DNA from: Thalassospiraceae bacterium LMO-JJ14
GTDB taxonomy: Bacteria > Pseudomonadota > Alphaproteobacteria > Rhodospirillales > Casp-alpha2
Length of the DNA: 64,000 bases
Assembly (NCBI GenBank): GCA_021555105.2
Contig: CP134604.1
Coordinates: 1 to 64,000 of the forward strand
Direction: 5' to 3'
Made by a program: the position numbers and the translations under genes. Positions 1 through 64,000 of this stretch are shown here, piece by piece. Each line of letters opens with the position of its first letter. Within the stretch, counting starts at the first letter, position 1. The notes under the pieces are model-generated. The model saw only the letters and a program-made list of their open reading frames with translations, made no database searches and was not told where the DNA came from.

Positions 1-53
1 AATAATCCCCTTTTGGGTTTGTCTGTAACGTGTCGTCTATTCCGGGGATCGAA

Positions 54-341
54 TTATTCGATCACGCCAAGAATGTCGGACTCTTTCATGATGATGAGGT
101 CTTCGCCGTCGACTTTGACTTCGGTGCCTGACCATTTGCCGAACAGGATCTTGTCGCCTTTTTTGACGTCAAGCTTGGTCACTTTGCCGTCGTCGGCTTT
201 GTGGCCAGTGCCGACAGCGATGACCTTGCCTTCCATCGGTTTTTCCTGCGCGGTATCGGGAATGATGATGCCGCCGGCAGTCTTTTGTTCGCTTTCGACG
301 CGGCGAACCAGAACGCGGTCATGTAAAGGCCGGAATTTCAT
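54..341 (-). CDS. groES: Co-chaperonin GroES
   Basis: A 95-residue cytosolic co-chaperonin that caps the GroEL ring during protein folding. The sequence opens with [14 protein letters not shown], the standard GroES first strand, and carries the mobile loop around residues 17-33 with the hydrophobic III triplet at 25-27 that docks on GroEL. The length matches the family. An in-frame start 60 bases upstream (401) would add 20 residues unlike GroES and would place the CIRCE operator inside the coding region, so the ATG at 341, preceded by GGAG, is chosen. The gene reads towards the left edge, and groEL is expected just outside the window; bases 1-53 are only the spacer. Regulation by sigma-70 plus HrcA is indicated by the adjacent promoter and CIRCE. 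Confidence 0.97.
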
Positions 342-390
342 AGAATTCGTCTCCGTAACGGTTTGAAAAATCTCAAATTTCACTGAAGTG

Positions 391-417
391 TTAGCACTCA
401 TCGTGAATGAGTGCCAG
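391..417. promoter_or_regulatory. CIRCE operator (HrcA site) of groES
   Basis: An inverted repeat of TTAGCACTC (391-399), a 9-base spacer, and GAGTGCCAG (409-417), matching the CIRCE consensus TTAGCACTC-N9-GAGTGCTAA except for two bases at the 3' end of the second arm. CIRCE is the binding site of the heat-shock repressor HrcA. It lies directly downstream of the -10 element and about 50 bases before the groES start, the usual place in alphaproteobacteria. Confidence 0.95.
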
Positions 418-418
418 A

Positions 419-447
419 TATGTAAAGAAGATGCCCGGTAGTGTCAA
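419..447 (-). promoter_or_regulatory. Sigma-70 promoter of groES
   Basis: On the minus strand, a perfect TTGACA -35 box (442-447) is followed after 17 bases by TACATA (419-424) as the -10 box. The CIRCE operator begins 1 base downstream of the -10, so HrcA bound there would cover the transcription start. The arrangement points to vegetative expression with heat-inducible derepression. Confidence 0.85.
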
Positions 448-477
448 GCACGGCAACTTGCGTGGGATTCTGTTAAG

Positions 478-518
478 AATTTCAATTACCAGCTTAAAAT
501 TTCAATTCACGAGCTAAG
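478..518. repeat. Two imperfect 20-base tandem repeats
   Basis: The 10-mer AATTTCAATT occurs at 478-487 and again at 498-507, exactly 20 bases apart, each followed by a partly conserved AGCT-containing half. The stretch from about 400 to 615 is AT-rich compared with the rest of the window and holds no convincing gene. The repeats lie upstream of groES and might bind a regulator or be leftovers of the accessory patch; there is no direct sign of function. Confidence 0.4.
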
Positions 519-615
519 AGTTTTAGTGATCTTGCAAGAAATCATATTAATTCATGGGATTAGTGGAACTCGGCCTGTAAGGCCAACTCGCTGGCAACCG
601 AACCCATTGTAACGT

Positions 616-984
616 GTGGCAGATATCAGACCGGCGGGATCGGATCGAAAAGCCAGACAGGGTTTGGCGATTGAGTGGACGAATGCAACGTGGAACCCGG
701 TTGCCGGGTGTAGCATCGTCTCGTCTGGTTGCAGTAACTGTTACGCGATGCGGATGGCATCGCGCCTACAGGCAATGGGAATGGAAAAGCATGAAGGCCT
801 GACCCGCAAATCGGGACGTCGCCATGTATGGACCGGAAAGACGAGGTTCGATAGAAAAGCCTTGGAGGTCCCGCTGAAATGGAGGTCACCACGCCAAATC
901 TTCGTAAACTCAATGTCTGAACTTTTTCATGAAAACTTGTCAGATAGCGAGATCGACCAGGTATTGGACGTGATGACTGTCTGA
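616..984 (+). pseudogene. Truncated DUF5131 (phage Gp37/Gp68) protein
   Basis: A 122-codon frame with a GTG start that matches the N-terminal part of the phage Gp37/Gp68 family (DUF5131). It has the IEWT-ATWNP block near residues 19-28 and a cysteine cluster at 32, 39 and 42 ending CSNCYA, which resembles a radical-SAM-type cluster. It also has the NSMSELFHE block near residue 98. Intact family members are roughly twice as long; here the frame stops just after IDQVLDVM. The last codons coincide with an IS-terminus-like sequence (TGTCTGACGTC at 978), so the break was probably made by a mobile element. The function of the family is not established. The start is uncertain because no clear ribosome-binding site is seen. 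Confidence 0.75.
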
Positions 985-1011
985 CGTCTCATAGTCCGCT
1001 CCAATTGAACC
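978..1011 (+). repeat. Orphan IS-end-like sequence
   Basis: TGTCTGACGTC at 978-988 is identical to the first 11 bases of the IS3-family element at 2041. In addition CCA-TTGA-C at offset 23 (1001-1010) lines up, at the same distance from the tip, with the subterminal block of that element's right end (CCACTTGAGC read inward). This looks like the tip of a related, otherwise lost element, and it coincides with the 3' end of the truncated DUF5131 frame. The following bases up to 1250 contain no gene I can support. Confidence 0.5.
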
Positions 1012-1250
1012 GACCAGCGGAGTGTATCAATTCAACAAGCTTCGTATATCAGACAGCTTTGGTCACATATAAGCGTCCAAATTGGAGGCCTAGCGAGGCG
1101 ACCGCCCGAATGGTTGGTATGTCTAGGTTCGATTTCCAACTAATGAATTGCTAACACCTCCAGCGGATATCCTGATCACCGAGCAATACGATCAAAAATA
1201 TCGGAATGGGTGATTGATTCTCATTTGCCACCTTCCTGCTGTTGGCAATG

Positions 1251-1688
1251 CTAGTTGCGCGTCATTCTCCCATGCATGATATAACCGTTATATTCAATTT
1301 TTCCGTTGTAGACCCCGTCCTCCACGACTCCTTTCATCACAAGGGTTTTGGCGTCAGACGGGCGGGCGACTTTAAACAGTATGTCGTTACCATCCACGTC
1401 CACATAGTGCGCTTTCTTCGGCTCATGGAAATTCTTCCAATACGCCGGTGGACTGAATACGGCCATCCACTCTTCGTCCTCTTGCCATAACTTCAATGCG
1501 ATGTCGTTCCGCTTCTCCGGCGGACGATTCTTAGTGCGGACAAAATCCTCTTCCGTACACGGATACGCACCTTTGCAGTACGCATAAATACCGTGATACT
1601 CTCCGGCAACGGTTTGGTCAGCCGTCGCCGAAGACAAGCTTGCCCAAAACACCAACGCTGAGCCGACTACGCCAAGGACGGTGTTCAT
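1251..1688 (-). CDS. Small secreted protein of unknown function
   Basis: A 145-residue protein that I do not recognise. Residues 1-23 form a Sec signal peptide (hydrophobic core, then ATA before Asp24), so the product should reach the periplasm or outside. The mature part is about 122 residues, rich in Tyr, Lys and acidic residues, with two cysteines close together (38 and 44) that could pair. There are no membrane segments after the signal. The start ATG at 1688 is preceded by GAGG-type purines. It is flanked by a headless gene and by IS remnants and its composition is less GC-rich than the core genes, consistent with an accessory locus. No function is assigned. Confidence 0.65.
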   Translation of the reverse strand: MNTVLGVVGSALVFWASLSSATADQTVAGEYHGIYAYCKGAYPCTEEDFVRTKNRPPEKRNDIALKLWQEDEEWMAVFSPPAYWKNFHEPKKAHYVDVDGNDILFKVARPSDAKTLVMKGVVEDGVYNGKIEYNGYIMHGRMTRN

Positions 1689-1755
1689 ACCTCTAACCTC
1701 GCTCTTTCAACTGTCTGCCGATCTTCCGGCCACACCCATCATTGAACCGAAACGG

Positions 1756-2040
1756 TTACTCGTATGTCACCATCCCCTTTAAGACGAGCGAGTCATTCAT
1801 CCCCGCACCGGAGCATGGTTTCTCGACGATGCTTACGCTATTCTCCGCGCGAAGCTGAATAGGAATCGAAGTTTTCGTTAGCTTCCGATATCCGACGTCG
1901 CCTTCTGCATCGCGCAGATCAAAAGCTTCCCCATTGACGTGCAGCATTGTTGGACAGTCGTACTTGCTGCCCTTGTGGTTGAGGCTGAAAACTTCAAGGT
2001 ATAAAGCGCCACTCGGAGGCGGGTTGCCGAGACTAAATGC
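1756..2040 (-). pseudogene. 3' remnant of a gene cut by the IS element
   Basis: The minus-strand frame ending at 1756 stays open for 95 codons up to the first base of the IS at 2041. The first ATG is only at 1947, so conventional calling would give a 63-residue protein. The 31 codons upstream of that ATG read as ordinary protein (with GALYLEVFSLNHKGSKYDC), and no start fits near the IS edge. The natural reading is the C-terminal part of a longer protein whose head was removed at the insertion. The missing part is not found on the other side of the IS. Product unknown; the neighbour 1251-1688 is on the same strand but is not obviously related. Confidence 0.6.
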
Positions 2041-2054
2041 TGTCTGACGTCAGG
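2041..2054 (+). repeat. Left terminal inverted repeat of the IS
   Basis: TGTCTGACGTCAGG, starting with the TG typical of IS3-family tips and pairing with 3541-3554 except at two positions. Its first 11 bases recur at 978-988. Confidence 0.85.
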
Positions 2055-2129
2055 GCCCATGGGACAGATTGAGGTGTTTTCATAAGGGAGGGTTTTTGGT
2101 TCATCGTAGAGACCCGTAGGGGAACGAAG

Positions 2130-2504
2130 ATGAGACAAAAACCGATGACGACGAAAGACCCCGCCGAGAAGGCGGTCCGCGATATCCGTCGCAAGACGCG
2201 CAAGCAGTATTCAGCCGAAGAGAAGATCCGTATCGTCCTTGAGGGCCTGCGAGGAGAGGAAAGCATTGCCGCACTGTGCCGTCGCGAGGGCATTGCCGAG
2301 AGCCTGTATTATTCATGGTCCAAGGAATTCCTTGAGGCGGGCAAGAAACGCCTGGCTGGAGACACGTCGCGCCAAGCGACCTCGGTCGAGGTTAAGGGGC
2401 TGCGCCGCGAGATGCGGGATATGAAGGAGCTTGTCGCTGACCTGACGCTGGAGAACCGTCTTCTCAAAAAAAGCATGCTCGGGGATGGGGGAGACGAAGA
2501 ATGA
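2130..2504 (+). CDS. IS3-family transposase OrfA
   Basis: A 124-residue DNA-binding subunit of the transposase. Residues about 20-70 form a helix-turn-helix (KQYSAEEKIRIVLEGLRG through CRREGIAESLYYSW), which recognises the IS ends. Residues about 85-117 form a heptad-type coiled coil (REMRDMKELVADLTLENRLL) used for multimerisation. The frame ends at 2504, overlapping the ATG of orfB by four bases. A run of seven A followed by G at codons 113-115 allows a -1 shift that would fuse OrfA to OrfB. The start ATG at 2130 is preceded by a GGGGAACGAAG purine stretch. Confidence 0.93.
   Translation: MRQKPMTTKDPAEKAVRDIRRKTRKQYSAEEKIRIVLEGLRGEESIAALCRREGIAESLYYSWSKEFLEAGKKRLAGDTSRQATSVEVKGLRREMRDMKELVADLTLENRLLKKSMLGDGGDEE
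2466..2473 (+). promoter_or_regulatory. Programmed -1 frameshift site of the IS
   Basis: A7G slippery heptamer/octamer in orfA codons 113-115. The -1 frame is open from here through 2501 (reading K-H-A-R-G-W-G-R-R-R) straight into the orfB ATG frame, so slipping gives an OrfAB fusion, the usual IS3-family transposase. A GGGGATGGGGGAG purine tract lies about 11 bases after the slip site. Confidence 0.75.
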
Positions 2505-3481
2505 GATATCCCGCCTCGGAGAAGTTGGAGATCATCCGGCTGGTCGAGCGCTCCCACCTGCCTGTTCGCCAGACGCTGGGCAAGCTGGGAATCGCCAAGA
2601 CGACGTTCTATCGATGGTGCGACCGATATCAGGCGTTTGGTATCTCCGGGCTGGAAGACCGCAATCTCGGCCCGGGTCGGGTGTGGAACCGGATTCCGGA
2701 CGACATTCGTAACCGAATTGTCGATCTGGCCCTGGAAGAGCCGGAGCTCAGCCCACGGGAACTGGCCGTCACATTCACGGACACCAAAGGCTACTTCGTC
2801 TCCGAAGCCTCTGTTTACAGGCTTCTCAAGGCCCAGGACCTGATCACCAGCCCCGCGTTCGTCGTCATCAAGGCGGCAAGCGAGTTCAAGGACAAGACGA
2901 CGGCACCCAATCAGCTTTGGCAAACGGACTTCACCTACTTCAAGGTCACGGGCTGGGGCTGGTTCTATCTGTCGACCATCCTCGACGATTACTCCCGCTA
3001 CGTCATCGCCTGGAAGCTATGCACGACGATGAAGGCGGCAGATGTCACGGAGACACTGGAACAGGCATTGAGATCATCCGGTTGTGACCGGGCCGAGGTC
3101 GTCCACAAGCCGCGCCTCCTCTCGGACAACGGCTCATCCTACATCGCAGGCGATCTCGCCGATTGGCTCGAGGGGCAAGGCATGGATCATGTCCGTGGCG
3201 CGCCGAATCATCCTCAGACACAGGGCAAGATCGAACGTTGGCATCAGACCCTGAAGAACAGGGTTCTGCTTGAGAACTATTACCTGCCCGGCGATCTCGA
3301 AAACCAGATCGGTCAGTTCATCGAGCATTACAACAATCACCGCTATCACGAGAGCCTTGGCAATCTGACACCGGCCGACGTTTACCTCGGTAGGGCAACA
3401 TCGATCATCAAACGAAGGGAGAAGATAAAAAGAAAGACATTCGAACAACGACGGCTGGCGCATCGGCGCCATGCCGCTTAA
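2501..3481 (+). CDS. IS3-family transposase OrfB (DDE integrase)
   Basis: A 326-residue catalytic part of the IS3 transposase. Residues 1-60 hold a second helix-turn-helix (GKLGIAKTTFYRWCDRY) and about 135-300 the integrase core. The catalytic triad is visible as Asp143 (WQTDFTYF), Asp209 (LLSDNGSSY) and Glu245 (QGKIERWHQ), with 35 residues between the last two, the D-D(35)E spacing of retroviral integrases and IS3. The C-terminal YNNHRYHESLGNLTPADVY block is also typical. It can be translated from its own ATG, coupled by ATGA to orfA, or as a frameshift fusion. No inactivating change is visible. Confidence 0.95.
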   Translation: MRYPASEKLEIIRLVERSHLPVRQTLGKLGIAKTTFYRWCDRYQAFGISGLEDRNLGPGRVWNRIPDDIRNRIVDLALEEPELSPRELAVTFTDTKGYFVSEASVYRLLKAQDLITSPAFVVIKAASEFKDKTTAPNQLWQTDFTYFKVTGWGWFYLSTILDDYSRYVIAWKLCTTMKAADVTETLEQALRSSGCDRAEVVHKPRLLSDNGSSYIAGDLADWLEGQGMDHVRGAPNHPQTQGKIERWHQTLKNRVLLENYYLPGDLENQIGQFIEHYNNHRYHESLGNLTPADVYLGRATSIIKRREKIKRKTFEQRRLAHRRHAA

Positions 3482-3540
3482 CATCAACCAGCGATGAGCC
3501 AGAGCCTCCGTTAATATAAACGCTCAAGTGGCCCAATTAT

Positions 3541-3554
3541 CCTGACGACGGACA
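3541..3554 (-). repeat. Right terminal inverted repeat of the IS
   Basis: Reads TGTCCGTCGTCAGG on the minus strand. Its outermost base (3554) is also the A of the ATG from which the next frame is read, so that ATG spans the IS/host junction. Confidence 0.85.
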
Positions 3555-4792
3555 TGAGCCACGCCGGCGCCATGAGCGATCTTGAGAGTACGGCACCCGC
3601 AACCGCTTTTCCGGGCGAACTCGCGCCGTTCGTGCCCAACACCTTACCTGCCGACATGAATGTCCAGCACCCGGTCGATTGGAACACCTACCCCTATCCG
3701 TTCATCTTCAATCAGGTCGACCCCCAGTTGTTTCCGCTCGACGCATGGCGTGAATGCTCACGCATCGCGCTCAGCCGCAAGACCATGCCCGAGTGGATGG
3801 CCGATGTAACCGAGATCGACAGCCCGCATCTCGTGAAACAGCTCCGCCAGCGATTGCTGTCCTACCGCGGCATCCTCGCCCTTGAAGACGAAATCCTGAT
3901 TACGATGGGCGCACAGAACGCCTTGAGCATTCTCGGGCTCATGTTTGCGAAAGACCCTCGGAAAATCGGCATTGAAGACCCGGGCTTCCATGAAGCCCGA
4001 AATGCATTCCTGATGACGGGGAACGACCTGTCGCCCATCCCCGTCGACGAGGACGGACTTGATCCGTCGGGCATCGAAAAGAATTGCAAGCTGGTGTTCA
4101 CGACGCCGAGCCACCACTTCCCGACGATGGTGACGCTGCCGATGCAGCGCCGCCACGACCTGTTGGCCAAAGCCCGCTCGGAAGGTTTTTATGTGATCGA
4201 AGATGATTATGAGATGGAACTCGCCGGCACCAACAATGCATTGCCGACATTGCAGTCCCTCGACCGGCAAGGGTGCGTGATTTACATCGGCAGCCTTGCC
4301 AAATCGATCACGCCCAGCCTTCGCCTCGGATTTATCGTCGCCAACCGGGACATCATCCAAAAGGCACGTGAAATCCGCCGCCTCCTCATTCGCCAACCGC
4401 CCAGCATGATGCAGGACACGGCAGCGCTGTTTCTTGCTCTTGGCCACCATGACGCCCACATCAAACGCCTGCGACGCCGCTACACGCGGCGCTGGCAGCA
4501 CATGCACGACGCCATCGGCACGCACCTGCCGTTCTTCAAGCGGACCAAGGCGACCGGCGGCACAAGTATATGGCTAACCGGCGAGAAAGACTTTGATGCG
4601 TCGTCGTTCTGCGATGAGCTCAAGCGACGCGGCATCCTTGCCGACAAGGGGCGGACTTTCTTTCTGCGCGGCGACAATAATGAGAGCCTGAGGCTCGGCT
4701 TCTCCTGCATCCCCGTCGACAGGATCGATGCCGGTATCCAGGCGATCTCCGCCGCATATCAGGACCACTACCCACGCCATCATGGCCGCTGA
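3554..4792 (+). CDS. MocR-like aminotransferase lacking its DNA-binding domain
   Basis: A 412-residue fold-type I PLP protein with the look of a MocR/GntR-family effector domain: FIFNQVDPQLFPLDAWRE near residue 51, substrate/PLP-site blocks TPSHHFPT (184-191) and IEDDYE (215-220), and the PLP lysine in GSLAKSITPSLRLGF (Lys250). MocR regulators carry an extra GntR winged helix of about 70 residues plus a linker at the N-terminus; here only a linker-like stretch of about 45 residues remains. The first ATG straddles the IS end (its A is the last IS base), so the apparent start is probably made by the insertion. An internal ATG at 3572 is an alternative. I read it as a beheaded regulator that may still bind PLP but should not bind DNA. 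Confidence 0.8.
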   Translation: MSHAGAMSDLESTAPATAFPGELAPFVPNTLPADMNVQHPVDWNTYPYPFIFNQVDPQLFPLDAWRECSRIALSRKTMPEWMADVTEIDSPHLVKQLRQRLLSYRGILALEDEILITMGAQNALSILGLMFAKDPRKIGIEDPGFHEARNAFLMTGNDLSPIPVDEDGLDPSGIEKNCKLVFTTPSHHFPTMVTLPMQRRHDLLAKARSEGFYVIEDDYEMELAGTNNALPTLQSLDRQGCVIYIGSLAKSITPSLRLGFIVANRDIIQKAREIRRLLIRQPPSMMQDTAALFLALGHHDAHIKRLRRRYTRRWQHMHDAIGTHLPFFKRTKATGGTSIWLTGEKDFDASSFCDELKRRGILADKGRTFFLRGDNNESLRLGFSCIPVDRIDAGIQAISAAYQDHYPRHHGR

Positions 4793-4945
4793 CTCATCCC
4801 TCCTACTTTCGGCATAACCCAAGAAACTTTCCCGTACTCACCGGAGCATGCAAGACGCCGGACCCGGCAATACGTGTCGTGTCGTGCTCGGGCGAAACGA
4901 TACTGGTCTTGCGAGAACCGTCCAGGTGATTACGCGGCCGCCGTC

Positions 4946-6598
4946 TCAGGACCGGTTTGCGAGGTCCGGGTATTGAACAAGTAATCCGGCACGCCAAAGC
5001 ACAACCTGATAACTGCGGAAGCGGTATGTCGCCAGGGGCGTGACGCCGACGGGAAATTCCGGCATTTCGTCGACATAGTAATACGCGACGATGACACCGT
5101 CCGGATGCGTGGCAGCGAAAGTTTCGGTGTCGCCGGTTACCAGGCCTATTTCCCAAACCGGTTTGTTTAGGCGGCCGAGAAACTGATATTGACCGTGATA
5201 GGTGCTGAAATTCCCGATCTCCAGGCCTTTGTCTTCGTAAGACTTGAGGTCGCGGGCAATCGGCCTGAGATCATAAGCGAAATCGAGCGCGTCACGCGCC
5301 GTCAGGTGCACCACGAAAACCAGCACCGTCATCGACAGCGCCAGGGCGCAAACGCCCCGGAAGACACCTGCTTTGGCAAAGTGCCAGCACAACAGGCCCG
5401 AAATGACGATCAGCACACCCCAGTGATTATCGAGTTTATGGAACCATTCCGGAGCCTCGAAAAACGTCGGGTCATCGGGCAGTAACATCGCCGCCAATCC
5501 GAGCACGATAAAGAACAGCGCCGTCATGATGCCGTCCAGCCGGCACCCGGCGCTGACCTGCGGACGCGCCAGCAGTCGCGCGAACAACAGCGCAAACGCC
5601 GGGAATTCCGGCAGCAGGTAGTGCAATTGCTTGCCCGAGATCAGCGAGAACGTAATGAACGCCGGTGCCACCCAGGCCATCAGCAAGCGCAGTCCGCCAT
5701 CGGAGAAAGCCCCTTCGACCCGTGCCGCACGCCACAGTCTGGGCCATATCAGCCATGGCAAAAGCAGGGGCGCCAGCAACATCGCGTACCACCAGAACGG
5801 CCGCGCATGGTCGAAGCTTTCGACGATACGCCCGGCCGACTGACCCCAGAAAATCATGTTGCGGTATTCTTCGCCGCCGCGAATTCCGGCCGGGACCGCC
5901 CATGCCAGCGCAATTGCGGCGCCGATCAGAACGCTGAACAGAAACCGGAAATACCAGACCCGCCAAGACACCAGCGGGCGGTCCGGACCGCCCGGCAGGG
6001 TGCGCCCCCACCAAGGCGCAAGAAGGGCCACCGGCGCGATATGCAACAAGATCGCCGGCCCCTTCGCCAGCACGCCGACGCCGATCGCCAGCGCCGTCAC
6101 CAGCCATCCGCCAAGCCCGCCGGATCGCCACGCACTGACAATCCCGCCGATCCCCGCCAGCGTGCACGCCGCCAGCATCATGTCGAACATGGTCAGGGTC
6201 TGAAACACGGCCCAGAAAGCGGCGCCGGCGAGGATCACCGGCGCCAGCCGGGCTGCCATGCCGTCGTCCGGCCAGATGCGCAGCGCCAGACGGCCGGTCC
6301 ACAGCAACGCCACCAACGCGAACAACGGCGCCACCAGGCGCGGCCACCAGTCGTTGACTCCGAACACGGACCAGCCCGCCGTCATCAGCCAGAACAGCAG
6401 CGGCGGTTTGTGGTGATACGGCGCACCATTCAGATGCGGTACGAGAAAGTCGTCGCGCAGCCACATTTCCCAGGCAACCGCCAGATAGCGGGTTTCATCG
6501 ACCGGCAGCGGCGGGCGTAGCAATACCGCGGAGACCACCACAATCAGCCAGCATACTGCCCACACCGGCATCTTGAAGGCGCTTAAATCCTGTTTCAT
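4946..6598 (-). CDS. ArnT-like membrane glycosyltransferase
   Basis: A 550-residue polytopic inner-membrane protein of the ArnT/PMT (GT-C) type, which moves a sugar from a polyprenyl-phosphate donor to lipid A or another periplasmic acceptor. The first periplasmic loop shows PPLPVDETRYLAVAWEMW with the acidic pair Asp34-Glu35 in the position of the GT-C catalytic acid, followed by the HHKPPLLFW block near residue 62. About ten further hydrophobic segments extend to residue 420, then a soluble C-terminal domain. Its ATG overlaps the stop of the TVP38-type gene by four bases, so it is the last gene of a coupled three-gene unit. The sugar and acceptor cannot be told from the sequence. Confidence 0.85.
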   Translation of the reverse strand: MKQDLSAFKMPVWAVCWLIVVVSAVLLRPPLPVDETRYLAVAWEMWLRDDFLVPHLNGAPYHHKPPLLFWLMTAGWSVFGVNDWWPRLVAPLFALVALLWTGRLALRIWPDDGMAARLAPVILAGAAFWAVFQTLTMFDMMLAACTLAGIGGIVSAWRSGGLGGWLVTALAIGVGVLAKGPAILLHIAPVALLAPWWGRTLPGGPDRPLVSWRVWYFRFLFSVLIGAAIALAWAVPAGIRGGEEYRNMIFWGQSAGRIVESFDHARPFWWYAMLLAPLLLPWLIWPRLWRAARVEGAFSDGGLRLLMAWVAPAFITFSLISGKQLHYLLPEFPAFALLFARLLARPQVSAGCRLDGIMTALFFIVLGLAAMLLPDDPTFFEAPEWFHKLDNHWGVLIVISGLLCWHFAKAGVFRGVCALALSMTVLVFVVHLTARDALDFAYDLRPIARDLKSYEDKGLEIGNFSTYHGQYQFLGRLNKPVWEIGLVTGDTETFAATHPDGVIVAYYYVDEMPEFPVGVTPLATYRFRSYQVVLWRAGLLVQYPDLANRS

Positions 6599-7305
6599 TT
6601 TTCCGCCGCCTCGCTGGCGCCCACATCCTCGGCATCGACGACGCCGGCATTCAGAAGCCGGTGGCTGTCACGGTAGCGCCGATACAGCCAGACCCCGAGA
6701 ACCCCCGACGCCGCGAACAGGATGATGCTGATGACAAGCCGGACCCCCGGCTCAACCGCGAAACCGGATCCGACCAAAGCGAAAATCAGCATCTGCGGAA
6801 TATAACCGATCGCCGAACCGGCGACGAATGGCACCGCATGCGCGCGGGAAACCCCGGCCAGCATATTCGTCAGCACATTCGAGCCGACCGGCAGGAAACG
6901 GATCAGCAGCGTCGTTGTGAACGTGTTCTCGCTGAGGAACGCATCCATGCGCATCAGCTTGTCGGGAAATTTGTGCGCCACCAGATCGCGGGCCAGAAAG
7001 CGTGCCACGACAAACGTCAGAATGCAGCCGAGCGCGGCAGCGATGACGCTGATCAGCGTGCCCCAGGCAATCCCGAACGCATATCCGGCCATGAAGGCCA
7101 CGGCCTGACGCGGCAGTCCGGCGGCGGTAAACAACGCCCCGGCGCCGAGGAATATCAGCTCGCCGCGAATGCCTTCGCCACGCACATAGGTATCGATCCA
7201 GCCTTCATCGAGAACGCTGCCGAGCGGCGTCAGCTTGATCGCCGCACCGACGCCGATCAGCAATGCGAATAAAAGTATGGAACGGAAAACGATACGCGGC
7301 GTCAT
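6595..7305 (-). CDS. TVP38/TMEM64 (DedA-superfamily) membrane protein
   Basis: A 236-residue inner-membrane protein of the TVP38/TMEM64 group. The conserved core runs from GEGIRGELIFLGAGAL through LPRQAVAFMAGYAFG (about residues 45-85) to LLIRFLPVGSNVLTNMLAGVS (about 135-155), with five to six hydrophobic segments. Proteins of this superfamily are linked to lipid scrambling and polyprenyl-phosphate recycling. A longer frame reaches 7398, but the ATG at 7305 overlaps the stop of the upstream glycosyltransferase (ATGA), and the extra residues are arginine-rich translation of that gene. Sitting between two glycosyltransferases, it may help move or recycle their lipid carrier; this is inference. 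Confidence 0.88.
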   Translation of the reverse strand: MTPRIVFRSILLFALLIGVGAAIKLTPLGSVLDEGWIDTYVRGEGIRGELIFLGAGALFTAAGLPRQAVAFMAGYAFGIAWGTLISVIAAALGCILTFVVARFLARDLVAHKFPDKLMRMDAFLSENTFTTTLLIRFLPVGSNVLTNMLAGVSRAHAVPFVAGSAIGYIPQMLIFALVGSGFAVEPGVRLVISIILFAASGVLGVWLYRRYRDSHRLLNAGVVDAEDVGASEAAEK

Positions 7306-8072
7306 TGCGGCTCGCTGTGATCTTCGCTGTGGACCCTGACGCGGTTGGCACGGCGTTTCAGCCACATCACCCCGAACAGGTCGACGATGCCGACCCATAG
7401 CCTGTTAAACAGCCCGTACTTGGACAGACCGCGCTCACGCGGGCGGTGATTGACCTCGACCGAGACGACACGTCCACCGGCGCGGATGGTCAGCGCCGGC
7501 ATGAAGCGGTGCATGTGATTGAAACCGGGAAAAGCCAGGAACATGGTGCGCGGAAAAACCTTGAGCCCGCATCCCGTATCCGGCGTCGCGTCGCCGAGCA
7601 GGGAACTACGCACCGCATTGGCGATTTTAGAGGACATGCGCTTCAGCCACGTGTCCTTTCGCTTGGCGCGCCAGCCGGCGATCATCAGCAGGGCGTCGGC
7701 GCTGCCGCCTTCGTCGGCGAAGCGCTTCAGCAGCGCCGGAATATCCGCCGGGTCGTTCTGGCCATCACCGTCCAGGGTTGCGATCAACGGCGCGCGGGCA
7801 TGCCTGACACCGGTCTGAATCGCCTGCGACTGGCCATAACAGCCGTCATGGCGGACAACGCGCAGGAACGGCAAGCCGGCCTTTGCTTCAAGCAGCGCCG
7901 CCGCCGTCCCATCCGTCGACCCGTCATCCACATAAACGATCTCGAACGATACGAGGCCATCCAGTGCCGCGGCAATTTCGCCAATCAGCGGGCGTACGTT
8001 CTCAAGCTCGTCCTTGACCGGAACGACTACGGAAACATCGACCATGGAAATATCCCGACCGGCATCACCCAT
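7302..8072 (-). CDS. Family 2 glycosyltransferase (ArnC/DPM1-like)
   Basis: A 256-residue cytoplasmic GT-A glycosyltransferase similar to dolichol-/undecaprenyl-phosphate sugar transferases. SVVVPVKDELENV near residue 14 begins the nucleotide-sugar fold; EIVYVDDGSTDGT and ATLDGDGQNDP supply the donor- and metal-binding aspartates; GCGLKVFPR and the RGLSKYG block near residue 223 belong to the acceptor side. It lacks the C-terminal membrane helices present in ArnC, so it should be peripheral. It is first in the unit with the TVP38-type and ArnT-like genes and would make the lipid-linked sugar used by the latter. ATG 8072 has AAGGAGA 11 bases upstream; ATG 8045 is an alternative. Confidence 0.88.
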   Translation of the reverse strand: MGDAGRDISMVDVSVVVPVKDELENVRPLIGEIAAALDGLVSFEIVYVDDGSTDGTAAALLEAKAGLPFLRVVRHDGCYGQSQAIQTGVRHARAPLIATLDGDGQNDPADIPALLKRFADEGGSADALLMIAGWRAKRKDTWLKRMSSKIANAVRSSLLGDATPDTGCGLKVFPRTMFLAFPGFNHMHRFMPALTIRAGGRVVSVEVNHRPRERGLSKYGLFNRLWVGIVDLFGVMWLKRRANRVRVHSEDHSEPQ

Positions 8073-8186
8073 CCGAGCGCGGTCTCCTTGAATTTCTCAA
8101 CGTTAAGGTGCTGCGCTTTTACAACGCCGCCCCCGCATGGGCCAACAAAAACAGGGCTTTTGACGTGTTTTTCCATTAAACGGCGC

Positions 8187-8984
8187 TCATTCCACCCGAA
8201 GCCGGTCCAATCTCAGGCGCTGGCGCGGATCGGTCAGGCGCTTGAGGGCGATCATCGTCGCACAGAAAACACCAAGCGCCGTCCCGCCGGCCAGCAGGAA
8301 CATAATCAGAAGTTGGTACTTGACCGCCTCGACCGGGTCGACGCCAGCCAGAATCTGACCGGTCATCATACCCGGCAGCGAGACCAGGCCCGCCGCTGCC
8401 ATGCCGTTAACAGTCGGAATCAATCCGGCCCGCATGGCGCTTTTCAACGGCTGCTGCATGGCTTCGCGAAAACTGTGCCCGAGGGCAAGGCGGGCTTCGA
8501 TCCGTGCCCGTCCGGAATCGGCTTCGGCCAACAACCGGTCCAACGACAGACTGACCCCGGTCATGGTATTGCCGAGAATCATGCCGAGGATCGGAATTGC
8601 ATAACGCGGATCGTACCAGGGATCGGCATGCAGTTGCGTCGACAGCGTGAACAGCAAGACTATCCCAGCCGCGATCAGCATGGAGACGGTCCCGAGACCA
8701 TAGCCCCAGAACCCGATAAAGGTGCGTTCCTGGCGGGCCATCGCTTCGCGCCCGGCAAACGCAACCATGACCAGCGCGGCCAGCAACGTCAGCCAGGGCG
8801 AAACCGTTGCGAACAAAGCCTTCAGGACCAGCGCCACCATGGTCAACTGCACGGTCATGCGCGCTGCCGCGATCAACAGGCGTTTTTCGGTGCCGAGCCG
8901 GTAATAGATAGACAGTCCGGCATTCACCGTCAGCAATGTCGCCGCCATGGCAATATCCCAATAGCTGAGCTGAATGTAGGTCAT
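8187..8984 (-). CDS. fetB: FetB-type ABC exporter permease
   Basis: A 265-residue membrane permease of the FetB/YbbM (UPF0014) family with about seven hydrophobic segments. The family block ARMTVQLTMVALVLKALF near residue 42 and the central YAIPILGMILGNTMTG block near residue 130 are clear, as is the charged ARIEARLALGHSFREAMQ loop that meets the ATPase. In E. coli FetAB exports iron and protects against oxidative stress. Its start overlaps the stop of the ATPase gene by four bases (ATGA), giving a two-gene operon. The metal specificity is taken from the family, not from visible residues. Confidence 0.9.
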   Translation of the reverse strand: MTYIQLSYWDIAMAATLLTVNAGLSIYYRLGTEKRLLIAAARMTVQLTMVALVLKALFATVSPWLTLLAALVMVAFAGREAMARQERTFIGFWGYGLGTVSMLIAAGIVLLFTLSTQLHADPWYDPRYAIPILGMILGNTMTGVSLSLDRLLAEADSGRARIEARLALGHSFREAMQQPLKSAMRAGLIPTVNGMAAAGLVSLPGMMTGQILAGVDPVEAVKYQLLIMFLLAGGTALGVFCATMIALKRLTDPRQRLRLDRLRVE

Positions 8985-9583
8985 GACGCCTGCGCCTCGT
9001 CGCTCAGCGATCCGTCCTGCATCCGATAGCGATGTTGCGACATCCGTTCCGCCTGTGCCGGGTCGTGGGTCACAAGGATGACGATAATTCCGCTCGCCAA
9101 CTTTTCGTGCAACAGGCTTTCGACCTTCGACGTCGCGTCCGGATCAAGCGCCGACGTCGGCTCATCCAGTAAAAGCACGCGCGGCCCCTGCACCATGGCA
9201 CGCAGCAAGGCCAGACGCTGCCGCTCGCCGGTCGACAAGCGGCTGACGGGCCACGACATCACATCGCCATGAAATCCGAGTCGCGGCAGATAGCCGGCAG
9301 CGATGGCCTCGGCCTCGAAATGATCGCCGACCCGGTCCAGCCACCAGCCGCTGTCAGCGGCGACATAGGTAACCTTGCGGCGCCACATATGGGCTGGCAT
9401 GGCGCTTCTGTCCTCACCGTCCAACTGCACCGTTCCCGTGCAGGGATCAAGATCGGCGATGGCGCGGAGCAGAAGGGATTTCCCGGAGCCGGAAGCACCA
9501 CGGATGGCAATACATTCCCCGGCCGTCAATTCCAGGTCGACAGGCTGTAATATGGCGCGTGAAAGCTGTTTAACGACCAACAT
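8981..9583 (-). CDS. fetA: FetA-type ABC exporter ATPase
   Basis: A 200-residue ABC ATPase. Walker A is GASGSGKS near residue 29, the signature is LSTGERQRL near residue 116, and Walker B is VLLLDEPTSALDP near residue 136; the H-loop histidine follows in LVTHDPAQ. It is short, as FetA/YbbL proteins are, and pairs with the permease downstream through an ATGA overlap. ATP hydrolysis would drive export of iron (E. coli FetAB) across the inner membrane. The operon is divergent from the thioesterase gene, with 83 bases between; no Fur box is evident there. Confidence 0.9.
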   Translation of the reverse strand: MLVVKQLSRAILQPVDLELTAGECIAIRGASGSGKSLLLRAIADLDPCTGTVQLDGEDRSAMPAHMWRRKVTYVAADSGWWLDRVGDHFEAEAIAAGYLPRLGFHGDVMSWPVSRLSTGERQRLALLRAMVQGPRVLLLDEPTSALDPDATSKVESLLHEKLASGIIVILVTHDPAQAERMSQHRYRMQDGSLSDEAQAS

Positions 9584-9666
9584 GCCTTATGGTGACCGAG
9601 TGGGCGCACGTCGACAAGCGTCCAGTGATCGGCTAACAGAGGGCATGGAAACGGAGGCGCTGAGCG

Positions 9667-10161
9667 ATGCCCGATGAACAACCGGCCCGGCTGTGGGAAG
9701 AAACCGTGATCGCCGAGTGGGTCGATTACAATGGTCATATGAATGTTGCGTATTATGTGCTGATTTTCGATCACGCGACGGATGCATTTCAGATGGAAAT
9801 CGGCCTGGACGAAGGCCTGCGCCGGGAAACCGGCAGTTCCGTCTTCGTCGCCGAAGCACATGTGACCTATGACAATGAAGTCCTCGAAGGCGAACGCGTG
9901 TATGTAACGACGCAACTCCTCGACCATGACGAAAAGAGGCTGCATTTGTTCCACCGCATGCATAACTGCAAGGACGACAGCCTGTGCGCGACGAACGAAC
10001 TGATGATCTTGCATGTCAATCTCGAGACCCGGAAAGTCGGCCCGTTTCCGCTCCATGTGCACACGCGGATCGGCGACATACATAAAGTGCATGAAAATTT
10101 AATCGCCCCGACGCAGAAAGGACGCATAATCGGCATCCGCCGCAACAAGGCGCCCACCTGA
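9667..10161 (+). CDS. Hotdog-fold acyl-CoA thioesterase
   Basis: A 164-residue cytosolic thioesterase of the 4HBT hotdog superfamily. EWVDYNGHMNVAYYVLIFD near residue 18 is the classical start, with the catalytic Asp in D-Y-N-G-H-M. The later VTYDNEVLEGERVYV and LHLFHRMHN strands complete the fold. The sequence is closest in style to the thioesterases of carnitine/betainyl-CoA degradation, but no carnitine genes are nearby, so the substrate is left open. It stands 15 bases before phoR on the same strand and could be co-transcribed with it. Confidence 0.85.
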   Translation: MPDEQPARLWEETVIAEWVDYNGHMNVAYYVLIFDHATDAFQMEIGLDEGLRRETGSSVFVAEAHVTYDNEVLEGERVYVTTQLLDHDEKRLHLFHRMHNCKDDSLCATNELMILHVNLETRKVGPFPLHVHTRIGDIHKVHENLIAPTQKGRIIGIRRNKAPT

Positions 10162-10176
10162 CAGGCAACACCGTTC

Positions 10177-11256
10177 ATGACGCTGATCTCACAGGAAGTA
10201 TTCGACCGCATCCCGACCGCTGTCATCATCGTTGATGACAGGCGCCGCATTCTGCACGCCAATCAGGCTGCGATCGATCTGGTCGGCGACAATGCCCTCG
10301 GGCGCGACCTGTCGTTGAGCCTGCGTCATCCGAATATACTCGATGCACTGGACCGGGTCCTCAAGGGTGCTGCCGATGCGGAGGGGGAAATCTCGTTACC
10401 GGTGCCGGTAGCGCGAAGCATGACGTTCCGCATTGAGCGTCTTGCCGATGCCCCGCTGGCCGATGCTTCGGTTGCAACACTGGTGCTCAACGATGTGACG
10501 TCGGCGAAGAAAGCCGAACAGATGCGCACCGACTTCGTCGCCAACGTCTCGCACGAGTTGCGCTCGCCGCTGACGGCGCTGATCGGCTTCATCGAGACGC
10601 TCCGCGGTCCCGCCAGCGACGATATCGAAGCCCGGACCCGGTTCCTCGACATCATGCACCGGGAATCGCAACGCATGGCGCGGCTGATCGACGACCTGCT
10701 GTCGCTGACCCGTGTCGAGATCAACGAACACGTGCCGCCACGCAAGGCCGTCGATGTTTCGCGCTCCATCAATAACGTGATCGAGGCGCTGGAACCGCAG
10801 GCCGCAGCGCTCAATATATCCTTCAAGGTCACGTGCCCGCCCGACTTACCGAAAGCCATCGCCGATTCCGATCAACTGCACCAAGTGTTTCGCAACCTGA
10901 TCGAGAACGCCATCAAGTATGGCCGCGACAACACCTCCATCGATATCGTCCTGAAAGCCGTCGAGCGGATCCCCGATTCCGCACGGCCCGGCGTGTCGAT
11001 TGCCATAACCGATCACGGCCAGGGGATTCCCAAGGAATTGATCCCGCGTCTGACCGAACGTTTCTTCAGGGTCGACGAGGCCCGCTCAAGCAATGCCGAC
11101 AGCGGTATCGGCAGCACCGGGCTCGGTCTCGCCATCGTCAAACACATCATCAGCCGCCATCGTGGGCACCTCGCGGCACAAAGCACGCTGGGTGAAGGCA
11201 GTACGTTCACGGTGTTCATTCCGACGGATTTACACCCCAGAAATGAACGACTTTGA
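10177..11256 (+). CDS. phoR: Phosphate regulon sensor histidine kinase PhoR
   Basis: A 359-residue histidine kinase. Residues about 1-110 form a PAS domain (IPTAVIIVDDRRRILHANQAA), the H-box FVANVSHELRSPLTALIGF places the phosphorylated histidine at 126, and the HATPase domain shows the N-box NLIENAIKYG, the G1 box DHGQGIP, the F-box ERFFRVDEAR and the G2 box GSTGLGLAIVKHI. No membrane segment is visible, unlike E. coli PhoR, so it must sense phosphate through PstSCAB and PhoU from the cytosol. It opens the phosphate cluster and lies before the Pho-box region of pstS. PhoB, its partner, closes the cluster. Confidence 0.95.
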   Translation: MTLISQEVFDRIPTAVIIVDDRRRILHANQAAIDLVGDNALGRDLSLSLRHPNILDALDRVLKGAADAEGEISLPVPVARSMTFRIERLADAPLADASVATLVLNDVTSAKKAEQMRTDFVANVSHELRSPLTALIGFIETLRGPASDDIEARTRFLDIMHRESQRMARLIDDLLSLTRVEINEHVPPRKAVDVSRSINNVIEALEPQAAALNISFKVTCPPDLPKAIADSDQLHQVFRNLIENAIKYGRDNTSIDIVLKAVERIPDSARPGVSIAITDHGQGIPKELIPRLTERFFRVDEARSSNADSGIGSTGLGLAIVKHIISRHRGHLAAQSTLGEGSTFTVFIPTDLHPRNERL

Positions 11257-11281
11257 CCCTTATCCACAGCGACACTGCTTC

Positions 11282-11321
11282 ATGTCATAAAAGCGTAGCA
11301 ATTCCGTCATATAATGTAAGC
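11282..11321 (+). promoter_or_regulatory. Tandem Pho boxes upstream of pstS
   Basis: Four 7-base units spaced every 11 bases: ATGTCAT (11282), GCGTAGC (11293), CCGTCAT (11304), TGTAAGC (11315), separated by the AT-rich tetrads AAAA, AATT, ATAA. The first and third match the PhoB half-site CTGTCAT at six and six of seven positions; the other two are weaker. An 11-base period is what PhoB dimers bound in tandem require. The array lies 111 bases before the pstS ATG and just after phoR, so it should drive pstSCAB-phoU-phoB under phosphate starvation. Confidence 0.75.
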
Positions 11322-11431
11322 GCTCAAGGCATAGGTTCCGCCGTGATTGGGTGCTTTGGTCACGTTGGGACGTGAGAGTACCCGCTTTCACGGAGCACTG
11401 CTCCGAAACGCATTAAAGGCAGGAGTTAGCC

Positions 11432-12469
11432 ATGTATCGTAAGTTTCTCGGGATCGCAGTCGTTGCCGGCATCGCGATCGCAGGTTCGGCCGCTGAGGCC
11501 CGCGACCAAATCCGCATTGTCGGTTCTTCCACAGTTTATCCGTTCGCAACCGTTGTCGCCGAGCAGTTCGGCAAGACCACGAGCTTCAAGACCCCGGTTA
11601 TCGAAAGCACCGGTTCCGGCGGCGGTCTGAAGCTGTTCTGTGCCGGTGTCGGCGTCGAGCACCCGGACATCACCAATGCCTCGCGCCGCATCAAGAAATC
11701 CGAAGTCGAGAAATGCACCAAGAACGGCGTCACCGACGTTACCGAAATCAAGATCGGTTATGACGGCATTGTTTTCGCCAACGCGAAAACCGCGCCGCAG
11801 ATGAAAGTGACCAAGCAGCAGATCTTCCTGGCGCTCGCCAAGAACATCCCCGACGGCAAGGGCGGCCTCAAAGAGAACGACAACATGAAGTGGTCCGACG
11901 TCGATCCGTCGCTCCCCGCCACCAAGATCGAAGTACTCGGCCCGCCGCCGACCTCCGGCACGCGCGATGCGTTCGCCGAACTGGCGCTTGAAGGCGGTTG
12001 CAAGACCTTCAAATTCATCAAGGCGATGAAGAAAACCGACAAGAAGAAATACAAAGCGGTTTGCCACGGTATTCGTGAAGACGGCGCCTATGTCGAAGCC
12101 GGTGAAAACGACGTTCTGATCGTTCGCAAACTGGAAGCCAATGCCGATGCCTTCGGCGTGTTCGGTTTCTCGTTCCTCGATCAGAACGCCGATAAGGTTC
12201 AGGGTTCGCTCATCGGTGGCGTTGCCCCGGAATTCGAAACCATCGCTGACGGTTCCTACCCTGTATCGCGTCCGCTGTTCTTCTACGTGAAGGGCGCGCA
12301 CGTTGGTAAAGTGCCGGGCATCAAGGAATACGTTGCCGCCTTTACCGCCGAGAAAACCTTCGGTCCGGACGGCATCCTTTCCGACAAGGGTCTGATCCCG
12401 ATGCCGGATGCGGAACGCAAGAAGTTCCAGAAAGACGGCGAGATGATGGCCAACAACATCTCGATGTAA
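11432..12469 (+). CDS. pstS: Phosphate ABC transporter substrate-binding protein PstS
   Basis: A 345-residue periplasmic phosphate-binding protein. A signal peptide runs to AEA at residue 23. The mature protein begins with IRIVGSSTVYPFATVVAEQF, the PstS phosphate-binding N-terminus, followed by STGSGGGLKLFC and the PPTSGTRDAF loop near residue 172, all of which contact phosphate. AGGCAGGAG precedes the ATG. The sequence resembles the longer PstS form of alphaproteobacteria (pattern GVEHPDITNASRRIK). It delivers phosphate to PstCA; a Pho-box array lies upstream and a strong hairpin downstream. Confidence 0.97.
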   Translation: MYRKFLGIAVVAGIAIAGSAAEARDQIRIVGSSTVYPFATVVAEQFGKTTSFKTPVIESTGSGGGLKLFCAGVGVEHPDITNASRRIKKSEVEKCTKNGVTDVTEIKIGYDGIVFANAKTAPQMKVTKQQIFLALAKNIPDGKGGLKENDNMKWSDVDPSLPATKIEVLGPPPTSGTRDAFAELALEGGCKTFKFIKAMKKTDKKKYKAVCHGIREDGAYVEAGENDVLIVRKLEANADAFGVFGFSFLDQNADKVQGSLIGGVAPEFETIADGSYPVSRPLFFYVKGAHVGKVPGIKEYVAAFTAEKTFGPDGILSDKGLIPMPDAERKKFQKDGEMMANNISM

Positions 12470-12476
12470 GGACAAT

Positions 12477-12504
12477 GGGTCCCCGGTCATTTCGCCGGGG
12501 GCCC
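12477..12504 (+). terminator. Hairpin between pstS and pstC
   Basis: A 10-base stem (GGGTCCCCGG at 12477-12486 with CCGGGGGCCC at 12495-12504, one G-U pair) around an 8-base loop, starting 7 bases after the pstS stop. Only a broken T-rich tract follows, so it is more likely a partial terminator or mRNA-protecting structure that keeps pstS transcript in excess over pstCAB. Confidence 0.65.
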
Positions 12505-12574
12505 CCTTCGTCGCTTTTATTCGTTTAGTGCATACTCTTTTGACTCTTATCGGGCGCAGCGGGAAATCACTTTA

Positions 12575-13957
12575 ATGTCCTTCACTTTCATCCTCGGCGC
12601 ACTGATCATCCTGACCGTCGCGGGCTATTATCTCGGCCGCTCCCGTTCTCTCGCCAGCGCCGGCGGATCACCGAACACGCTTCATTCTCGGCCGCATTAT
12701 TACGGCTATTTCGTTGCGCTGTGGTGCGGCATCCCGACCCTGCTGATCCTCGGCGCCTGGACGATTTTCCAGACGCCGATCGTCGAAATGCTGGTACAGG
12801 GCAGCCTGCCCGCCGAGGTCATCGGCGACGACCCGTCGCAGATGTCGTTGATCATGAACGACATCCGCAATCTGGCGTCCGGCAACATTACCTCCGGCGA
12901 GATAACCCCGGCCATGCAGGCCGCTGCCGACCAGTACGTGAGCCTGAAACAGACAAGCGTGTTGGCGCAGTTCGTAGTCATCCTCGCTGTCGGCATCGCC
13001 GCCGTCGCCTTTGCGCGCAGCAAGGTTTCACCGTCGCTCAGGGCCCGCAATCAGGTCGAAAAAGCGATGATGACGATCCTTGTCGTCAGTTCTATCATCG
13101 CCATCCTGACGACCATCGGCATCGTCCTGTCGCTGGTCTTCGAATCCTGGCGTTTCTTCGAAAAGGTTTCACCGGCGGAATTCCTGTTCGGCCTGGAATG
13201 GAGCCCGCAGACTGCGCTCCGCTCCGACCAGGTGGGGGCCAGCGGCGCCTTCGGTGCGATCCCTCTGTTCGCCGGGACGATGCTGATTTCCCTCGTCGCC
13301 ATGTGCGTCGCCGGGCCGATCGGCCTACTGTCGGCAATCTATATGGCGGAATACGCGCCGAACAAGGTGCGCGGTACCGTCAAACCGCTGCTGGAAATTC
13401 TCGCCGGCATCCCGACGGTCGTTTACGGCTTCTTCGCGGCGCTGACCGTGGCGCCGTTCCTGCGCGATCAGGGGTCGCTTTTCGGTCTCGACATCTCGTC
13501 CGAAAGCGCACTTGCCGCCGGGCTGGTGATGGGCATTATGATCATTCCCTTCGTCTCCTCGCTGTCGGATGACGTCATCAACGCTGTCCCGCAAAGCCTT
13601 CGCGAAGGCTCCTACGGCCTTGGCGCGACGAAATCGGAAACCATCAAGCGCGTGATCTTGCCGGCCGCCCTGCCGGGCATCGTCGGCTCGTTCATGCTGG
13701 CGGTCTCCAGGGCCATCGGCGAAACCATGATCGTGGTCATGGCCGCCGGTCTCGGCGCCAACCTGACCGCCAATCCGTTCGAAGCCGTGACCACGGTGAC
13801 GGTGCAGATCGTGACCCTTCTCGTCGGCGACCAGGAATTCGACAGCGCCAAGACACTGGCGGCATTCGCCCTCGGCCTGGTGCTGTTCTGTGTCACCCTT
13901 TGCCTCAACATCATCGCCATGGCGGTGGTCAACAAGTACCGTGAGCAGTATGACTGA
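12575..13957 (+). CDS. pstC: Phosphate ABC transporter permease PstC
   Basis: A 460-residue inner-membrane permease. It is longer than E. coli PstC (about 320) because of an N-terminal extension with two membrane segments and a soluble region (residues 1-175), a form common in alphaproteobacteria. The core has the family blocks FGAIPLFAGTMLISLVAM near residue 227 and EILAGIPTVVYGFFA near 273, and the ABC-contact loop SLREGSYGLGATKSETIKRV near residue 342. It pairs with PstA and PstB to import phosphate. The 3' end overlaps the start of pstA by 8 bases. Confidence 0.96.
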   Translation: MSFTFILGALIILTVAGYYLGRSRSLASAGGSPNTLHSRPHYYGYFVALWCGIPTLLILGAWTIFQTPIVEMLVQGSLPAEVIGDDPSQMSLIMNDIRNLASGNITSGEITPAMQAAADQYVSLKQTSVLAQFVVILAVGIAAVAFARSKVSPSLRARNQVEKAMMTILVVSSIIAILTTIGIVLSLVFESWRFFEKVSPAEFLFGLEWSPQTALRSDQVGASGAFGAIPLFAGTMLISLVAMCVAGPIGLLSAIYMAEYAPNKVRGTVKPLLEILAGIPTVVYGFFAALTVAPFLRDQGSLFGLDISSESALAAGLVMGIMIIPFVSSLSDDVINAVPQSLREGSYGLGATKSETIKRVILPAALPGIVGSFMLAVSRAIGETMIVVMAAGLGANLTANPFEAVTTVTVQIVTLLVGDQEFDSAKTLAAFALGLVLFCVTLCLNIIAMAVVNKYREQYD

Positions 13958-15296
13958 TGCCGTCATGAATGAATTACAAAGCAACGATCAACTCAACAAA
14001 CAGGCGGCACGCGATCGTGCCAATCATGCCTCCGATGCCGTCAAGCGCGGCCTGAAGAAGCGCTATGCCGCCGAAGCCCGGTTCCGCGCCTATGGTATCG
14101 GCGCCATCGCGATTGCGATATGCGCCGTCGTCGTCCTGTTCACGACGATTATCTCCAGCGGTCTGCCGGCGTTCACGGACACCACGATTGCCCTGAAGGT
14201 CAACCTGAACGAAGAGGTCATCGATCCCGAAGGCAAACGCGACCCAGCAATCCTGATCAACGCCAACTACCGCAAAGTCATTTTCGACGCGTTGCTCGAA
14301 GAATTTCCGGACATCACGGGGCGCCGCGACAAGCGCGCGCTGACAGCCATGCTCAGCCAGGGCGCCAGCTTCCAGGTTCAACAGCGGGTCATCGAAGACC
14401 CCTCGCTGATCGGCCAGTCGCTGACTTTCGAGCTGCCGGTGGCGGCCGATTTCGACCTCTACAAGAAGGGCGTGATCAACAAGGACACCGCCGAAGCCGA
14501 TCGCCGCGTCAACGACAAGCAAATGGCCTGGTTCGATGAACTGGTAAAGCGCGGCATCATCAATTCCGGGTTCAACACCACATTCTTCACCCACGCCGAT
14601 TCACGCGAGCCCGAGCTTGCCGGCATCTGGGGCGCCACCATGGGCACGCTGTTTACCATGCTGGTGACGCTTTTACTGTCCTTCCCGGTCGGCGTTTCGG
14701 CAGCCGTCTATCTTGAGGAATTCGCGCCGAAAAACCGGCTGACGCAGATCATCGAGGTCAACATCAACAACCTCGCCGCGGTACCCTCGATCGTGTTCGG
14801 CCTGTTGGGTCTTGCGGTCTTCATCAACTTCTTCGGCCTGCCCCGTTCGGCGCCGCTGGTCGGCGGCATGGTGCTGGCGCTGATGACCTTGCCGACGATC
14901 ATCATCGCCGGCCGCGCCGCCCTGAAAGCGGTGCCGCCATCGATCCGAGAGGCCGCACTCGGTCTCGGTGCATCGCGTATGCAGGTCGTGACGCACCATG
15001 TGCTGCCGCTGGCAATGCCCGGCATCCTGACCGGCACCATCATCGGCATGGCCCAGGCGCTGGGCGAAACCGCGCCGCTTTTGATGATCGGCATGGTCGC
15101 CTTCATCGTCGACATTCCCGGCAGCGTCACCGACCCGGCGACGGTTCTGCCGGTTCAGGTCTTCCTCTGGGCGGACAGCCCTGAACGGGCTTTCGTCGCC
15201 CGCACCTCGGCGGCGATCATGGTGCTGCTGACCTTCCTTATTTTCATGAACGCTTTGGCCGTTGTGTTGCGTAAGAAATTCGAACGGCGCTGGTAG
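13950..15296 (+). CDS. pstA: Phosphate ABC transporter permease PstA
   Basis: A 448-residue inner-membrane permease, partner of PstC. One membrane segment near residues 40-65 is followed by a roughly 150-residue soluble insert and the BPD transport core: [19 protein letters not shown], the [12 protein letters not shown] loop, [15 protein letters not shown], and the ATPase-contact loop [17 protein letters not shown]. The ATG at 13950 overlaps the end of pstC and gives [12 protein letters not shown] 13965 is an alternative. A frame reaching back to 13890 reads pstC sequence and is not used. Eleven bases separate it from pstB. Confidence 0.95.
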
Positions 15297-15307
15297 GAGA
15301 CACCGAC

Positions 15308-16135
15308 ATGGGCGAAATAGATATGAGCAATTCCGTACAGGTCGGGACCCCGGTTGACGGTGCCATCAAGGCGGCACGCGAAACCAAATTCCACACCCGC
15401 GACGTGAAGGTTTTCTATGGCGAGAAGCAGGCGTTGTTCGACGTCGACCTCGACATCTATGAGAACGAAGTCACGTCACTGATCGGCCCGTCGGGCTGCG
15501 GCAAGTCGACGTACCTGCGCACCCTGAACCGCATGAACGACACGATCGACATCTGCAAGGTCAAGGGCACCATCGAGCTCGATGGCACCGATATCTACTC
15601 CAATGCCATCGATGTCGTGCACCTGCGTGCCCGGGTCGGCATGGTTTTCCAGAAACCCAACCCGTTTCCGAAATCGATCTACGAGAACATTGCCTACGGC
15701 CCGCGCATTCACGGCATCGCCACCGGCAAGGAAGAAATCGATCAGATCGTCGAAGAAAGCCTGAAGAAGGCCAGCCTGTGGGAAGAGGTCAAAGACCGCC
15801 TGGAAGAACCCGGCACCGGCCTTTCCGGCGGCCAGCAACAGCGTCTGTGCATTGCCCGCGCCATCGCCGTGCAGCCCGAAGTGATTCTGATGGACGAGCC
15901 CTGCTCGGCGCTCGATCCGATTGCCACGGCACGCATCGAGGAACTGATCGACGAACTCAGGAACAACTTCACCATCGTCATCGTGACCCACTCCATGCAG
16001 CAGGCGGCACGGGTTTCGCAGCGCACGGCATTTTTCCATATGGGCGATCTCGTCGAGGTCGGCGAAACCGGAAAGATCTTCACGACGCCCAAAGACCAAC
16101 GCACCCAGGATTACATCACCGGCAGATTCGGCTGA
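15308..16135 (+). CDS. pstB: Phosphate ABC transporter ATPase PstB
   Basis: A 275-residue ATPase that powers phosphate import. Walker A GPSGCGKS is at residues 60-67, the PstB-specific [11 protein letters not shown] follows, the signature [14 protein letters not shown] is near residue 175, and Walker [16 protein letters not shown] comes 20 residues later, with the switch histidine in [12 protein letters not shown]. All catalytic residues are present. The start ATG has GGAG 9 bases upstream; an in-frame ATG at 15323 is possible. PstB also takes part in PhoU-dependent signalling to PhoR. Confidence 0.97.
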
Positions 16136-16151
16136 TCAAAAGGATACCGTT

Positions 16152-16871
16152 ATGCCCGAAGAACATGACCACATCGTTTCCAGGTTCGACGAAGACCTGA
16201 ACCAGCTCGATAATCTGCTCGCCGAAATGGGCGGGCTCGCCGAGCATCAATTCGCGGATGCCATCAAGGCATTGGTGCGCCGAGACAGCGAACTGGCCGA
16301 ACAGGTCATCGTCAGCGACAAGCGCATCGATGCGATCGAGGAAAGCGTCGATCAGCACACCATTTCCATGCTGGCGCTGCGCCAGCCGATGGCCGACGAC
16401 CTGCGCGTCGTGATTACCGCGCTCAGGATTGCCAGCGTCATCGAGCGGATCGGCGATTACTCGAAGAACATCGCCAAACGCACGGTCGCGATCACGCAAA
16501 CCCCACCGGTCGGCCCGAGCCGCACCATCTCGCGCATGGGCAATGTCGTACAGGGCATGATCAAGACGGTGCTCGATGCCTATCTGCAGCGCGACGCCGA
16601 ACTGGCACAGGATGTCAGGATGCGTGACGAAGAGGTCGATGCGCTGCACACTAGCCTGTTCCGCGAGCTTCTGACCTACATGATGGAAGACCCGCGCAGC
16701 ATATCGGCATGTGCGCACCTGTTATTCGTTGCCAAGAACATCGAACGGATCGGCGATCATGCAACCAATATCGCCGAACATGTTTATTTCCTCGTCCATG
16801 GCTCGCTTCCTGAAGATACGCGCCCGAAGGACGATCAATCGAGCTACACCGTCATCGGCGGTGAAGACTGA
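16152..16871 (+). CDS. phoU: Phosphate signalling protein PhoU
   Basis: A 239-residue all-helical cytosolic protein with two PhoU repeats. Each has the metal-binding pattern: ESVDQHTISMLALRQPMADDLR in the first (near residues 60-80) and EVDALHTSLFRELLTYM in the second (near 160), with IASVIERIGDYSKNIAKR and VAKNIERIGDHATNIAEH as the paired acidic helices. PhoU mediates between PstB and PhoR to silence the regulon when phosphate is plentiful. AAAAGGAT precedes the ATG; it follows pstB by 16 bases. Confidence 0.97.
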   Translation: MPEEHDHIVSRFDEDLNQLDNLLAEMGGLAEHQFADAIKALVRRDSELAEQVIVSDKRIDAIEESVDQHTISMLALRQPMADDLRVVITALRIASVIERIGDYSKNIAKRTVAITQTPPVGPSRTISRMGNVVQGMIKTVLDAYLQRDAELAQDVRMRDEEVDALHTSLFRELLTYMMEDPRSISACAHLLFVAKNIERIGDHATNIAEHVYFLVHGSLPEDTRPKDDQSSYTVIGGED

Positions 16872-16885
16872 GTTTGAGACAAAAG

Positions 16886-17584
16886 ATGACTGAAACATCA
16901 CGTATACTTATTGTTGAGGACGACCCGTCCCTCGTGGAACTGCTGCGCTATAACCTTGAAAACGAAGGCTTCGACGTCGCCGTTGCCCGCGATGGTGAAG
17001 CCGGACTGGAAGCCGTCGATTCCGATATTCCGGATCTCGTCGTGCTGGACTGGATGCTGCCGAACGTATCTGGCATCGAGATCTGCCGACAGCTGCGCCA
17101 GAAATCGGAAACCCGCAGCATGCCGGTCATCATGCTGACCGCCAAGGGCGAGGAAAACGACCGCATCCGCGGCCTCGAAACCGGTGCCGACGACTACATC
17201 GTCAAACCGTTTTCACCGGCGGAACTTACGGCGCGTATCAAGGCCGTGCTGCGGCGCGCGCACCCGGAACAGGCCGGCGAGATGCTGAGCTATGCCGATA
17301 TCGAAATGGATCTCACGTCGCACCGCGTGACCCGGGGCGGCAAGGCGATCAAGCTCGGCCCGACCGAGTTTCGTCTGCTGCGCTCGTTCCTGGAAAAGCC
17401 CGGCCGTGTATTTTCGCGCGAGCAACTGCTCGACAAGGTCTGGGGCCGCGACATCTTCGTCGAACTCCGGACCGTCGACGTGCATATCCGCAGACTCAGA
17501 AAAGCCCTCAATACCGGATCGGATGCGGACCTGATCCGCACCGTGCGCTCGGCCGGCTATTCGCTGGACGCCGCCAAATACTAA
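16886..17584 (+). CDS. phoB: Phosphate regulon response regulator PhoB
   Basis: A 232-residue OmpR-type response regulator. The receiver domain has the acidic pair Asp11-Asp12, phosphoacceptor Asp55 (LVVLDWMLPN) and the switch lysine in DDYIVKPFSP. The C-terminal winged helix ends with RTVDVHIRRLRKALN, the PhoB recognition helix. It binds the Pho boxes before pstS and other targets. A TTG 12 bases upstream (16874) would add four residues, but the ATG at 16886 begins the conserved TSRILIVEDD and is preferred. It follows phoU by 14 bases and is the last gene of the cluster. Confidence 0.97.
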   Translation: MTETSRILIVEDDPSLVELLRYNLENEGFDVAVARDGEAGLEAVDSDIPDLVVLDWMLPNVSGIEICRQLRQKSETRSMPVIMLTAKGEENDRIRGLETGADDYIVKPFSPAELTARIKAVLRRAHPEQAGEMLSYADIEMDLTSHRVTRGGKAIKLGPTEFRLLRSFLEKPGRVFSREQLLDKVWGRDIFVELRTVDVHIRRLRKALNTGSDADLIRTVRSAGYSLDAAKY

Positions 17585-17684
17585 GGCCATGCGCCAGCGC
17601 GGCATTCATGTGAAACTTCGGCGGCGTTATCCTTTTCTTTAAGGAATTCAGCCCTATGCTTCTATTCGGGAGCCGGGGGCAAGA

Positions 17685-19472
17685 ATGCCGCAGTCGCGTT
17701 TCACATACGGACATATCCAGTCCGCCTTACGCAAGACCATCCGTAACGAGCATTTATTGCTGGTCGGGCTGGCACTCGTCGTCGGCTGCGTCTCCGGTGC
17801 CGCCGTCATCGCCTTCCGCGAAGCCATTCAGGCCATCGAGCTCACCTCGTTCGGCATCACCACCAGCATGCTCGCCCGCTATGAGGTGACGGTAGAACCG
17901 TGGCGGCTGATCCTGGTCCCGGCGGGTCTCGGCCTGCTGATCGGCCTGATCACCTGGAAATTCATGCCCGGCGGCAAAACCCAGGGGGTCGCCGACGTGG
18001 TCGAGGCCTCGGCCATGCGTGCCGGGCACATGTCATCCAGGGTCGGCATTGTTTCCGCGGTCTGCAGTGCGCTTTCGATCGGCGCCGGCGCTTCGGTCGG
18101 CCGCGAAGGCCCGGCCGTACACCTCGGCGCATCGTTGGCCGGCATGGTCGCGCGCAAGCTGCATCTGTCGCGCTCGCTTTCCAGAACTCTTCTCGGCTGT
18201 GGCGTCGCGGCGGCGGTTTCCGCCTCGTTCAACGCGCCGATCGCCGGCGCACTGTTCGCGACCGAAGTCGTGGTCGGGCAGTATGCGCTCAAGACCTTCG
18301 CGCCCATCGTCGTCGCCAGCGTCGCCGGAACGGCACTGTCGCACATTCATTTCGGCGAGGTCTCGGCGTTCTTGCTGGGCGACAACCATATTACATCATT
18401 CTGGGAGTTTCCGGCCTTTATCGGACTTGGCGTCGTCGCCGCCGTCGCCGCTATCGTCATGATGCAGTCCATCTTCGTGATGCAACAGCTTTCCGAGAAG
18501 ATCGAGGCCCCGGTCTGGATCAAGCCGGCCATCGCCGGTGCCATCGTCGGTGTCATCGCCATATGGCTGCCGCAGATCCTGAGCGTCGGCTACGGTTTCG
18601 TCGAATGGTCGATCCTCGGACAATTCGACGTCCAATTGCTGATCGCCATCGGCATAGCCAAGATTTTCGCGACTGCGCTCTGTCTCGGCTTCGGCTTTTC
18701 CGGCGGGGTGTTTTCTCCGGCACTGGTGCTCGGCGCAGCGGTCGGCTCATCGTATGGGCTGATCGCCGCCGATGTCTTTCCCGAGCTGGCGTCGGGCGTC
18801 GGTGTCTACACGGTCGTCGGCATGGGTGCGGTGGCCGCCGCCGTACTTGGCGCGCCGATCTCGACGACCCTGATCATTTTCGAGATCACCGGCGACTATA
18901 AGCTTTCGCTCGCCGTGATGCTGGCCATCGTCGTCTCGACGGAACTGACGCATAACCTGTTCGGCGCATCTTTCTTCGCCGAGACATTGCGCCGGCGCAA
19001 TGTCGATCTGCGCGACGGCTTCGAGACCGAGGTGCTGGATACCATTAAGGTCCGCCATATTCTCGATCACGGCACCAACGTCACGGCGGAAACCATCGGC
19101 ATGGACACCCCGATCTCCAGCATCCGCGAAAAGCTCAGCGCGTCCAGCACCGGCGAATTGTTCGTCGTGCAGCCGACCGGCGAGTTGTACGGCACCATAA
19201 CCCTGCAAGACTGCGGAGTAACGCTGTTCGATCCCGAATGCAACGACCTGCTGTGCGCCGCCGATGTCGCCCGGCTGCATCCGCCGGTCCTGAATGAGGG
19301 CGACAATCTGGGCGCCGCGATGCGCATCATGCGCGACACCGGCGAGGATCACATTGCCGTGCTGCGCGACCCGCACACCAAGGTCTTCACCGGTTGCGTG
19401 CATCATCGCGACGTCATGACAGCGTACAACCGCGCGCTCCTTAAAGTCCGTCACGAAGAGCACAATCAGTAA
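17685..19472 (+). CDS. ClC-family chloride channel/antiporter with CBS domains
   Basis: A 595-residue membrane protein. Residues about 20-430 form the ClC core; the ion-path motif ASVGREGPAVHLGAS places the gating glutamate at 141, and SGGVFSPALVLGAAVG near residue 340 supplies the filter-side motif GxFxP. The first selectivity motif reads PGGKTQGVADV in place of the usual GSGIP, a known variation. Residues about 450-590 form a cytosolic CBS pair (ISSIREKLSASSTGELFVV; GAAMRIMRDTGEDHIAVL) likely to bind a nucleotide. Whether it is a channel or a chloride/proton antiporter cannot be settled here. It stands alone, 100 bases after phoB. Confidence 0.9.
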   Translation: MPQSRFTYGHIQSALRKTIRNEHLLLVGLALVVGCVSGAAVIAFREAIQAIELTSFGITTSMLARYEVTVEPWRLILVPAGLGLLIGLITWKFMPGGKTQGVADVVEASAMRAGHMSSRVGIVSAVCSALSIGAGASVGREGPAVHLGASLAGMVARKLHLSRSLSRTLLGCGVAAAVSASFNAPIAGALFATEVVVGQYALKTFAPIVVASVAGTALSHIHFGEVSAFLLGDNHITSFWEFPAFIGLGVVAAVAAIVMMQSIFVMQQLSEKIEAPVWIKPAIAGAIVGVIAIWLPQILSVGYGFVEWSILGQFDVQLLIAIGIAKIFATALCLGFGFSGGVFSPALVLGAAVGSSYGLIAADVFPELASGVGVYTVVGMGAVAAAVLGAPISTTLIIFEITGDYKLSLAVMLAIVVSTELTHNLFGASFFAETLRRRNVDLRDGFETEVLDTIKVRHILDHGTNVTAETIGMDTPISSIREKLSASSTGELFVVQPTGELYGTITLQDCGVTLFDPECNDLLCAADVARLHPPVLNEGDNLGAAMRIMRDTGEDHIAVLRDPHTKVFTGCVHHRDVMTAYNRALLKVRHEEHNQ

Positions 19473-19512
19473 ACGCCCAGCAAACACCCTGGCGTGACAT
19501 TATTCTCCATGC

Positions 19513-19531
19513 GGGCGGTTTTCAGCCGCCC
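19513..19531. terminator. Possible hairpin after the ClC gene
   Basis: GGGCGG (19513-19518) pairs with CCGCCC (19526-19531) around a 7-base loop, 40 bases after the ClC stop and 21 bases before uvrD. No T-tract follows, so its role as a terminator is doubtful; it could also sit in the uvrD leader. Confidence 0.35.
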
Positions 19532-19552
19532 TTCACGTGATATAAACGGCGT

Positions 19553-21808
19553 ATGTCCAATCCCTTCGAGCTTGATGACGATCCCCGTCCCGCCGCCGCC
19601 CCCGCCGTGCAGCGCGCACCGGCCTATCTGGACGGCCTGAATGACAGTCAGCGCGAAGCCGTCGAGGCCGTCGAAGGCCCGGTTCTGGTCCTCGCCGGCG
19701 CCGGCACCGGCAAGACCCGGGTGCTGACGACGCGCCTGGCGCACATTCTGATGCAGAACCGCGCCGGCCCCGGCGAAATTCTCGCCGTGACCTTTACCAA
19801 CAAGGCCGCCGGCGAGATGCGCGAGCGTGTCTCGCATCTGGTCGGCCGCCCGGTCGAAGGCTGGTGGGTCGGCACCTTTCACGCCATCGCCGCGCGCATC
19901 CTGCGCGCCAACGCCGAAGCCGTCGGCCTGACGCCACAATTCACCATCCTCGATGCCGACGACCAGGTGCGTCTGATCAAGCAGATGATCGACGTCCACG
20001 GCATCGACGAGAAACGCCTGCCGGCGCGCGCCATTTCCGGCATCATCCAGCGCTGGAAGGACCGCGGCTTCATGCCCGACAAGGTCCCCGCGTCGGATGC
20101 CGGACACGGCGACGGCAAGGTGCTCGATCTGTACAAGGATTATCAGGATCGCCTGCAGACCCTGAACGCCGCCGACTTCGGCGATCTGCTTTTGTTGTGC
20201 CTGAACCTGTTCCGCGACCAGCCCGAGGTTCTGAAAGCTTATCAGCGCCGGTTCCGCTACATCATGGTCGACGAGTATCAGGACACCAACGTCGCACAGT
20301 ATCTGTGGCTCAGGCTTCTGGCGCAGGAACACCGCAACATCTGCTGCGTTGGCGATGACGATCAGTCGATCTATTCCTGGCGCGGCGCCGAAGTCGGCAA
20401 CATCCTGCGCTTCGAAGAAGACTTCCCGGGCGCGCGCGTGGTCCGGCTCGAACGCAACTACCGTTCGACGCCGCATATTCTGGCGGCCGCATCGGGCCTG
20501 ATCACCTTCAACGAAGGCCGGCTCGGCAAGACGCTGTGGACCGACATCAACGATGGTGAGAAAGTCCGCGTGCGCGGGGTCTGGGACGGCGAGGCCGAGG
20601 CCCGGCTGGTCGGTGACGAGATCGAGGCCTATCAGAACAAGGGCGAAAAACTGAGCGACATGGCGGTGCTGGTGCGCGCCGGCTTCCAAACCCGCGAGTT
20701 CGAGGAACGCCTGATCACGCTCGGCCTGCCCTACAGGGTCATCGGCGGACCCCGGTTCTACGAGCGACAGGAAATCCGCGATGCGGTCGCATACCTGCGT
20801 GTCGTTGCCCAACCCAACGACGATCTGGCGTTCGAGCGCATCGTCAACGTGCCGACGCGCGGCATCGGCAAGACCAGCCTGCAGGTGATCCACACCTATG
20901 CCCGCGCCGAACGCATCTCGCTGACCCGCGCCATTGCCAAGTTACTTGAAACAGACGAGCTTCGCCCGCAGGCGCGCAAGGCACTCGGCGATCTGCTGGC
21001 GACCTTCGACATGTGGCGCAGCCTGGCGCAGACCTACCCGCCGGCGGAACTGTGCAGGCAGATCCTCGAAGACAGCGGTTATGTCGACATGTGGCGCGCC
21101 AAAAAGGAACCCGATGCACCGGGCCGGATCGACAACCTGAAGGAACTGGTCGTCGCACTTGAGGATTTCGAGGCTCTGGGATCGTTTCTGGAACATGTCA
21201 GCCTTGTGATGGAAAACGAGGAACGCAGCGACATCGACAAGGTCAACATCATGACGCTGCATGGCGCCAAGGGCCTTGAATTCGCCACCGTATTCCTGCC
21301 GGGCTGGGAAGAAGGCCTGTTTCCGAACCAGCGCTCGCTCGACGAGGGCGGTCTTGCCTCGCTTGAGGAAGAGCGCCGCCTTGCCTATGTCGGCATCACC
21401 CGGGCGCGCAAGCATGCGATGATTTCGTTCGCCGCGAACCGCCGGGTCTACGGACAGTGGCAGAGTGCGACGCCGTCGCGTTTTATCGATGAACTGCCCG
21501 CCGACCATATCGATGTGTTTTCCGAAAGCGGCGTATATGCGCGCCGCGATGCGGTGTCGCAAAGCGTCGAGGATCCGTTCAACGGCATCGACGGCATTGG
21601 CCGTTCGCGCCGCCGCATGGTCGAGGCCGCCCGCAGTCCGGCCTACAAACCTGCCGGCGACGGCAGCGGTTTCGAGGTCGGCATCCGTGTCTTTCATCAG
21701 AAATTCGGCTACGGCAAGATCACCCTTGTCGACGGCGACAAGCTCGATATCGATTTCGAGAAAGCCGGCCCGAAGCGGGTCATGGCCAGCTTCGTGTTGC
21801 CCGCATGA
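19553..21808 (+). CDS. uvrD: UvrD/PcrA-type DNA helicase
   Basis: A 751-residue superfamily 1A 3'-5' helicase for repair and replication-fork maintenance. Visible motifs: Q-motif LNDSQREAVEA near residue 24, Walker A AGAGTGKT near 50, Ia TFTNKAAGEM, II VDEYQDTN near 238, III VGDDDQSIYSWRGA near 265, IV ERNYRST, V TLHGAKGLEF, VI EERRLAYVGITRA. The last 50 residues (FHQKFGYGKI to the end) form the small C-terminal domain of PcrA/UvrD that contacts RNA polymerase. The length is typical. It overlaps prmA by four bases (ATGA). UvrD and PcrA cannot be separated by eye. Confidence 0.95.
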   Translation: MSNPFELDDDPRPAAAPAVQRAPAYLDGLNDSQREAVEAVEGPVLVLAGAGTGKTRVLTTRLAHILMQNRAGPGEILAVTFTNKAAGEMRERVSHLVGRPVEGWWVGTFHAIAARILRANAEAVGLTPQFTILDADDQVRLIKQMIDVHGIDEKRLPARAISGIIQRWKDRGFMPDKVPASDAGHGDGKVLDLYKDYQDRLQTLNAADFGDLLLLCLNLFRDQPEVLKAYQRRFRYIMVDEYQDTNVAQYLWLRLLAQEHRNICCVGDDDQSIYSWRGAEVGNILRFEEDFPGARVVRLERNYRSTPHILAAASGLITFNEGRLGKTLWTDINDGEKVRVRGVWDGEAEARLVGDEIEAYQNKGEKLSDMAVLVRAGFQTREFEERLITLGLPYRVIGGPRFYERQEIRDAVAYLRVVAQPNDDLAFERIVNVPTRGIGKTSLQVIHTYARAERISLTRAIAKLLETDELRPQARKALGDLLATFDMWRSLAQTYPPAELCRQILEDSGYVDMWRAKKEPDAPGRIDNLKELVVALEDFEALGSFLEHVSLVMENEERSDIDKVNIMTLHGAKGLEFATVFLPGWEEGLFPNQRSLDEGGLASLEEERRLAYVGITRARKHAMISFAANRRVYGQWQSATPSRFIDELPADHIDVFSESGVYARRDAVSQSVEDPFNGIDGIGRSRRRMVEAARSPAYKPAGDGSGFEVGIRVFHQKFGYGKITLVDGDKLDIDFEKAGPKRVMASFVLPA

Positions 21809-22713
21809 TCCTCGCGCCCGCCCCGCAGCCGCTTTGGCGGCTTGAAGTCACGGTCCCTAAGCATACCGTGCCGGCGTTCGAAGTCATCTTCGAGGGTATT
21901 TCCGTTGCCGTCTCTTCGTTCGGCGATGACGATATTCCCTGGCGGGTCGAGGGCTATACGGATAGCGAACCCGATATCGACGCCATCGAGGCCGGGCTGG
22001 CCATGGCCGCCGAAGCGATGCACGTCGAAACGCCGCCGCTCCGCGTCGAGTTCCTGACGCCGCGCGACTGGCTGGCGGAAAACCTCGCCCTGTTCGAACC
22101 GCTGCGCATCGGCCGCTTTTTCGTCTACCCGAGTCACTACGAAGGGGCACTGCCCGCCGCCTGCATACCGTTCCGCATCGATGCCGGCACGGCGTTCGGG
22201 TCCGGCACGCACCCGACCACCGGCACCTGCCTTACGGCACTGGCCGCGATCGCCCGCACACAGCATGTTGCCAGCGCCCTCGATCTCGGCTGCGGCTCGG
22301 GCATTCTGGCGTTCGCCATTGCCCGGCTTTGGCCGGCGCGGGTACTGGCCGTCGACATCGATCCGGAAGCCGTTCGCGTGACCCGGCGTAATACCCGTGA
22401 CAACAAACTGCGGGGCCGCATCGACGCCCGCCAAAGCACCGGTTACCGCAGCGACGCGGTCCGCGATGGCGCCCCCTATGACCTGATCGTCGCCAATGTC
22501 CTGGCCCGGCCCTTGATCGGCATGGCGGCGGACACAGTACGCGCGCTGGTGCCGGGCGGCACCGTCGTGCTGTCAGGATTGCTGGATCGCGATGCCCGTT
22601 GGGTGGTGGCACGGCACCGCGCGTACGGGCTGAGGTTTGTTGCGCAGCACAGCCTCGACGGCTGGTCGACGCTGGTGATGCGGAAGCCCGCGGCTGAGGT
22701 GAACGGAAAATGA
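21805..22713 (+). CDS. prmA: Ribosomal protein L11 methyltransferase PrmA
   Basis: A 302-residue SAM-dependent methyltransferase that trimethylates ribosomal protein L11. An N-terminal substrate-recognition domain (about 1-110) precedes the Rossmann domain. The DAGTAFGSGTHPTTGTCL block near residue 127 is characteristic of PrmA; SAM motif I is DLGCGSGILAFA near 158, the acidic end of motif II is VDIDPEAV, and DLIVANVLARPL near 225 corresponds to the catalytic NxxxxPL-like motif. It is coupled by ATGA to uvrD upstream and to the small membrane-protein gene downstream. Confidence 0.94.
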   Translation: MILAPAPQPLWRLEVTVPKHTVPAFEVIFEGISVAVSSFGDDDIPWRVEGYTDSEPDIDAIEAGLAMAAEAMHVETPPLRVEFLTPRDWLAENLALFEPLRIGRFFVYPSHYEGALPAACIPFRIDAGTAFGSGTHPTTGTCLTALAAIARTQHVASALDLGCGSGILAFAIARLWPARVLAVDIDPEAVRVTRRNTRDNKLRGRIDARQSTGYRSDAVRDGAPYDLIVANVLARPLIGMAADTVRALVPGGTVVLSGLLDRDARWVVARHRAYGLRFVAQHSLDGWSTLVMRKPAAEVNGK

Positions 22714-23126
22714 TCGACCCGGAACGCCGCCGCCGGCTTGTGCATGTGTTGATCGGCATCAACGGCGTCGGCTTCGTTCTGGTCGGCACATTCCTCAGCG
22801 GCGCAGCCAAGCTGGGCTATGTGCCGTGGTACGGGATCGCCGGGGTGATCACGATGTTTTTCGGCATCGTCGTGCCGTTTCACCGCGAGTTCGTGTCGTT
22901 GCGCCAGGGCTTCGATGAGGTCGAGCGCGAGACCCTGAAGACCATCCGCCGCAACCGCCATCTCGAAATCGGCCAAGCCTCCGTTCTCGATGCCGGGTCG
23001 CGGCCGCAACCGTTCAAGCGGGTCCGCAACCAGCCGCTGATCGCCATCGCCATCACGCTGGCGGCGTGGTCCCTGGTCGGTATTGAAGTCGGGCGCTGGC
23101 TGTTCGGCGACTTACCGATCAACTAG
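22710..23126 (+). CDS. Small membrane protein of unknown function
   Basis: A 138-residue protein that I do not recognise. It has two hydrophobic segments near residues 10-33 and 37-56 and a third near 110-131. Between them lies a charged cytosolic stretch (REFVSLRQGFDEVERETLK) with heptad-like spacing. It is translationally coupled to prmA by an ATGA overlap, so uvrD-prmA and this gene form one unit. The stop is 3 bases from that of the convergent photolyase gene. No catalytic motif is visible. Confidence 0.75.
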   Translation: MIDPERRRRLVHVLIGINGVGFVLVGTFLSGAAKLGYVPWYGIAGVITMFFGIVVPFHREFVSLRQGFDEVERETLKTIRRNRHLEIGQASVLDAGSRPQPFKRVRNQPLIAIAITLAAWSLVGIEVGRWLFGDLPIN

Positions 23127-23129
23127 GAC

Positions 23130-24590
23130 CTAAGCCCCCTCGTTTCCAGCCCCGTCGTGACGCGGCAGCGACTTGAAGGCGGCGAGTGCGCGTTCGCGGG
23201 CCTGTTTGTGCGCCACGACCGGTCGTGGATAGGTCGTGCCGAGCGCGATCCCGGCATCCTTCAGCACATGATCCGGCGCTTCCCAGGGCGCGAACAGGTA
23301 TTTGTCCGGCAACTGCGCAATCTCCGGCACATAGGTGCGGATGTATGTCCCGTCCGGATCGAACTTCGAGCCCTGCAGAATCGGATTGAAGATGCGGAAA
23401 TACGGCGCCGCGTCGGCACCGCAGCCGGCAACCCATTGCCAGCTGAACGCATTGACCGCCAGATCGGCGTCGACGAGAGTATCCCAGAACCAGGCTTCCC
23501 CGGCCTGCCACGGCAACAACAGATGCTTGACCAGAAACGACGCGGTGACCATGCGCACCCGGTTGTGCATGTGCCCGGTCTGCCATAATTCGCGCATCCC
23601 CGCATCGACCATCGGATAACCGGTTCGTCCCTGTTGCCAGCAGGCCAGGTGCGCATCATCGTCGGCCCACGGGAAATCCCGAAAGCGCGCCGACATCGGC
23701 TCATCGGGCAGCGTCGGCAGATGATAGAGAACGTGATAGGCGAATTCCCGCCAGGCCACTTCCTTGAGGAACTTCTCCGCGGCCTCGGACCAGCCCGCGG
23801 TTTTCAGGGTTTCATGCCAGATCTGGCGCGGACTGATATCGCCTGTGTGCAGGAACGCCGACAGGTTTGACGTCACCGCATCGGCGGGGAAGTCGCGACG
23901 GTCCTTGTAGCCTTCCAGCCCGCTTCGCAGGAATGCCCGCAACCGCTTCATCGCCCCTGCCTCGCCGGGCTGCCAGCGCTGGCGCAGCCCGCCGGCCCAG
24001 TCCGGTGCCGACGGCAACAGTCCCCAGTCCTCAAGCGCCTCGCTTTTCACAAGCTTGCCGGAGGCTTCTATCCGCAACGGCGCGGGGCCCGGCGGCGGCG
24101 GATCGCCCCTATCGCGCAAGGCGTGCCAGAAACGGGTGTAGACCTTGTAGAATCCCCCCTGCCTGGTGGTGATCTCCCACGGTTCGAACAGCAACGATCC
24201 GTTGAAACTGGCGGCCTCCAGATTGCCGGCCTTGAGCGCATCCTTGATCCTGCTATCGCGGGCAATGGCAAACGGCTCGTAACAGCGGTTCCAGTAAACA
24301 CCCTGAGCGCCGGTTTCACCGGCAACGGCGGCGATCACGTCTTCGGCCCGGCCACGGCGCAGCACAAGCGTTGCACCCCGTTCAGCCAACCCCGACTGCA
24401 ATGCCGCGAGGGTGTGATGCAGCCACCAGCGCGCGGCGCCCCCCGGTTTCCATTTTCCCGGTGTCTCGTCGTCGAGGATATAAAGTGCGATCACCGGCTT
24501 GCCACTCGCGGCGGCGGCAATAAGGGCCGGATTGTCGGCAACGCGGAGGTCGTTCCTGAACCAGACAATGATCGGCGCGGGATCGGTCAT
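23130..24590 (-). CDS. phrB: Deoxyribodipyrimidine photolyase
   Basis: A 486-residue class I CPD photolyase that repairs UV-induced pyrimidine dimers with blue light. The N-terminal antenna domain begins PIIVWFRNDLRVADNPAL. The FAD domain contains WREFAYHVLYHLP near residue 285, the TGYPMVDAGMRELWQTGHMHN block near 330, NRVRMVTASFLVKHL, and WFWDTLVDADLAVNAFSWQW with PYFRIFNP near 400, covering the dimer-binding and electron-transfer tryptophans. All canonical blocks are present and the length is typical. It is a single gene; 107 bases separate it from the lipoprotein gene upstream. Confidence 0.96.
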   Translation of the reverse strand: MTDPAPIIVWFRNDLRVADNPALIAAAASGKPVIALYILDDETPGKWKPGGAARWWLHHTLAALQSGLAERGATLVLRRGRAEDVIAAVAGETGAQGVYWNRCYEPFAIARDSRIKDALKAGNLEAASFNGSLLFEPWEITTRQGGFYKVYTRFWHALRDRGDPPPPGPAPLRIEASGKLVKSEALEDWGLLPSAPDWAGGLRQRWQPGEAGAMKRLRAFLRSGLEGYKDRRDFPADAVTSNLSAFLHTGDISPRQIWHETLKTAGWSEAAEKFLKEVAWREFAYHVLYHLPTLPDEPMSARFRDFPWADDDAHLACWQQGRTGYPMVDAGMRELWQTGHMHNRVRMVTASFLVKHLLLPWQAGEAWFWDTLVDADLAVNAFSWQWVAGCGADAAPYFRIFNPILQGSKFDPDGTYIRTYVPEIAQLPDKYLFAPWEAPDHVLKDAGIALGTTYPRPVVAHKQARERALAAFKSLPRHDGAGNEGA

Positions 24591-24697
24591 GAATACTCTG
24601 TCTTAAGCCTGCCGCACGTCGCGGCGGTTACCTGACTGGTACGGGCAGTGCGGCGGGACGGATCACCGGGGCGAAACAAGGGAGGAGCGGCGGGACG

Positions 24698-24973
24698 TCA
24701 CGGTTTGACGCAATCGTAGCCCCACATGATCTTGTAGCTGACCGACCCCAGCTTCACCTGGCCCTGCGGCACGGCCTTGCGGCCGTATTTGGCGCAGTGT
24801 GCTTCGGCGATGGCCGTCGGTTCGGAAAAGCGGATCGTCGTGATGGTGATCGCCGTTTCGGACGCCGCGACGATGGAGCCTGAATCCGATGTTCCGCAGG
24901 CACCGAGCGCCAGCAGCGGCGCCGAAAGCGCCGCCACCGACAGAAGTCTTGCGATCGGTGTTTTCCCGGTCAT
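24698..24973 (-). CDS. Small lipoprotein of unknown function
   Basis: A 91-residue predicted lipoprotein. The signal peptide ends in the lipobox LALGAC, with the lipidated cysteine at residue 26. The mature part is about 66 residues with a cysteine pair (one in AHCAKYGR, one in GYDCVKP close to the end) that may form a disulfide; the AHCAKYGRKA pattern recalls small alphaproteobacterial envelope proteins of unknown role. Monocistronic by appearance. It would be anchored in the inner or outer membrane facing the periplasm. Confidence 0.7.
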   Translation of the reverse strand: MTGKTPIARLLSVAALSAPLLALGACGTSDSGSIVAASETAITITTIRFSEPTAIAEAHCAKYGRKAVPQGQVKLGSVSYKIMWGYDCVKP

Positions 24974-25016
24974 GCGCGGATTGTGCGGAATCTGCGCCGC
25001 ACACGCAAGCGCCCGC

Positions 25017-25334
25017 TCAGCCTTCGAAGAACGGCGCCGGGATCAGTAGTTTATTGCTTTGGCTTTCCAGGTATCCGGCCTCGGCATTGACCTTGAGATA
25101 ATTCTGCCAATCCGGATCGGCCTGCATGGCGGCGCGTTTTTTAGCGCGGTCGGCGGCGTCTTCATAGGCCCAGATATGCACATAGCTGTTGGGATCGCCG
25201 GTTTCCGTCATCGCATACAGCACGGGTTTGCCGAGATGCCGGGTCTGCGCCGGGTAGCCGTGCTGCAGGTAAAGCTCGAGGTGCTTCTTGATGGTGCCCG
25301 GACGGCAGGTATAGGTGCGGTGGTCGTAAAGCAT
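25017..25334 (-). CDS. NIPSNAP-family protein
   Basis: A 105-residue ferredoxin-like alpha/beta-barrel protein of the NIPSNAP group. It opens LYDHRTYTCRPGTIKKHLEL and contains SYVHIWAYEDAADRAKKRAA and DPDWQNYLK, the family's characteristic blocks. NIPSNAP proteins are small cytosolic dimers often found beside catabolic genes; a precise activity is not established. It lies 43 bases after the small lipoprotein gene's opposite end and is divergent from the hydroxyacid dehydrogenase. Confidence 0.85.
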   Translation of the reverse strand: MLYDHRTYTCRPGTIKKHLELYLQHGYPAQTRHLGKPVLYAMTETGDPNSYVHIWAYEDAADRAKKRAAMQADPDWQNYLKVNAEAGYLESQSNKLLIPAPFFEG

Positions 25335-25468
25335 TTCGGATGTCCTTCATGTAAACGGAAACTGTTTTCAGGAGTGTGACGGTACGACGCGGATAAAAAG
25401 AGTCCAATACTGGATTGCCGGCCTTTCGTTCATTACATTTAATCCCGACAAAGGGGGAATTACATCAC

Positions 25469-26449
25469 ATGACGAACAACGACACCGGCACATCGAAGCA
25501 TATTGTATTTCTCGACCGCGAAACTTTCCCGGAACAGGTCACACTGCGGCCGCCGGCATTCGCGCACACCATGGACGACTATCAGCGGACCAAGCCCGAA
25601 GAGATCGTTGAGCGGGCCAAGGATGCCGAGATTATCATCACCAACAAGGTTGCCCTGCGCGCCGAGACCCTTGGCGAGCTACCGAAACTGAAAATGATCG
25701 CGGTCGCCGCCACCGGCACCGACATCATCGACCTCAAAACCTGCGCCGAACGAGGGATCACCGTTTCCAACATCCGTGAATACGCCACCGCCACGGTGCC
25801 GGAACACACCATGGGCCTGATCCTCAGCTTAAGCCGCTCGATACGTCCGTATCACCTGTCGGTCGCCGAAGGGCGCTGGAAGGAAGCGGACCAGTTCTGT
25901 TACTTCGACTATCCGATCTTCGATCTCAGAGGCAAGGTAATGGGCATCATCGGCGACGGCGTACTCGGCAAGTCGGTTGCCCGCCTGGCCGAGGCTTTCG
26001 GCATGGAAGTCCGCTTCTCGACCTACAAGGGGGTCGACGGCATGGGGCCGCTATATACCCCGTTCGAACGTATTCTGTCGGAAAGCGATGTCATCACCAT
26101 GCACTGCCCGCTGCTCGACAGCACCCGCAATCTGCTCGGTCCCGACGAGTTCGCGAAGATGACGAAACGCCCGCTGGTGATCAACACCGCGCGTGGCGGG
26201 CTGGTCGACGAGCGCGCCCTCGTCGACGCCCTGAAAAGCGGCAAGATCAGGGGCGCGGCGTTCGACGTGGTCACCACGGAGCCGATTCCCGACGATCATC
26301 CGTTCATGGAAATCATGGACCGGCCGAATTTCATCCTGACACCGCACGTGGCGTGGGCCAGCCTCGAAGCGATCCAGGGCCTCGCCGATCAGATGGTCGA
26401 CAACATCGACGCCTTCGTCGCCGGAAAACCGCGCAACGTGGTCGGCTGA
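25469..26449 (+). CDS. D-2-hydroxyacid dehydrogenase (glycerate/hydroxypyruvate type)
   Basis: A 326-residue NAD(P)-dependent D-2-hydroxyacid dehydrogenase. The Rossmann motif appears as GKVMGIIGDGVLGKSVARLA near residue 150 with Asp in place of the usual third-position Gly neighbour (GxGxxG variant G-D-G-V-L-G). The catalytic residues lie in NTARGGLVDE (Arg), a Glu in DVVTTEPIPDDHP, and the His in ILTPHVAWAS. The pattern resembles glycerate dehydrogenase/hydroxypyruvate reductase. The ATG at 25469, with AAGGGGGAA upstream, is chosen over an in-frame TTG at 25415. Monocistronic; its stop nearly meets that of the convergent GNAT-nitrilase gene. Confidence 0.88.
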   Translation: MTNNDTGTSKHIVFLDRETFPEQVTLRPPAFAHTMDDYQRTKPEEIVERAKDAEIIITNKVALRAETLGELPKLKMIAVAATGTDIIDLKTCAERGITVSNIREYATATVPEHTMGLILSLSRSIRPYHLSVAEGRWKEADQFCYFDYPIFDLRGKVMGIIGDGVLGKSVARLAEAFGMEVRFSTYKGVDGMGPLYTPFERILSESDVITMHCPLLDSTRNLLGPDEFAKMTKRPLVINTARGGLVDERALVDALKSGKIRGAAFDVVTTEPIPDDHPFMEIMDRPNFILTPHVAWASLEAIQGLADQMVDNIDAFVAGKPRNVVG

Positions 26450-26451
26450 AT

Positions 26452-28038
<1,587 letters not shown>

Positions 28039-28143
28039 TTCCTGCCGGGAAAACAAACCGGCAGCGGCCATGACCCAGACCATACAAAATGGCCCACGCC
28101 TTTCCAAGCAACCCCTATGCCGGCAAGACCATGTGGCCCCCTC

Positions 28144-28184
28144 AAAAAAAACCGAGTGCCGCACGGGGGGAGCGCAGCACTCGG
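28144..28184 (-). terminator. Rho-independent terminator of the FecR-domain gene
   Basis: On the minus strand CCGAGTGC (28184-28177) pairs with GCACTCGG (28159-28152), with further inner G-C pairs, and is followed by eight T (28151-28144). It begins 41 bases after the FecR-gene stop. This is the clearest intrinsic terminator in the window. Confidence 0.92.
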
Positions 28185-28224
28185 TCAGGGAGATGCCGGC
28201 GCACCGGCTATCTAACCTTTCGAA

Positions 28225-28938
28225 TTAATAGGTCACGGTCTTTGCCGCCTCGGCCAGTTCGCCTGGCGTCAGGTTGAACGGCGCCGCCGGGGTCGGCTGG
28301 CCGCGTTCGATCACGACGGCCTGAAGCGGCGTATTCAGCGTCACGGTCCGCCCGTCAGCGCCGGTGATTTCGACAATGCCGTCATCGATCAGCGCCATCG
28401 TCAGCGTGTTTGCTTCCTGCAACCCCCAGAAATCCGTGCCACGCACGCCAATGGTCGCTATCGGGGTCTTCAATGTCAGAGTGCCGCCGTCATGTTTGTT
28501 GATTTTGCCGGACACCATGCGGAACACGCCCTTGGCCAGGGTCAGGACACCGCGCCCTTTTTTGCCGGGCGCGTAGATCATTTCGTCGATGGTCAGTTCC
28601 GAATTGTCGCCGAGCGACAGCAGGCTGTCGTCGATCAGCGTGATCTCGGCACGGGTATTTTCCCCCGTCAGGATCGTGTCCAGAAACTTCACATCGCTGC
28701 CTGCGCCCAGGGTTCGGGGAAGGCTCTGGAACACACTTGCGATATTGCCGCGCGCGCGGATCACTTCGCCGACATCCATACCGACGTATTGTTCGATCGA
28801 TGCCAGTTCCGTTGCCTGCTCCGTTGCCTGTTTTTCACCCGCAACGGTCATCCCGGCGGCAAAAACGAGCGCCAGTGCAAGCGTCGTTGCGGCCCAGAAA
28901 CGCGGTCTGTAACTGTTTGAAGTCATCGTTTTATGCAT
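28225..28938 (-). CDS. Secreted FecR-domain protein
   Basis: A 237-residue exported protein. A signal peptide occupies residues 1-33 (ALALVFAAGMTVAG). The FecR domain follows, with LGAGSDVKFLDTILTGENTR and DDSLLSLGDNSELTIDEM near residues 75-115 and the IATIGVRGTDFWG block near residue 158. It does not have the N-terminal anti-sigma helix or a membrane anchor of iron-siderophore FecR regulators, and no ECF sigma gene is nearby, so it belongs to the stand-alone periplasmic FecR group of unknown role. ATG 28938 is used; GTG 28941 and ATG 28926 are alternatives. A strong terminator follows. Confidence 0.85.
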   Translation of the reverse strand: MHKTMTSNSYRPRFWAATTLALALVFAAGMTVAGEKQATEQATELASIEQYVGMDVGEVIRARGNIASVFQSLPRTLGAGSDVKFLDTILTGENTRAEITLIDDSLLSLGDNSELTIDEMIYAPGKKGRGVLTLAKGVFRMVSGKINKHDGGTLTLKTPIATIGVRGTDFWGLQEANTLTMALIDDGIVEITGADGRTVTLNTPLQAVVIERGQPTPAAPFNLTPGELAEAAKTVTY

Positions 28939-29045
28939 CACCGTTATTTCGTCTGGTAATCTATACGGTCAAAATGCCGCACTGGATTACTCCACTACGT
29001 AAGCACTATCCCTGCGACTTCATACCTGTGGAATGTGCTTAATAT

Positions 29046-30704
29046 TTAAGGGTATTTACGTATCTGCACCGGCCCGCCGCCGGTCCCGGGCATGATGTCG
29101 AAAGCGATTGAAATGCGCCGCGATCTGCCTTTCAGCGGCACCGTGCGGTGATAAAAATGGCTCGGAAACAGGATCATCAGGCCCGGCTCGGGCTTGAAAA
29201 GGCGCAGCACGGGAGCATGGTGGGCGTGGATATCCTCCGGCGGGCGGCCGAACTCGATCCACCCGGCGCGTTCCGGGTCGTCATCTGTGATGCTGTCCGG
29301 CACCTCGGCGTAATACACTCCGGAAAGCCATGCCGCGGGGTGGATATGCGCGACCTGATGGCCGTCCTCGTCCATGACCACCCCCCACGCCGAAATCGCG
29401 ATGTCGTCTGGGCAGGCGTCGAGAAAAGGGTGCGCCGGCTCGCCCGCGAACTGCCGCCTGTAGGCGCGAAAGGCATCTTCGATTTCACGGCCGAACGCCG
29501 CCATCGGTCCCATCGGCGGGGCCAGCAGTTCGCCGGAATGCCGTCCCATGCGCGTGGCGTGTGCTTTCGGTGACGGGGTCAGCGTCGGATGCGCCAAAAG
29601 GTATTCGGCGATGGCCGCGTTGAAGGCATCTATGCCGGCATAGCCGTCGGGCGGCTGCACCCGGCGCTGCATAATAAACCGGTCGGGGTCGTCCAGTTCC
29701 CGTGCGGCGGCATCCTCGCCCAGATCGCGGAGCGCGAAAGCCCTGAAGGCAAGCGCCGCCGGATGTGCCGGGCGGCGTGACAGAAAGCGTTCGATATCTT
29801 CCAGCGCCGCCGCCGCGTCACCCCGGGCAAGGTGCAGATCGGCTAGATTGACCGCCGCCTTGGCGAAGCCCGGGTCGATTTCAAGCGCCCGCGCATAAGC
29901 CTTTGCCGCCGCCGCTTCATCGCCGAGCGTCCTGAACGCTTCACCCTGATTAAGGGCCGCCGCCGCATGACCCGGTTCCAGCGCCAGCGCCCGGCGGTAG
30001 CTCTGGATCGCGTCTTCATCTTCGCCGAGCGCCTGCTCGGCAACCCCCAGGTTGAAGTGCGCCGCCGCCAGCCCGGGGTCGCATTGTCCGGCTTTCAGTG
30101 CCGCCTGGCGGGCCCCGGCATCGTCGCCCGTTTCGCTGAGCACGGCGGCGTGATTGGTGTACGCAACCGCGTCTTCGGGGCGGCGCTGGATAAGCGCTTC
30201 CAGCTCTGCCCGCGCACCCTGCAAATCGCCGGTGGCGCGCAAGGCCTCGGCACGGCCGATGGCGGCGGCGGTATGTTCGATATCGCGCTGCAAGGCTTTC
30301 CGGAACCAGTCCGCCGCATCCGCATGCCGCCCCATGCCGGCCAGCAATACGCCGGCGTTATATGCCGGTTCCGCATAGCCCGGTGCCAGATCGTGCGCGC
30401 TTTCGTAAGCCGCCAGAGCCGCCTGTTTGTCGTCGCCGCCGGCCAGCACATTGCCGAGGTTCATGCGGATTTCCGCATCCTCGGGGGCACGTGTGCAGGC
30501 TTCTTCCAGCAGCTTGCGGGCTTCGCCTTCCGCGCCGCACTGAAAGGCGGCGATACCGCCGAGGTTGAGCACCGCCGGATCGCGCAGGCGTGAGGCCAGC
30601 AAACGCCGCACCTCAGCCAGCGCCTCCGTCGCATGCCCCGTAGCCAGCGCCTCGCGAACACGCGTCAGCCTCAACTCGGTTTTGCGGTTTCGTGCCTTTG
30701 CCAT
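29046..30704 (-). CDS. TPR protein with C-terminal 2-oxoglutarate/Fe(II) oxygenase domain
   Basis: A 552-residue protein. Residues about 10-320 carry eight to nine tetratricopeptide repeats (recurrent DPAVLNLGGIAAF, AEPAYNAGVLLAGMGRH, AHFNLGVAEQALG units). The last 200 residues match the putative 2OG-Fe(II) oxygenase group (TIGR02466-like): AHIHPAAWLSGVYYAEVP near residue 445 gives iron ligands, and LFPSHFYHRTVPL with GRSRRISIAFDI supplies the distal His and the oxoglutarate-binding Arg. It should be cytosolic; the TPR part would select a protein partner. Start ATG 30704 is preferred over GTG 30725. It is divergent from another TPR gene, 58 bases away. Confidence 0.82.
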   Translation of the reverse strand: MAKARNRKTELRLTRVREALATGHATEALAEVRRLLASRLRDPAVLNLGGIAAFQCGAEGEARKLLEEACTRAPEDAEIRMNLGNVLAGGDDKQAALAAYESAHDLAPGYAEPAYNAGVLLAGMGRHADAADWFRKALQRDIEHTAAAIGRAEALRATGDLQGARAELEALIQRRPEDAVAYTNHAAVLSETGDDAGARQAALKAGQCDPGLAAAHFNLGVAEQALGEDEDAIQSYRRALALEPGHAAAALNQGEAFRTLGDEAAAAKAYARALEIDPGFAKAAVNLADLHLARGDAAAALEDIERFLSRRPAHPAALAFRAFALRDLGEDAAARELDDPDRFIMQRRVQPPDGYAGIDAFNAAIAEYLLAHPTLTPSPKAHATRMGRHSGELLAPPMGPMAAFGREIEDAFRAYRRQFAGEPAHPFLDACPDDIAISAWGVVMDEDGHQVAHIHPAAWLSGVYYAEVPDSITDDDPERAGWIEFGRPPEDIHAHHAPVLRLFKPEPGLMILFPSHFYHRTVPLKGRSRRISIAFDIMPGTGGGPVQIRKYP

Positions 30705-30762
30705 CCCCGAACAATCGGATGTCACGGTGTAACTCGCAAGTCCTGCGATAGCGGCTTATAGT

Positions 30763-32190
30763 ATGCGTATGAACGACAACACCATGCCGCCCGCGCTTGC
30801 CGACGCCCTCGCCCTGCATCAGAAGGGCGCGCTCAGCGAGGCCGAAGCCGGATACCGCGCCGTCATCGCTGACGATCCAGACAACGCCGATGCGCTGCAT
30901 CTGCTGTCGATCCTCTGTCTGCAGCAGGGCCGCGCCGAAGAGGCCCTGCCAATCATCGAACGTGTCATCCATCTCGCGCCGGAGGCCGCAGATGCCTATG
31001 GCAACAAAGGCACCGCCCTGCAGGCCATGGAGCAGTACGGCGAAGCCGCGTTCGCCTTTCGCACCGCCATCGCGCACGCACCGGACGCCGCGCATCATCA
31101 TTATAACCTCGGCAACACACTGCGCGCCGATGGCGACAAGCCGGGCGCGGTCAAGGCTTACCGTGACGCCATCCGCCTGGCGCCCGATCTGGTACAGGCG
31201 CATTCCAATCTGGCGACGACCCTGTCCGAACTGGGCCTGTTCGACGAGGCGGTGGCGCACTGCAAGCTGGCGCTCAGCTATCAGCCGGGGTTCACGGATG
31301 CGCTGTACAATCTCGGCAACGCGCACCGCGAGGCGGGCCGTCATGCCGATGCCGTCGCGGCCTACACCAAGGCGATCGCCGCCGACGGCGATCATGCCGA
31401 TGCCTATTGCAACCTCGGCCTGACGGAAATGGTCACCGCCGGTCTCGACGCGGCGATCCGTACCCTGGCGAAGGCGCTCAAGGCCGACCCGGAACACGAC
31501 ATGGCGCGCTTCTATCAGGCGGTGGCCATTGAAATGACCGGCGCCGATGCCACGCAACTGTTTCAGGCCCTGCACGATGACGATACGACCGTGCGCGCGT
31601 GGATCGACAGTTGGGACTACGTCAAAAGCCATTCCACCCTTGAGACCGAAATCATCCATTGCCCCTATGCCCTGCTCGATCTCGCACTGGATGCCGCCCG
31701 TCTGGAAGGACTTGTACTGGAATTCGGCGTCCGCCACGGCCAGTCGATCCGCCACATCGCGGGCGAAACGGAACAAGGCGTGCACGGCTTCGATTCCTTC
31801 CACGGCCTGCCATCGGCGTGGGGTGGCGAGCCGGAAGGTGTTTATTCGACCGACGGCGCGCTGCCCGATGTGCCGGACAACGTGACGCTGCATGCCGGCC
31901 TGTTCGAGGACACGCTGGGGCCGTTCCTGGATTCCCATCCGGGCGACGTGCGCTTTTGCAATATCGACTGCGACATCCATGCCTCGACCGCCACGGTGCT
32001 GGACGCACTGGCGCCGCGCATCCGGCCCGGCAGCGTACTGGTGTTCGACGAATATCTGATCAACCCGACTTGGCGCGACGACGAATACCGGGCGTTTCAG
32101 GATACCGTCGGCACGTACGGCTGGAAGTACCGCTATCTCGCTTTCGGCATCGTCACCAAGCAGGCCGCAGTGATCATCGAGGACACTTAG
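30763..32190 (+). CDS. TPR protein with C-terminal SAM-methyltransferase-like domain
   Basis: A 475-residue protein. Residues about 1-260 hold seven TPR units (AEAGYRAVIADDPDNADALH, ADAYGNKGTALQAMEQYGEA, AHHHYNLGNTLRADGDK and later copies). Residues about 290-470 resemble a TylF/Methyltransf_24-type class I methyltransferase: LEFGVRHGQSIRHIAG (SAM motif I, with GVRHG in place of GxGxG), HGFDSFHGLPSAW, FCNIDCDIHASTATVLDAL and GSVLVFDEYLINP. The target is unknown. It lies head to head with the TPR-oxygenase gene, suggesting shared control. ATG 30763 and 30769 are both possible. Confidence 0.82.
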   Translation: MRMNDNTMPPALADALALHQKGALSEAEAGYRAVIADDPDNADALHLLSILCLQQGRAEEALPIIERVIHLAPEAADAYGNKGTALQAMEQYGEAAFAFRTAIAHAPDAAHHHYNLGNTLRADGDKPGAVKAYRDAIRLAPDLVQAHSNLATTLSELGLFDEAVAHCKLALSYQPGFTDALYNLGNAHREAGRHADAVAAYTKAIAADGDHADAYCNLGLTEMVTAGLDAAIRTLAKALKADPEHDMARFYQAVAIEMTGADATQLFQALHDDDTTVRAWIDSWDYVKSHSTLETEIIHCPYALLDLALDAARLEGLVLEFGVRHGQSIRHIAGETEQGVHGFDSFHGLPSAWGGEPEGVYSTDGALPDVPDNVTLHAGLFEDTLGPFLDSHPGDVRFCNIDCDIHASTATVLDALAPRIRPGSVLVFDEYLINPTWRDDEYRAFQDTVGTYGWKYRYLAFGIVTKQAAVIIEDT

Positions 32191-32304
32191 GTCTCTTGTA
32201 ATGAACGTGTCCGTCCCCCTATATCTTCATTTAGCTTTAAAACTGCTTATGCTTATGAAGACATTGGCGATCTTCACAATCAGCAAAACGGAATCGTATA
32301 AAAA

Positions 32305-33081
32305 ATGACAGACGCCCGTGAAGACAATCCGGAATTTCGCCCACTCGGATGCAAGGAATGCCTCGACGGGAATCCGCTGGGGTTCCCGATCACCATGGCC
32401 TATCAGCCGATTGTCGATGTCAGCACCAAGACCGTCTTTGCGTATGAAGCTCTTGTCCGGGGAAAGAATGGCGAGGGTGCCGGCGAAATCCTTTCGCGCG
32501 TCGACGAGACAAACCGCTATGTTTTTGACCAAACCTGTCGGGTAACGGCAATAAAGATTGCATCTGATTTGAAGCTCGACTGCGTCTTGAGCATCAATTT
32601 TCTGCCGAACGCGGTATATCGCCCTGAAACATGTATCCGTGCAACACTGGAAGCCGCCGATCGGTATGGCCTTTCAGCCACTCAGATCATGTTTGAAGTT
32701 ACGGAGTCGGAACCGATTCTTGATCCGAAACATCTTCTCGGCATATTCAACGAATACAACAATCGTGGATTCATAACGGCAATCGATGACTTTGGTTCAG
32801 GGTATGCGGGCCTCAATCTTTTAAGCAAATTCAAGCCACAGGTCTTGAAGCTGGATATGGAATTGTGCCAGGGAATATCCGACGACGTCATCAAGAAAAC
32901 CATCACTCAGGGGGCGATTTCCACCTGCCATGCTTTAGGTATAAAAGTCATTGCGGAAGGCGTCGAAACGCAGGCCGATCTCGATACGCTGCTTGAAATG
33001 AATATCCAATATTGCCAGGGCTATATATTGGGGAAACCGCAAATCGAAGCATTGCCGATCCCTGACCTTTCAGCACTTTGA
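32305..33081 (+). CDS. EAL-domain cyclic-di-GMP phosphodiesterase
   Basis: A 258-residue stand-alone EAL domain, cytosolic and without a sensor domain. Catalytic residues look intact: Glu48 in the EALVRG signature, Asn98 (SINFLPN), Glu131 (FEVTESE), Asp161-Asp162 (DDFGSGYAG), Lys182 (LKLDME), Glu218 (AEGVET) and Gln238 (CQGY). It should hydrolyse c-di-GMP to pGpG. The 20-residue N-terminus contains a CKEC-type pair of cysteines (16 and 19). Its codon use is visibly more AT-rich than that of its neighbours, hinting at later acquisition. No clear ribosome-binding site precedes the ATG. Confidence 0.9.
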   Translation: MTDAREDNPEFRPLGCKECLDGNPLGFPITMAYQPIVDVSTKTVFAYEALVRGKNGEGAGEILSRVDETNRYVFDQTCRVTAIKIASDLKLDCVLSINFLPNAVYRPETCIRATLEAADRYGLSATQIMFEVTESEPILDPKHLLGIFNEYNNRGFITAIDDFGSGYAGLNLLSKFKPQVLKLDMELCQGISDDVIKKTITQGAISTCHALGIKVIAEGVETQADLDTLLEMNIQYCQGYILGKPQIEALPIPDLSAL

Positions 33082-33087
33082 TCAAAA

Positions 33088-33507
33088 TTAATCGCCGCTC
33101 AGATGCAGCACCATGCTGCGGGTATGCGGTCGGGTGCGGTGTTCGAAAAGATATACCCCCTGCCAGGTGCCGAGCACGGGACGTCCGTCGGTAACGGGTA
33201 TGCTCAGCGACACGTCCGTGAGAGCGCTGCGGATATGCGCCGGCATGTCGTCGGGGCCCTCGGCGGTGTGGCGGTAAAGCGACGGGTCCTCGGCAACCAA
33301 CCGGGAGAAGAACACGTTCAGGTCATGGATCACATCCGGGTCTGCATTTTCCTGGATCGTCAGCGACGCCGAGGTATGGCGGCAATAAACCGTCAGCAAC
33401 CCGGTGGCGATGCCGCTCCCGGCACAGAACGCGACCGCATCGCGGGTGAACTCGTACAATCCCTGTCCGGCGGTCGAAATCCTCAGCTGGGTTTGTGCGT
33501 GCGCCAT
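33088..33507 (-). CDS. yjbQ: YjbQ/UPF0047-family protein
   Basis: A 139-residue protein of the YjbQ (UPF0047) family. The VYCRHTSASLTIQENADPDV block near residue 42 and the later AHIRSALTDVSLSIPV and LGTWQGVYLFEHRTRPHTR blocks are diagnostic, with the conserved histidines that bind metal. Members are reported to have secondary thiamine-phosphate synthase activity in vitro; the physiological role is unclear. It is divergent from the mmcB-like gene and convergent with the EAL gene. Confidence 0.92.
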   Translation of the reverse strand: MAHAQTQLRISTAGQGLYEFTRDAVAFCAGSGIATGLLTVYCRHTSASLTIQENADPDVIHDLNVFFSRLVAEDPSLYRHTAEGPDDMPAHIRSALTDVSLSIPVTDGRPVLGTWQGVYLFEHRTRPHTRSMVLHLSGD

Positions 33508-33557
33508 GCAATTCTGTTAGCATTCCCCGGACCATTTGCAAACGCGAGGCTTGCCCG

Positions 33558-34004
33558 ATGCGCATCCGACAAGGCCCCCTGCCCGGCACCGCCGCCGACG
33601 ATATCACACGCGGCGTGCAACGCCTGATGACCGAACTGGGGCTGGCGCCGCTGCTCGAATTCCGCCTCACCAACAAGCGCCGCGTCGATGTCGCGGCGCT
33701 CGACCTGAACGGCCGGTTCACCGTGATCGAGATCAAAAGCTCACTTGCCGACTTTCGCTCGGACGGCAAATGGCAGGAATACCTGCCGTTCAGCGATTTT
33801 TTTTATTTCGCGGTAAACCCGGATTTTCCGCAGCAGCACCTGCCCGATGACGCCGGCCTGATCGTCGCCGACCCTTACGGCGCAACGATCCTCCGCCCGG
33901 CCTTGGAAACCCCAATGAACGGCAACCGTCGGCGCACGCAAACTCTCAGATTTGCACGCACCGCCGCCAGCCGCCTGACCGGGCAGAGCGACCCGGCGGT
34001 TTAG
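33558..34004 (+). CDS. mmcB: MmcB-family DNA repair protein
   Basis: A 148-residue protein of the MmcB family (PF06319), best known from Caulobacter, where it belongs to the DNA-damage response. The fold is PD-(D/E)XK nuclease-like: RVDVAALDLNGRFTVIEIKS carries the Asp and the E-x-K pair, and the family block DFRSDGKWQEYLPFSDFFYF follows. ATG 33558 starts the family consensus; the open frame to 33495 reads through the yjbQ leader. The family is largely alphaproteobacterial, which supports the placement of this organism. Confidence 0.9.
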   Translation: MRIRQGPLPGTAADDITRGVQRLMTELGLAPLLEFRLTNKRRVDVAALDLNGRFTVIEIKSSLADFRSDGKWQEYLPFSDFFYFAVNPDFPQQHLPDDAGLIVADPYGATILRPALETPMNGNRRRTQTLRFARTAASRLTGQSDPAV

Positions 34005-34033
34005 CGTTTCTCCGCTTACTCGGCGGCCTGGGT

Positions 34034-34816
34034 TTACTTTTCGACCAGTTCGCCGAGACAGTCGTCCGACAACGCCTCGATCGGCGTGAAGTCACGGTGC
34101 GCGATCCATTCCTCGCGGTTGAAGGCGCGGATGTGATTGTCGACGTGACACAGCGACAGATAAACGATGGTCCGCCCGAACGGCGAAATGTTCGGCGGGC
34201 TGGCATGAACCAGCAGCGACGAGAACATCAGCATGCTGCCTGCCGGACCGGTCGGCGCAACGCAGCCGCCCTCGGCGGCAAGTTCCGACACTTTTTCACG
34301 GTCCAGCGTCCATAGCGGATAGCTGGTCGTTTCCAGATCGTGCCCGGCGTCGACGACGCCCTGCTTGTGGCTACCCGGAATGAACAGCAGCGGGCCGTTC
34401 GCCGCCGTGACGTCGTCCAGGAACACGGCGATGTTCATGGCGCGCGGTTCCGGCATCTCGTCATCGCGCTTCCATGTGCCGTAATCCTGATGCCACTGCC
34501 AGACGGCGCCATCGAAGGCCGCCTTGGCATTGACCTTGTACTGATGCATGTAAAGCGGACCATCCAACACCTGCGATACCGGCTCGATCAGGCGCGGATG
34601 CGCGCCAAGGCGGCGGAACGCTTCGTTGTACTTGTGCGCGGCAAAGGCGGTCCGCGCGACGCCGTTAGATTCACGCCAGACCTCTTTGCGATCCAGGGCG
34701 TAAATGGCCTCGGCCTCGCGTTTCAGCAGCGCCGCTTCCTCGGGCGAGAACATGCCCGGGAAAAACAGATAGCCGTCCTGATCGAACTGCTTCAGTTCCT
34801 GTTCCGACAATTGCAT
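34034..34816 (-). CDS. Phytanoyl-CoA dioxygenase (PhyH) family protein
   Basis: A 260-residue Fe(II)/2-oxoglutarate oxygenase. Iron ligands are His109 and Asp111 (WQWHQDYGTW) and His204 (LLVHASPPN), and Arg215 probably binds 2-oxoglutarate. The NGPLLFIPGSHKQG block near residue 140 is typical of PhyH enzymes and of ectoine hydroxylase, which has a related HSDFETWH motif; no ectoine genes are near, so the substrate is not named. ATG 34816 is fixed by an AGGAGG placed 8 bases upstream, over an in-frame ATG at 34840. Flanks give no operon. Confidence 0.88.
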   Translation of the reverse strand: MQLSEQELKQFDQDGYLFFPGMFSPEEAALLKREAEAIYALDRKEVWRESNGVARTAFAAHKYNEAFRRLGAHPRLIEPVSQVLDGPLYMHQYKVNAKAAFDGAVWQWHQDYGTWKRDDEMPEPRAMNIAVFLDDVTAANGPLLFIPGSHKQGVVDAGHDLETTSYPLWTLDREKVSELAAEGGCVAPTGPAGSMLMFSSLLVHASPPNISPFGRTIVYLSLCHVDNHIRAFNREEWIAHRDFTPIEALSDDCLGELVEK

Positions 34817-34933
34817 TGGATCGTCCTCCTGAAACGGCACTGCGGTGCGGACCGCAAGTCCGGATTGTTCTTTGTTTTTTTACTGCATTTCGAATTCAGA
34901 GTTCAAATTATGCTATATCGCATGCGAGTCAAA

Positions 34934-35644
34934 TCAGCCGATCCGGTGCAACCGTTGCCCATAGGCGTTGAGCCACGCTTCCGCCTGTTCCTCGTGCGGG
35001 GTCAGCGTGTTGACGAGGGCATGAAAGCGCGGGCCGTGATTGCGTTCGATGATGTGCGCGACTTCGTGCGCGACGATGAAATCGAACACGAAATCGGGCG
35101 CCAGTATCATTCGCCATGAAAAATTCAGCGAGCCGTCATGCGCGCACGAACCCCAGCGCGACGTGGTATCGCGCACCGTAACGCGGCCGACCCTGACGCC
35201 GAGCGCATCGGCTTTATCCAGCGCCAGGTCGGACAGCCGTTGCTTGGCTTCCTTTTTCAGCCAGTCGCCGAGCCTGCGCGCCAGATGATCGGCATCGCCG
35301 GACACACAGACGCGCCCCGCGTCCAGCCACACCCCGCGCCGGGCCTCGGGATGGTGTTCGATAAGATGATCGTCGCCGAGGATCGGGATGGTCCGGCCAT
35401 GTTCGAACGGAATCCGTTCGGGGAGTTTTTCCAGCCGGCGCAAAAGCCACGCGGTCTGGCTGTGCAGGAAGCCGATCGCCTCGGCTTCCGACGCATGCCA
35501 TGGCAGCGTCAGTTTGACGCCGTCTGTTTTCGGATCGACGCGCAGGATGATACGCCGCGCCTGACGGTTCCTGCGCATCGTGACCGGCACGGGGCGGCCC
35601 TCGAGATCAAAGCTGAATTCCTTGCTTTGTCTGCGGGCCGCCAA
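34934..35644 (-). CDS. YgjP/SprT-like zinc metallopeptidase
   Basis: A 236-residue cytosolic protein of the YgjP/M48-like (DUF45) family. The zinc motif HEVAH has His193 and His197 with catalytic Glu194, and the third ligand lies in the NHGPRFH block (about 203-208). Upstream TTSRWGSCAHDGSLNFSWR is a strongly conserved family block. The start appears to be TTG (35644), 9 bases after the stop of the DapA-like gene, so the two are probably co-transcribed. The substrate of this family is unknown. Confidence 0.85.
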   Translation of the reverse strand: MAARRQSKEFSFDLEGRPVPVTMRRNRQARRIILRVDPKTDGVKLTLPWHASEAEAIGFLHSQTAWLLRRLEKLPERIPFEHGRTIPILGDDHLIEHHPEARRGVWLDAGRVCVSGDADHLARRLGDWLKKEAKQRLSDLALDKADALGVRVGRVTVRDTTSRWGSCAHDGSLNFSWRMILAPDFVFDFIVAHEVAHIIERNHGPRFHALVNTLTPHEEQAEAWLNAYGQRLHRIG

Positions 35645-35653
35645 TGTGCTGGA

Positions 35654-36580
35654 TCAGGCCGCCGCCGGGATCGGCGTGCCGACGGCGTCAAAGGCCTCGA
35701 ACAGGGCGGCGCGATCCGCGTCCGACAACGGCACGAACGGCGGGCGCAGGTTTTCCCAGCCGGCATTGCCGGTATTGCGTGCCGTCAGGGCCTTCAGGGC
35801 CGGCGGCAGTGGATAGCCGGAAACCGCTTTGCGCATGGCGCTCAGGGTTTCATGAGCGGCCAGAACATCGGCGGATTCGCCTTCAGCGACCCAGCCGTTA
35901 TAAACCGTCCCGTTCAGGAAGGACGACACGTTGGCCGCCGCCGTGATGCACCCGGCACCGCCGCGTTTCAACAGCGGCAGCATCAGATCGTCGGCCCCCG
36001 AGAACACGGCGAAGCCCGGGAATTTTTCCGCCGCACCGGCCATGTTCTCGAACACGCCGGAGCTGTCCTTCATACCGACGACGGTCTGCGGGTACGCCTT
36101 CAGCAGCATTTCGATCAGGTCATAGGTGATCGGCACACCCGACATCTGCGGGAAGTGATACAGGTAAATTTTCAGCCGGTCGTCGGCGATGGTGTCGATG
36201 ACCTCGGCAAAGGCATCGAACAGTCCCTGATCGCTCATGTTCTTGTAATAGAACGGCGGCAGCATCAGCACACCCTTGGCACCGGCGTTGATCGCGGCCT
36301 GCGTCAGATTGATGGTGTCGATAGCGGCGCAACAGCCGGTCCCCGGCATCAAAACGTCACCCGGAACACCGCGCGCGACGACGCCTTCGATAATCGAGAT
36401 CCGCTCCTTGAGGCCGAAGGAATTCGCCTCGCCCGTGGTGCCGAGCACGGCAAGCCCGTCGCAACCGTTGGCGAGCAGCCATTTGCAGTGTTCCGCCATG
36501 AGATCGAGATCGGGCGAACGGTCTTCCTTGACCGCGGTGACGACGGCGCTGAAAACGCCTTTATAGGGTGACTGGCTCAA
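35654..36580 (-). CDS. DapA-like aldolase (dihydrodipicolinate synthase family)
   Basis: A 308-residue class I aldolase of the DHDPS/NAL family. The Schiff-base lysine is Lys171 (VVGMKDSSG), the catalytic tyrosine is at 139-141 (IYLYHFPQ), and the carboxylate-binding loop is GTTGEAN (47-53). It differs from bona fide DapA in the region after the loop and lacks lysine-pathway neighbours, so it may act on another keto acid, e.g. 4-hydroxy-2-oxoglutarate or a sugar acid; uncertain. The TTG at 36580 is chosen because GGAGGA stands 6 bases upstream; an in-frame TTG at 36595 overlaps that site. Confidence 0.86.
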   Translation of the reverse strand: MSQSPYKGVFSAVVTAVKEDRSPDLDLMAEHCKWLLANGCDGLAVLGTTGEANSFGLKERISIIEGVVARGVPGDVLMPGTGCCAAIDTINLTQAAINAGAKGVLMLPPFYYKNMSDQGLFDAFAEVIDTIADDRLKIYLYHFPQMSGVPITYDLIEMLLKAYPQTVVGMKDSSGVFENMAGAAEKFPGFAVFSGADDLMLPLLKRGGAGCITAAANVSSFLNGTVYNGWVAEGESADVLAAHETLSAMRKAVSGYPLPPALKALTARNTGNAGWENLRPPFVPLSDADRAALFEAFDAVGTPIPAAA

Positions 36581-36649
36581 CGTGGGTTCCTCCAACGGCT
36601 TTGATTCTTCAATTCAACAAGATTCATCATCAATGGGCTTTATCTGGCC

Positions 36650-37120
36650 TCACTTGGGCCAGTCTACAACATAATCTTCCATGTCTTCGACATCTCGCTC
36701 GGACACGATCCGCCCGAACACCGAGATTCCGGCTTCGATCACCGTATCGGTGGTCCCGGAAATCAGCGGGTGCCACCATTCCAGGTCCTTGCCTTCGGCA
36801 AGACGGCGGTAAGCGCACGACATCGGCAACCACGGTATCGCGCCGACGTTCTGCGGCGTCAGTCGGCGGCAATCGGGCACAAACCGCTGACGATCCTCAT
36901 AACTCGTACAACGGCAGGTGTCGAGATCAAGCAGGCGGCAGGCGGCATTGGTATAGAGAATCTCGCCGGTATCCTCGTTTTCGAGCTTGTTGAGACAGCA
37001 TTTGCCGCACCCGTCGCAGAGCGATTCCCATTCCGGTCCGCTCATTTCGTTAAGCGCCTTGCGCTTCCAGAACGGCACTTCATCCGTGCCGGCCTTTTTC
37101 TTTCCGCGAAATCCGATCAT
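36650..37120 (-). CDS. YcgN-family cysteine-cluster protein
   Basis: A 156-residue cytosolic protein of the YcgN (UPF0260) family. Eight or more cysteines occur in the conserved pattern [12 protein letters not shown] near residue 35, then [12 protein letters not shown] and VPDCRRL, with [20 protein letters not shown] further on, suggesting an iron-sulfur or zinc site. The function is not established. ATG 37120 overlaps the stop of cobB by four bases; a longer frame upstream reads cobB sequence. It is third in the unit SCO-cobB-ycgN. Confidence 0.9.
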
Positions 37121-38484
37121 GCGCCGTCCGCCCGCTCGAGATCGATCAGATGGATGAACGAACCGACGACGCGGCGGTCGGCCAGCCCGGTCTCGCCCAA
37201 TTCGCGGCCGCTCGCATCCTCGGCGCGGAACAACGGCAGGCCGGGGCCTTCCTCGACGACCGTTGCGAAGTGAAACTCGTGGCCGCGAAAGCGTGTCCTG
37301 GCCCCGCCCAGCGGACCGGCCTTGGAAAGCGTGACGCGGCGATAGCCGATATGCAGGCGCCGGGTGGCGAAACTGGTTTCCAGCGGCAGCAACCCGGCCA
37401 TCGGGTGGCGCCGCCCCTCGGCATCGGTCAGACCGTGGCCCAGCACCATGTACCCGCCGCATTCCCCGAAGATCGGCTTCGAGGCGTCTGCCGCCTGTTG
37501 CAGACCGTCCATGAAGTCCCAATTCGCCGAAATCCGCCCGGCGTGCAGTTCCGGATAGCCGCCCGGGAGATAGATCGCATTTGCTTTCGGATCCGGGGCC
37601 TGGTTGGTGAGCGGCGAGAAAAAGCTGATTTCCGAGCCTGCCGCACGCCAGCCTTCAAGGACGGCGGGATAGGCAAAGGCAAAGGCATCGTCGCGGGCCA
37701 CCGAAATACGCTGCCCCAGCGGCGGGATCAGCAGCGGTGCGTCGGATTTCGGGCGCACCGGCCACGGCCGCATGGTGCGGCGCAGGGCGGCAATATCCAG
37801 GTGCTCACCGATCCAGTCGGCGGCCTTGTCGAGAAACGCCTCGAGCTGGGTATGTTCGCGCGCCTGTATCAGGCCAAGATGGCGGGATGGCAATTCGAGG
37901 CTTTCGTTGCGGGGTAGCGCACCGAAAATTTCCAGATCGGGGGCGATCCGCTTCATGGCGTCCGTCAATATCTCCACGTGCCGGGCGCCGCCGACACGGT
38001 TGAAAATGACGCCGGCGATATCGACGCCCTTGCGGTGCGCGGCAAACCCCTTGGCCAGCACGGCGGCGCTCGCCGCCTGCTTCGATGCATCGATCACAAG
38101 AATCACCGGCCAGCCGGTGATTTCCGCCAGCGCGGCAGTCGAACCGTCGTGGATATCGTCGCTCGGCACGGCGCCATCGAACAGGCCCATGACCCCTTCA
38201 CAGACGATGTCGTCGGCCTTTGCCGCCATGTCGCCCGCCAATTCCTCCAGGGTTTCCGCGCGCATCGCCCATGGATCGAGGTTACGGCACGGCCGGTTGG
38301 TCGCCGCCGTGTGAAATGCCGGGTCGATATAGTCCGGCCCGGTTTTCGCCGAAATCACGTCGATCCCGGTTTCGCGGAGATGCCGAAGAAGGCCGAGCGT
38401 GATCAGGGTCTTGCCCGCGCCAGAAGACGGTGCGGCGATGATCAGGCCGCTGCCGGGAACGCCCGATAATCTGCGGGCTGTCAC
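37117..38484 (-). CDS. cobB: Cobyrinate a,c-diamide synthase (CobB/CbiA)
   Basis: A 455-residue glutamine-dependent amidotransferase that amidates the a and c side chains of (hydrogeno)cobyrinate using ATP. The synthetase domain begins with the P-loop [13 protein letters not shown] near residue 18; [13 protein letters not shown] near residue 43 is family-typical. The glutaminase domain has the nucleophile in [11 protein letters not shown] near residue 345 and the histidine in FRGHEFHFA near 400. GTG start 38484 overlaps the SCO gene stop (GTGA); the 3' end overlaps ycgN. It belongs to the large corrinoid locus that follows. Confidence 0.94.
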
Positions 38485-39203
38485 AGAAGCTTCCCGATCC
38501 TCTCGGCCATCGCCTGAGGTTCGGTGCCGTGCGAAAAATGAGTGATCAGTTTCCCGTCCGGCCCCACCAGATAAATAATCGAAGTGTGATCGACGAGGTA
38601 ATCCTGCGCATCGCTGCTCTCAGGTTCGTTGATCCGGAAATAGACTCTGTATTCACGCGTCACGGTCTTGATCTGCTCTTCGCTGCCGGTCAGGCCGATC
38701 GTGCGCGGATGAAAAAAGGATACATATTCGGCCAGATGCTCGGGCGTATCGCGGCCCGGATCGACACTGATGAACACCGGCGTGATCTTGGCGGCCTTTT
38801 CCTCGCCCAGCATGTCCAGTGCACTGGCGATGTCGCTGAGCGCCGTCGGGCAGACATCGGGGCAATAGGTATAACCGAAATAAATCAGCAAATAGCGGCC
38901 GAGGAAGTCCTTGTCGGTAACGGTTTTGCCGTTCTGATCGACCAGCGTGAAAGGGCCGCCGACCGACGGGCCGCTGCTGCTGAGCAAGCTGCCGGTGCCG
39001 CCGCGCTTGTCGAAATATTCCGTGCCGGCAAGCACGATCACAAAGGCGACGACGACAATCCCGACCAGCAGCAGCAAAAGCTTGCCGCCGGACTTCTTTT
39101 TCGGCTTTTCCGCTGCCGCTTCGGGCTCTATCGGGTCCAGCACATTGGGCATTTCCGGCGTCTGTCCGGGCCCGGCATCGGGTTCTTTTTTATCGTCGGC
39201 CAT
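38481..39203 (-). CDS. SCO1/SenC-family copper chaperone
   Basis: A 240-residue membrane-anchored thioredoxin-fold protein. A single helix (about residues 41-61) anchors it in the inner membrane with the domain in the periplasm. The copper site is Cys114-x3-Cys118 (YTYCPDVCPTALSD) with His206 (YLVDHTSIIYL). SCO proteins assist assembly of the CuA site of cytochrome oxidase or thiol redox chemistry. The proline/acid-rich N-terminus of 40 residues is unremarkable. ATG 39203 is used; it heads a coupled unit with cobB and ycgN, an unexpected link between a copper chaperone and corrinoid synthesis. Confidence 0.92.
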   Translation of the reverse strand: MADDKKEPDAGPGQTPEMPNVLDPIEPEAAAEKPKKKSGGKLLLLLVGIVVVAFVIVLAGTEYFDKRGGTGSLLSSSGPSVGGPFTLVDQNGKTVTDKDFLGRYLLIYFGYTYCPDVCPTALSDIASALDMLGEEKAAKITPVFISVDPGRDTPEHLAEYVSFFHPRTIGLTGSEEQIKTVTREYRVYFRINEPESSDAQDYLVDHTSIIYLVGPDGKLITHFSHGTEPQAMAERIGKLL

Positions 39204-39321
39204 AATACTTCCAGTCCTTGCGTGCGCGCCCGCCAATCATACGAGGATGCGGCATATCATCAAGTCCGCTTGCGTGCGCCAGACGTTGGCGCAGGCTCCT
39301 GTTCGGCCTACACTCGGGCGC

Positions 39322-40467
39322 ATGACAACGCAACCGGCAAACAATGCGCCCGCGCGCAAACCCGCACGCAAACCCGAAGGTGAATTGCGCCGCGGCTGGA
39401 CCACGGGCACCTGCGCCGCGGCCGGCGCGGCGGCGGCGTTCCGCGCGCTGCTGGAAAACCGGGCGCAAAGCAGCGTCACCGTGCGCCTGCCGAAGGGCGA
39501 AGCGCCGACGTTCGCACTCAGCCGTTGCGAACGGACGCAGGAAGGCTGGCGCTGTGGTGTCATCAAGGATGCGGGTGATGACCCCGACGTCACGCACGGC
39601 GCCGAAATCATTACCGAAGTCCATCCCCTGAATCCGGGTGACGGGATCGTCTTCAAGGCCGGCGACGGGGTCGGCACGGTGACGCTTGCAGGTTTGCCCG
39701 TCCCGGTCGGCGAACCGGCCATCAATCCGGGACCGCGTGCCATCATTACCGACGCAGTTAACGCCGTCGCCGAGGAAATGGATGCGTTATGCGATCTGCA
39801 AATCACGATCTCCATTCCGGGCGGCGCGCAAATCGCCGAAAAGACCATGAACCCGCGCCTCGGCATCAAGGGGGGGCTGAGCATTCTCGGCACCACCGGC
39901 ATCGTCATACCGTTTTCCTGCGCATCGTGGATCAATTCGATCCATCGCGGCATCGACGTCGCCCGCCTGCAGGGGATCGATCACCTGATCGCCGCCACCG
40001 GGTCGACATCCGAAGCCGCCGCCATGCGCGACCATCCGGAACTGCCGGAACAGGCCTTCATCGACATGGGCGACTTCGCCGGCGGCCTTTTGAAGTACCT
40101 GCGCCGTCACCCCGCGCCGAAACTTTCCATCGTCGGCGGTGCGGCCAAGCTCGCCAAGCTGGCACAGGGCCATCTCGATCTGCACTCCAAACGGTCCTCG
40201 GTCGATATGCAGAAGCTCGCCGAAACCGCGCTCGAACACGGCGCCGACGCGCCCCTCGCCAATGCGATATCGAAGGCCAACACCACCATGGAAGCGCTCG
40301 AGCTGTGCAACAAGGCCGGCATTCCGCTGGCCGACGCCATCGCCCGGGGTGCGCGGGAAACCGCCATGGCTTCGCTGGCCGGCGAAACGGAAATCCGCGT
40401 CGTCGTCTATGACCGTGCCGGCAATCCGGCCGGCACCAGCGAGCGTGGCCACGAAGCATGTCCGTGA
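39322..40467 (+). CDS. cbiD: Cobalt-precorrin-5B (C1)-methyltransferase CbiD
   Basis: A 381-residue enzyme that methylates C-1 of cobalt-precorrin-5B using SAM, a step of the anaerobic cobalamin route; the aerobic counterpart is CobF. ELRRGWTTGTCAAAGAAAAF near residue 22 is the CbiD signature, followed by LPKGEAPTFALSR, KDAGDDPDVTHG and GVGTVTLAGLPVPVGEPAI. The GTTGIVIPFSCASWI block near residue 192 and EQAFIDMGDFAGG near residue 240 also fit. ATG 39322 follows 118 bases divergent from the SCO gene; the frame open back to 38947 is antisense sequence. It overlaps cobK by 10 bases. Confidence 0.95.
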   Translation: MTTQPANNAPARKPARKPEGELRRGWTTGTCAAAGAAAAFRALLENRAQSSVTVRLPKGEAPTFALSRCERTQEGWRCGVIKDAGDDPDVTHGAEIITEVHPLNPGDGIVFKAGDGVGTVTLAGLPVPVGEPAINPGPRAIITDAVNAVAEEMDALCDLQITISIPGGAQIAEKTMNPRLGIKGGLSILGTTGIVIPFSCASWINSIHRGIDVARLQGIDHLIAATGSTSEAAAMRDHPELPEQAFIDMGDFAGGLLKYLRRHPAPKLSIVGGAAKLAKLAQGHLDLHSKRSSVDMQKLAETALEHGADAPLANAISKANTTMEALELCNKAGIPLADAIARGARETAMASLAGETEIRVVVYDRAGNPAGTSERGHEACP

Positions 40468-41213
40468 AGACCCTCGTCATCCTGGGCGGCACCGCAGAGG
40501 CCAGAAAGCTCGCCGACGCGCTGGTCGACAAACACGGCGACGCCTTGCGGGTCATCACCTCGCTGGCCGGGCGCACGAAAAACCCGAAGCACCCGAAAGG
40601 CGAGGTCCGCAACGGCGGCTTCGGCGGCGCCCGGGGACTGGCAGATTATCTGCGCGACGTCGGCGCCACGCTGCTGATCGACGCCACGCACCCCTATGCG
40701 CAGCAAATCACCCGCCACGCCGCCGAGGCCAGCGACATAGCCGGGGTGGCGCGCCTTGTGCTCGACCGCCCAGCGTGGACGGAACAGCCCGGCGACCGCT
40801 GGATCCATGTCCCGAGCCTCGACGCGGCGGTGCGTGAAATTTCCCGGAAATCCGATGCCTGCCTGATCACCACCGGCGTCAACGACCTTGCCGCCTTTGC
40901 CCCGATCCGCACGAGCAAACTGTTCGTGCGGCTGATCGAAAAGCCGCAAACGCCGCTGCCCCTCGGCGACGCGGAAATCGTCATCGGCACACCGCCCTAT
41001 ATTAAAGACGACGAGACGGCGCTGATGCGTCTACTCGGAATCGATCTGATGGTCACCAAGAATGCCGGCGGCGCGGCCACCTATGCCAAGATCGAGGCGG
41101 CACGCGCACTCGGCATTGAGGTCATTATGATCGACCGCCCACCCTTGCCCGGCGGCGATACCGTCGCCGATGTCGAAGCGGCGCTGGCCCGCGCCGAGGC
41201 ACTTTTGGGTTAG
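40458..41213 (+). CDS. cobK: (Cobalt-)precorrin-6A reductase CobK/CbiJ
   Basis: A 251-residue NAD(P)H-dependent reductase of the macrocycle at precorrin-6A. ILGGTAEARKLADAL near residue 8 begins the nucleotide fold; LLIDATHPYAQQITRHAAEA near residue 72, CLITTGVNDLAAFAP and MVTKNAGGAATYAKIEAA near residue 193 are CobK hallmarks. Together with CbiD it completes two consecutive ring steps. The stop overlaps that of the convergent iron-sulfur protein gene by four bases. Confidence 0.94.
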   Translation: MSVKTLVILGGTAEARKLADALVDKHGDALRVITSLAGRTKNPKHPKGEVRNGGFGGARGLADYLRDVGATLLIDATHPYAQQITRHAAEASDIAGVARLVLDRPAWTEQPGDRWIHVPSLDAAVREISRKSDACLITTGVNDLAAFAPIRTSKLFVRLIEKPQTPLPLGDAEIVIGTPPYIKDDETALMRLLGIDLMVTKNAGGAATYAKIEAARALGIEVIMIDRPPLPGGDTVADVEAALARAEALLG

Positions 41214-42550
41214 TCGCCGACGTCGGGATGCCGCGTCCGGTCGATCGGCAGAAACTGCTCACCCAGCATGATCGACGCCACCGCATCCCTTGCCTGTTCC
41301 AGATCGAGCCCGTGCGCGGCGATGCTGTCCGCCGCCTCGGCAACGATGGCATCGACATCCTGCATGGCTTTCAGCCGCTTGAAGATATCTTCGTGGCGGA
41401 TGCCGATGCTGGCACCGATCAGTTCCATGTAGTTGACGATCTCGAACGGCCACGCGGTTTCGTGCGATGAAATTTCACGGTGATCGGCATGGAACACGCT
41501 GCACAGTGTCGTCACGCCGGCCTTTTCGGCAGCGTGCAGGACGCGCGCAATGGTTTCCTCGCGATACCCCGGCAGGGTCTCCAGCGACGACATCTGATAA
41601 CCGGCCCGTTCCAGATCCAGATCGACCAGTTCAAGCCCGGGGATCGCCCGCAGCAGGTTTTGCACCGCGTCACTTACGCCGCGCGCGCCGGGGAACTCGA
41701 ACAGCGCGACTTTCTTTTCGACCGGCGCCGTCATCAGCGTTTTCATCTCGTCGAGACGGCGCGCCATATAGACCGGGAACATGTTGATGTCGAACATCGG
41801 CCCGTCGGCTTTCTCGACCGACGGCAGGGCGATGTCGCCGAACTGGATTTGGCAGGTCGGACACCATGCCAGCACCTCGGCGGCGCCCGTTTCGTGAAAC
41901 CGCTGAATCGTCGTCAGCGCCTGCCTCGCGGCGTTGTCCGTATCGCCGGGGCGAAACTGCAGCACGCCGCAGCAATTGCCGGGGCCGCCGTAGACCTCGT
42001 AGGTCGCGCCCAGCTTGTCGAGCACGTCCAGACACAGAAGGCCGATATGCGGCGTCTTCAATAAATTGCAGCCGGTATAGAAAACCAGATCGGGGGCGCG
42101 TTCCGGTGCCGCGCGTTTCGCCGGCGGATTAAGCCGCGCCAGCACGTCCGGCGAAAGCTGCAGGCGTGACAGCAGGCGCACGCCCCGGCTCATCGCCTGG
42201 AACATTTCCCGCCCGGTGCCGCGGCGCTCGTCCATCGCGCCCCGCTCGTTGAGGCGGCGGCGCGCCATGGTCAACATGAAGCGCGGATCGATCCCCTCGG
42301 CGCAGGCGTCGATGCAATGCGCCGTACCGCAGCACGTTCTGGCCCATACTTCGGCTTCGGAAAGATGCGCGTCCCCCTTGAGGATATCGATAATCCCACC
42401 GGCCAGCGCTTGCGCAGGCGTCTCGCCGATCCCGGCCAGTAACGGTGTCGGACAGACCTCGGCGCATTTGCCGCACACCGTGCAGGCATCGACGATGCCG
42501 TCGATGCGGCGATCCAGATCGGCGATAAAGCTCTCAACGGTTGTGCGCAT
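41210..42550 (-). CDS. CCG-motif iron-sulfur protein in the cob locus
   Basis: A 446-residue cytosolic protein resembling HdrD/GlpC-type (heterodisulfide reductase-like) subunits. Residues 23-33 give a full 4Fe-4S motif C-x2-C-x2-C-x3-C (CTVCGKCAEVCP). A second set around 73-83 (CCGTAHCIDAC) lacks the usual spacing. A complete CCG signature follows: C-x31-CC-x35-CxxC (YTGC ... GNCCG ... CPTC), known to bind a noncubane cluster in Hdr. A second CCG is degenerate. No flavin or haem domain and no membrane segment is visible. ATG 42550 is fixed by GGAGG; ATG 42562 is possible. It is 75 bases after cobM on the same strand; a role as redox partner in corrinoid synthesis is inference. Confidence 0.8.
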   Translation of the reverse strand: MRTTVESFIADLDRRIDGIVDACTVCGKCAEVCPTPLLAGIGETPAQALAGGIIDILKGDAHLSEAEVWARTCCGTAHCIDACAEGIDPRFMLTMARRRLNERGAMDERRGTGREMFQAMSRGVRLLSRLQLSPDVLARLNPPAKRAAPERAPDLVFYTGCNLLKTPHIGLLCLDVLDKLGATYEVYGGPGNCCGVLQFRPGDTDNAARQALTTIQRFHETGAAEVLAWCPTCQIQFGDIALPSVEKADGPMFDINMFPVYMARRLDEMKTLMTAPVEKKVALFEFPGARGVSDAVQNLLRAIPGLELVDLDLERAGYQMSSLETLPGYREETIARVLHAAEKAGVTTLCSVFHADHREISSHETAWPFEIVNYMELIGASIGIRHEDIFKRLKAMQDVDAIVAEAADSIAAHGLDLEQARDAVASIMLGEQFLPIDRTRHPDVGD

Positions 42551-42625
42551 GGCGGCCTCCATCGTGAAGCCACGCTATGGGGTCCGCTGAAAAGCGTCAA
42601 TCAAGCCATTGTTATGGCAACATTT

Positions 42626-43390
42626 TCAGCTAGCCGTGCGCGGGCGCAGGACGTGATGATGGTCCTCGGCATAGAGCCTGGAATCCTCGAACGTTTCCGG
42701 TCCCATGACACGGCCGACCATGATCAGCGCCGTACGGGTGATGCCCGCCGCCTTCACCTTGTCGCGGATATCCGAAAGCGTGCCTTCGATGAACATCTCG
42801 TCCGGCCATGTCACACGATAGGCGACGACGACCGGGCAGTCGGCGCCGTAATGCGGGATCAGGCTGCGCTGCACATGCGCCAGGTTATTGACGGAAAGAT
42901 GGATCGCCAACGTCGCGCCGCTCTTGCCCAGCGTGTCGAGGTCTTCGCCCGTCGGCATCGACGACGAGCGCACGGCGGTCCGGGTCAGGATCACCGTCTG
43001 CGCCACGTCGGGCAGTGTCAGTTCCTTTTTCAACGCCGCCGAAACCGCCGCATAGGCGGACACGCCCGGCGTCACGTCGTAATCGATGCCGAGGGCGTCG
43101 AGCCTGCGCATCTGCTCGGCAACCGCACCGTACAGCGACGGGTCGCCCGAATGCACTCTGGCCACGTCTTTGCCGGCGGCAGCGGCTTTCTGCATTTCCT
43201 CGACGATCTGGTCGAGATGCATCGGCGCCGTGTCCATCACCAGCGCATCCGGATGCGCCTCGGCGATGATCGCTTCGGGCACCAGCGAGCCGGCGTAGAG
43301 CACCACGGGGGCGGCCTGAATAAGCTTCAGACCGCGCACCGTGATCAGGTCGGCGGCGCCCGGTCCGGCACCGATGAAATGAACGGTCAT
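42626..43390 (-). CDS. cobM: (Cobalt-)precorrin-4 C(11)-methyltransferase CobM/CbiF
   Basis: A 254-residue tetrapyrrole methyltransferase that methylates C-11 of precorrin-4 or its cobalt form. The family opening VHFIGAGPGAADLITVRG is followed by VLYAGSLVPEAIIAEA, the VARVHSGDPSLYGAVAEQM SAM loop near residue 75, and the VTPGVSAYAA stretch. Further on, RTAVRSSSMPTGEDL and VAYRVTWPDE are typical of this member. ATG 43390 overlaps the stop of the LPPGL-repeat gene (ATGA), which ties that unknown gene to the operon. Confidence 0.95.
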   Translation of the reverse strand: MTVHFIGAGPGAADLITVRGLKLIQAAPVVLYAGSLVPEAIIAEAHPDALVMDTAPMHLDQIVEEMQKAAAAGKDVARVHSGDPSLYGAVAEQMRRLDALGIDYDVTPGVSAYAAVSAALKKELTLPDVAQTVILTRTAVRSSSMPTGEDLDTLGKSGATLAIHLSVNNLAHVQRSLIPHYGADCPVVVAYRVTWPDEMFIEGTLSDIRDKVKAAGITRTALIMVGRVMGPETFEDSRLYAEDHHHVLRPRTAS

Positions 43391-43917
43391 TGGCCTCTGA
43401 TCACCCCTTCGAGGACATCGAGAATGAGGTCCGTGCCCTTTTGCACCAGAAGCACGTCATCGTCGACAACGACCCGCTCGACATTTTTCGGCAGCTTACC
43501 GAGCCTGTCTTCAAGATCGGGTGGCAGGTCGCCCTTCATCAGACCCGGCGGCAGCTGATTGCCGCGCTTGGCAAGACCCGGCGGCAACTGGGCGCGCTTG
43601 GCCAGACCCGGCGGCAGGCCGTTGCCGCGGCCCTTGCCGCTGGCGCCCTTGCCCTTGTTGCCCTTGTCTTTTTTCTTGGCTTTGTCTTTCTTGCCGTTCT
43701 TGTCCTTGTCGTCATCGTCGTCATCACCGGTCCGCTTCGCACCCGGAACCTTGTCGTAATATTCCTTGATGACACGCCTTTCCGCTTCCTTGAAGACGAT
43801 GTCGGCAAGATCGCCGAGAACGCTTCCGGCGTTCGTTCCCTGCGCCGGCGGTGTCGACTGTGCGTGCACCTGCGTCGCGGCAAAAATACCCAACAGGGCC
43901 AAAATCAGAACTCTCAT
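43387..43917 (-). CDS. Secreted LPPGL-repeat protein inside the cob operon
   Basis: A 176-residue exported protein I cannot name. A signal peptide ends at VHA (residue 19). A helical acidic segment (about 30-60) is followed by six Asp in a row and a Lys/Gly/Asp-rich tract (about 64-100). Then come LPPGLAKR twice, LPPGLMK and LPPDLEDRL at roughly 10-12-residue spacing, and a C-terminal ERVVVDDDVLLVQKGTDLILDVL. Similar LPPGL/LPPG repeats with a final DD-VL-V block occur in RcnB/CigR-like envelope proteins, so a periplasmic metal- or membrane-related role is possible. It is 18 bases after cbiG-cobJ and coupled to cobM by ATGA. Confidence 0.75.
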   Translation of the reverse strand: MRVLILALLGIFAATQVHAQSTPPAQGTNAGSVLGDLADIVFKEAERRVIKEYYDKVPGAKRTGDDDDDDKDKNGKKDKAKKKDKGNKGKGASGKGRGNGLPPGLAKRAQLPPGLAKRGNQLPPGLMKGDLPPDLEDRLGKLPKNVERVVVDDDVLLVQKGTDLILDVLEGVIRGQ

Positions 43918-43935
43918 GATGTTTCTCCGGTTATG

Positions 43936-45744
43936 TCATTCGGCCAGCTTGGCGGCATAGCCACGCGGCGTATAAACCCATTCGTGCATGCCGCGCCGGA
44001 TATGGCGCGTTGCGCGCGAGCCCACCAGAACCAGTGTCAGCATGTCCACCATATCAACTTCCAGCGCGGATAAAGTGATGACCCGCACATCTTCTTCCTC
44101 GCGGCCAAGATTGCGCGCCAACACCACCGGCACATCACCCGGCCGGTGCTGGAGCAGGATTTCCTTCGCCGCCGCCAGTTGCGTCCGGCGCCGCTTCGAT
44201 ACCGGATTATAGAACGCGACCGTGAAATCGCCACGTGCCGCCGCTTCGATACGCTGTTCGATCACCACCCACGGCGTCAGAAGATCGGACAGCGAGATCA
44301 GCGCAAAGTCATGGCCGAGCGGCGCACCGATCCGGGCCGCCGCCGCCTGCACGGCCGATATCCCGGGACTGACCCTGACCGCGACCCTGTTGAACGCCGG
44401 ATCGTCGTCACGGTCCAGCACCTCGAAAGCGAGCGCCGCCATGGCGTAAATGCCGGCGTCGCCGGAGCTGACGAGCACCACTTCGCGGCCTTCGGCGGCC
44501 AGTTCGATGGCGCGGCGCACCCGGGCTTCCTCTTCCGACAACTCGGACATGTGCCGCTGCTTGCCGGCAATCGCGCTGCCCAAAAGATCGAGATAGAGAC
44601 CGTAGCCGACCACGTCCGTCGCCTCCGCCAGCCAGGCGCTGACTTCGGGGGTGCGCCATGCTGCCTGACCGGGGCCGATGCCGACGATCGAAAGCCGGCC
44701 CCGGGCGCGGCCGATGGTTTCGGGATCGATCGGTACCGTTGCCCGGGCGACGGCACAGGTGGCGCGGGCCGATTTCCGCTTGGCGACGATCAACACCCCG
44801 TCGGCACCGCTTGCAGCCAGCGCCGCCGCTTCGCAAACACCGTGACAGCCGACCTCGGCGAACACCACGTCGGAAGGACTTTCAAGGCGCGGCGTCTCGG
44901 CTTCCAGCGTTTCGGCATCGAAAAAGCGCGCCGGCGCGTTCAGTGATTCGGCCAGCGCCAGCACCGCCGGTTCGTCGGCCTTGAGATCGAGCGAGACGAC
45001 ACACGCCACCGCGTCTTTGGCGAGACCGGCATCGGCAAGGGTTTCCATCACCAGTGCCGCCAATTCCCCGGGCGCGCAATTGCGCTCGCAACCGACGCCG
45101 ACGGCAAGGATCTGCGGATGAATGACGAGGGTCGCGTCATCGGGTGTCAGGGCCGCATCGGTCAGGCAAACCCCGATGGCCGCGGCGGCGTCGATACGCG
45201 GCACCTGCAGCCAGTCTGCCTTCGCAACGTGTGCATCGCGCTCGAGCCTGATTGCTTCGCCGTTCAGCATCGCCGCCATGACGGCTTTTGCCGGAGCCGT
45301 ATCGGCGATGCGCCAGCCGGACGGCGGATCGTCGAGCGCGAAACCGAGGCCAATATCCCCCGCCGTCGTTACCGCGGCGCCGATGCCGAGCATCCCCGCG
45401 ATGTCACGCGCCATCTTGTTTGCGCCGCGATGCCCACCCAGCACGGGAACCACGCACGAGCCGTCTTCGGCGATCGCGATCAGCGCCGGTTCGACGCGCT
45501 TGTCGCTCAGCACCGGGGCCACGGCTCGGACCAGAATGCCCGCCGCGCAGATGCCGATGACGGGACTACCGGCGGCGAACAGTTCGCAAATATGTGCCAG
45601 GGTATCCGTGAACGTCCGGTCGGGGCTTTCGGTGCGGTGCGCGAGGCCGTGCACCTCGGCAGCCGAGAACGCCGGGGCCAGCCTGCGCGCCAGCTTTTCA
45701 CCGGCGCCGGTCAGGACGACGAATATGGGTGCGGATGCGTTCAT
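43936..45744 (-). CDS. cobJ: CbiG-CobJ fusion (lactone hydrolase and C17-methyltransferase)
   Basis: A 602-residue fusion. Residues about 1-340 are CbiG (cobalt-precorrin-5A hydrolase): AAGILVRAVAPVLSDKR near residue 66 and PVLGGHRGANKMARDIAG near residue 99, and a CbiG C-terminal domain with AVGVGCERNCAPGELAALV near residue 210. Residues about 345-602 are CobJ/CbiH, which methylates C-17 with ring contraction (SIVGIGPGQAAWRTPEV, VVLVSSGDAGIYAMAALAFE, AVRVSPGISAVQAAAARIGAPLGHDF). Fusing the two gives one protein for ring contraction and loss of the C2 fragment. It overlaps cobI by four bases (ATGA). Confidence 0.94.
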   Translation of the reverse strand: MNASAPIFVVLTGAGEKLARRLAPAFSAAEVHGLAHRTESPDRTFTDTLAHICELFAAGSPVIGICAAGILVRAVAPVLSDKRVEPALIAIAEDGSCVVPVLGGHRGANKMARDIAGMLGIGAAVTTAGDIGLGFALDDPPSGWRIADTAPAKAVMAAMLNGEAIRLERDAHVAKADWLQVPRIDAAAAIGVCLTDAALTPDDATLVIHPQILAVGVGCERNCAPGELAALVMETLADAGLAKDAVACVVSLDLKADEPAVLALAESLNAPARFFDAETLEAETPRLESPSDVVFAEVGCHGVCEAAALAASGADGVLIVAKRKSARATCAVARATVPIDPETIGRARGRLSIVGIGPGQAAWRTPEVSAWLAEATDVVGYGLYLDLLGSAIAGKQRHMSELSEEEARVRRAIELAAEGREVVLVSSGDAGIYAMAALAFEVLDRDDDPAFNRVAVRVSPGISAVQAAAARIGAPLGHDFALISLSDLLTPWVVIEQRIEAAARGDFTVAFYNPVSKRRRTQLAAAKEILLQHRPGDVPVVLARNLGREEEDVRVITLSALEVDMVDMLTLVLVGSRATRHIRRGMHEWVYTPRGYAAKLAE

Positions 45745-46448
45745 GCGTCTGCCTTTTCCGCCCGGCGCACGAGGATCATCGAGAAATAGGGCGCGCGCGC
45801 CGCATCGAGTTCGCTCAAGGGCATGATCTTTTCATCCGCCAGTGTGGCGCGTTCGATATAAACCGCCGTTTCCAGCCGGCCGAGTCTGGCCAGCACCGTG
45901 CGGACCTTTTCCAGGTGCCGCCCGACCTTCATGATCGCCACCGCATCGACCGCGGCAATGCGTGCTTCCAGATCGGCTTCATCGAGCGGTGCCGGAACGA
46001 TTGCCAGCACCTGATTGCGCGATACCAGCGGCTGACCGGCCCGCGCCGCGCAGGCGCCGAGCGACGAGACACCCGGCACAACCTCGCTTTCGAAGTCGGC
46101 GGCCAGACGGCCGAACAGATACATGAACGAGCCATAGAGAAACGGATCGCCCTCGCACAGCACGGCGACGTTGCGCCCGTCGCGCAGATGCCCGGCGATG
46201 TCGACGGCGTAGCGGTCATAGACATCGTTGGCCGGGAAGCGGCCGGGGATCATCGGCGTTTCGATGACAATCTCGATCTTGCCCGCCGGGATGTGCGGCG
46301 CGGCGATGGCGCGGGCCATGCTTTCGGTACCGTCGGCGGGTGCCGGATAGGCGATGACGTCGGCCTCGGCGATCAGGCGCACGGCCTTCAGGGTCAGAAG
46401 TTCGGGATCTCCCGGTCCGACGCCGAGCCCATACAGACGCCCGCTCAT
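45741..46448 (-). CDS. cobI: (Cobalt-)precorrin-2 C(20)-methyltransferase CobI/CbiL
   Basis: A 235-residue tetrapyrrole methyltransferase that methylates C-20 of precorrin-2. GRLYGLGVGPGDPELLTLKA at the start, VIAYPAPADGTESMARAIAA near residue 36, AVLCEGDPFLYGSFMYLF near residue 95 and VVPGVSSLGACAARAGQPL are diagnostic for CobI. ATG 46448 overlaps the stop of cobL (ATGA) and is preferred to GTG 46466, which would give a 22-base overlap. It precedes cbiG-cobJ in the operon, in pathway order. Confidence 0.95.
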   Translation of the reverse strand: MSGRLYGLGVGPGDPELLTLKAVRLIAEADVIAYPAPADGTESMARAIAAPHIPAGKIEIVIETPMIPGRFPANDVYDRYAVDIAGHLRDGRNVAVLCEGDPFLYGSFMYLFGRLAADFESEVVPGVSSLGACAARAGQPLVSRNQVLAIVPAPLDEADLEARIAAVDAVAIMKVGRHLEKVRTVLARLGRLETAVYIERATLADEKIMPLSELDAARAPYFSMILVRRAEKADA

Positions 46449-47668
46449 GATTTCACCTTCCGCCACTGCAGGACATCGATGGCCGGTTTCAGTGCCGTCA
46501 TGCTGCCGACCGGCGCCGCCTGGGCGATGCCGATGCGGACCATCTCGCCGCCCATGACCCTTGCCGCTGTCAGCAGATGCGCCTGCGCTTCGAGCGTCAC
46601 CGCATTGGCGACGATACGTCCCCCCGGCTTCAGCGCATCGTAGGCGGCGACGAGAATGTCGCTGTTACGCGCGATGCCGCCGCCGACGAATATCGCATCC
46701 GGCGCAGACAGGTCATCCGGGGTGTCGTCGGGGAAATGTCCTTCGACGGAGATCAGTTCCGGCACGCCCAGTCTCTCCGCGTTGGCGAGAATGCGTTTCA
46801 GCCGCTCGGGTTCGTGCTCAAAAGTGACAGCACCGGCCGATGGCTCGGTACGCAGCCATTCGATGGCGACGGTGCCGTTTCCGGCGCCGATATCCCAAAG
46901 CATTTCGCCGGGCCTGGGCGCCAGCGCCGCCAGCGTCACGGCGCGCACATCGCGCTTGGTGATGGTGCCGTCATGATCGAAGGCATCGTCGGCAAGGCCG
47001 AGCGCACGCGACAGCGCGATCACGTCGGCATCGGCGACACAGTGGACGCAGACCGTATTCAGATTGTCGAAGTCCGTATCGAAGCCGTTGCAGGCGAGGC
47101 CTTCGCTCCGGGCTTCCGCATCGCCGCCGATCCGTTCAAGCACGGTGACGGGGCTTTGCCCGTAGCCCATCGATGCCAACACTTCGGCAATTTCGGCCGG
47201 CGAGTCGCCGTCGCGGCTGAGAATGATCAGCTTCAGGTTCGGCTGGATATCGCGGCGGAGCGCCGCCAGCGGGCGCGAATGCACGCTCAGCGTCCGCAGC
47301 ATGGGATCGCTGAGCGGCCAGTTCATGCGCGCCGCCGCCAACGAAAACGCGCTTGGGAAAGGCAGCACCCGCACCGCATCGGCGCCGAGGATTCTGATCA
47401 TGCGGATCGCGACGCCGTAGTTCAGCGGATCGCCGCTGGCCAGCACGCAAATATTTTCCGCCACCGCCCGTTCGCCGATGGCTTCGATATCGACCGACAT
47501 GTCCTTGCCCCAGGCTAGACGTTCACACGCCGCGTCATCGTCGAGCATGGCGAGATGGCGTTCACCGCCGCACACCAGCGTCGCCCCTGAAAGTGCTTCG
47601 CGTGCCGCAACGGACAGCCCCGAAAGGCCGTCCTCACCGATCCCGATTACGGTGATGGGCAGGCTCAT
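46445..47668 (-). CDS. cobL: Precorrin-6B methyltransferase/decarboxylase CobL (CbiE-CbiT fusion)
   Basis: A 407-residue fusion. Residues about 1-200 are CbiE, a tetrapyrrole methyltransferase (ITVIGIGEDGLSGLSVAARE, AENICVLASGDPLNYGVAIR, FPSAFSLAAARMNWPLSD) acting at C-5 and C-15. Residues about 230-400 are CbiT (ITKRDVRAVTLAALAPRPGE, LWDIGAGNGTVAIEWLR, APDAIFVGGGIARN), a class I SAM enzyme that decarboxylates and methylates at C-15/C-12. Length and order match CobL. It overlaps cobH by four bases upstream and cobI by four bases downstream. Confidence 0.95.
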   Translation of the reverse strand: MSLPITVIGIGEDGLSGLSVAAREALSGATLVCGGERHLAMLDDDAACERLAWGKDMSVDIEAIGERAVAENICVLASGDPLNYGVAIRMIRILGADAVRVLPFPSAFSLAAARMNWPLSDPMLRTLSVHSRPLAALRRDIQPNLKLIILSRDGDSPAEIAEVLASMGYGQSPVTVLERIGGDAEARSEGLACNGFDTDFDNLNTVCVHCVADADVIALSRALGLADDAFDHDGTITKRDVRAVTLAALAPRPGEMLWDIGAGNGTVAIEWLRTEPSAGAVTFEHEPERLKRILANAERLGVPELISVEGHFPDDTPDDLSAPDAIFVGGGIARNSDILVAAYDALKPGGRIVANAVTLEAQAHLLTAARVMGGEMVRIGIAQAAPVGSMTALKPAIDVLQWRKVKS

Positions 47669-48291
47669 TGCAGACCTCCGGCCAATGCGTTGAGCGCCGC
47701 CGAAGCAATGGCGCTGCCGCCGATGCGGCCCTTGAGAGTGATGTATTCAAGCCCTTGTGTATTCATTGCCAGCGCCTCCTTGGATTCCGCCGCGCCAACG
47801 AAGCCGACGGGAAAGCCGAGCACGACGGCGGGCTTCGGTGCGTCGTCGTCAATCAGTTCCAGAAGCCGGAACAGTGCCGTCGGTGCATTGCCGATGACGC
47901 ACACCGCACCGTCCAGTTTCGCGGCCCAGCGGTCGACGGCGGCAGCGGAACGGGTCGTGCCGTCGCGCTTTGCATCTTCCGCAACACCCTCGTCATCGAG
48001 CGTGCAGATGACCGCGTTGCCGTTCAGGTGGCGGCGGATGATCCCGGCACCGACCATATTGGCGTCGACCAGGATCGGCGCGCCGGCCTTGAGTGCCCCG
48101 CGCCCGGCCGCGATGGCGCCCGGTGTATAAGCGATATCATCGGCGATGGCCGGCATACCGCAGGCATGGATCAGGCGCACCGCGACCTCGGCCATATCCG
48201 ATGGAAACCGCTCAAGCGGCGCTTCGGCGCGCACCGTTGCAAACGATTGCGCGTAGATCGCCGCCGGGTCCTTGAGGTACTCGCCCATCAT
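47665..48291 (-). CDS. cobH: Precorrin-8X methylmutase CobH/CbiC
   Basis: A 208-residue isomerase that moves the C-11 methyl to C-12, giving (hydrogeno)cobyrinate. The IYAQSFATVRAEAPLERFP opening, ADDIAYTPGAIAAGRGALKA near residue 55 and ILVDANMVGAGI are family blocks; the catalytic histidine is in RLIHACGMP near residue 42. AVVLGFPVGFVGAAESKEAL near residue 160 and TLKGRIGGSAIASAALNALA at the C-terminus are also canonical. ATG 48291 or 48288; a TTG one codon earlier is less likely. It follows cbiX by 18 bases. Confidence 0.95.
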   Translation of the reverse strand: MMGEYLKDPAAIYAQSFATVRAEAPLERFPSDMAEVAVRLIHACGMPAIADDIAYTPGAIAAGRGALKAGAPILVDANMVGAGIIRRHLNGNAVICTLDDEGVAEDAKRDGTTRSAAAVDRWAAKLDGAVCVIGNAPTALFRLLELIDDDAPKPAVVLGFPVGFVGAAESKEALAMNTQGLEYITLKGRIGGSAIASAALNALAGGLQ

Positions 48292-48309
48292 CAAGCCTTT
48301 CAGACGGCC

Positions 48310-49347
48310 TCAGGACTTGGCATCGGAGTCGTCATGGCCGTGATCGTGATCATGTTCGTGGCCGTGCGAATGCCCGTGATCATGACCATGATGATGGTGG
48401 TGATGATCGTGCTTGTGGCCGTGCCCGCGGCCCAGAAAGACACCGTGATCCTCGGCATTTTCCTCGACCCCGGCGCCCATCACGTGATGGTGGTGGCCGA
48501 CCTGCGCCATGCCCTGCTCGTCCTCGAAGCCCAGCACCTGTTCGCGGTATTTACAGAGCTGGCAGTTCATGGCGTTCGCTTCGCCGCCTTCGAGCGCCTG
48601 GTGAAAGCGTTCGACAAAAGTTTCGATAACGTGGTCCTGATCGTTGAGATAGCCGGCTTTGACGAATTCGACGTCGGGATATTTTTCGGCGGCCTCGTCG
48701 ACCCACTTGAAGATGCGGCGCACCAGAATCCCGGTGAACAGGAAGTACGGGAACACGACGATACGTTTGTAGCCAAGCCTGATCGCGCGTTCGAGGCCGG
48801 CATCGACAAGCGGAAAGGCGACGCCGGAATAGCTCACCTCGGCCCAGCCGAAGCCGATGCCTTCCCACAGCATGCGCGCGATCTTGGAAATGTTGGAATT
48901 GGCGTCCGGATCGTTGGTGCCCCGCCCGACGACCATCAGCAGCGTTTCATCGAGCGCGGTCCCGCCCCCGGCTGCCTCGACCGCTTCACGGACGCGCGCC
49001 TCGGCGGCCTTCAGCATCTTCGGATCGATCGCCAGATCGCGCCCGAAGACGACATCGATGGCGGGATTTTCGGCGGCGAAGGTATTGATTTCCGACGGCA
49101 GGTCGTTCTTCACATGTCCGGCGGCGAACAGCATGCCGGGCAGGCAGATGATCTTTTTCGCGCCCCGTTCCTTGAGCTTTTCCAGTCCGGTCCGAATCAC
49201 CGGCTCGGCAAACTCGAGGAATCCGCTTTCGATGTCGTGGCCGGGGAGCTTTTGCTTGAGCCGGACGGAGAGTTGGTTGAATTCGTCAACGGCGGCTTTG
49301 TCGCGGCTGCCGTGGCCGCAAATCATGACGGCGGCTTGATCTGTCAT
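48310..49347 (-). CDS. cbiX: Sirohydrochlorin cobaltochelatase CbiX, long form with His-rich tail
   Basis: A 345-residue class II chelatase of the long CbiX type that inserts cobalt into sirohydrochlorin early in the anaerobic route. VMICGHGSRDKAAVDEFNQL near residue 7 is the CbiX active site, with the catalytic histidine at 12, and KIICLPGMLFAAGHVKNDLP near residue 84 a second one. After the chelatase core, MNCQLC (260-265) gives the MxCxxC motif that holds a 4Fe-4S cluster in long CbiX proteins. The last 40 residues contain about 18 histidines in 33 positions, likely cobalt storage or delivery. It heads the cbiX-cobH-cobL-cobI operon. Confidence 0.93.
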   Translation of the reverse strand: MTDQAAVMICGHGSRDKAAVDEFNQLSVRLKQKLPGHDIESGFLEFAEPVIRTGLEKLKERGAKKIICLPGMLFAAGHVKNDLPSEINTFAAENPAIDVVFGRDLAIDPKMLKAAEARVREAVEAAGGGTALDETLLMVVGRGTNDPDANSNISKIARMLWEGIGFGWAEVSYSGVAFPLVDAGLERAIRLGYKRIVVFPYFLFTGILVRRIFKWVDEAAEKYPDVEFVKAGYLNDQDHVIETFVERFHQALEGGEANAMNCQLCKYREQVLGFEDEQGMAQVGHHHHVMGAGVEENAEDHGVFLGRGHGHKHDHHHHHHGHDHGHSHGHEHDHDHGHDDSDAKS

Positions 49348-49477
49348 TGCATGGTCCTTGCCTTCGTGCGTTTAAGGGCTGGTCATGGCCTCCGGCCCCG
49401 ATTGAGCGCGGACTATGACAGATCAGAACAGATTTCGAAACCCGCGATGCGACAAAATTTGCCGCGCCCGCGCCACC

Positions 49478-50557
49478 TTAAGCCGCGCTTTCGGTCCGGC
49501 TCGGCGGCAACGATGCGGCGCGGTCCTCAAAAGCCTTGGCTTCGTCGGTGCGGCCCAGCGAACGCAGAAGCGAGGCATAGTTCTTGAGCCCCGTCACCAG
49601 TGACGGATGGCCGGAATCGAAGGTCCGCTCCTTGATCGACAGGGCGCGCTTCAGCAAAGGCTCGGCGGCATCCAGATTACCCTGCTTCTTGTACAGCAAG
49701 GCCAGGTTGTTGAGGTCCGTGGCGACGCCGGGATGATCGTAGCCCAGCACGCGTTCGTCGATCATCAGCGCACGCCGGTATAAAGGTTCCGCCTGATCGT
49801 AGCGGCCCTTGGAATAATGGATCAGCGCCAGATTGTTGAGCGACGTGGCGACGTCCGGGTGATCGTTACCCAGCGTCTTTTCAAGCAGCCGCAGTCCGCG
49901 CGTGAAAGCCTTCACCGCATTATCCGAATCGCCGCTCTGATAGCACGCAGTCCCGAGCTTGTTGAGCACCTCGGCGCGGCGCTCGTCGGCGGTTGGGGGC
50001 AGTTCCTCGACCGCCTGTTCATAAAGCGCGCGGGCGTTTTCGGGCGCCATCAGCACCATGTACAGATCGGCGGCGATGACCTTCGCCGTCGCCCCGGCCT
50101 GCAGCATTTTGCCGGCGCGCTCGCGCAGCCTACGGCCTTCCTCGCCTTCGTGCGTGCCGAGTTTTTCGGCCAGGGTGATGGCTTTTTCGAACTCGCCACC
50201 CTCAAGCGCGGCCAGCGCCTGTTGCTGGCTGTCGGCCAGCCCCTCGCCGATCGGCAGAAGCTCGCGCAGTTTGCGGTGGATGATGTTGTATTCGCTGGCG
50301 AACTCGCGCAGCCGGGTGTCCTGCTCCTTGGCGCCGATGCCGCGCGCCCTGAGAATGCCCTGCAGGCTGACGAAGGCAGGGTTTTCGCGCCCGATCGGCG
50401 TATCCACGCGATCTTCGAGATCGGACTCCGCACGCGGCTCGCCGCCTGCGCGGCCACGCGCCACCCACATGCCGACGAAGGCGCCGACGACGGCGGCAAT
50501 CCCGGCAGCCAGTGCAATGCCTGCCCACTGCGGCAATTCGGCGAATGAAAGGTCCAC
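49478..50557 (-). CDS. Membrane-anchored TPR protein
   Basis: A 359-residue protein with one N-terminal membrane helix (about residues 11-32, WAGIALAAGIAAVVGAFVGM) and, after an acidic linker, six or more TPR units of the kinesin-light-chain type: DVATSLNNLALIHYSKGRYDQ, AEPLYRRALMIDERVLG, DLNNLALLYKKQGNLDAA. No enzymatic domain is seen. The helix should anchor it in the inner membrane with the repeats in the cytosol. GTG 50557 is supported by AAAGGAAG 6 bases upstream. It lies between cbiX and cbiB, 130 bases upstream of cbiX on the same strand, but nothing links it to corrinoid synthesis. Confidence 0.8.
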   Translation of the reverse strand: MDLSFAELPQWAGIALAAGIAAVVGAFVGMWVARGRAGGEPRAESDLEDRVDTPIGRENPAFVSLQGILRARGIGAKEQDTRLREFASEYNIIHRKLRELLPIGEGLADSQQQALAALEGGEFEKAITLAEKLGTHEGEEGRRLRERAGKMLQAGATAKVIAADLYMVLMAPENARALYEQAVEELPPTADERRAEVLNKLGTACYQSGDSDNAVKAFTRGLRLLEKTLGNDHPDVATSLNNLALIHYSKGRYDQAEPLYRRALMIDERVLGYDHPGVATDLNNLALLYKKQGNLDAAEPLLKRALSIKERTFDSGHPSLVTGLKNYASLLRSLGRTDEAKAFEDRAASLPPSRTESAA

Positions 50558-50684
50558 GTTGCTTCCTTTGGGCCGTTCCGGCTCTGTTTCAGAGAATCGG
50601 CTAAAAACGTATAAATATCAACTGTTTCCCGAAATTCGGCGGGCCTCCGTTGACGTTCCGGGGCGGGTGTCGTCAACTTCGGTC

Positions 50685-51689
50685 ATGGTTACACTCGGCC
50701 TTGCCGGCGCAACGTCGCCTTTCGATCCGCTGATCCTCCTCATCATTGCGATGGGGATCGAAGCCTATGTCGGCGAGGCCGCCTTCGTCTTCAAGCGCAT
50801 CAAGCATCCGATTGCGCTGATCGGCGATCTGATCGGGTTTTTCGACGACAAGCTGAACCGCCCGAAACGTCCCCAGCTCGACCGCGCCATCAGGGGGGCC
50901 TGCGTCGTCGTCTTCATGGTCGCGCTGAGCGCCGTGATCGGCGCCTGCGTGATGTGGCTGACGCTGCATTTTGCGTGGGGATGGGTTCTGGAATGCGCGC
51001 TGCTGGTGACGCTGCTGGCCGGGCGCGGTCTGTACAATGCCGTCGCCCGCGTCGCCAGGGGACTGGAGCTTGAAGGACTGGAAGGCGGGCGCAAGGCAGT
51101 CCGCCATATCGTCGGGCGAGACCCGAACAGCCTGGATGCACCGGGCATCGCGCGCGCCGGAATCGAGAGCCTGGCCGAGAATTTCTCCGACGCCGTCGCA
51201 GCCCCGGTGTTCTGGTATGTGCTGCTCGGCTTTCCCGGCATCCTCGTCTACAAGACCGTCAACACCATGGACAGCATGATCGGCCACAAGACGCCGCGCC
51301 ACAGCGCCTTCGGCTTTACAGCCGCCCGCCTCGACGACGCCCTGAACGCGATCCCGGCCCGCCTGTCGGCGCTGATCTTCGCCGCCGCCGCGCTGTTCGT
51401 GCCGACCGCCAATCCGAAAGCGGCGATCCGAACCGCGATGCGCGATGCAAGAAAACACCGCTCGTTCAACGCCGGCTGGCCCGAAGCGGCGATGGCCGGC
51501 GCGCTCGGCATCGCGCTCGCCGGACCGCGCACCTATGGCGGCGAAACCGTTCACGATGACTGGATGGGCGACGGCCGCGCGCGGACCACGCACAAGGATA
51601 TCGAACGCGCCCTTTATCTGTATGGCGTCGCGTGCCTGATCACCGGCGGACTGGTCGGGCTGATCGCGGTTGTGCGGCTGCAGTTGTAA
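50685..51689 (+). CDS. cbiB: Adenosylcobinamide-phosphate synthase CbiB/CobD
   Basis: A 334-residue inner-membrane protein that attaches aminopropanol (or its phosphate) to adenosylcobyric acid. FVFKRIKHPIALIGDLIGFFD near residue 28, RDPNSLDAPGIARAGIESL (catalytic region near 146), AENFSDAVAAPVFWY and KTVNTMDSMIGHKTPRH are the canonical blocks; the C-terminal GPRTYGGETVHDDWMGDGR also fits. Five or so membrane segments are visible. ATG 50685 is chosen because upstream frame reads the antisense of the TPR gene; ATG 50751 is an alternative. It is transcribed alone and ends 87 bases from convergent cobQ. Confidence 0.93.
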   Translation: MVTLGLAGATSPFDPLILLIIAMGIEAYVGEAAFVFKRIKHPIALIGDLIGFFDDKLNRPKRPQLDRAIRGACVVVFMVALSAVIGACVMWLTLHFAWGWVLECALLVTLLAGRGLYNAVARVARGLELEGLEGGRKAVRHIVGRDPNSLDAPGIARAGIESLAENFSDAVAAPVFWYVLLGFPGILVYKTVNTMDSMIGHKTPRHSAFGFTAARLDDALNAIPARLSALIFAAAALFVPTANPKAAIRTAMRDARKHRSFNAGWPEAAMAGALGIALAGPRTYGGETVHDDWMGDGRARTTHKDIERALYLYGVACLITGGLVGLIAVVRLQL

Positions 51690-51701
51690 AACTATCGCGT
51701 C

Positions 51702-51762
51702 ATTCCGGCGAAGGCCGGAATCCAGAGCGCCTGAAAGTCTGGACCCCGGCCTGCGCCGGGGT
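51702..51762. repeat. Pair of palindromes between convergent cbiB and cobQ
   Basis: Two hairpins with 4-base loops: ATTCCGGC-GAAG-GCCGGAAT (51702-51721) and ACCCCGGC-CTGC-GCCGGGGT (51743-51762), linked by about 20 bases. The strings around them (CGTCATTCCGGCGAAGGCC and related) are the kind of REP-like palindrome scattered between genes in many alphaproteobacteria. Placed between convergent stops they may also act as a two-way terminator. Confidence 0.75.
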
Positions 51763-51776
51763 GACGACCGGAAAAA

Positions 51777-53261
51777 TCACCGCGCCAGCGCCAGCAACCC
51801 GTCCAGATCCATGTGCGTTTCCAGATGCGCCGCCAGGCCGTCGAGCGCGGCATCGACGCGGGCCGCGTAATCGGTCTCGCCGGCGCGCCCGTCCCGGAGC
51901 CGGGCCAGAAACGCATGGCGGAAATCGTCCGAGGCGAAGATGCCGTGCAGGTAGCCGGCCATGACCCGCCCATCCGCCGACACCGCGCCGTCGCTGCGGC
52001 CTGCGTCCAGCGTCAGCCAGGGGCGTTCGGTATCTTTCCCGGTGGTGCGGCCCATGTGCATTTCATAACCCGCAACCGGCGCCCCGGTGAGGCTTTCCGT
52101 GCCCGAGACCTCGACCAGCGACTTGTCGCCGCCGATCACCGTTTCGACGTCCAAAAGGCCGAGACCTTCGGCGGTTTCCGGCGCGCCCTCGATGCCGTCG
52201 GGATCAGATAACGTGCGGCCCAGCATCTGATAGCCGCCGCACAGCCCGACGACGAGACCGCCACGCCGGTGATGCGCGGCAATGTCGATATCCCAGCCGG
52301 TTTCGCGAAGCGCCGCCAGATCGGCCAGCGTCGCCTTCGATCCGGCCAGAAGCACCACATCGGCATTACCCGGCAAGGCGTCGCCGATCTCGACGATTTC
52401 GACACGGACATCCGGCTCCGCCGCCAGCGGATCGAGATCGTCGAAGTTGGCGATGCGCGGCAGACGCGGCACGGCGATGACGATCGCTTTATTTTCACTT
52501 TCCGCTTCGCGGTTATCCAAGGCCATCGCGTCTTCCTTGGGCAGCACCCGGGCGTCCTTGAAATACGGCACCAGACCGAGCGGCTTCAACCCGGTCCTTT
52601 CGGCGATGATCTTCATGCCGTCGTCGAACAGACTGGCATCACCGCGGAACTTGTTGATGACGAAGCCTTTAAGATGCGCCCGGTCGGCGTCCGAGATCAC
52701 CGCGTGCGTGCCGACGATCTGCGCAATGACGCCGCCCCGGTCGATATCGCCAATCAGAATCACCGGCACGCCGGCGGCTTCGGCAAAGCCCATGTTGGCG
52801 ATGTCGGCATCGCGCAGGTTGACCTCGGCCGGGCTGCCGGCGCCTTCGACCAGTACCAGATCGGCGCCGTCACCGACGATGGCGAAGCTCTCCAGCACGC
52901 GGTCGAGCAGACCCGCCTTCATATCGTAGTAATCGCGCGCCCGGGCATTGCCCGCGACTTTGCCCTGCACCACTACCTGCGCACCGATATCGGATTGCGG
53001 CTTCAAAAGCACCGGGTTCATGTGCACCGAAAGCGGCACGCGCGCCGCCAGCGCCTGCAGCGCCTGGGCGCGGCCGATCTCGCCGCCATCCTGAGTCACG
53101 GCGGCATTGTTCGACATGTTCTGCGGCTTGAACGGGCGGACCTTGAGCCCGCGATTGGCGAACGCCCGGGCGAGCCCGGCGACCAGCAGGGATTTACCGA
53201 CATCCGAGCCCGTGCCCTGAAACATCAGGGCCGGGGCGCGCTTTGCCCCGGTGGCGCTCAA
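51777..53261 (-). CDS. cobQ: Cobyric acid synthase CobQ
   Basis: A 494-residue glutamine-dependent amidotransferase that amidates side chains b, d, e and g of adenosylcobyrinic a,c-diamide. [20 protein letters not shown] near residue 11 is the P-loop region, [20 protein letters not shown] and [25 protein letters not shown] follow as expected, and the glutaminase nucleophile lies in [12 protein letters not shown] near residue 338, with a histidine in EMHMGRT. The start is TTG 53261, overlapping the SYLF gene stop (TTGA), which implies translational coupling; ATG at codon 13 would remove part of the N-terminus. Confidence 0.95.
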
Positions 53262-53962
53262 TATTTGGAAAGGACGGCGGCCAGACGGTCGGCGCGGGCC
53301 ATGCGGTTCGCCGGATTGGTGACGATATCGCGTGGCGTCTTGCCGGTGCCGTAAACCGCTTCGTTGATGTCCTGACGCCGTGCAATCACCGCGCCCTCGA
53401 CACTGGCGCCGACATAGCCGCCGACCTTGGCGTTGGCGAAGGCGAGAACATCGGCGCCGAGATTCGTCGTCGTCGAAGCTTCCGCACCGACGCCGTAAAT
53501 CCCCGCCGTGACGCCCGCGTCGGCACCGATCTTGGCCTGATCCTTGAGGACCGCATCAAGCGCGCCCTGATTGCGGATCACCAGAATGATTTCCGTGTCC
53601 TGGGCGCCGATCTGGATGCCGAAGCTGCCCGCGCCCAGGGTATAGAAGGCCGGTGCGCTCCAGCGCCCGGGACCGGTGCGGACCATCATCAGACCGTTAC
53701 CCGCCTCGCCGCCGATGAAGAAACCGGCCTTGATGACGCTCGGGAAGATGGCGATGGCGACGGAATCGGGCAGGTACTTGGAAAAGTTCTGCAGCCCTTC
53801 AAGGGTCTGAAACCGCTCGACGGTGGCGACGGAAGCATCGACCAGATGCTCGGCCTTGAGGACCGGTGATTCATCGAGTTGCGCGCACCCGGAAAGACCG
53901 GTGAGCACGGCACAAGCAGCGGTTACGGAAAGAAAACGGCGGCGCGAGAAACCGGAAAGCAT
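53258..53962 (-). CDS. SYLF-domain (YSC84-like) lipoprotein with Tat motif
   Basis: A 234-residue exported lipoprotein. The N-terminus has a twin-arginine motif SRRRFL (residues 6-11) and a lipobox LSGC with Cys26. The mature domain is a SYLF/YSC84-type lipid-binding fold: [20 protein letters not shown] near residue 75, [40 protein letters not shown] and [19 protein letters not shown]. Bacterial members are of unknown role. ATG 53962 with AGGAG 7 bases upstream is preferred to 53983. It lies 10 bases after cobO and is coupled to cobQ, so it is embedded in the corrinoid operon; the reason is not known. Confidence 0.85.
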
Positions 53963-53972
53963 GCATATTCTC

Positions 53973-54599
53973 CTAAAATTCAATACCGACCTGCGCTTTA
54001 ACGCCGGCCCGGAACGGATGCTTGATCTGCGTCATCTCGGTCACCAAATCGGCGATCTCGATCAGTTCGTCCTTGGCGTTACGGCCCGTCACCGCGACGT
54101 GCAGCATCTCGGGCTTGTTCTGCAGGACCTCGATCACTTCATCGAGGGGCAGGTTCTCGTAACGCAGCACGATGTTCAGTTCATCCAGGATGACCATATT
54201 GTACGATGGATCGTTAATCATTTCTTTCGCCAGTTCCCAGGCCTGGCGGGCGGCGGCGATATCGCGCGCACGATCCTGCGTTTCCCAGGTAAATCCCTCA
54301 CCCATGGCCTTGATTACGCATTGCTCTGGAAACTTGTCGAGCACGACGCGTTCGCCGGTTTCCCAGACCCCTTTGACGAACTGCACGATGCCGACCTTCA
54401 TCCCGTTGCCGATGGCGCGCACGGCCAGCCCCATGGCGGCGGTCGACTTGCCCTTGCCCTTGCCGGTATGAACGATCACGAGACCCTTTTCGATGGTCTT
54501 GGTGGCGAGGATCTTGTCGCGCGCGGCTTTCTTCTTGGCCATCTTCTCGGCATGGCGCGCGTTCAGTTCGTCTTCGGTCATATCGTCCTTGCTGCTCAT
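53973..54599 (-). CDS. cobO: Cob(I)yrinic acid a,c-diamide adenosyltransferase CobO
   Basis: A 208-residue CobA/CobO-type ATP:corrinoid adenosyltransferase that places the upper 5'-deoxyadenosyl ligand on Co(I). The P-loop is VHTGKGKGKSTAAMGLAVRA near residue 45; GNGMKVGIVQFVKGVWETGE, the FTWETQDRARDIAAARQAWE helix and MVILDELNIVLRYENLPLDE complete the family pattern. Its C-terminal TGRNAKDELIEIADLVTEM is canonical. An acidic/lysine-rich N-terminal 40 residues precede the fold. It is 33 bases after cobN and 10 bases before the SYLF gene. Confidence 0.95.
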   Translation of the reverse strand: MSSKDDMTEDELNARHAEKMAKKKAARDKILATKTIEKGLVIVHTGKGKGKSTAAMGLAVRAIGNGMKVGIVQFVKGVWETGERVVLDKFPEQCVIKAMGEGFTWETQDRARDIAAARQAWELAKEMINDPSYNMVILDELNIVLRYENLPLDEVIEVLQNKPEMLHVAVTGRNAKDELIEIADLVTEMTQIKHPFRAGVKAQVGIEF

Positions 54600-54632
54600 C
54601 GTCTCTCTCCGTTCAGGCGTCCCACTATACTA

Positions 54633-57600
54633 TCAAGCGCCTCGGGCGCCCAAGCGCTGTAACACATCGCGCGTCGAATTCAGGCGCGGCGACCACAGGC
54701 CGCGATCCTGCGCTTCCATGAGCCGCTGGGCGATATCGCGCAGCGCATCCGGGTTGACGTCTTCCAGAAACCCGCGAACGTCGGCGTCGTCCAGATAGGC
54801 CTGGAACACCAGATCGAAATGATGATCTTTGACGGCGCCGGTGGTCGCCGCGAAGGCAAACAGGTAATCGACCGTCGCCGCCATTTCGAAGGCGCCCTTG
54901 TAACCGTGCCGCCTGACGCCGTCGATCCACTTCGGATTGACGACGCGGGCGCGGACGACACGCGCGATCTCGTCTTCAAGCGGGCGGACCACCGGGCGCT
55001 CGGGCCTGGAATGATCGTTGTGATAGACGGCCGGGCGCTGGCCCCGTTCGGCGTTGACCGCCGCCGTCATACCGCCTTCGAACTGATAATAGTCATCGGA
55101 ATCCAGAAGATCGTGCTCGCGGTTGTCCTGATTGTGGATCACCGCCTGCACGCGGCCGAGCCGGTCCCTGAAAAGCCCGTGTTCGGCAGCCCCCTCGGCC
55201 CCCGCCCCGTAGGCATAGCCGCCCCATGCCACATAGGCGCCGGCGAGGTCGGCTTCGTTCTGCCAGCCCTGCTCGTCGATCATCGCCTGCAGTCCGGCGC
55301 CATAGGCCCCCGGTTTCGAGCCGAAGACCCTGAACCCGGCGCGCCGGCCGGCATCCCTTGCATCGACGCCTTCCGAGACGAGCCGCTCGGTCTCGGCCCG
55401 CACACGCGCCGCGATCGGATTTTGTGCTTCGGGCTCATCCAGCGCGGCGACGGCGCGCACCGCACTGTCGAACAGATCGATCAGCGCCGGAAAAGCGTCG
55501 CGGAAGAACCCGGATATCCTGAGCGTCACATCGACGCGCGGGCGGTCCAGCAAATCGGGCGGCAGAATCTCGAACCCGGTGACGCGCCGGGATGCGCCGT
55601 CCCATGTCGGGCGCACACCCATCAGCGCCAGCGCCTGCGCGATGTCGTCGCCGCCGGTGCGCATGTTCGATGTTCCCCATGCCGACAGCGCCATGACTTG
55701 TGGCCACTCGCCGTGGTCCTGCAGATAGCGTTCGACCAGCAAAGCCGCCGAGGCCCACCCCAGCGTCCACGCCGCCGGGGTCGGCACGGTGCGGGTATCG
55801 ACGGAATAGAAGTTGCGTCCGGTCGGCAAAACATCGGGGCGGCCGCGCGTCGGCGCACCGGACGGGCCGGGGGCGACGAAGCGTCCGTCCAGCGCCGTCA
55901 GCAGACCGTCCAGTTCGGCATCGCCACTCGCGGCGACACGGTGGCGCAGATCATCGTGGAGCCAGCCCATGACAGCCTGCGCGTTCGCCCATGCCCGATC
56001 GCAGTCCCTGTTTCCGGCGACCAGTTCGGCCGCCAGCAATTCCAGCCGCTCCACGCTGTCACCCGTCGAGCGCCACGGATCGTCCGACACGGTTTGCAGC
56101 GCCTCCGGCTTCGGGCCGATCCAGGCTTCTGCCATGTCGCAATCCAGCGGATCGAAGCCGAGGCCCAGGTCCGCCGCCAGCGCACGGTGCAGGGACTGAT
56201 CGGCATCCTTGCCGTTTGCCCGCGGCACCCGCACCAGCGCCACCAGAAGATCGGTGAGCAGCCGCCCTTCGGGGCTTTCGCCGAACACATGCAGGCCGTC
56301 ACGAATCTGCAGTTCCTTCAGCTCGCACAGATAACCGTCGAGCTTGGCCAGCGCATCGTCTTCACTCTCATCGACGGCAATGCCGATGTCCTCGTCGAGA
56401 CCGGTAGCGCGGCACAGCGACAGGATATTTTCCGTCAGCACCCTGAGCCGGCGCGGATCGACACCCGCCGCCTCGTAATATTCATCAACGAGCTGTTCCA
56501 GGTCCTTCAGCGGGCCATAGCTTTCGGCACGGCTCAGCGGCGGCGTCAGATGATCGATGATGACGGCGGCGGCGCGGCGCTTGGCCTGCGTGCCTTCGCC
56601 GGGGTCGTTGACGATAAACGGATAGATATGCGGCATCGGCCCGAGGGCTGCTTCCGGAAAACAGTCTTCGGACAGCGCCAGCGCCTTGCCCGGCAGCCAT
56701 TCCAGGTTGCCGTGCTTGCCCATGTGGCAGACCGCGTCGGCGCGAAAGCCGCGCTCCAGCCAGGCATAGAACGCGAGGTAGCCGTGCGGCGGCACCAGCG
56801 CCGGGTCGTGATAACTCTGCACCGGGTCGATGTTATAGCCGCGCGCCGGCTGCAAACCGATAACGACGTTGCCGCAGCGGTACGCGGAAATCGCAAAGCT
56901 GCCGCAGTCGACCTCGCCCGGCATATAGAACGGGTCGGTTTCGGGCGCGCCCCAGCGTTCCAGCACCTGTTCGCGCACGGCGGGCGCCAGCGCGGCGAAC
57001 CAGATCTGATAGTCGGCAAGCGACAGGGTTTCGGAAATGGCGCGTGTCGCCAGCGCCTTGAAATCGTTGGTCGGTCCGGCCTTGAGACGTTCGATCAGCG
57101 CTGCGCCGTCGGCGGGGGCATCGGCAATCCTGTAACCGGCTTCGTCGAGCGCCTTGAGCACGCGGATCGTGCCCGCCGGTGTATCCAGCCCGACGCCGTT
57201 GCCGAGTCTGGCGTCCTTGTTCGGATAGTTGGCCAGCACCAGCGCGATGCGGCGCGCATCCGCCGGGGTGCCCCCGAGCTTCGCCCAGTTGGCGGCGAGC
57301 CGCGCGACAAAGCGAAGCCGGTCCGGCACCGGTTCGTAGGTGACGATGTCGCTTTCCGTCGCATCGTCACGGCGCGCCCGGCCCTTGAAGGAAACCGCGC
57401 GGCTGAAGATGCGCCCGTCGACTTCCGGCAACGCCACGTTCATGGCGATGTCGCGTGCCGACAACCCGCGCGTGCCGCTTTCCCAGCCTTCCCGGTTACC
57501 GCCCGAAAAGACGACCTGCAGCACAGGGCAACCGGCGGCATCGAGCGGCCCCGGCGTGAAGTCCCTGCCCGGTGCGGAAACCGCGAACCCGGTCGCGTTC

Positions 57601-58397
57601 AGCACGACAGCCGGCGGGACGGCTTCATAAATACCGGCGATGGTGTCGGCCGAAATCGGATCCTTGAGGCTTTGCGCGAACACCGGCAGCGGATTGAGAC
57701 CGGCGTCTTGCATAGCCGCGATCATCCCGTCGACGGCGGCAAGGTTTCCCGACTGCACCAGGGCACGGTAAAAAACCAGCGACGCGACCGGCCGCCCGTC
57801 GGTCCAGTGGCTGCGGACATCGTCCAGCGACGGCGTTGCTGCACCCGGCCAGTAAAGCCCGGCCCGTAACAGTGCCGCCGGTTCGCGCCAGTCGGTCCCG
57901 GCGCCCGCAAGATGCGCCATATATAACAGAAGATTGCGGCTGTTGGCCGGGCCGCCGTGCACCCCATATTGCCACAGACGGTGACAGGCTTCGGCGTTGA
58001 GCGTCGAGAACGCCGACAGTTCCGGATCGGGCTGATCGTCGCCCGGCAGCACGGCAAGGTGAATGTTCCGGCTGCGGCAGGTCTCGGCGATCTGCTCGAT
58101 GCCGTAGGGCCAGTAGCCGTACCCGCCGAGGATCCGGACCACGACAATGCGCGTGTGAGCGACAATTTCGTCGACGTACAGATCGACCGACATGTTGTGG
58201 CCGAGCTGCATCAGATTGGCGAGCCGCAGGGACGGCACATCGACAGCGTCATCGCTTAACTGCCGCCTGGCGTCGGCCAGCAGCGCCAGTTCGGTGTCCG
58301 CCGCCGACAGAAAAAGCATGTCGCCCGGGGTCTGACCCAAATCGACGGCTTCCTCGCCATCCGTAATGGCGCCCGGCTGTGCGGCTAGAAGATGCAT
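54633..58397 (-). CDS. cobN: Cobaltochelatase subunit CobN
   Basis: A 1254-residue large subunit of the ATP-dependent aerobic cobaltochelatase, which inserts cobalt into hydrogenobyrinic acid a,c-diamide. Blocks near residues 500-590 (EVDCGSFAISAYRCGNVVIG, GYNIDPVQSYHDPALVPPH, VCHMGKHGNLEWLPGKALAL) and the C-terminal YAYGAGAEGAAEHGLFRDRL, NQDNREHDLLDSDDYYQFEG and RRHGYKGAFEMAATVDYLFA are diagnostic for CobN/BchH-type subunits, the last set for CobN. Length agrees with CobN (about 1250). The partner AAA subunits CobS and CobT of the chelatase are not in this window. cobO follows after 33 bases. Confidence 0.96.
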   Translation of the reverse strand: MHLLAAQPGAITDGEEAVDLGQTPGDMLFLSAADTELALLADARRQLSDDAVDVPSLRLANLMQLGHNMSVDLYVDEIVAHTRIVVVRILGGYGYWPYGIEQIAETCRSRNIHLAVLPGDDQPDPELSAFSTLNAEACHRLWQYGVHGGPANSRNLLLYMAHLAGAGTDWREPAALLRAGLYWPGAATPSLDDVRSHWTDGRPVASLVFYRALVQSGNLAAVDGMIAAMQDAGLNPLPVFAQSLKDPISADTIAGIYEAVPPAVVLNATGFAVSAPGRDFTPGPLDAAGCPVLQVVFSGGNREGWESGTRGLSARDIAMNVALPEVDGRIFSRAVSFKGRARRDDATESDIVTYEPVPDRLRFVARLAANWAKLGGTPADARRIALVLANYPNKDARLGNGVGLDTPAGTIRVLKALDEAGYRIADAPADGAALIERLKAGPTNDFKALATRAISETLSLADYQIWFAALAPAVREQVLERWGAPETDPFYMPGEVDCGSFAISAYRCGNVVIGLQPARGYNIDPVQSYHDPALVPPHGYLAFYAWLERGFRADAVCHMGKHGNLEWLPGKALALSEDCFPEAALGPMPHIYPFIVNDPGEGTQAKRRAAAVIIDHLTPPLSRAESYGPLKDLEQLVDEYYEAAGVDPRRLRVLTENILSLCRATGLDEDIGIAVDESEDDALAKLDGYLCELKELQIRDGLHVFGESPEGRLLTDLLVALVRVPRANGKDADQSLHRALAADLGLGFDPLDCDMAEAWIGPKPEALQTVSDDPWRSTGDSVERLELLAAELVAGNRDCDRAWANAQAVMGWLHDDLRHRVAASGDAELDGLLTALDGRFVAPGPSGAPTRGRPDVLPTGRNFYSVDTRTVPTPAAWTLGWASAALLVERYLQDHGEWPQVMALSAWGTSNMRTGGDDIAQALALMGVRPTWDGASRRVTGFEILPPDLLDRPRVDVTLRISGFFRDAFPALIDLFDSAVRAVAALDEPEAQNPIAARVRAETERLVSEGVDARDAGRRAGFRVFGSKPGAYGAGLQAMIDEQGWQNEADLAGAYVAWGGYAYGAGAEGAAEHGLFRDRLGRVQAVIHNQDNREHDLLDSDDYYQFEGGMTAAVNAERGQRPAVYHNDHSRPERPVVRPLEDEIARVVRARVVNPKWIDGVRRHGYKGAFEMAATVDYLFAFAATTGAVKDHHFDLVFQAYLDDADVRGFLEDVNPDALRDIAQRLMEAQDRGLWSPRLNSTRDVLQRLGARGA

Positions 58398-58453
58398 TAA
58401 CGACCGATTCCTCCTGTCCCCTCTCCCTCCCGTCCGCTTCGCGTCCGGGTCCC

Positions 58454-58507
58454 TCCCTCTCCCAAGGGAGAGGGCGTAGATGCGTGCCCCCTCTCCCTTG
58501 GGAGAGG
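58454..58507. repeat. Intergenic double palindrome between cobW and cobN
   Basis: Two perfect hairpins, CCCTCTCCC-AA-GGGAGAGGG (58454-58473) and CCCTCTCCC-TT-GGGAGAGGG (58488-58507). They are also inverted copies of each other, so the whole can fold as one long structure. Related CCCTCTCC strings extend on both sides (58417 and 58510 onwards). It lies in the 130-base gap between cobW and cobN and may weaken or terminate transcription between the two halves of the operon. Confidence 0.75.
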
Positions 58508-58527
58508 GACAGGGAGAGGGGGCTAAA

Positions 58528-59550
58528 TTACCCCTTGAGCATTCCCGAGATCGCGTCGCGGTCGAGACCGGCGAGACCGATCACCACCAGTTCGCTGCGG
58601 CGCGGCTCGGTTTCCAGCCATGGCCGGTCGAAATAACGCTCGATCCTGGGGCCGACCGCCTGAATGACATGGCGCATCGGCTTGCCCGGCACATTGACGA
58701 AGCCTTTGATACGCAGAATATCGTGCGCCACCGTGGCCGCCATGATGCGGTCTTCGAGAGCCCCCGGATCGTCGATATCGCCGAGCGGCACCTGAAAGCT
58801 CTCGAAATCGTCGTGATCGTGATCGTCATCACCGTCATGGTGCGACGGGCGCTGGTCGAGATCGTCCTCGACCGCTGCCGACATCGCCAGAAGCACACCG
58901 AGATCGATGTCGCCCTTGACGGTTTCGACAACCTTGACCCCGGCGCGGATTTCCCGGCCCAGCAGCGCCAGCACGCCCGGCTTGTCGGCATCGGCCATCA
59001 TGTCGGCCTTGTTGAGCAGCACCAGATCGGCGCACAGCAGCTGATCTTCGAAGACTTCCTCGAGCGGCGAATGGTGATCGAGGTTTTCGTCGGCCTCGCG
59101 GGCCTGCTGGATTTTCGCCGGGTCGTCGGCGAAGCGGCCGTCGCGTACCGCAGGGGCATCGACCACGGCAACGACACCGTCGACGGTCACGCGCGAGCGC
59201 ACTTCCGGCCAGTTGAAGGCCTTGACCAGCGGTTTCGGCAGCGCCAGGCCCGACGTCTCGATGACGATGTGGTCCGGCGGCTCGGCGCGGTTCAGAAGCT
59301 TTTCCATGGTCGGCAGGAAATCGTCGGCGACCGTGCAGCAGATGCAGCCGTTGGCCAGTTCCATCACGTCGTCTTCGTCGCAGCCTTCGAAGCCGCAGCC
59401 GTTGATGACCTCGCGGTCGACGCCGATGTCGCCGAACTCGTTGATGATCAGCGCGATCCGCTTGCCGTTCGCGTTGGCGAGGATATGGCGGATCAGCGTC
59501 GTCTTGCCGGCGCCGAGAAATCCGGTGATTACGGTAGCGGGTATCTTCAT
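58528..59550 (-). CDS. cobW: CobW metallochaperone GTPase
   Basis: A 340-residue G3E GTPase of the COG0523 family, placed by context as cobalt chaperone CobW. P-loop GFLGAGKTT lies at residues 10-18, the metal-binding GCICC motif at 68-72, [10 protein letters not shown] near 36, and the guanine specificity motif LLNKADMM near 155. Residues about 236-255 are a His/Asp patch ([14 protein letters not shown]), likely an extra metal-binding site. It probably delivers Co(II) to the chelatase. It is four bases overlapped with cobU and precedes cobN. Confidence 0.94.
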
Positions 59551-60074
59551 GTCGTCATGTCTTTCATCGTCATCGGCAGACCGGCGGTAACGAATACCAC
59601 CCGGTCGGCTATTTTTGCGATCTGCTGGTGCGCATTGCCCGCATGATCACGGAATTCTCGCGCCATTGCGTTGTCGGGGACAATCCCGAGACCGACCTCG
59701 TTGGAAACGAAAACGACCCGGGCGTCAAGGCCCGGCAGCACCGCCGTCAGCATCGCCAGTTCGCGTTCGATATCGTGGTGGCCCATCATCAGGTTGGAAA
59801 CCCAGAGCGTCAGGCAATCGACCAGAACCGCCTTGCCGCGGCATGCCTTCGACGTCAGCGCGCCGACCAGGTCGCGCGGCGCTTCGAGGGTTTCCCACAG
59901 CTCGCCGCGACGCGCGCGGTGCTTTTCGATTCGCACCGTCATTTCGCTGTCCCAGGCCTGCGCGGTGGCGATGTAGACGCCCCCGCCCTCGGCCTCGACA
60001 AGTCCCTCGGCATAGCGGCTCTTGCCCGAGCGCGCACCGCCCAGTACCAGCGTCACGGGTGGCAAGCCGGACAT
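59547..60074 (-). CDS. cobU: Adenosylcobinamide kinase/guanylyltransferase CobU (CobP)
   Basis: A 175-residue bifunctional enzyme that phosphorylates adenosylcobinamide and attaches GMP from [22 protein letters not shown] near residue 8 is the P-loop, [22 protein letters not shown] near residue 33 holds the guanylylated histidine (in KHRARR), and [15 protein letters not shown] near residue 82 and [20 protein letters not shown] near residue 118 follow. Start ATG 60074 lies one base after the stop of the phosphatase gene; a longer frame to 60128 overlaps that gene and is not used. Confidence 0.94.
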
Positions 60075-60075
60075 G

Positions 60076-60717
60076 TCAGTGATCTTCCCGCGCCGGACGG
60101 TTGACGTGCACCACGCGCCACGCACCACCCCGGCCCTTGAGCAGGCCGTCGGGAACGTGTTCGAGCACCGTCAGCGACAGCGTATGCACGGTCAGCGCCA
60201 TACCCGCCGCCGGATCGAGACCGAGGGCATGCGATACCGCTGCGCGCACCGTGCCGCCGTGCGACACACATACAATGTCGGAGCCTTCGTGGCGTTCGGT
60301 GTAGTGATCGATGGCCGCGCCGACACGCGCGATCTGATCGGCGAAGCTTTCCCCGTTGGGGGTGCGGTTGCGGACCGGATCCTGCCAGAACGCATCGTAG
60401 GTATCGGGATCGGCGGCACGCATTTCATCCCACGTGGCCCCCTGCCAGTCGCCGAAGCTCTGCTCGCCGAAGCGCGGATCGATGACCGGGTCACGCGCTT
60501 CAAGGCCGGCGTCGCGGATCGATTGCGCCGTCAGGATGGCGCGGCTGAGGTGCGAGGTGTACCACGGCACATCGCCCGGCAGCCTGCGCGCCAGCGACTG
60601 AAAGGACACCAGGTCCGAACGGTCGCATTCGACATCGTCGGCACCGTAAATCTTGCCCTGCACGCCCACCACCGGGGCATGGCGGACCAGCCACCATCTC
60701 GTCGTACCGTCATGCAT
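60076..60717 (-). CDS. cobC: Histidine phosphatase family protein, probable alpha-ribazole phosphatase
   Basis: A 213-residue phosphoglycerate-mutase-like phosphatase. The phosphohistidine motif reads VRHAPV with His13 (instead of the more common RHG), followed by [15 protein letters not shown] (Arg) near residue 60 and the second catalytic histidine in [16 protein letters not shown] near residue 150. In cobalamin synthesis CobC removes the phosphate of alpha-ribazole-5'-phosphate; the call rests on position between cobS and cobU. ATG 60717 is chosen, overlapping the cobS stop by 8 bases; an open frame to 60765 reads cobS sequence. Confidence 0.85.
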
Positions 60718-61492
60718 AAAAAACCGAACTCCCAGCTGCGGCGGCGGAAAGTACCGCGATTTCAATCATCTGCTGCACCGCGCCGATCACATCGCCGGTC
60801 TGCCCGCCGAGCTTCCGCTGCGCCCACAACAGAACCGCCGCGCCGAGCACGATCCCCAGCGCAACGGCGGCCAAGGCTACGGATAGCGGCAATAATGTAA
60901 AGAGCGCAAGCGCGCCGATGGCGGCGGCGGCAGCGGCGATCTTCAGCGAGGGCTGCCCGGCACCGTGCGACAACCCGTCCCGCCGCGCCGGCGGCAGCGC
61001 GTGCATGACGGCCGGCAGCAAACCGCGCGACAGCATGGCCGCCGCGATCATGGAGAGACAGGCAAAACCCGGCCCCGGAATACCGGCGATCATCGCGGCG
61101 CGGATGGCGACGGAGAAAATCAGCGCCAGCACCCCGTAGGCGCCGATCCGGGAATCACGCATGATTTCGAGGGTATGTTCGCGGTCCCGGCCGCCCATCC
61201 CGTCGGCGACATCGGCGAGGCCGTCTTCATGCAGCGCGCCGGTGACGATGGCCTGCAGCGCCAGCGCCGCCAGCGCACAGGCTATCGGCGATGCCCCGGT
61301 GCCGGCGATGCCATAAAGCGCGCCCCCCGATATGGCCCCGACGATCAGGCCGACCAGCGGGAACGCCCAGGCAGCGCGCGCCAGATCGGTGCTTTCCAGC
61401 CCTGAAATCCGGCCCACGGGTATGCGGCTCAGGAACAGGACGCAGACGCGCAGATCGCGAACCGGGCTGAAGCTGTTATCGGCTGTCGACAT
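60710..61492 (-). CDS. cobS: Adenosylcobinamide-GDP ribazoletransferase CobS (CobV)
   Basis: A 260-residue inner-membrane enzyme that joins adenosylcobinamide-GDP and alpha-ribazole. FLSRIPVGRI near residue 20 opens the protein. GALHEDGLADVADGMGGRDR near residue 86 is the catalytic signature with the aspartates, and EHTLEIMRDSRIGAYGVLAL follows. Six hydrophobic segments are visible. ATG 61492 is taken over an open frame to 61798 that is antisense to cobT. It is the first gene of the cobS-cobC-cobU-cobW(-cobN) unit and divergent from cobT, 70 bases away. Confidence 0.94.
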   Translation of the reverse strand: MSTADNSFSPVRDLRVCVLFLSRIPVGRISGLESTDLARAAWAFPLVGLIVGAISGGALYGIAGTGASPIACALAALALQAIVTGALHEDGLADVADGMGGRDREHTLEIMRDSRIGAYGVLALIFSVAIRAAMIAGIPGPGFACLSMIAAAMLSRGLLPAVMHALPPARRDGLSHGAGQPSLKIAAAAAAIGALALFTLLPLSVALAAVALGIVLGAAVLLWAQRKLGGQTGDVIGAVQQMIEIAVLSAAAAGSSVFYA

Positions 61493-61562
61493 ACCTGTGG
61501 TTCTATCGCGCGGCGCCTTGCGTGTCACCGAATTAAGCTTTCGAAGCCGGGGGCCGTGGTTT

Positions 61563-62597
61563 ATGAGTCCGGGCATGACAAACGCACCGAAAACCATGGC
61601 CGGCATCAGCGATCTGCTGGCCGCCGCCCCCGCAGCCTCGGCATCGGCGGCGGATGCTGCGCGTGCGCGCGAAGCGACGCTGACCAAGCCGCCGGGCGCG
61701 CTGGGACGTCTCGAGGTCATTTCCGAATGGCTGGCGGCGTGGCAGAACAGAAATCCGCCCCGCATCGACAATGCCCGCGTTATCGTGTTCGCCGGCAATC
61801 ATGGCGTCGCGGCACGCGGCGTCTCGGCCTTTCCCGCCGAAGTGACGGCGCAGATGGTCGCCAACTTCGACGCCGGGGGCGCAGCGGTCAACCAACTCAG
61901 CCGGACTTGCGGCGCGGCGTTCCGGGTTATCGCCATCGATCTCGACAACCCGACCGAAGATTTCACCAAGGCCCCGGCGATGGACGAAGCTGCGTTCATG
62001 GCGGCGTTCACGCTCGGCTGGGACGCCGTCGATGACACCAGCGATCTGCTGGCCATCGGCGAGATGGGCATCGCCAACACCACATCCGCCGCAGCCGTCT
62101 GTCACGCGCTGTTCGGCGGACGGGCCGAAGACTGGACCGGCCCCGGCACCGGGGTGACGGGCAGTGCGCTCTCGGCCAAGGCCGGCGTCGTCGCCGAGGC
62201 AGTTGCCCTGCACGGCGAAGCCGCAAGCGGTCCGATTGATATTCTGCGCCGTCTCGGCGGGTATGAGCTGGCAGCGATGGCCGGCGCCATCGTTGCCGCC
62301 AGGTACAAACGCTGTCCGGTGCTGATCGACGGTTATGTCTCGGGTGCGGCGGCTGCGGCCCTGGCGGCGGCGCATCCGGCAAGCCTGGATCACACGCTGG
62401 CAGCGCACGTTTCGGCGGAACCGGGGCACCGCAGACTTTTGCAAGCGCTCGGCATGGACCCGCTGCTCGATCTCGAAATGCGGCTCGGCGAGGCATCGGG
62501 GGCGGCGCTGGCCATCAACATTGTCCGTAGCGCCGCGGCCTGCCACGCGGGCATGGCCAGCTTCGCCGACGCCGGTATCAGCGATAAATCCGAATAG
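61563..62597 (+). CDS. cobT: Nicotinate-nucleotide--dimethylbenzimidazole phosphoribosyltransferase CobT (CobU)
   Basis: A 344-residue enzyme that forms alpha-ribazole phosphate from dimethylbenzimidazole and nicotinate mononucleotide. LTKPPGALGRLEVISEWLA near residue 38 and VFAGNHGVAARGVSAFPAEV near residue 75 are signature blocks; LLAIGEMGIANTTSAAAV near residue 162 holds a glutamate of the active site, and VLIDGYVSGAAAAALAAAHP and MRLGEASGAALAINIVRSA close the protein with the catalytic Glu in the latter. Start ATG 61563 (MSPGMTN) or 61575 (MTNAPK). Not to be confused with the chelatase subunit also called CobT. Confidence 0.95.
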   Translation: MSPGMTNAPKTMAGISDLLAAAPAASASAADAARAREATLTKPPGALGRLEVISEWLAAWQNRNPPRIDNARVIVFAGNHGVAARGVSAFPAEVTAQMVANFDAGGAAVNQLSRTCGAAFRVIAIDLDNPTEDFTKAPAMDEAAFMAAFTLGWDAVDDTSDLLAIGEMGIANTTSAAAVCHALFGGRAEDWTGPGTGVTGSALSAKAGVVAEAVALHGEAASGPIDILRRLGGYELAAMAGAIVAARYKRCPVLIDGYVSGAAAAALAAAHPASLDHTLAAHVSAEPGHRRLLQALGMDPLLDLEMRLGEASGAALAINIVRSAAACHAGMASFADAGISDKSE

Positions 62598-62616
62598 GCT
62601 GGATCAAGGTCAGGCC

Positions 62617-63906
62617 CTAGACGTCTTCGTCCTGCGGTTCCGATGAACGCTCGATGCGCCGCTTCAGTTTCAACAGGTCGCGGCGGCGGCCGTCTTCGGC
62701 GATCAGGTTCTCGACAAACCGGCCCTGGAACTGGTCGATGCCGACGGAGCGGCCGAAATCGATGGCCTCACGGTTATCGCAGCGGCAAAGGATCCACTTT
62801 TCCGGGCCGTCACGATCCATCAGGCTCTTGAGCACCGCCTGCACTTCGTCCCCGGCGTCGGCGAGGTTCGGATGCCAGACGATTTTCGCCATATCCGCGC
62901 CCAGGCGTTCGCGATCGATGACCTGCAGGGTTTCCATCGACAGACCGTCGAGGCACAGCCGGTAACCCTTGGTTTGCACGAATTCGCGCGCGAACAGGTA
63001 CGCCGACAGGTCGGAGAAGATATCCTCTTTCTGCAGTTCGATGACGATTGCGCCGCGTCTGGCCGCAGACAGGTTATCGTCGAAAACCTGAAACTGGTCG
63101 GAAAGCAGCGTACGCACGTTGATGTTGAAGCTGATGTCGCCGGAAATCGACACTGCATCGGTCTTCATCAGCATCGACAGCACGCGCCGGTCGAGGGTTT
63201 CGGTCAGGTGCTGGAACAGCCAGCGGTTGGATACCAAATTGACGCCCGGCAGGATCGTCTCGCGCAGGTCCTGAATCGAAATGAACAGTTCGCTGAACAG
63301 CTGCTCGGGGACCATCTTGCCATCGACGCGGCAGATGAACTGGCGGCGCACCAGGTTCGAGAGATCGGCACGTGACAGCGCTTCCTCGACCTTGGCCAGG
63401 ACGCTCGGCGTAAGCGGCTCGCCTTTTTTCTGTTTTTCCTTGAGGCGCTGGCGCGCATCCATGCGGTTGCGGACTTCCGATTGGCGCTTCTCCTCGGCCT
63501 CGGCAAGACCCTGGACGAGTTGCACGACCTCCTGATACTGCCCCGATGCATCGTACCAGGTGACGAATTCCCGGCCGTCCTTGCCGTCATCCTCGACCAG
63601 CGGGTCGTCGCCGAACAGAAAGCGGATTTTCTGAATCACCGTTTCGACCTGCGGCTTGACCGCGGTCTTGAAGAAAAAGAACAGATCGGCGTTCTTGAGG
63701 ATGAACAGCTGGCCGCTCATGTCCTTGACGAGGCCGTCGAAATTGCCGGCGGCGGTGCGGATATGCTGATCGCGGCGATTGAAGGGACGTAGCTGCGACA
63801 GATGCACATGCGCAAGCCCGCGCCCGTCTTTCAGCTTTTCCAGCCGGCGGACATAGTCGATCAGGAGCTTTTCCTGTGACGGTAATTTGTCGGGTTGCGT
63901 TGCCAT
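62617..63906 (-). CDS. Protein with degenerate EAL-like C-terminal domain
   Basis: A 429-residue cytosolic protein. The N-terminal 180 residues are helical, with FLFGDDPLVEDDG and a coiled stretch rich in Glu/Arg/Lys (AEAEEKRQSEVRNRMDARQ). The C-terminal part follows the order of an EAL fold: RRQFICRVDGKMVP, GDISFNINVRTLLSDQFQVF (SINxxP position), RGAIVIELQKEDIFSD (ExxE position), GYRLCLDGLSMETLQVID (DDFG position) and FGRSVGIDQFQGRFVENLI (lxxQGy position). The EAL signature and the DDFG acidic pair are missing, so phosphodiesterase activity is unlikely; it might bind c-di-GMP or act as a scaffold. It stands after another EAL-type gene on the same strand. Confidence 0.65.
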   Translation of the reverse strand: MATQPDKLPSQEKLLIDYVRRLEKLKDGRGLAHVHLSQLRPFNRRDQHIRTAAGNFDGLVKDMSGQLFILKNADLFFFFKTAVKPQVETVIQKIRFLFGDDPLVEDDGKDGREFVTWYDASGQYQEVVQLVQGLAEAEEKRQSEVRNRMDARQRLKEKQKKGEPLTPSVLAKVEEALSRADLSNLVRRQFICRVDGKMVPEQLFSELFISIQDLRETILPGVNLVSNRWLFQHLTETLDRRVLSMLMKTDAVSISGDISFNINVRTLLSDQFQVFDDNLSAARRGAIVIELQKEDIFSDLSAYLFAREFVQTKGYRLCLDGLSMETLQVIDRERLGADMAKIVWHPNLADAGDEVQAVLKSLMDRDGPEKWILCRCDNREAIDFGRSVGIDQFQGRFVENLIAEDGRRRDLLKLKRRIERSSEPQDEDV

Positions 63907-63918
63907 CTGTATACCCGT

Positions 63919-64000
63919 CTATCCTGCCTTGGCCTTGGCTTTCGGCTGAACTCTGGGGCGCGTCATCGCCTGCACCAGCTTGTCGATGAAGTATCCCTGA
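63919..64000 (-). CDS. 3' end of an EAL-type protein, cut by the window edge
   Basis: The last 26 codons of a gene that continues beyond base 64000. The visible peptide begins QGYFIDKLVQAM, the usual ending of EAL domains (QGYFIxKP), and finishes with a lysine/alanine tail (PKAKAKAG). It lies 12 bases upstream of the degenerate EAL-like gene on the same strand, so the two probably form an operon and may be related by duplication. Confidence 0.6.
   Translation of the reverse strand, partial: QGYFIDKLVQAMTRPRVQPKAKAKAG

Follow-up and report, generated by a model that had tools for sequence, protein, structure and literature searches.

A predicted exported protein of the CigR type as a conserved, optional member of the B12 gene cluster in an alphaproteobacterial order

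A small gene, here called X, lies between cbiG-cobJ and cobM in the cobalamin (cob) operon of Thalassospiraceae bacterium LMO-JJ14, within the 64-kb window, i.e., the whole stretch of DNA analysed in this study. Sequence comparisons across the order support X as a conserved, optional member of the cob cluster. The kind of protein is itself known, but its place in a B12 operon is apparently new to description.

The gene and its conserved place in the cob cluster

The gene and its junctions are as follows.

43387..43917, minus strand: X, putative exported CigR-type protein of 176 aa, ATG start
43387..43390, minus strand: 4-nt ATGA overlap of the X stop and the cobM start
42626..43390, minus strand: cobM (precorrin-4 C11-methyltransferase), the downstream partner at the junction (TIGR01465, 324 bits, cut-off 259.65)
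43936..45744, minus strand: cbiG-cobJ fusion, the upstream neighbour, separated from X by an 18-bp gap

The open reading frame, its location and the ATGA overlap had been described in an earlier note made from the sequence and were confirmed here; NCBIfam and Pfam identify the neighbouring products as CobM, CbiG and CobJ. That X is a real gene under purifying selection follows from dN/dS values of 0.03–0.21 in a codon comparison of same-genus pairs with finite dS, several of the pairs having dS near or past saturation, and from homologues in 89 of the 281 genomes of the order. Identity to same-genus homologues amounts to 60–70% by tblastn and 66–80% by genome search, and pN is lowest in the C-terminal domain. 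One same-genus copy (G006/L007) carries an in-frame TAA near the start, which may reflect a later start codon, decay or an error in the MAG. No second copy of X was found in the genome, where a single match was at chance level (E 0.44).

The ATGA junction is kept exactly in four relatives (L050, L051, L052 and L057) and reads TAATGA in a fifth (L053). Exact 4-nt overlaps also join cobH to cobL, cobI to cobJ, SYLF to cobQ, Sco1 to cobB and cobU to cobW, and because such overlaps are routine across the operon, that of X is not special. Co-translation of X with cobM, which the earlier note took from the overlap, is thus plausible from a geometry that is general in this operon; the overlap itself stands.

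Homologues of X were detected in 40 of the 100 nearest genomes and, order-wide, in the 89 genomes mentioned above, with cobM present in 214 of the same 281. The gene order cobJ-X-cobM was found in all six same-genus relatives with an X match. According to coordinates and neighbourhoods, the window's own family has 15 genomes with this order, and about 14 further genomes of the 281-genome set (families f4, f6, f9, f13, f19, f22 and f26) share it, as does one genome from outside this set (G053, f7); in G087 (f21) cobJ-X lies at a contig end. The arrangement spans about ten families of the order and is found, for example, in Magnetovibrio blakemorei MV-1 (L101). Three other arrangements occur: cobL-X-Sco1 in L045, cobV-cobC-X-SYLF in L032/L059, and, accompanied by genes for DsbD_2 and Sco1, cobD-X-cobA in L033/L089. 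The L032 case is weaker due to 7% contamination of its source MAG (G084), which also has a cobJ-cobM junction without X (L186). The recurrence of cobJ-X-cobM, together with the position of X beside other cob genes in three relatives, supports its description as a companion gene of the B12 cluster. Random placement of homologues, named in the earlier note as the outcome that would speak against such a role, is not what we observed within the order, where the place in the cob cluster is conserved.

X shares the cluster with further conserved genes of envelope type.

38481..39236, minus strand: Sco1/SenC, envelope protein, 4-nt overlap with cobB/cbiA
49478-50557: TPR protein, envelope-type
53258..53983, minus strand: putative lipoprotein of the SYLF (Ysc84) type between cobO and cobQ, 4-nt overlap with cobQ

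Sco1 lies near X in two of the rearranged clusters, and a SYLF homologue adjoins X in L032/L059; both genes persist in many clusters without X. Two other features of the cluster were observed. An Fe-S/CCG-domain protein (GlpC-like, 41210-42562) between cobM and cobK occurs in the window's genus, is absent from most other families, and might be part of the ring-contraction step. The same single cluster encodes both a CbiX-type chelatase whose tail is very rich in His (48310-49347) and a full-length CobN (54633-58397), alongside CbiD and CbiG.

Architecture, family and a proposed role

The following elements were recognized along the 176 residues of X.

Residues ~1-19: signal peptide, by inspection
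Residues 44-56: helix, confident in the AlphaFold2 model
Residues 61-99: D6/K-rich linker, low confidence in the AlphaFold2 model
Residues ~101-138: four LPPxL repeats
Residues 146-169: three-strand C-terminal sheet

The N-terminus is hydrophobic and has a signal-peptidase-like site between ATQVHA and QST, likely cut after VHA. By inspection, a hydrophobic N-terminus and an A-x-A-like site are present in X and nearly all homologues, from which we infer a periplasmic location. The repeats, which follow the D6 run and the K/G-rich linker, read LPPGLAKR, LPPGLAKR, LPPGLMKG and LPPDLEDR in order. All parts of the architecture given in the earlier note (export signal, linker and four repeats) were therefore seen, the export signal by inspection.

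X alone matches the CigR family NF040487 with 26.7 bits (E 5.9e-6), below the NCBIfam cut-off of 78 and thus outside strict membership, and yields no Pfam match up to E 10, including to RcnB (PF11776). A profile built from an alignment of 20 homologues matches the solved C-terminal domain of CigR (4ew5) with an E value of 3.3e-14 over profile positions 97-172 (hmmsearch). In an AlphaFold2 model built from a 63-homologue alignment, the C-terminal domain has a pLDDT of ~90. Foldseek searches with this model returned two chains of 4ew5 as the top matches (best E 2.5e-3), followed by 2l1s, which we take to be a YohN/RcnB-type NMR structure. Superposition with VIA-align gave a Z score of 9.0 over 77 residues (rmsd 2.8) for 4ew5 and 3.5 for the next entry; the match to 2l1s is weak (Z 2.7). 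All 63 aligned homologues match NF040487, and 17 of them match PF11776. The profile match to 4ew5, the structural superposition and the NF040487 matches among homologues show that the RcnB/CigR-like resemblance noticed earlier is real, and on sequence and model X is a CigR-type member of the CigR/RcnB superfamily, with CigR nearer than RcnB.

Like CigR, X is a small, putatively exported or membrane-associated protein in which LPPG repeats precede the same C-terminal domain, and cigR, too, lies in an operon, one for ion transport (mgtCBR-cigR; PMC8264917). Binding of CigR to the membrane protein MgtC is described in PMC11942329. Differences to CigR are the score below the family cut-off, the D/K-rich linker, the cob operon, the lack of an adjoining MgtC and the lack of a secretion-system or virulence context. 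RcnB likewise belongs to a periplasmic family and has a similar C-terminal motif, but X lacks a PF11776 match, reaches a Z of only 2.7 against 2l1s and is flanked by neither rcnA nor rcnR. PMC13371490 describes RcnB as a presumed modulator of the efflux pump RcnA. Our literature search found no paper covering CigR and RcnB together, and a search for CigR and cobalamin brought up nothing apparently relevant among the matches listed.

Based on these analogies, we tentatively favour, at somewhat below even confidence, an accessory role for X as an optional yet stably kept part of the cob superoperon: an exported CigR-type protein that would tune ion or envelope homeostasis from the periplasmic surface of the inner membrane. 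X would be produced along with the B12 enzymes but act across the inner membrane from them. Its compact C-terminal domain would most likely dock on an inner-membrane partner, as in the pairs CigR-MgtC and RcnB-RcnA, while the charged, flexible D/K-rich linker may extend into the periplasm, and homeostasis would be tuned while the cob genes are on. Partner binding is what we infer from the analogy; neither MgtC, which CigR of Salmonella binds and restrains, nor RcnA is encoded beside X.

Clusters without X and homologues elsewhere

As a control we used 20 cob loci of genomes whose slot lacks X. Here cobJ and cobM are separated by 8–22 bp in 14 loci and by 65–103 bp in four; one locus (L166) has cobM without cobJ beside it, and in another (L153 of G036, 8986-9496) the slot is occupied by an unrelated frame of 130 residues that is GxxExxY-like by eye. 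The tight spacing in X-less clusters indicates that X is a clean insert, and the unrelated frame in L153 that the slot accepts foreign genes. The many cob clusters of the order that lack X further indicate that it is dispensable for B12. Since Sco1, SYLF, dapA and the rest of the cluster often keep their order with or without X and synteny of the whole cluster is thus conserved regardless, position alone is no proof of a functional tie. Moreover, the place of X could be inherited from one insertion, so that its conservation does not count as separate evidence genome by genome. In a tree of X (139 columns) the cob-linked sequences cluster, with 12 label changes compared with 26 after shuffling, which is compatible with one or several origins.

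The main rival explanation, which we regard as a serious possibility though a doubtful one, is that X is a passenger whose function, a general one in the envelope, has nothing to do with B12. It would have entered an ancestral cob superoperon by one insertion and been inherited in place, an insertion between two closely spaced genes being tolerated and the cluster rarely rearranged. The tight cobJ-cobM junctions and the occupied slot in L153 fit this, as does the company of other non-B12 genes in the cluster (Sco1, SYLF, TPR and dapA), of which two show 4-nt overlaps as well. However, three rearranged clusters still have X next to cob genes, and cobM is commoner in genomes with X (83 of 89) than in those without (131 of 192; naive p = 2e-6, kinship ignored).

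The neighbourhoods of homologues outside the cob cluster, most of which lie beside unrelated genes, also favour the passenger reading. The family ranges over other Rhodospirillales, gammaproteobacteria, Desulfobulbaceae, Myxococcota and Nitrospinota. In gammaproteobacteria, the homologue most often lies directly ahead of an MsrB-like gene and is oriented divergently from lexA. A homologue in Kiloniella is convergent with permeases of an ABC-3 (metal-type) transporter, and other unlinked homologues have mla-like and mixed neighbours; LexA, MsrB and mla were named by reading the sequences rather than by a family-library scan. No single metal theme emerges.

The gammaproteobacterial arrangement is a second conserved neighbourhood of the family in its own right, with the homologue before the MsrB-like gene and usually 100–270 bp divergent from lexA (loci L061, L075, L079, L081, L082, L094, L097, L100, L103, L113 and L115). 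A siroheme synthase link in gammaproteobacteria was considered and not taken as evidence, the CysG gene being convergent and 0.5–2 kb away behind lexA/X/msrB. Likewise, the Desulfobulbaceae locus L078 was not counted as cob-linked, as 2 kb containing genes on the opposite strand separate the homologue from the cbi genes. No homologues were found on plasmids.

Cobalt, late B12 synthesis and the meaning of the arrangement

As a functional companion of B12 synthesis, a role that we consider unlikely, X would bind a membrane-anchored enzyme of the late steps (CobV/CobD) or a cobalt transporter from the periplasm and, during B12 production, would shield the inner membrane or adjust ion flux.

In a cobalt-specific reading, X would buffer Co(II) in the periplasm or pass it on for B12 synthesis; such a cobalt role is possible, yet we think it quite improbable. 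It draws on the place of X in the cob cluster, on membership of the RcnB superfamily (E. coli RcnB affects Ni/Co homeostasis according to earlier work quoted in PMC13371490) and on acidic runs of at least 5 residues, which are commoner in cob-linked than in unlinked homologues (11 of 31 versus 3 of 66, naive p = 1.5e-4). Yet the same run is missing in many linked orthologues, and the linker of X is net basic (K/R > D/E). Mature X contains no His, no Cys and one Met, Cys is absent from all 31 cob-linked homologues, and X shows neither conserved His/Cys/Met nor a fixed set of acidic ligands. A cobalt importer candidate is encoded far from X in the same genome.

L173 5776-6943, genome position 1.718 Mb: genes for CbtA and CbtB under a high-scoring cobalamin riboswitch (107 bits)

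This gene set (PF09489/PF09490), 1.7 Mb from X, is related to cobalt and resides with X in one genome. X is unlike it in being a different protein and not a transporter, and it has no detectable riboswitch; none reached the gathering score in the 64-kb window. Elsewhere in the genome PF11776 (RcnB) has no match, and NicO has a sub-threshold match only. The periplasmic metal role, perhaps for cobalt, that the earlier note proposed from the acidic run and the family resemblance is therefore not supported, given the missing His and Cys, the variable acidic run, the distant CbtAB with its riboswitch and the unrelated genes beside unlinked homologues.

Least probable, and in our view very unlikely, is that X stabilises an inner-membrane complex of the late B12 steps, anchored by the cobamide synthase (CobV/CobS) and CobD, an excess of which harms membranes: high levels of cobamide synthase dissipate the proton motive force in E. 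coli, an effect relieved by CobC or PspA (PMC8749415), CigR acts on a membrane protein (PMC11942329), and X adjoins cobV-cobC in L032/L059 and cobD in L033/L089, but this neighbourhood is found in two genomes only, one of them the 7%-contaminated MAG behind L032, and many X-less genomes keep their B12 cluster.

A fixed place in a superoperon among envelope passengers is by itself no proof of a metal or B12 role. CigR and RcnB mark the two studied extremes of a family of small exported proteins that is widespread, and a functional companion, if true, would link this superfamily to coenzyme synthesis. The clade described here, with a CigR-type protein in its B12 operon in several arrangements, offers a natural setting to probe the membrane role of the family.
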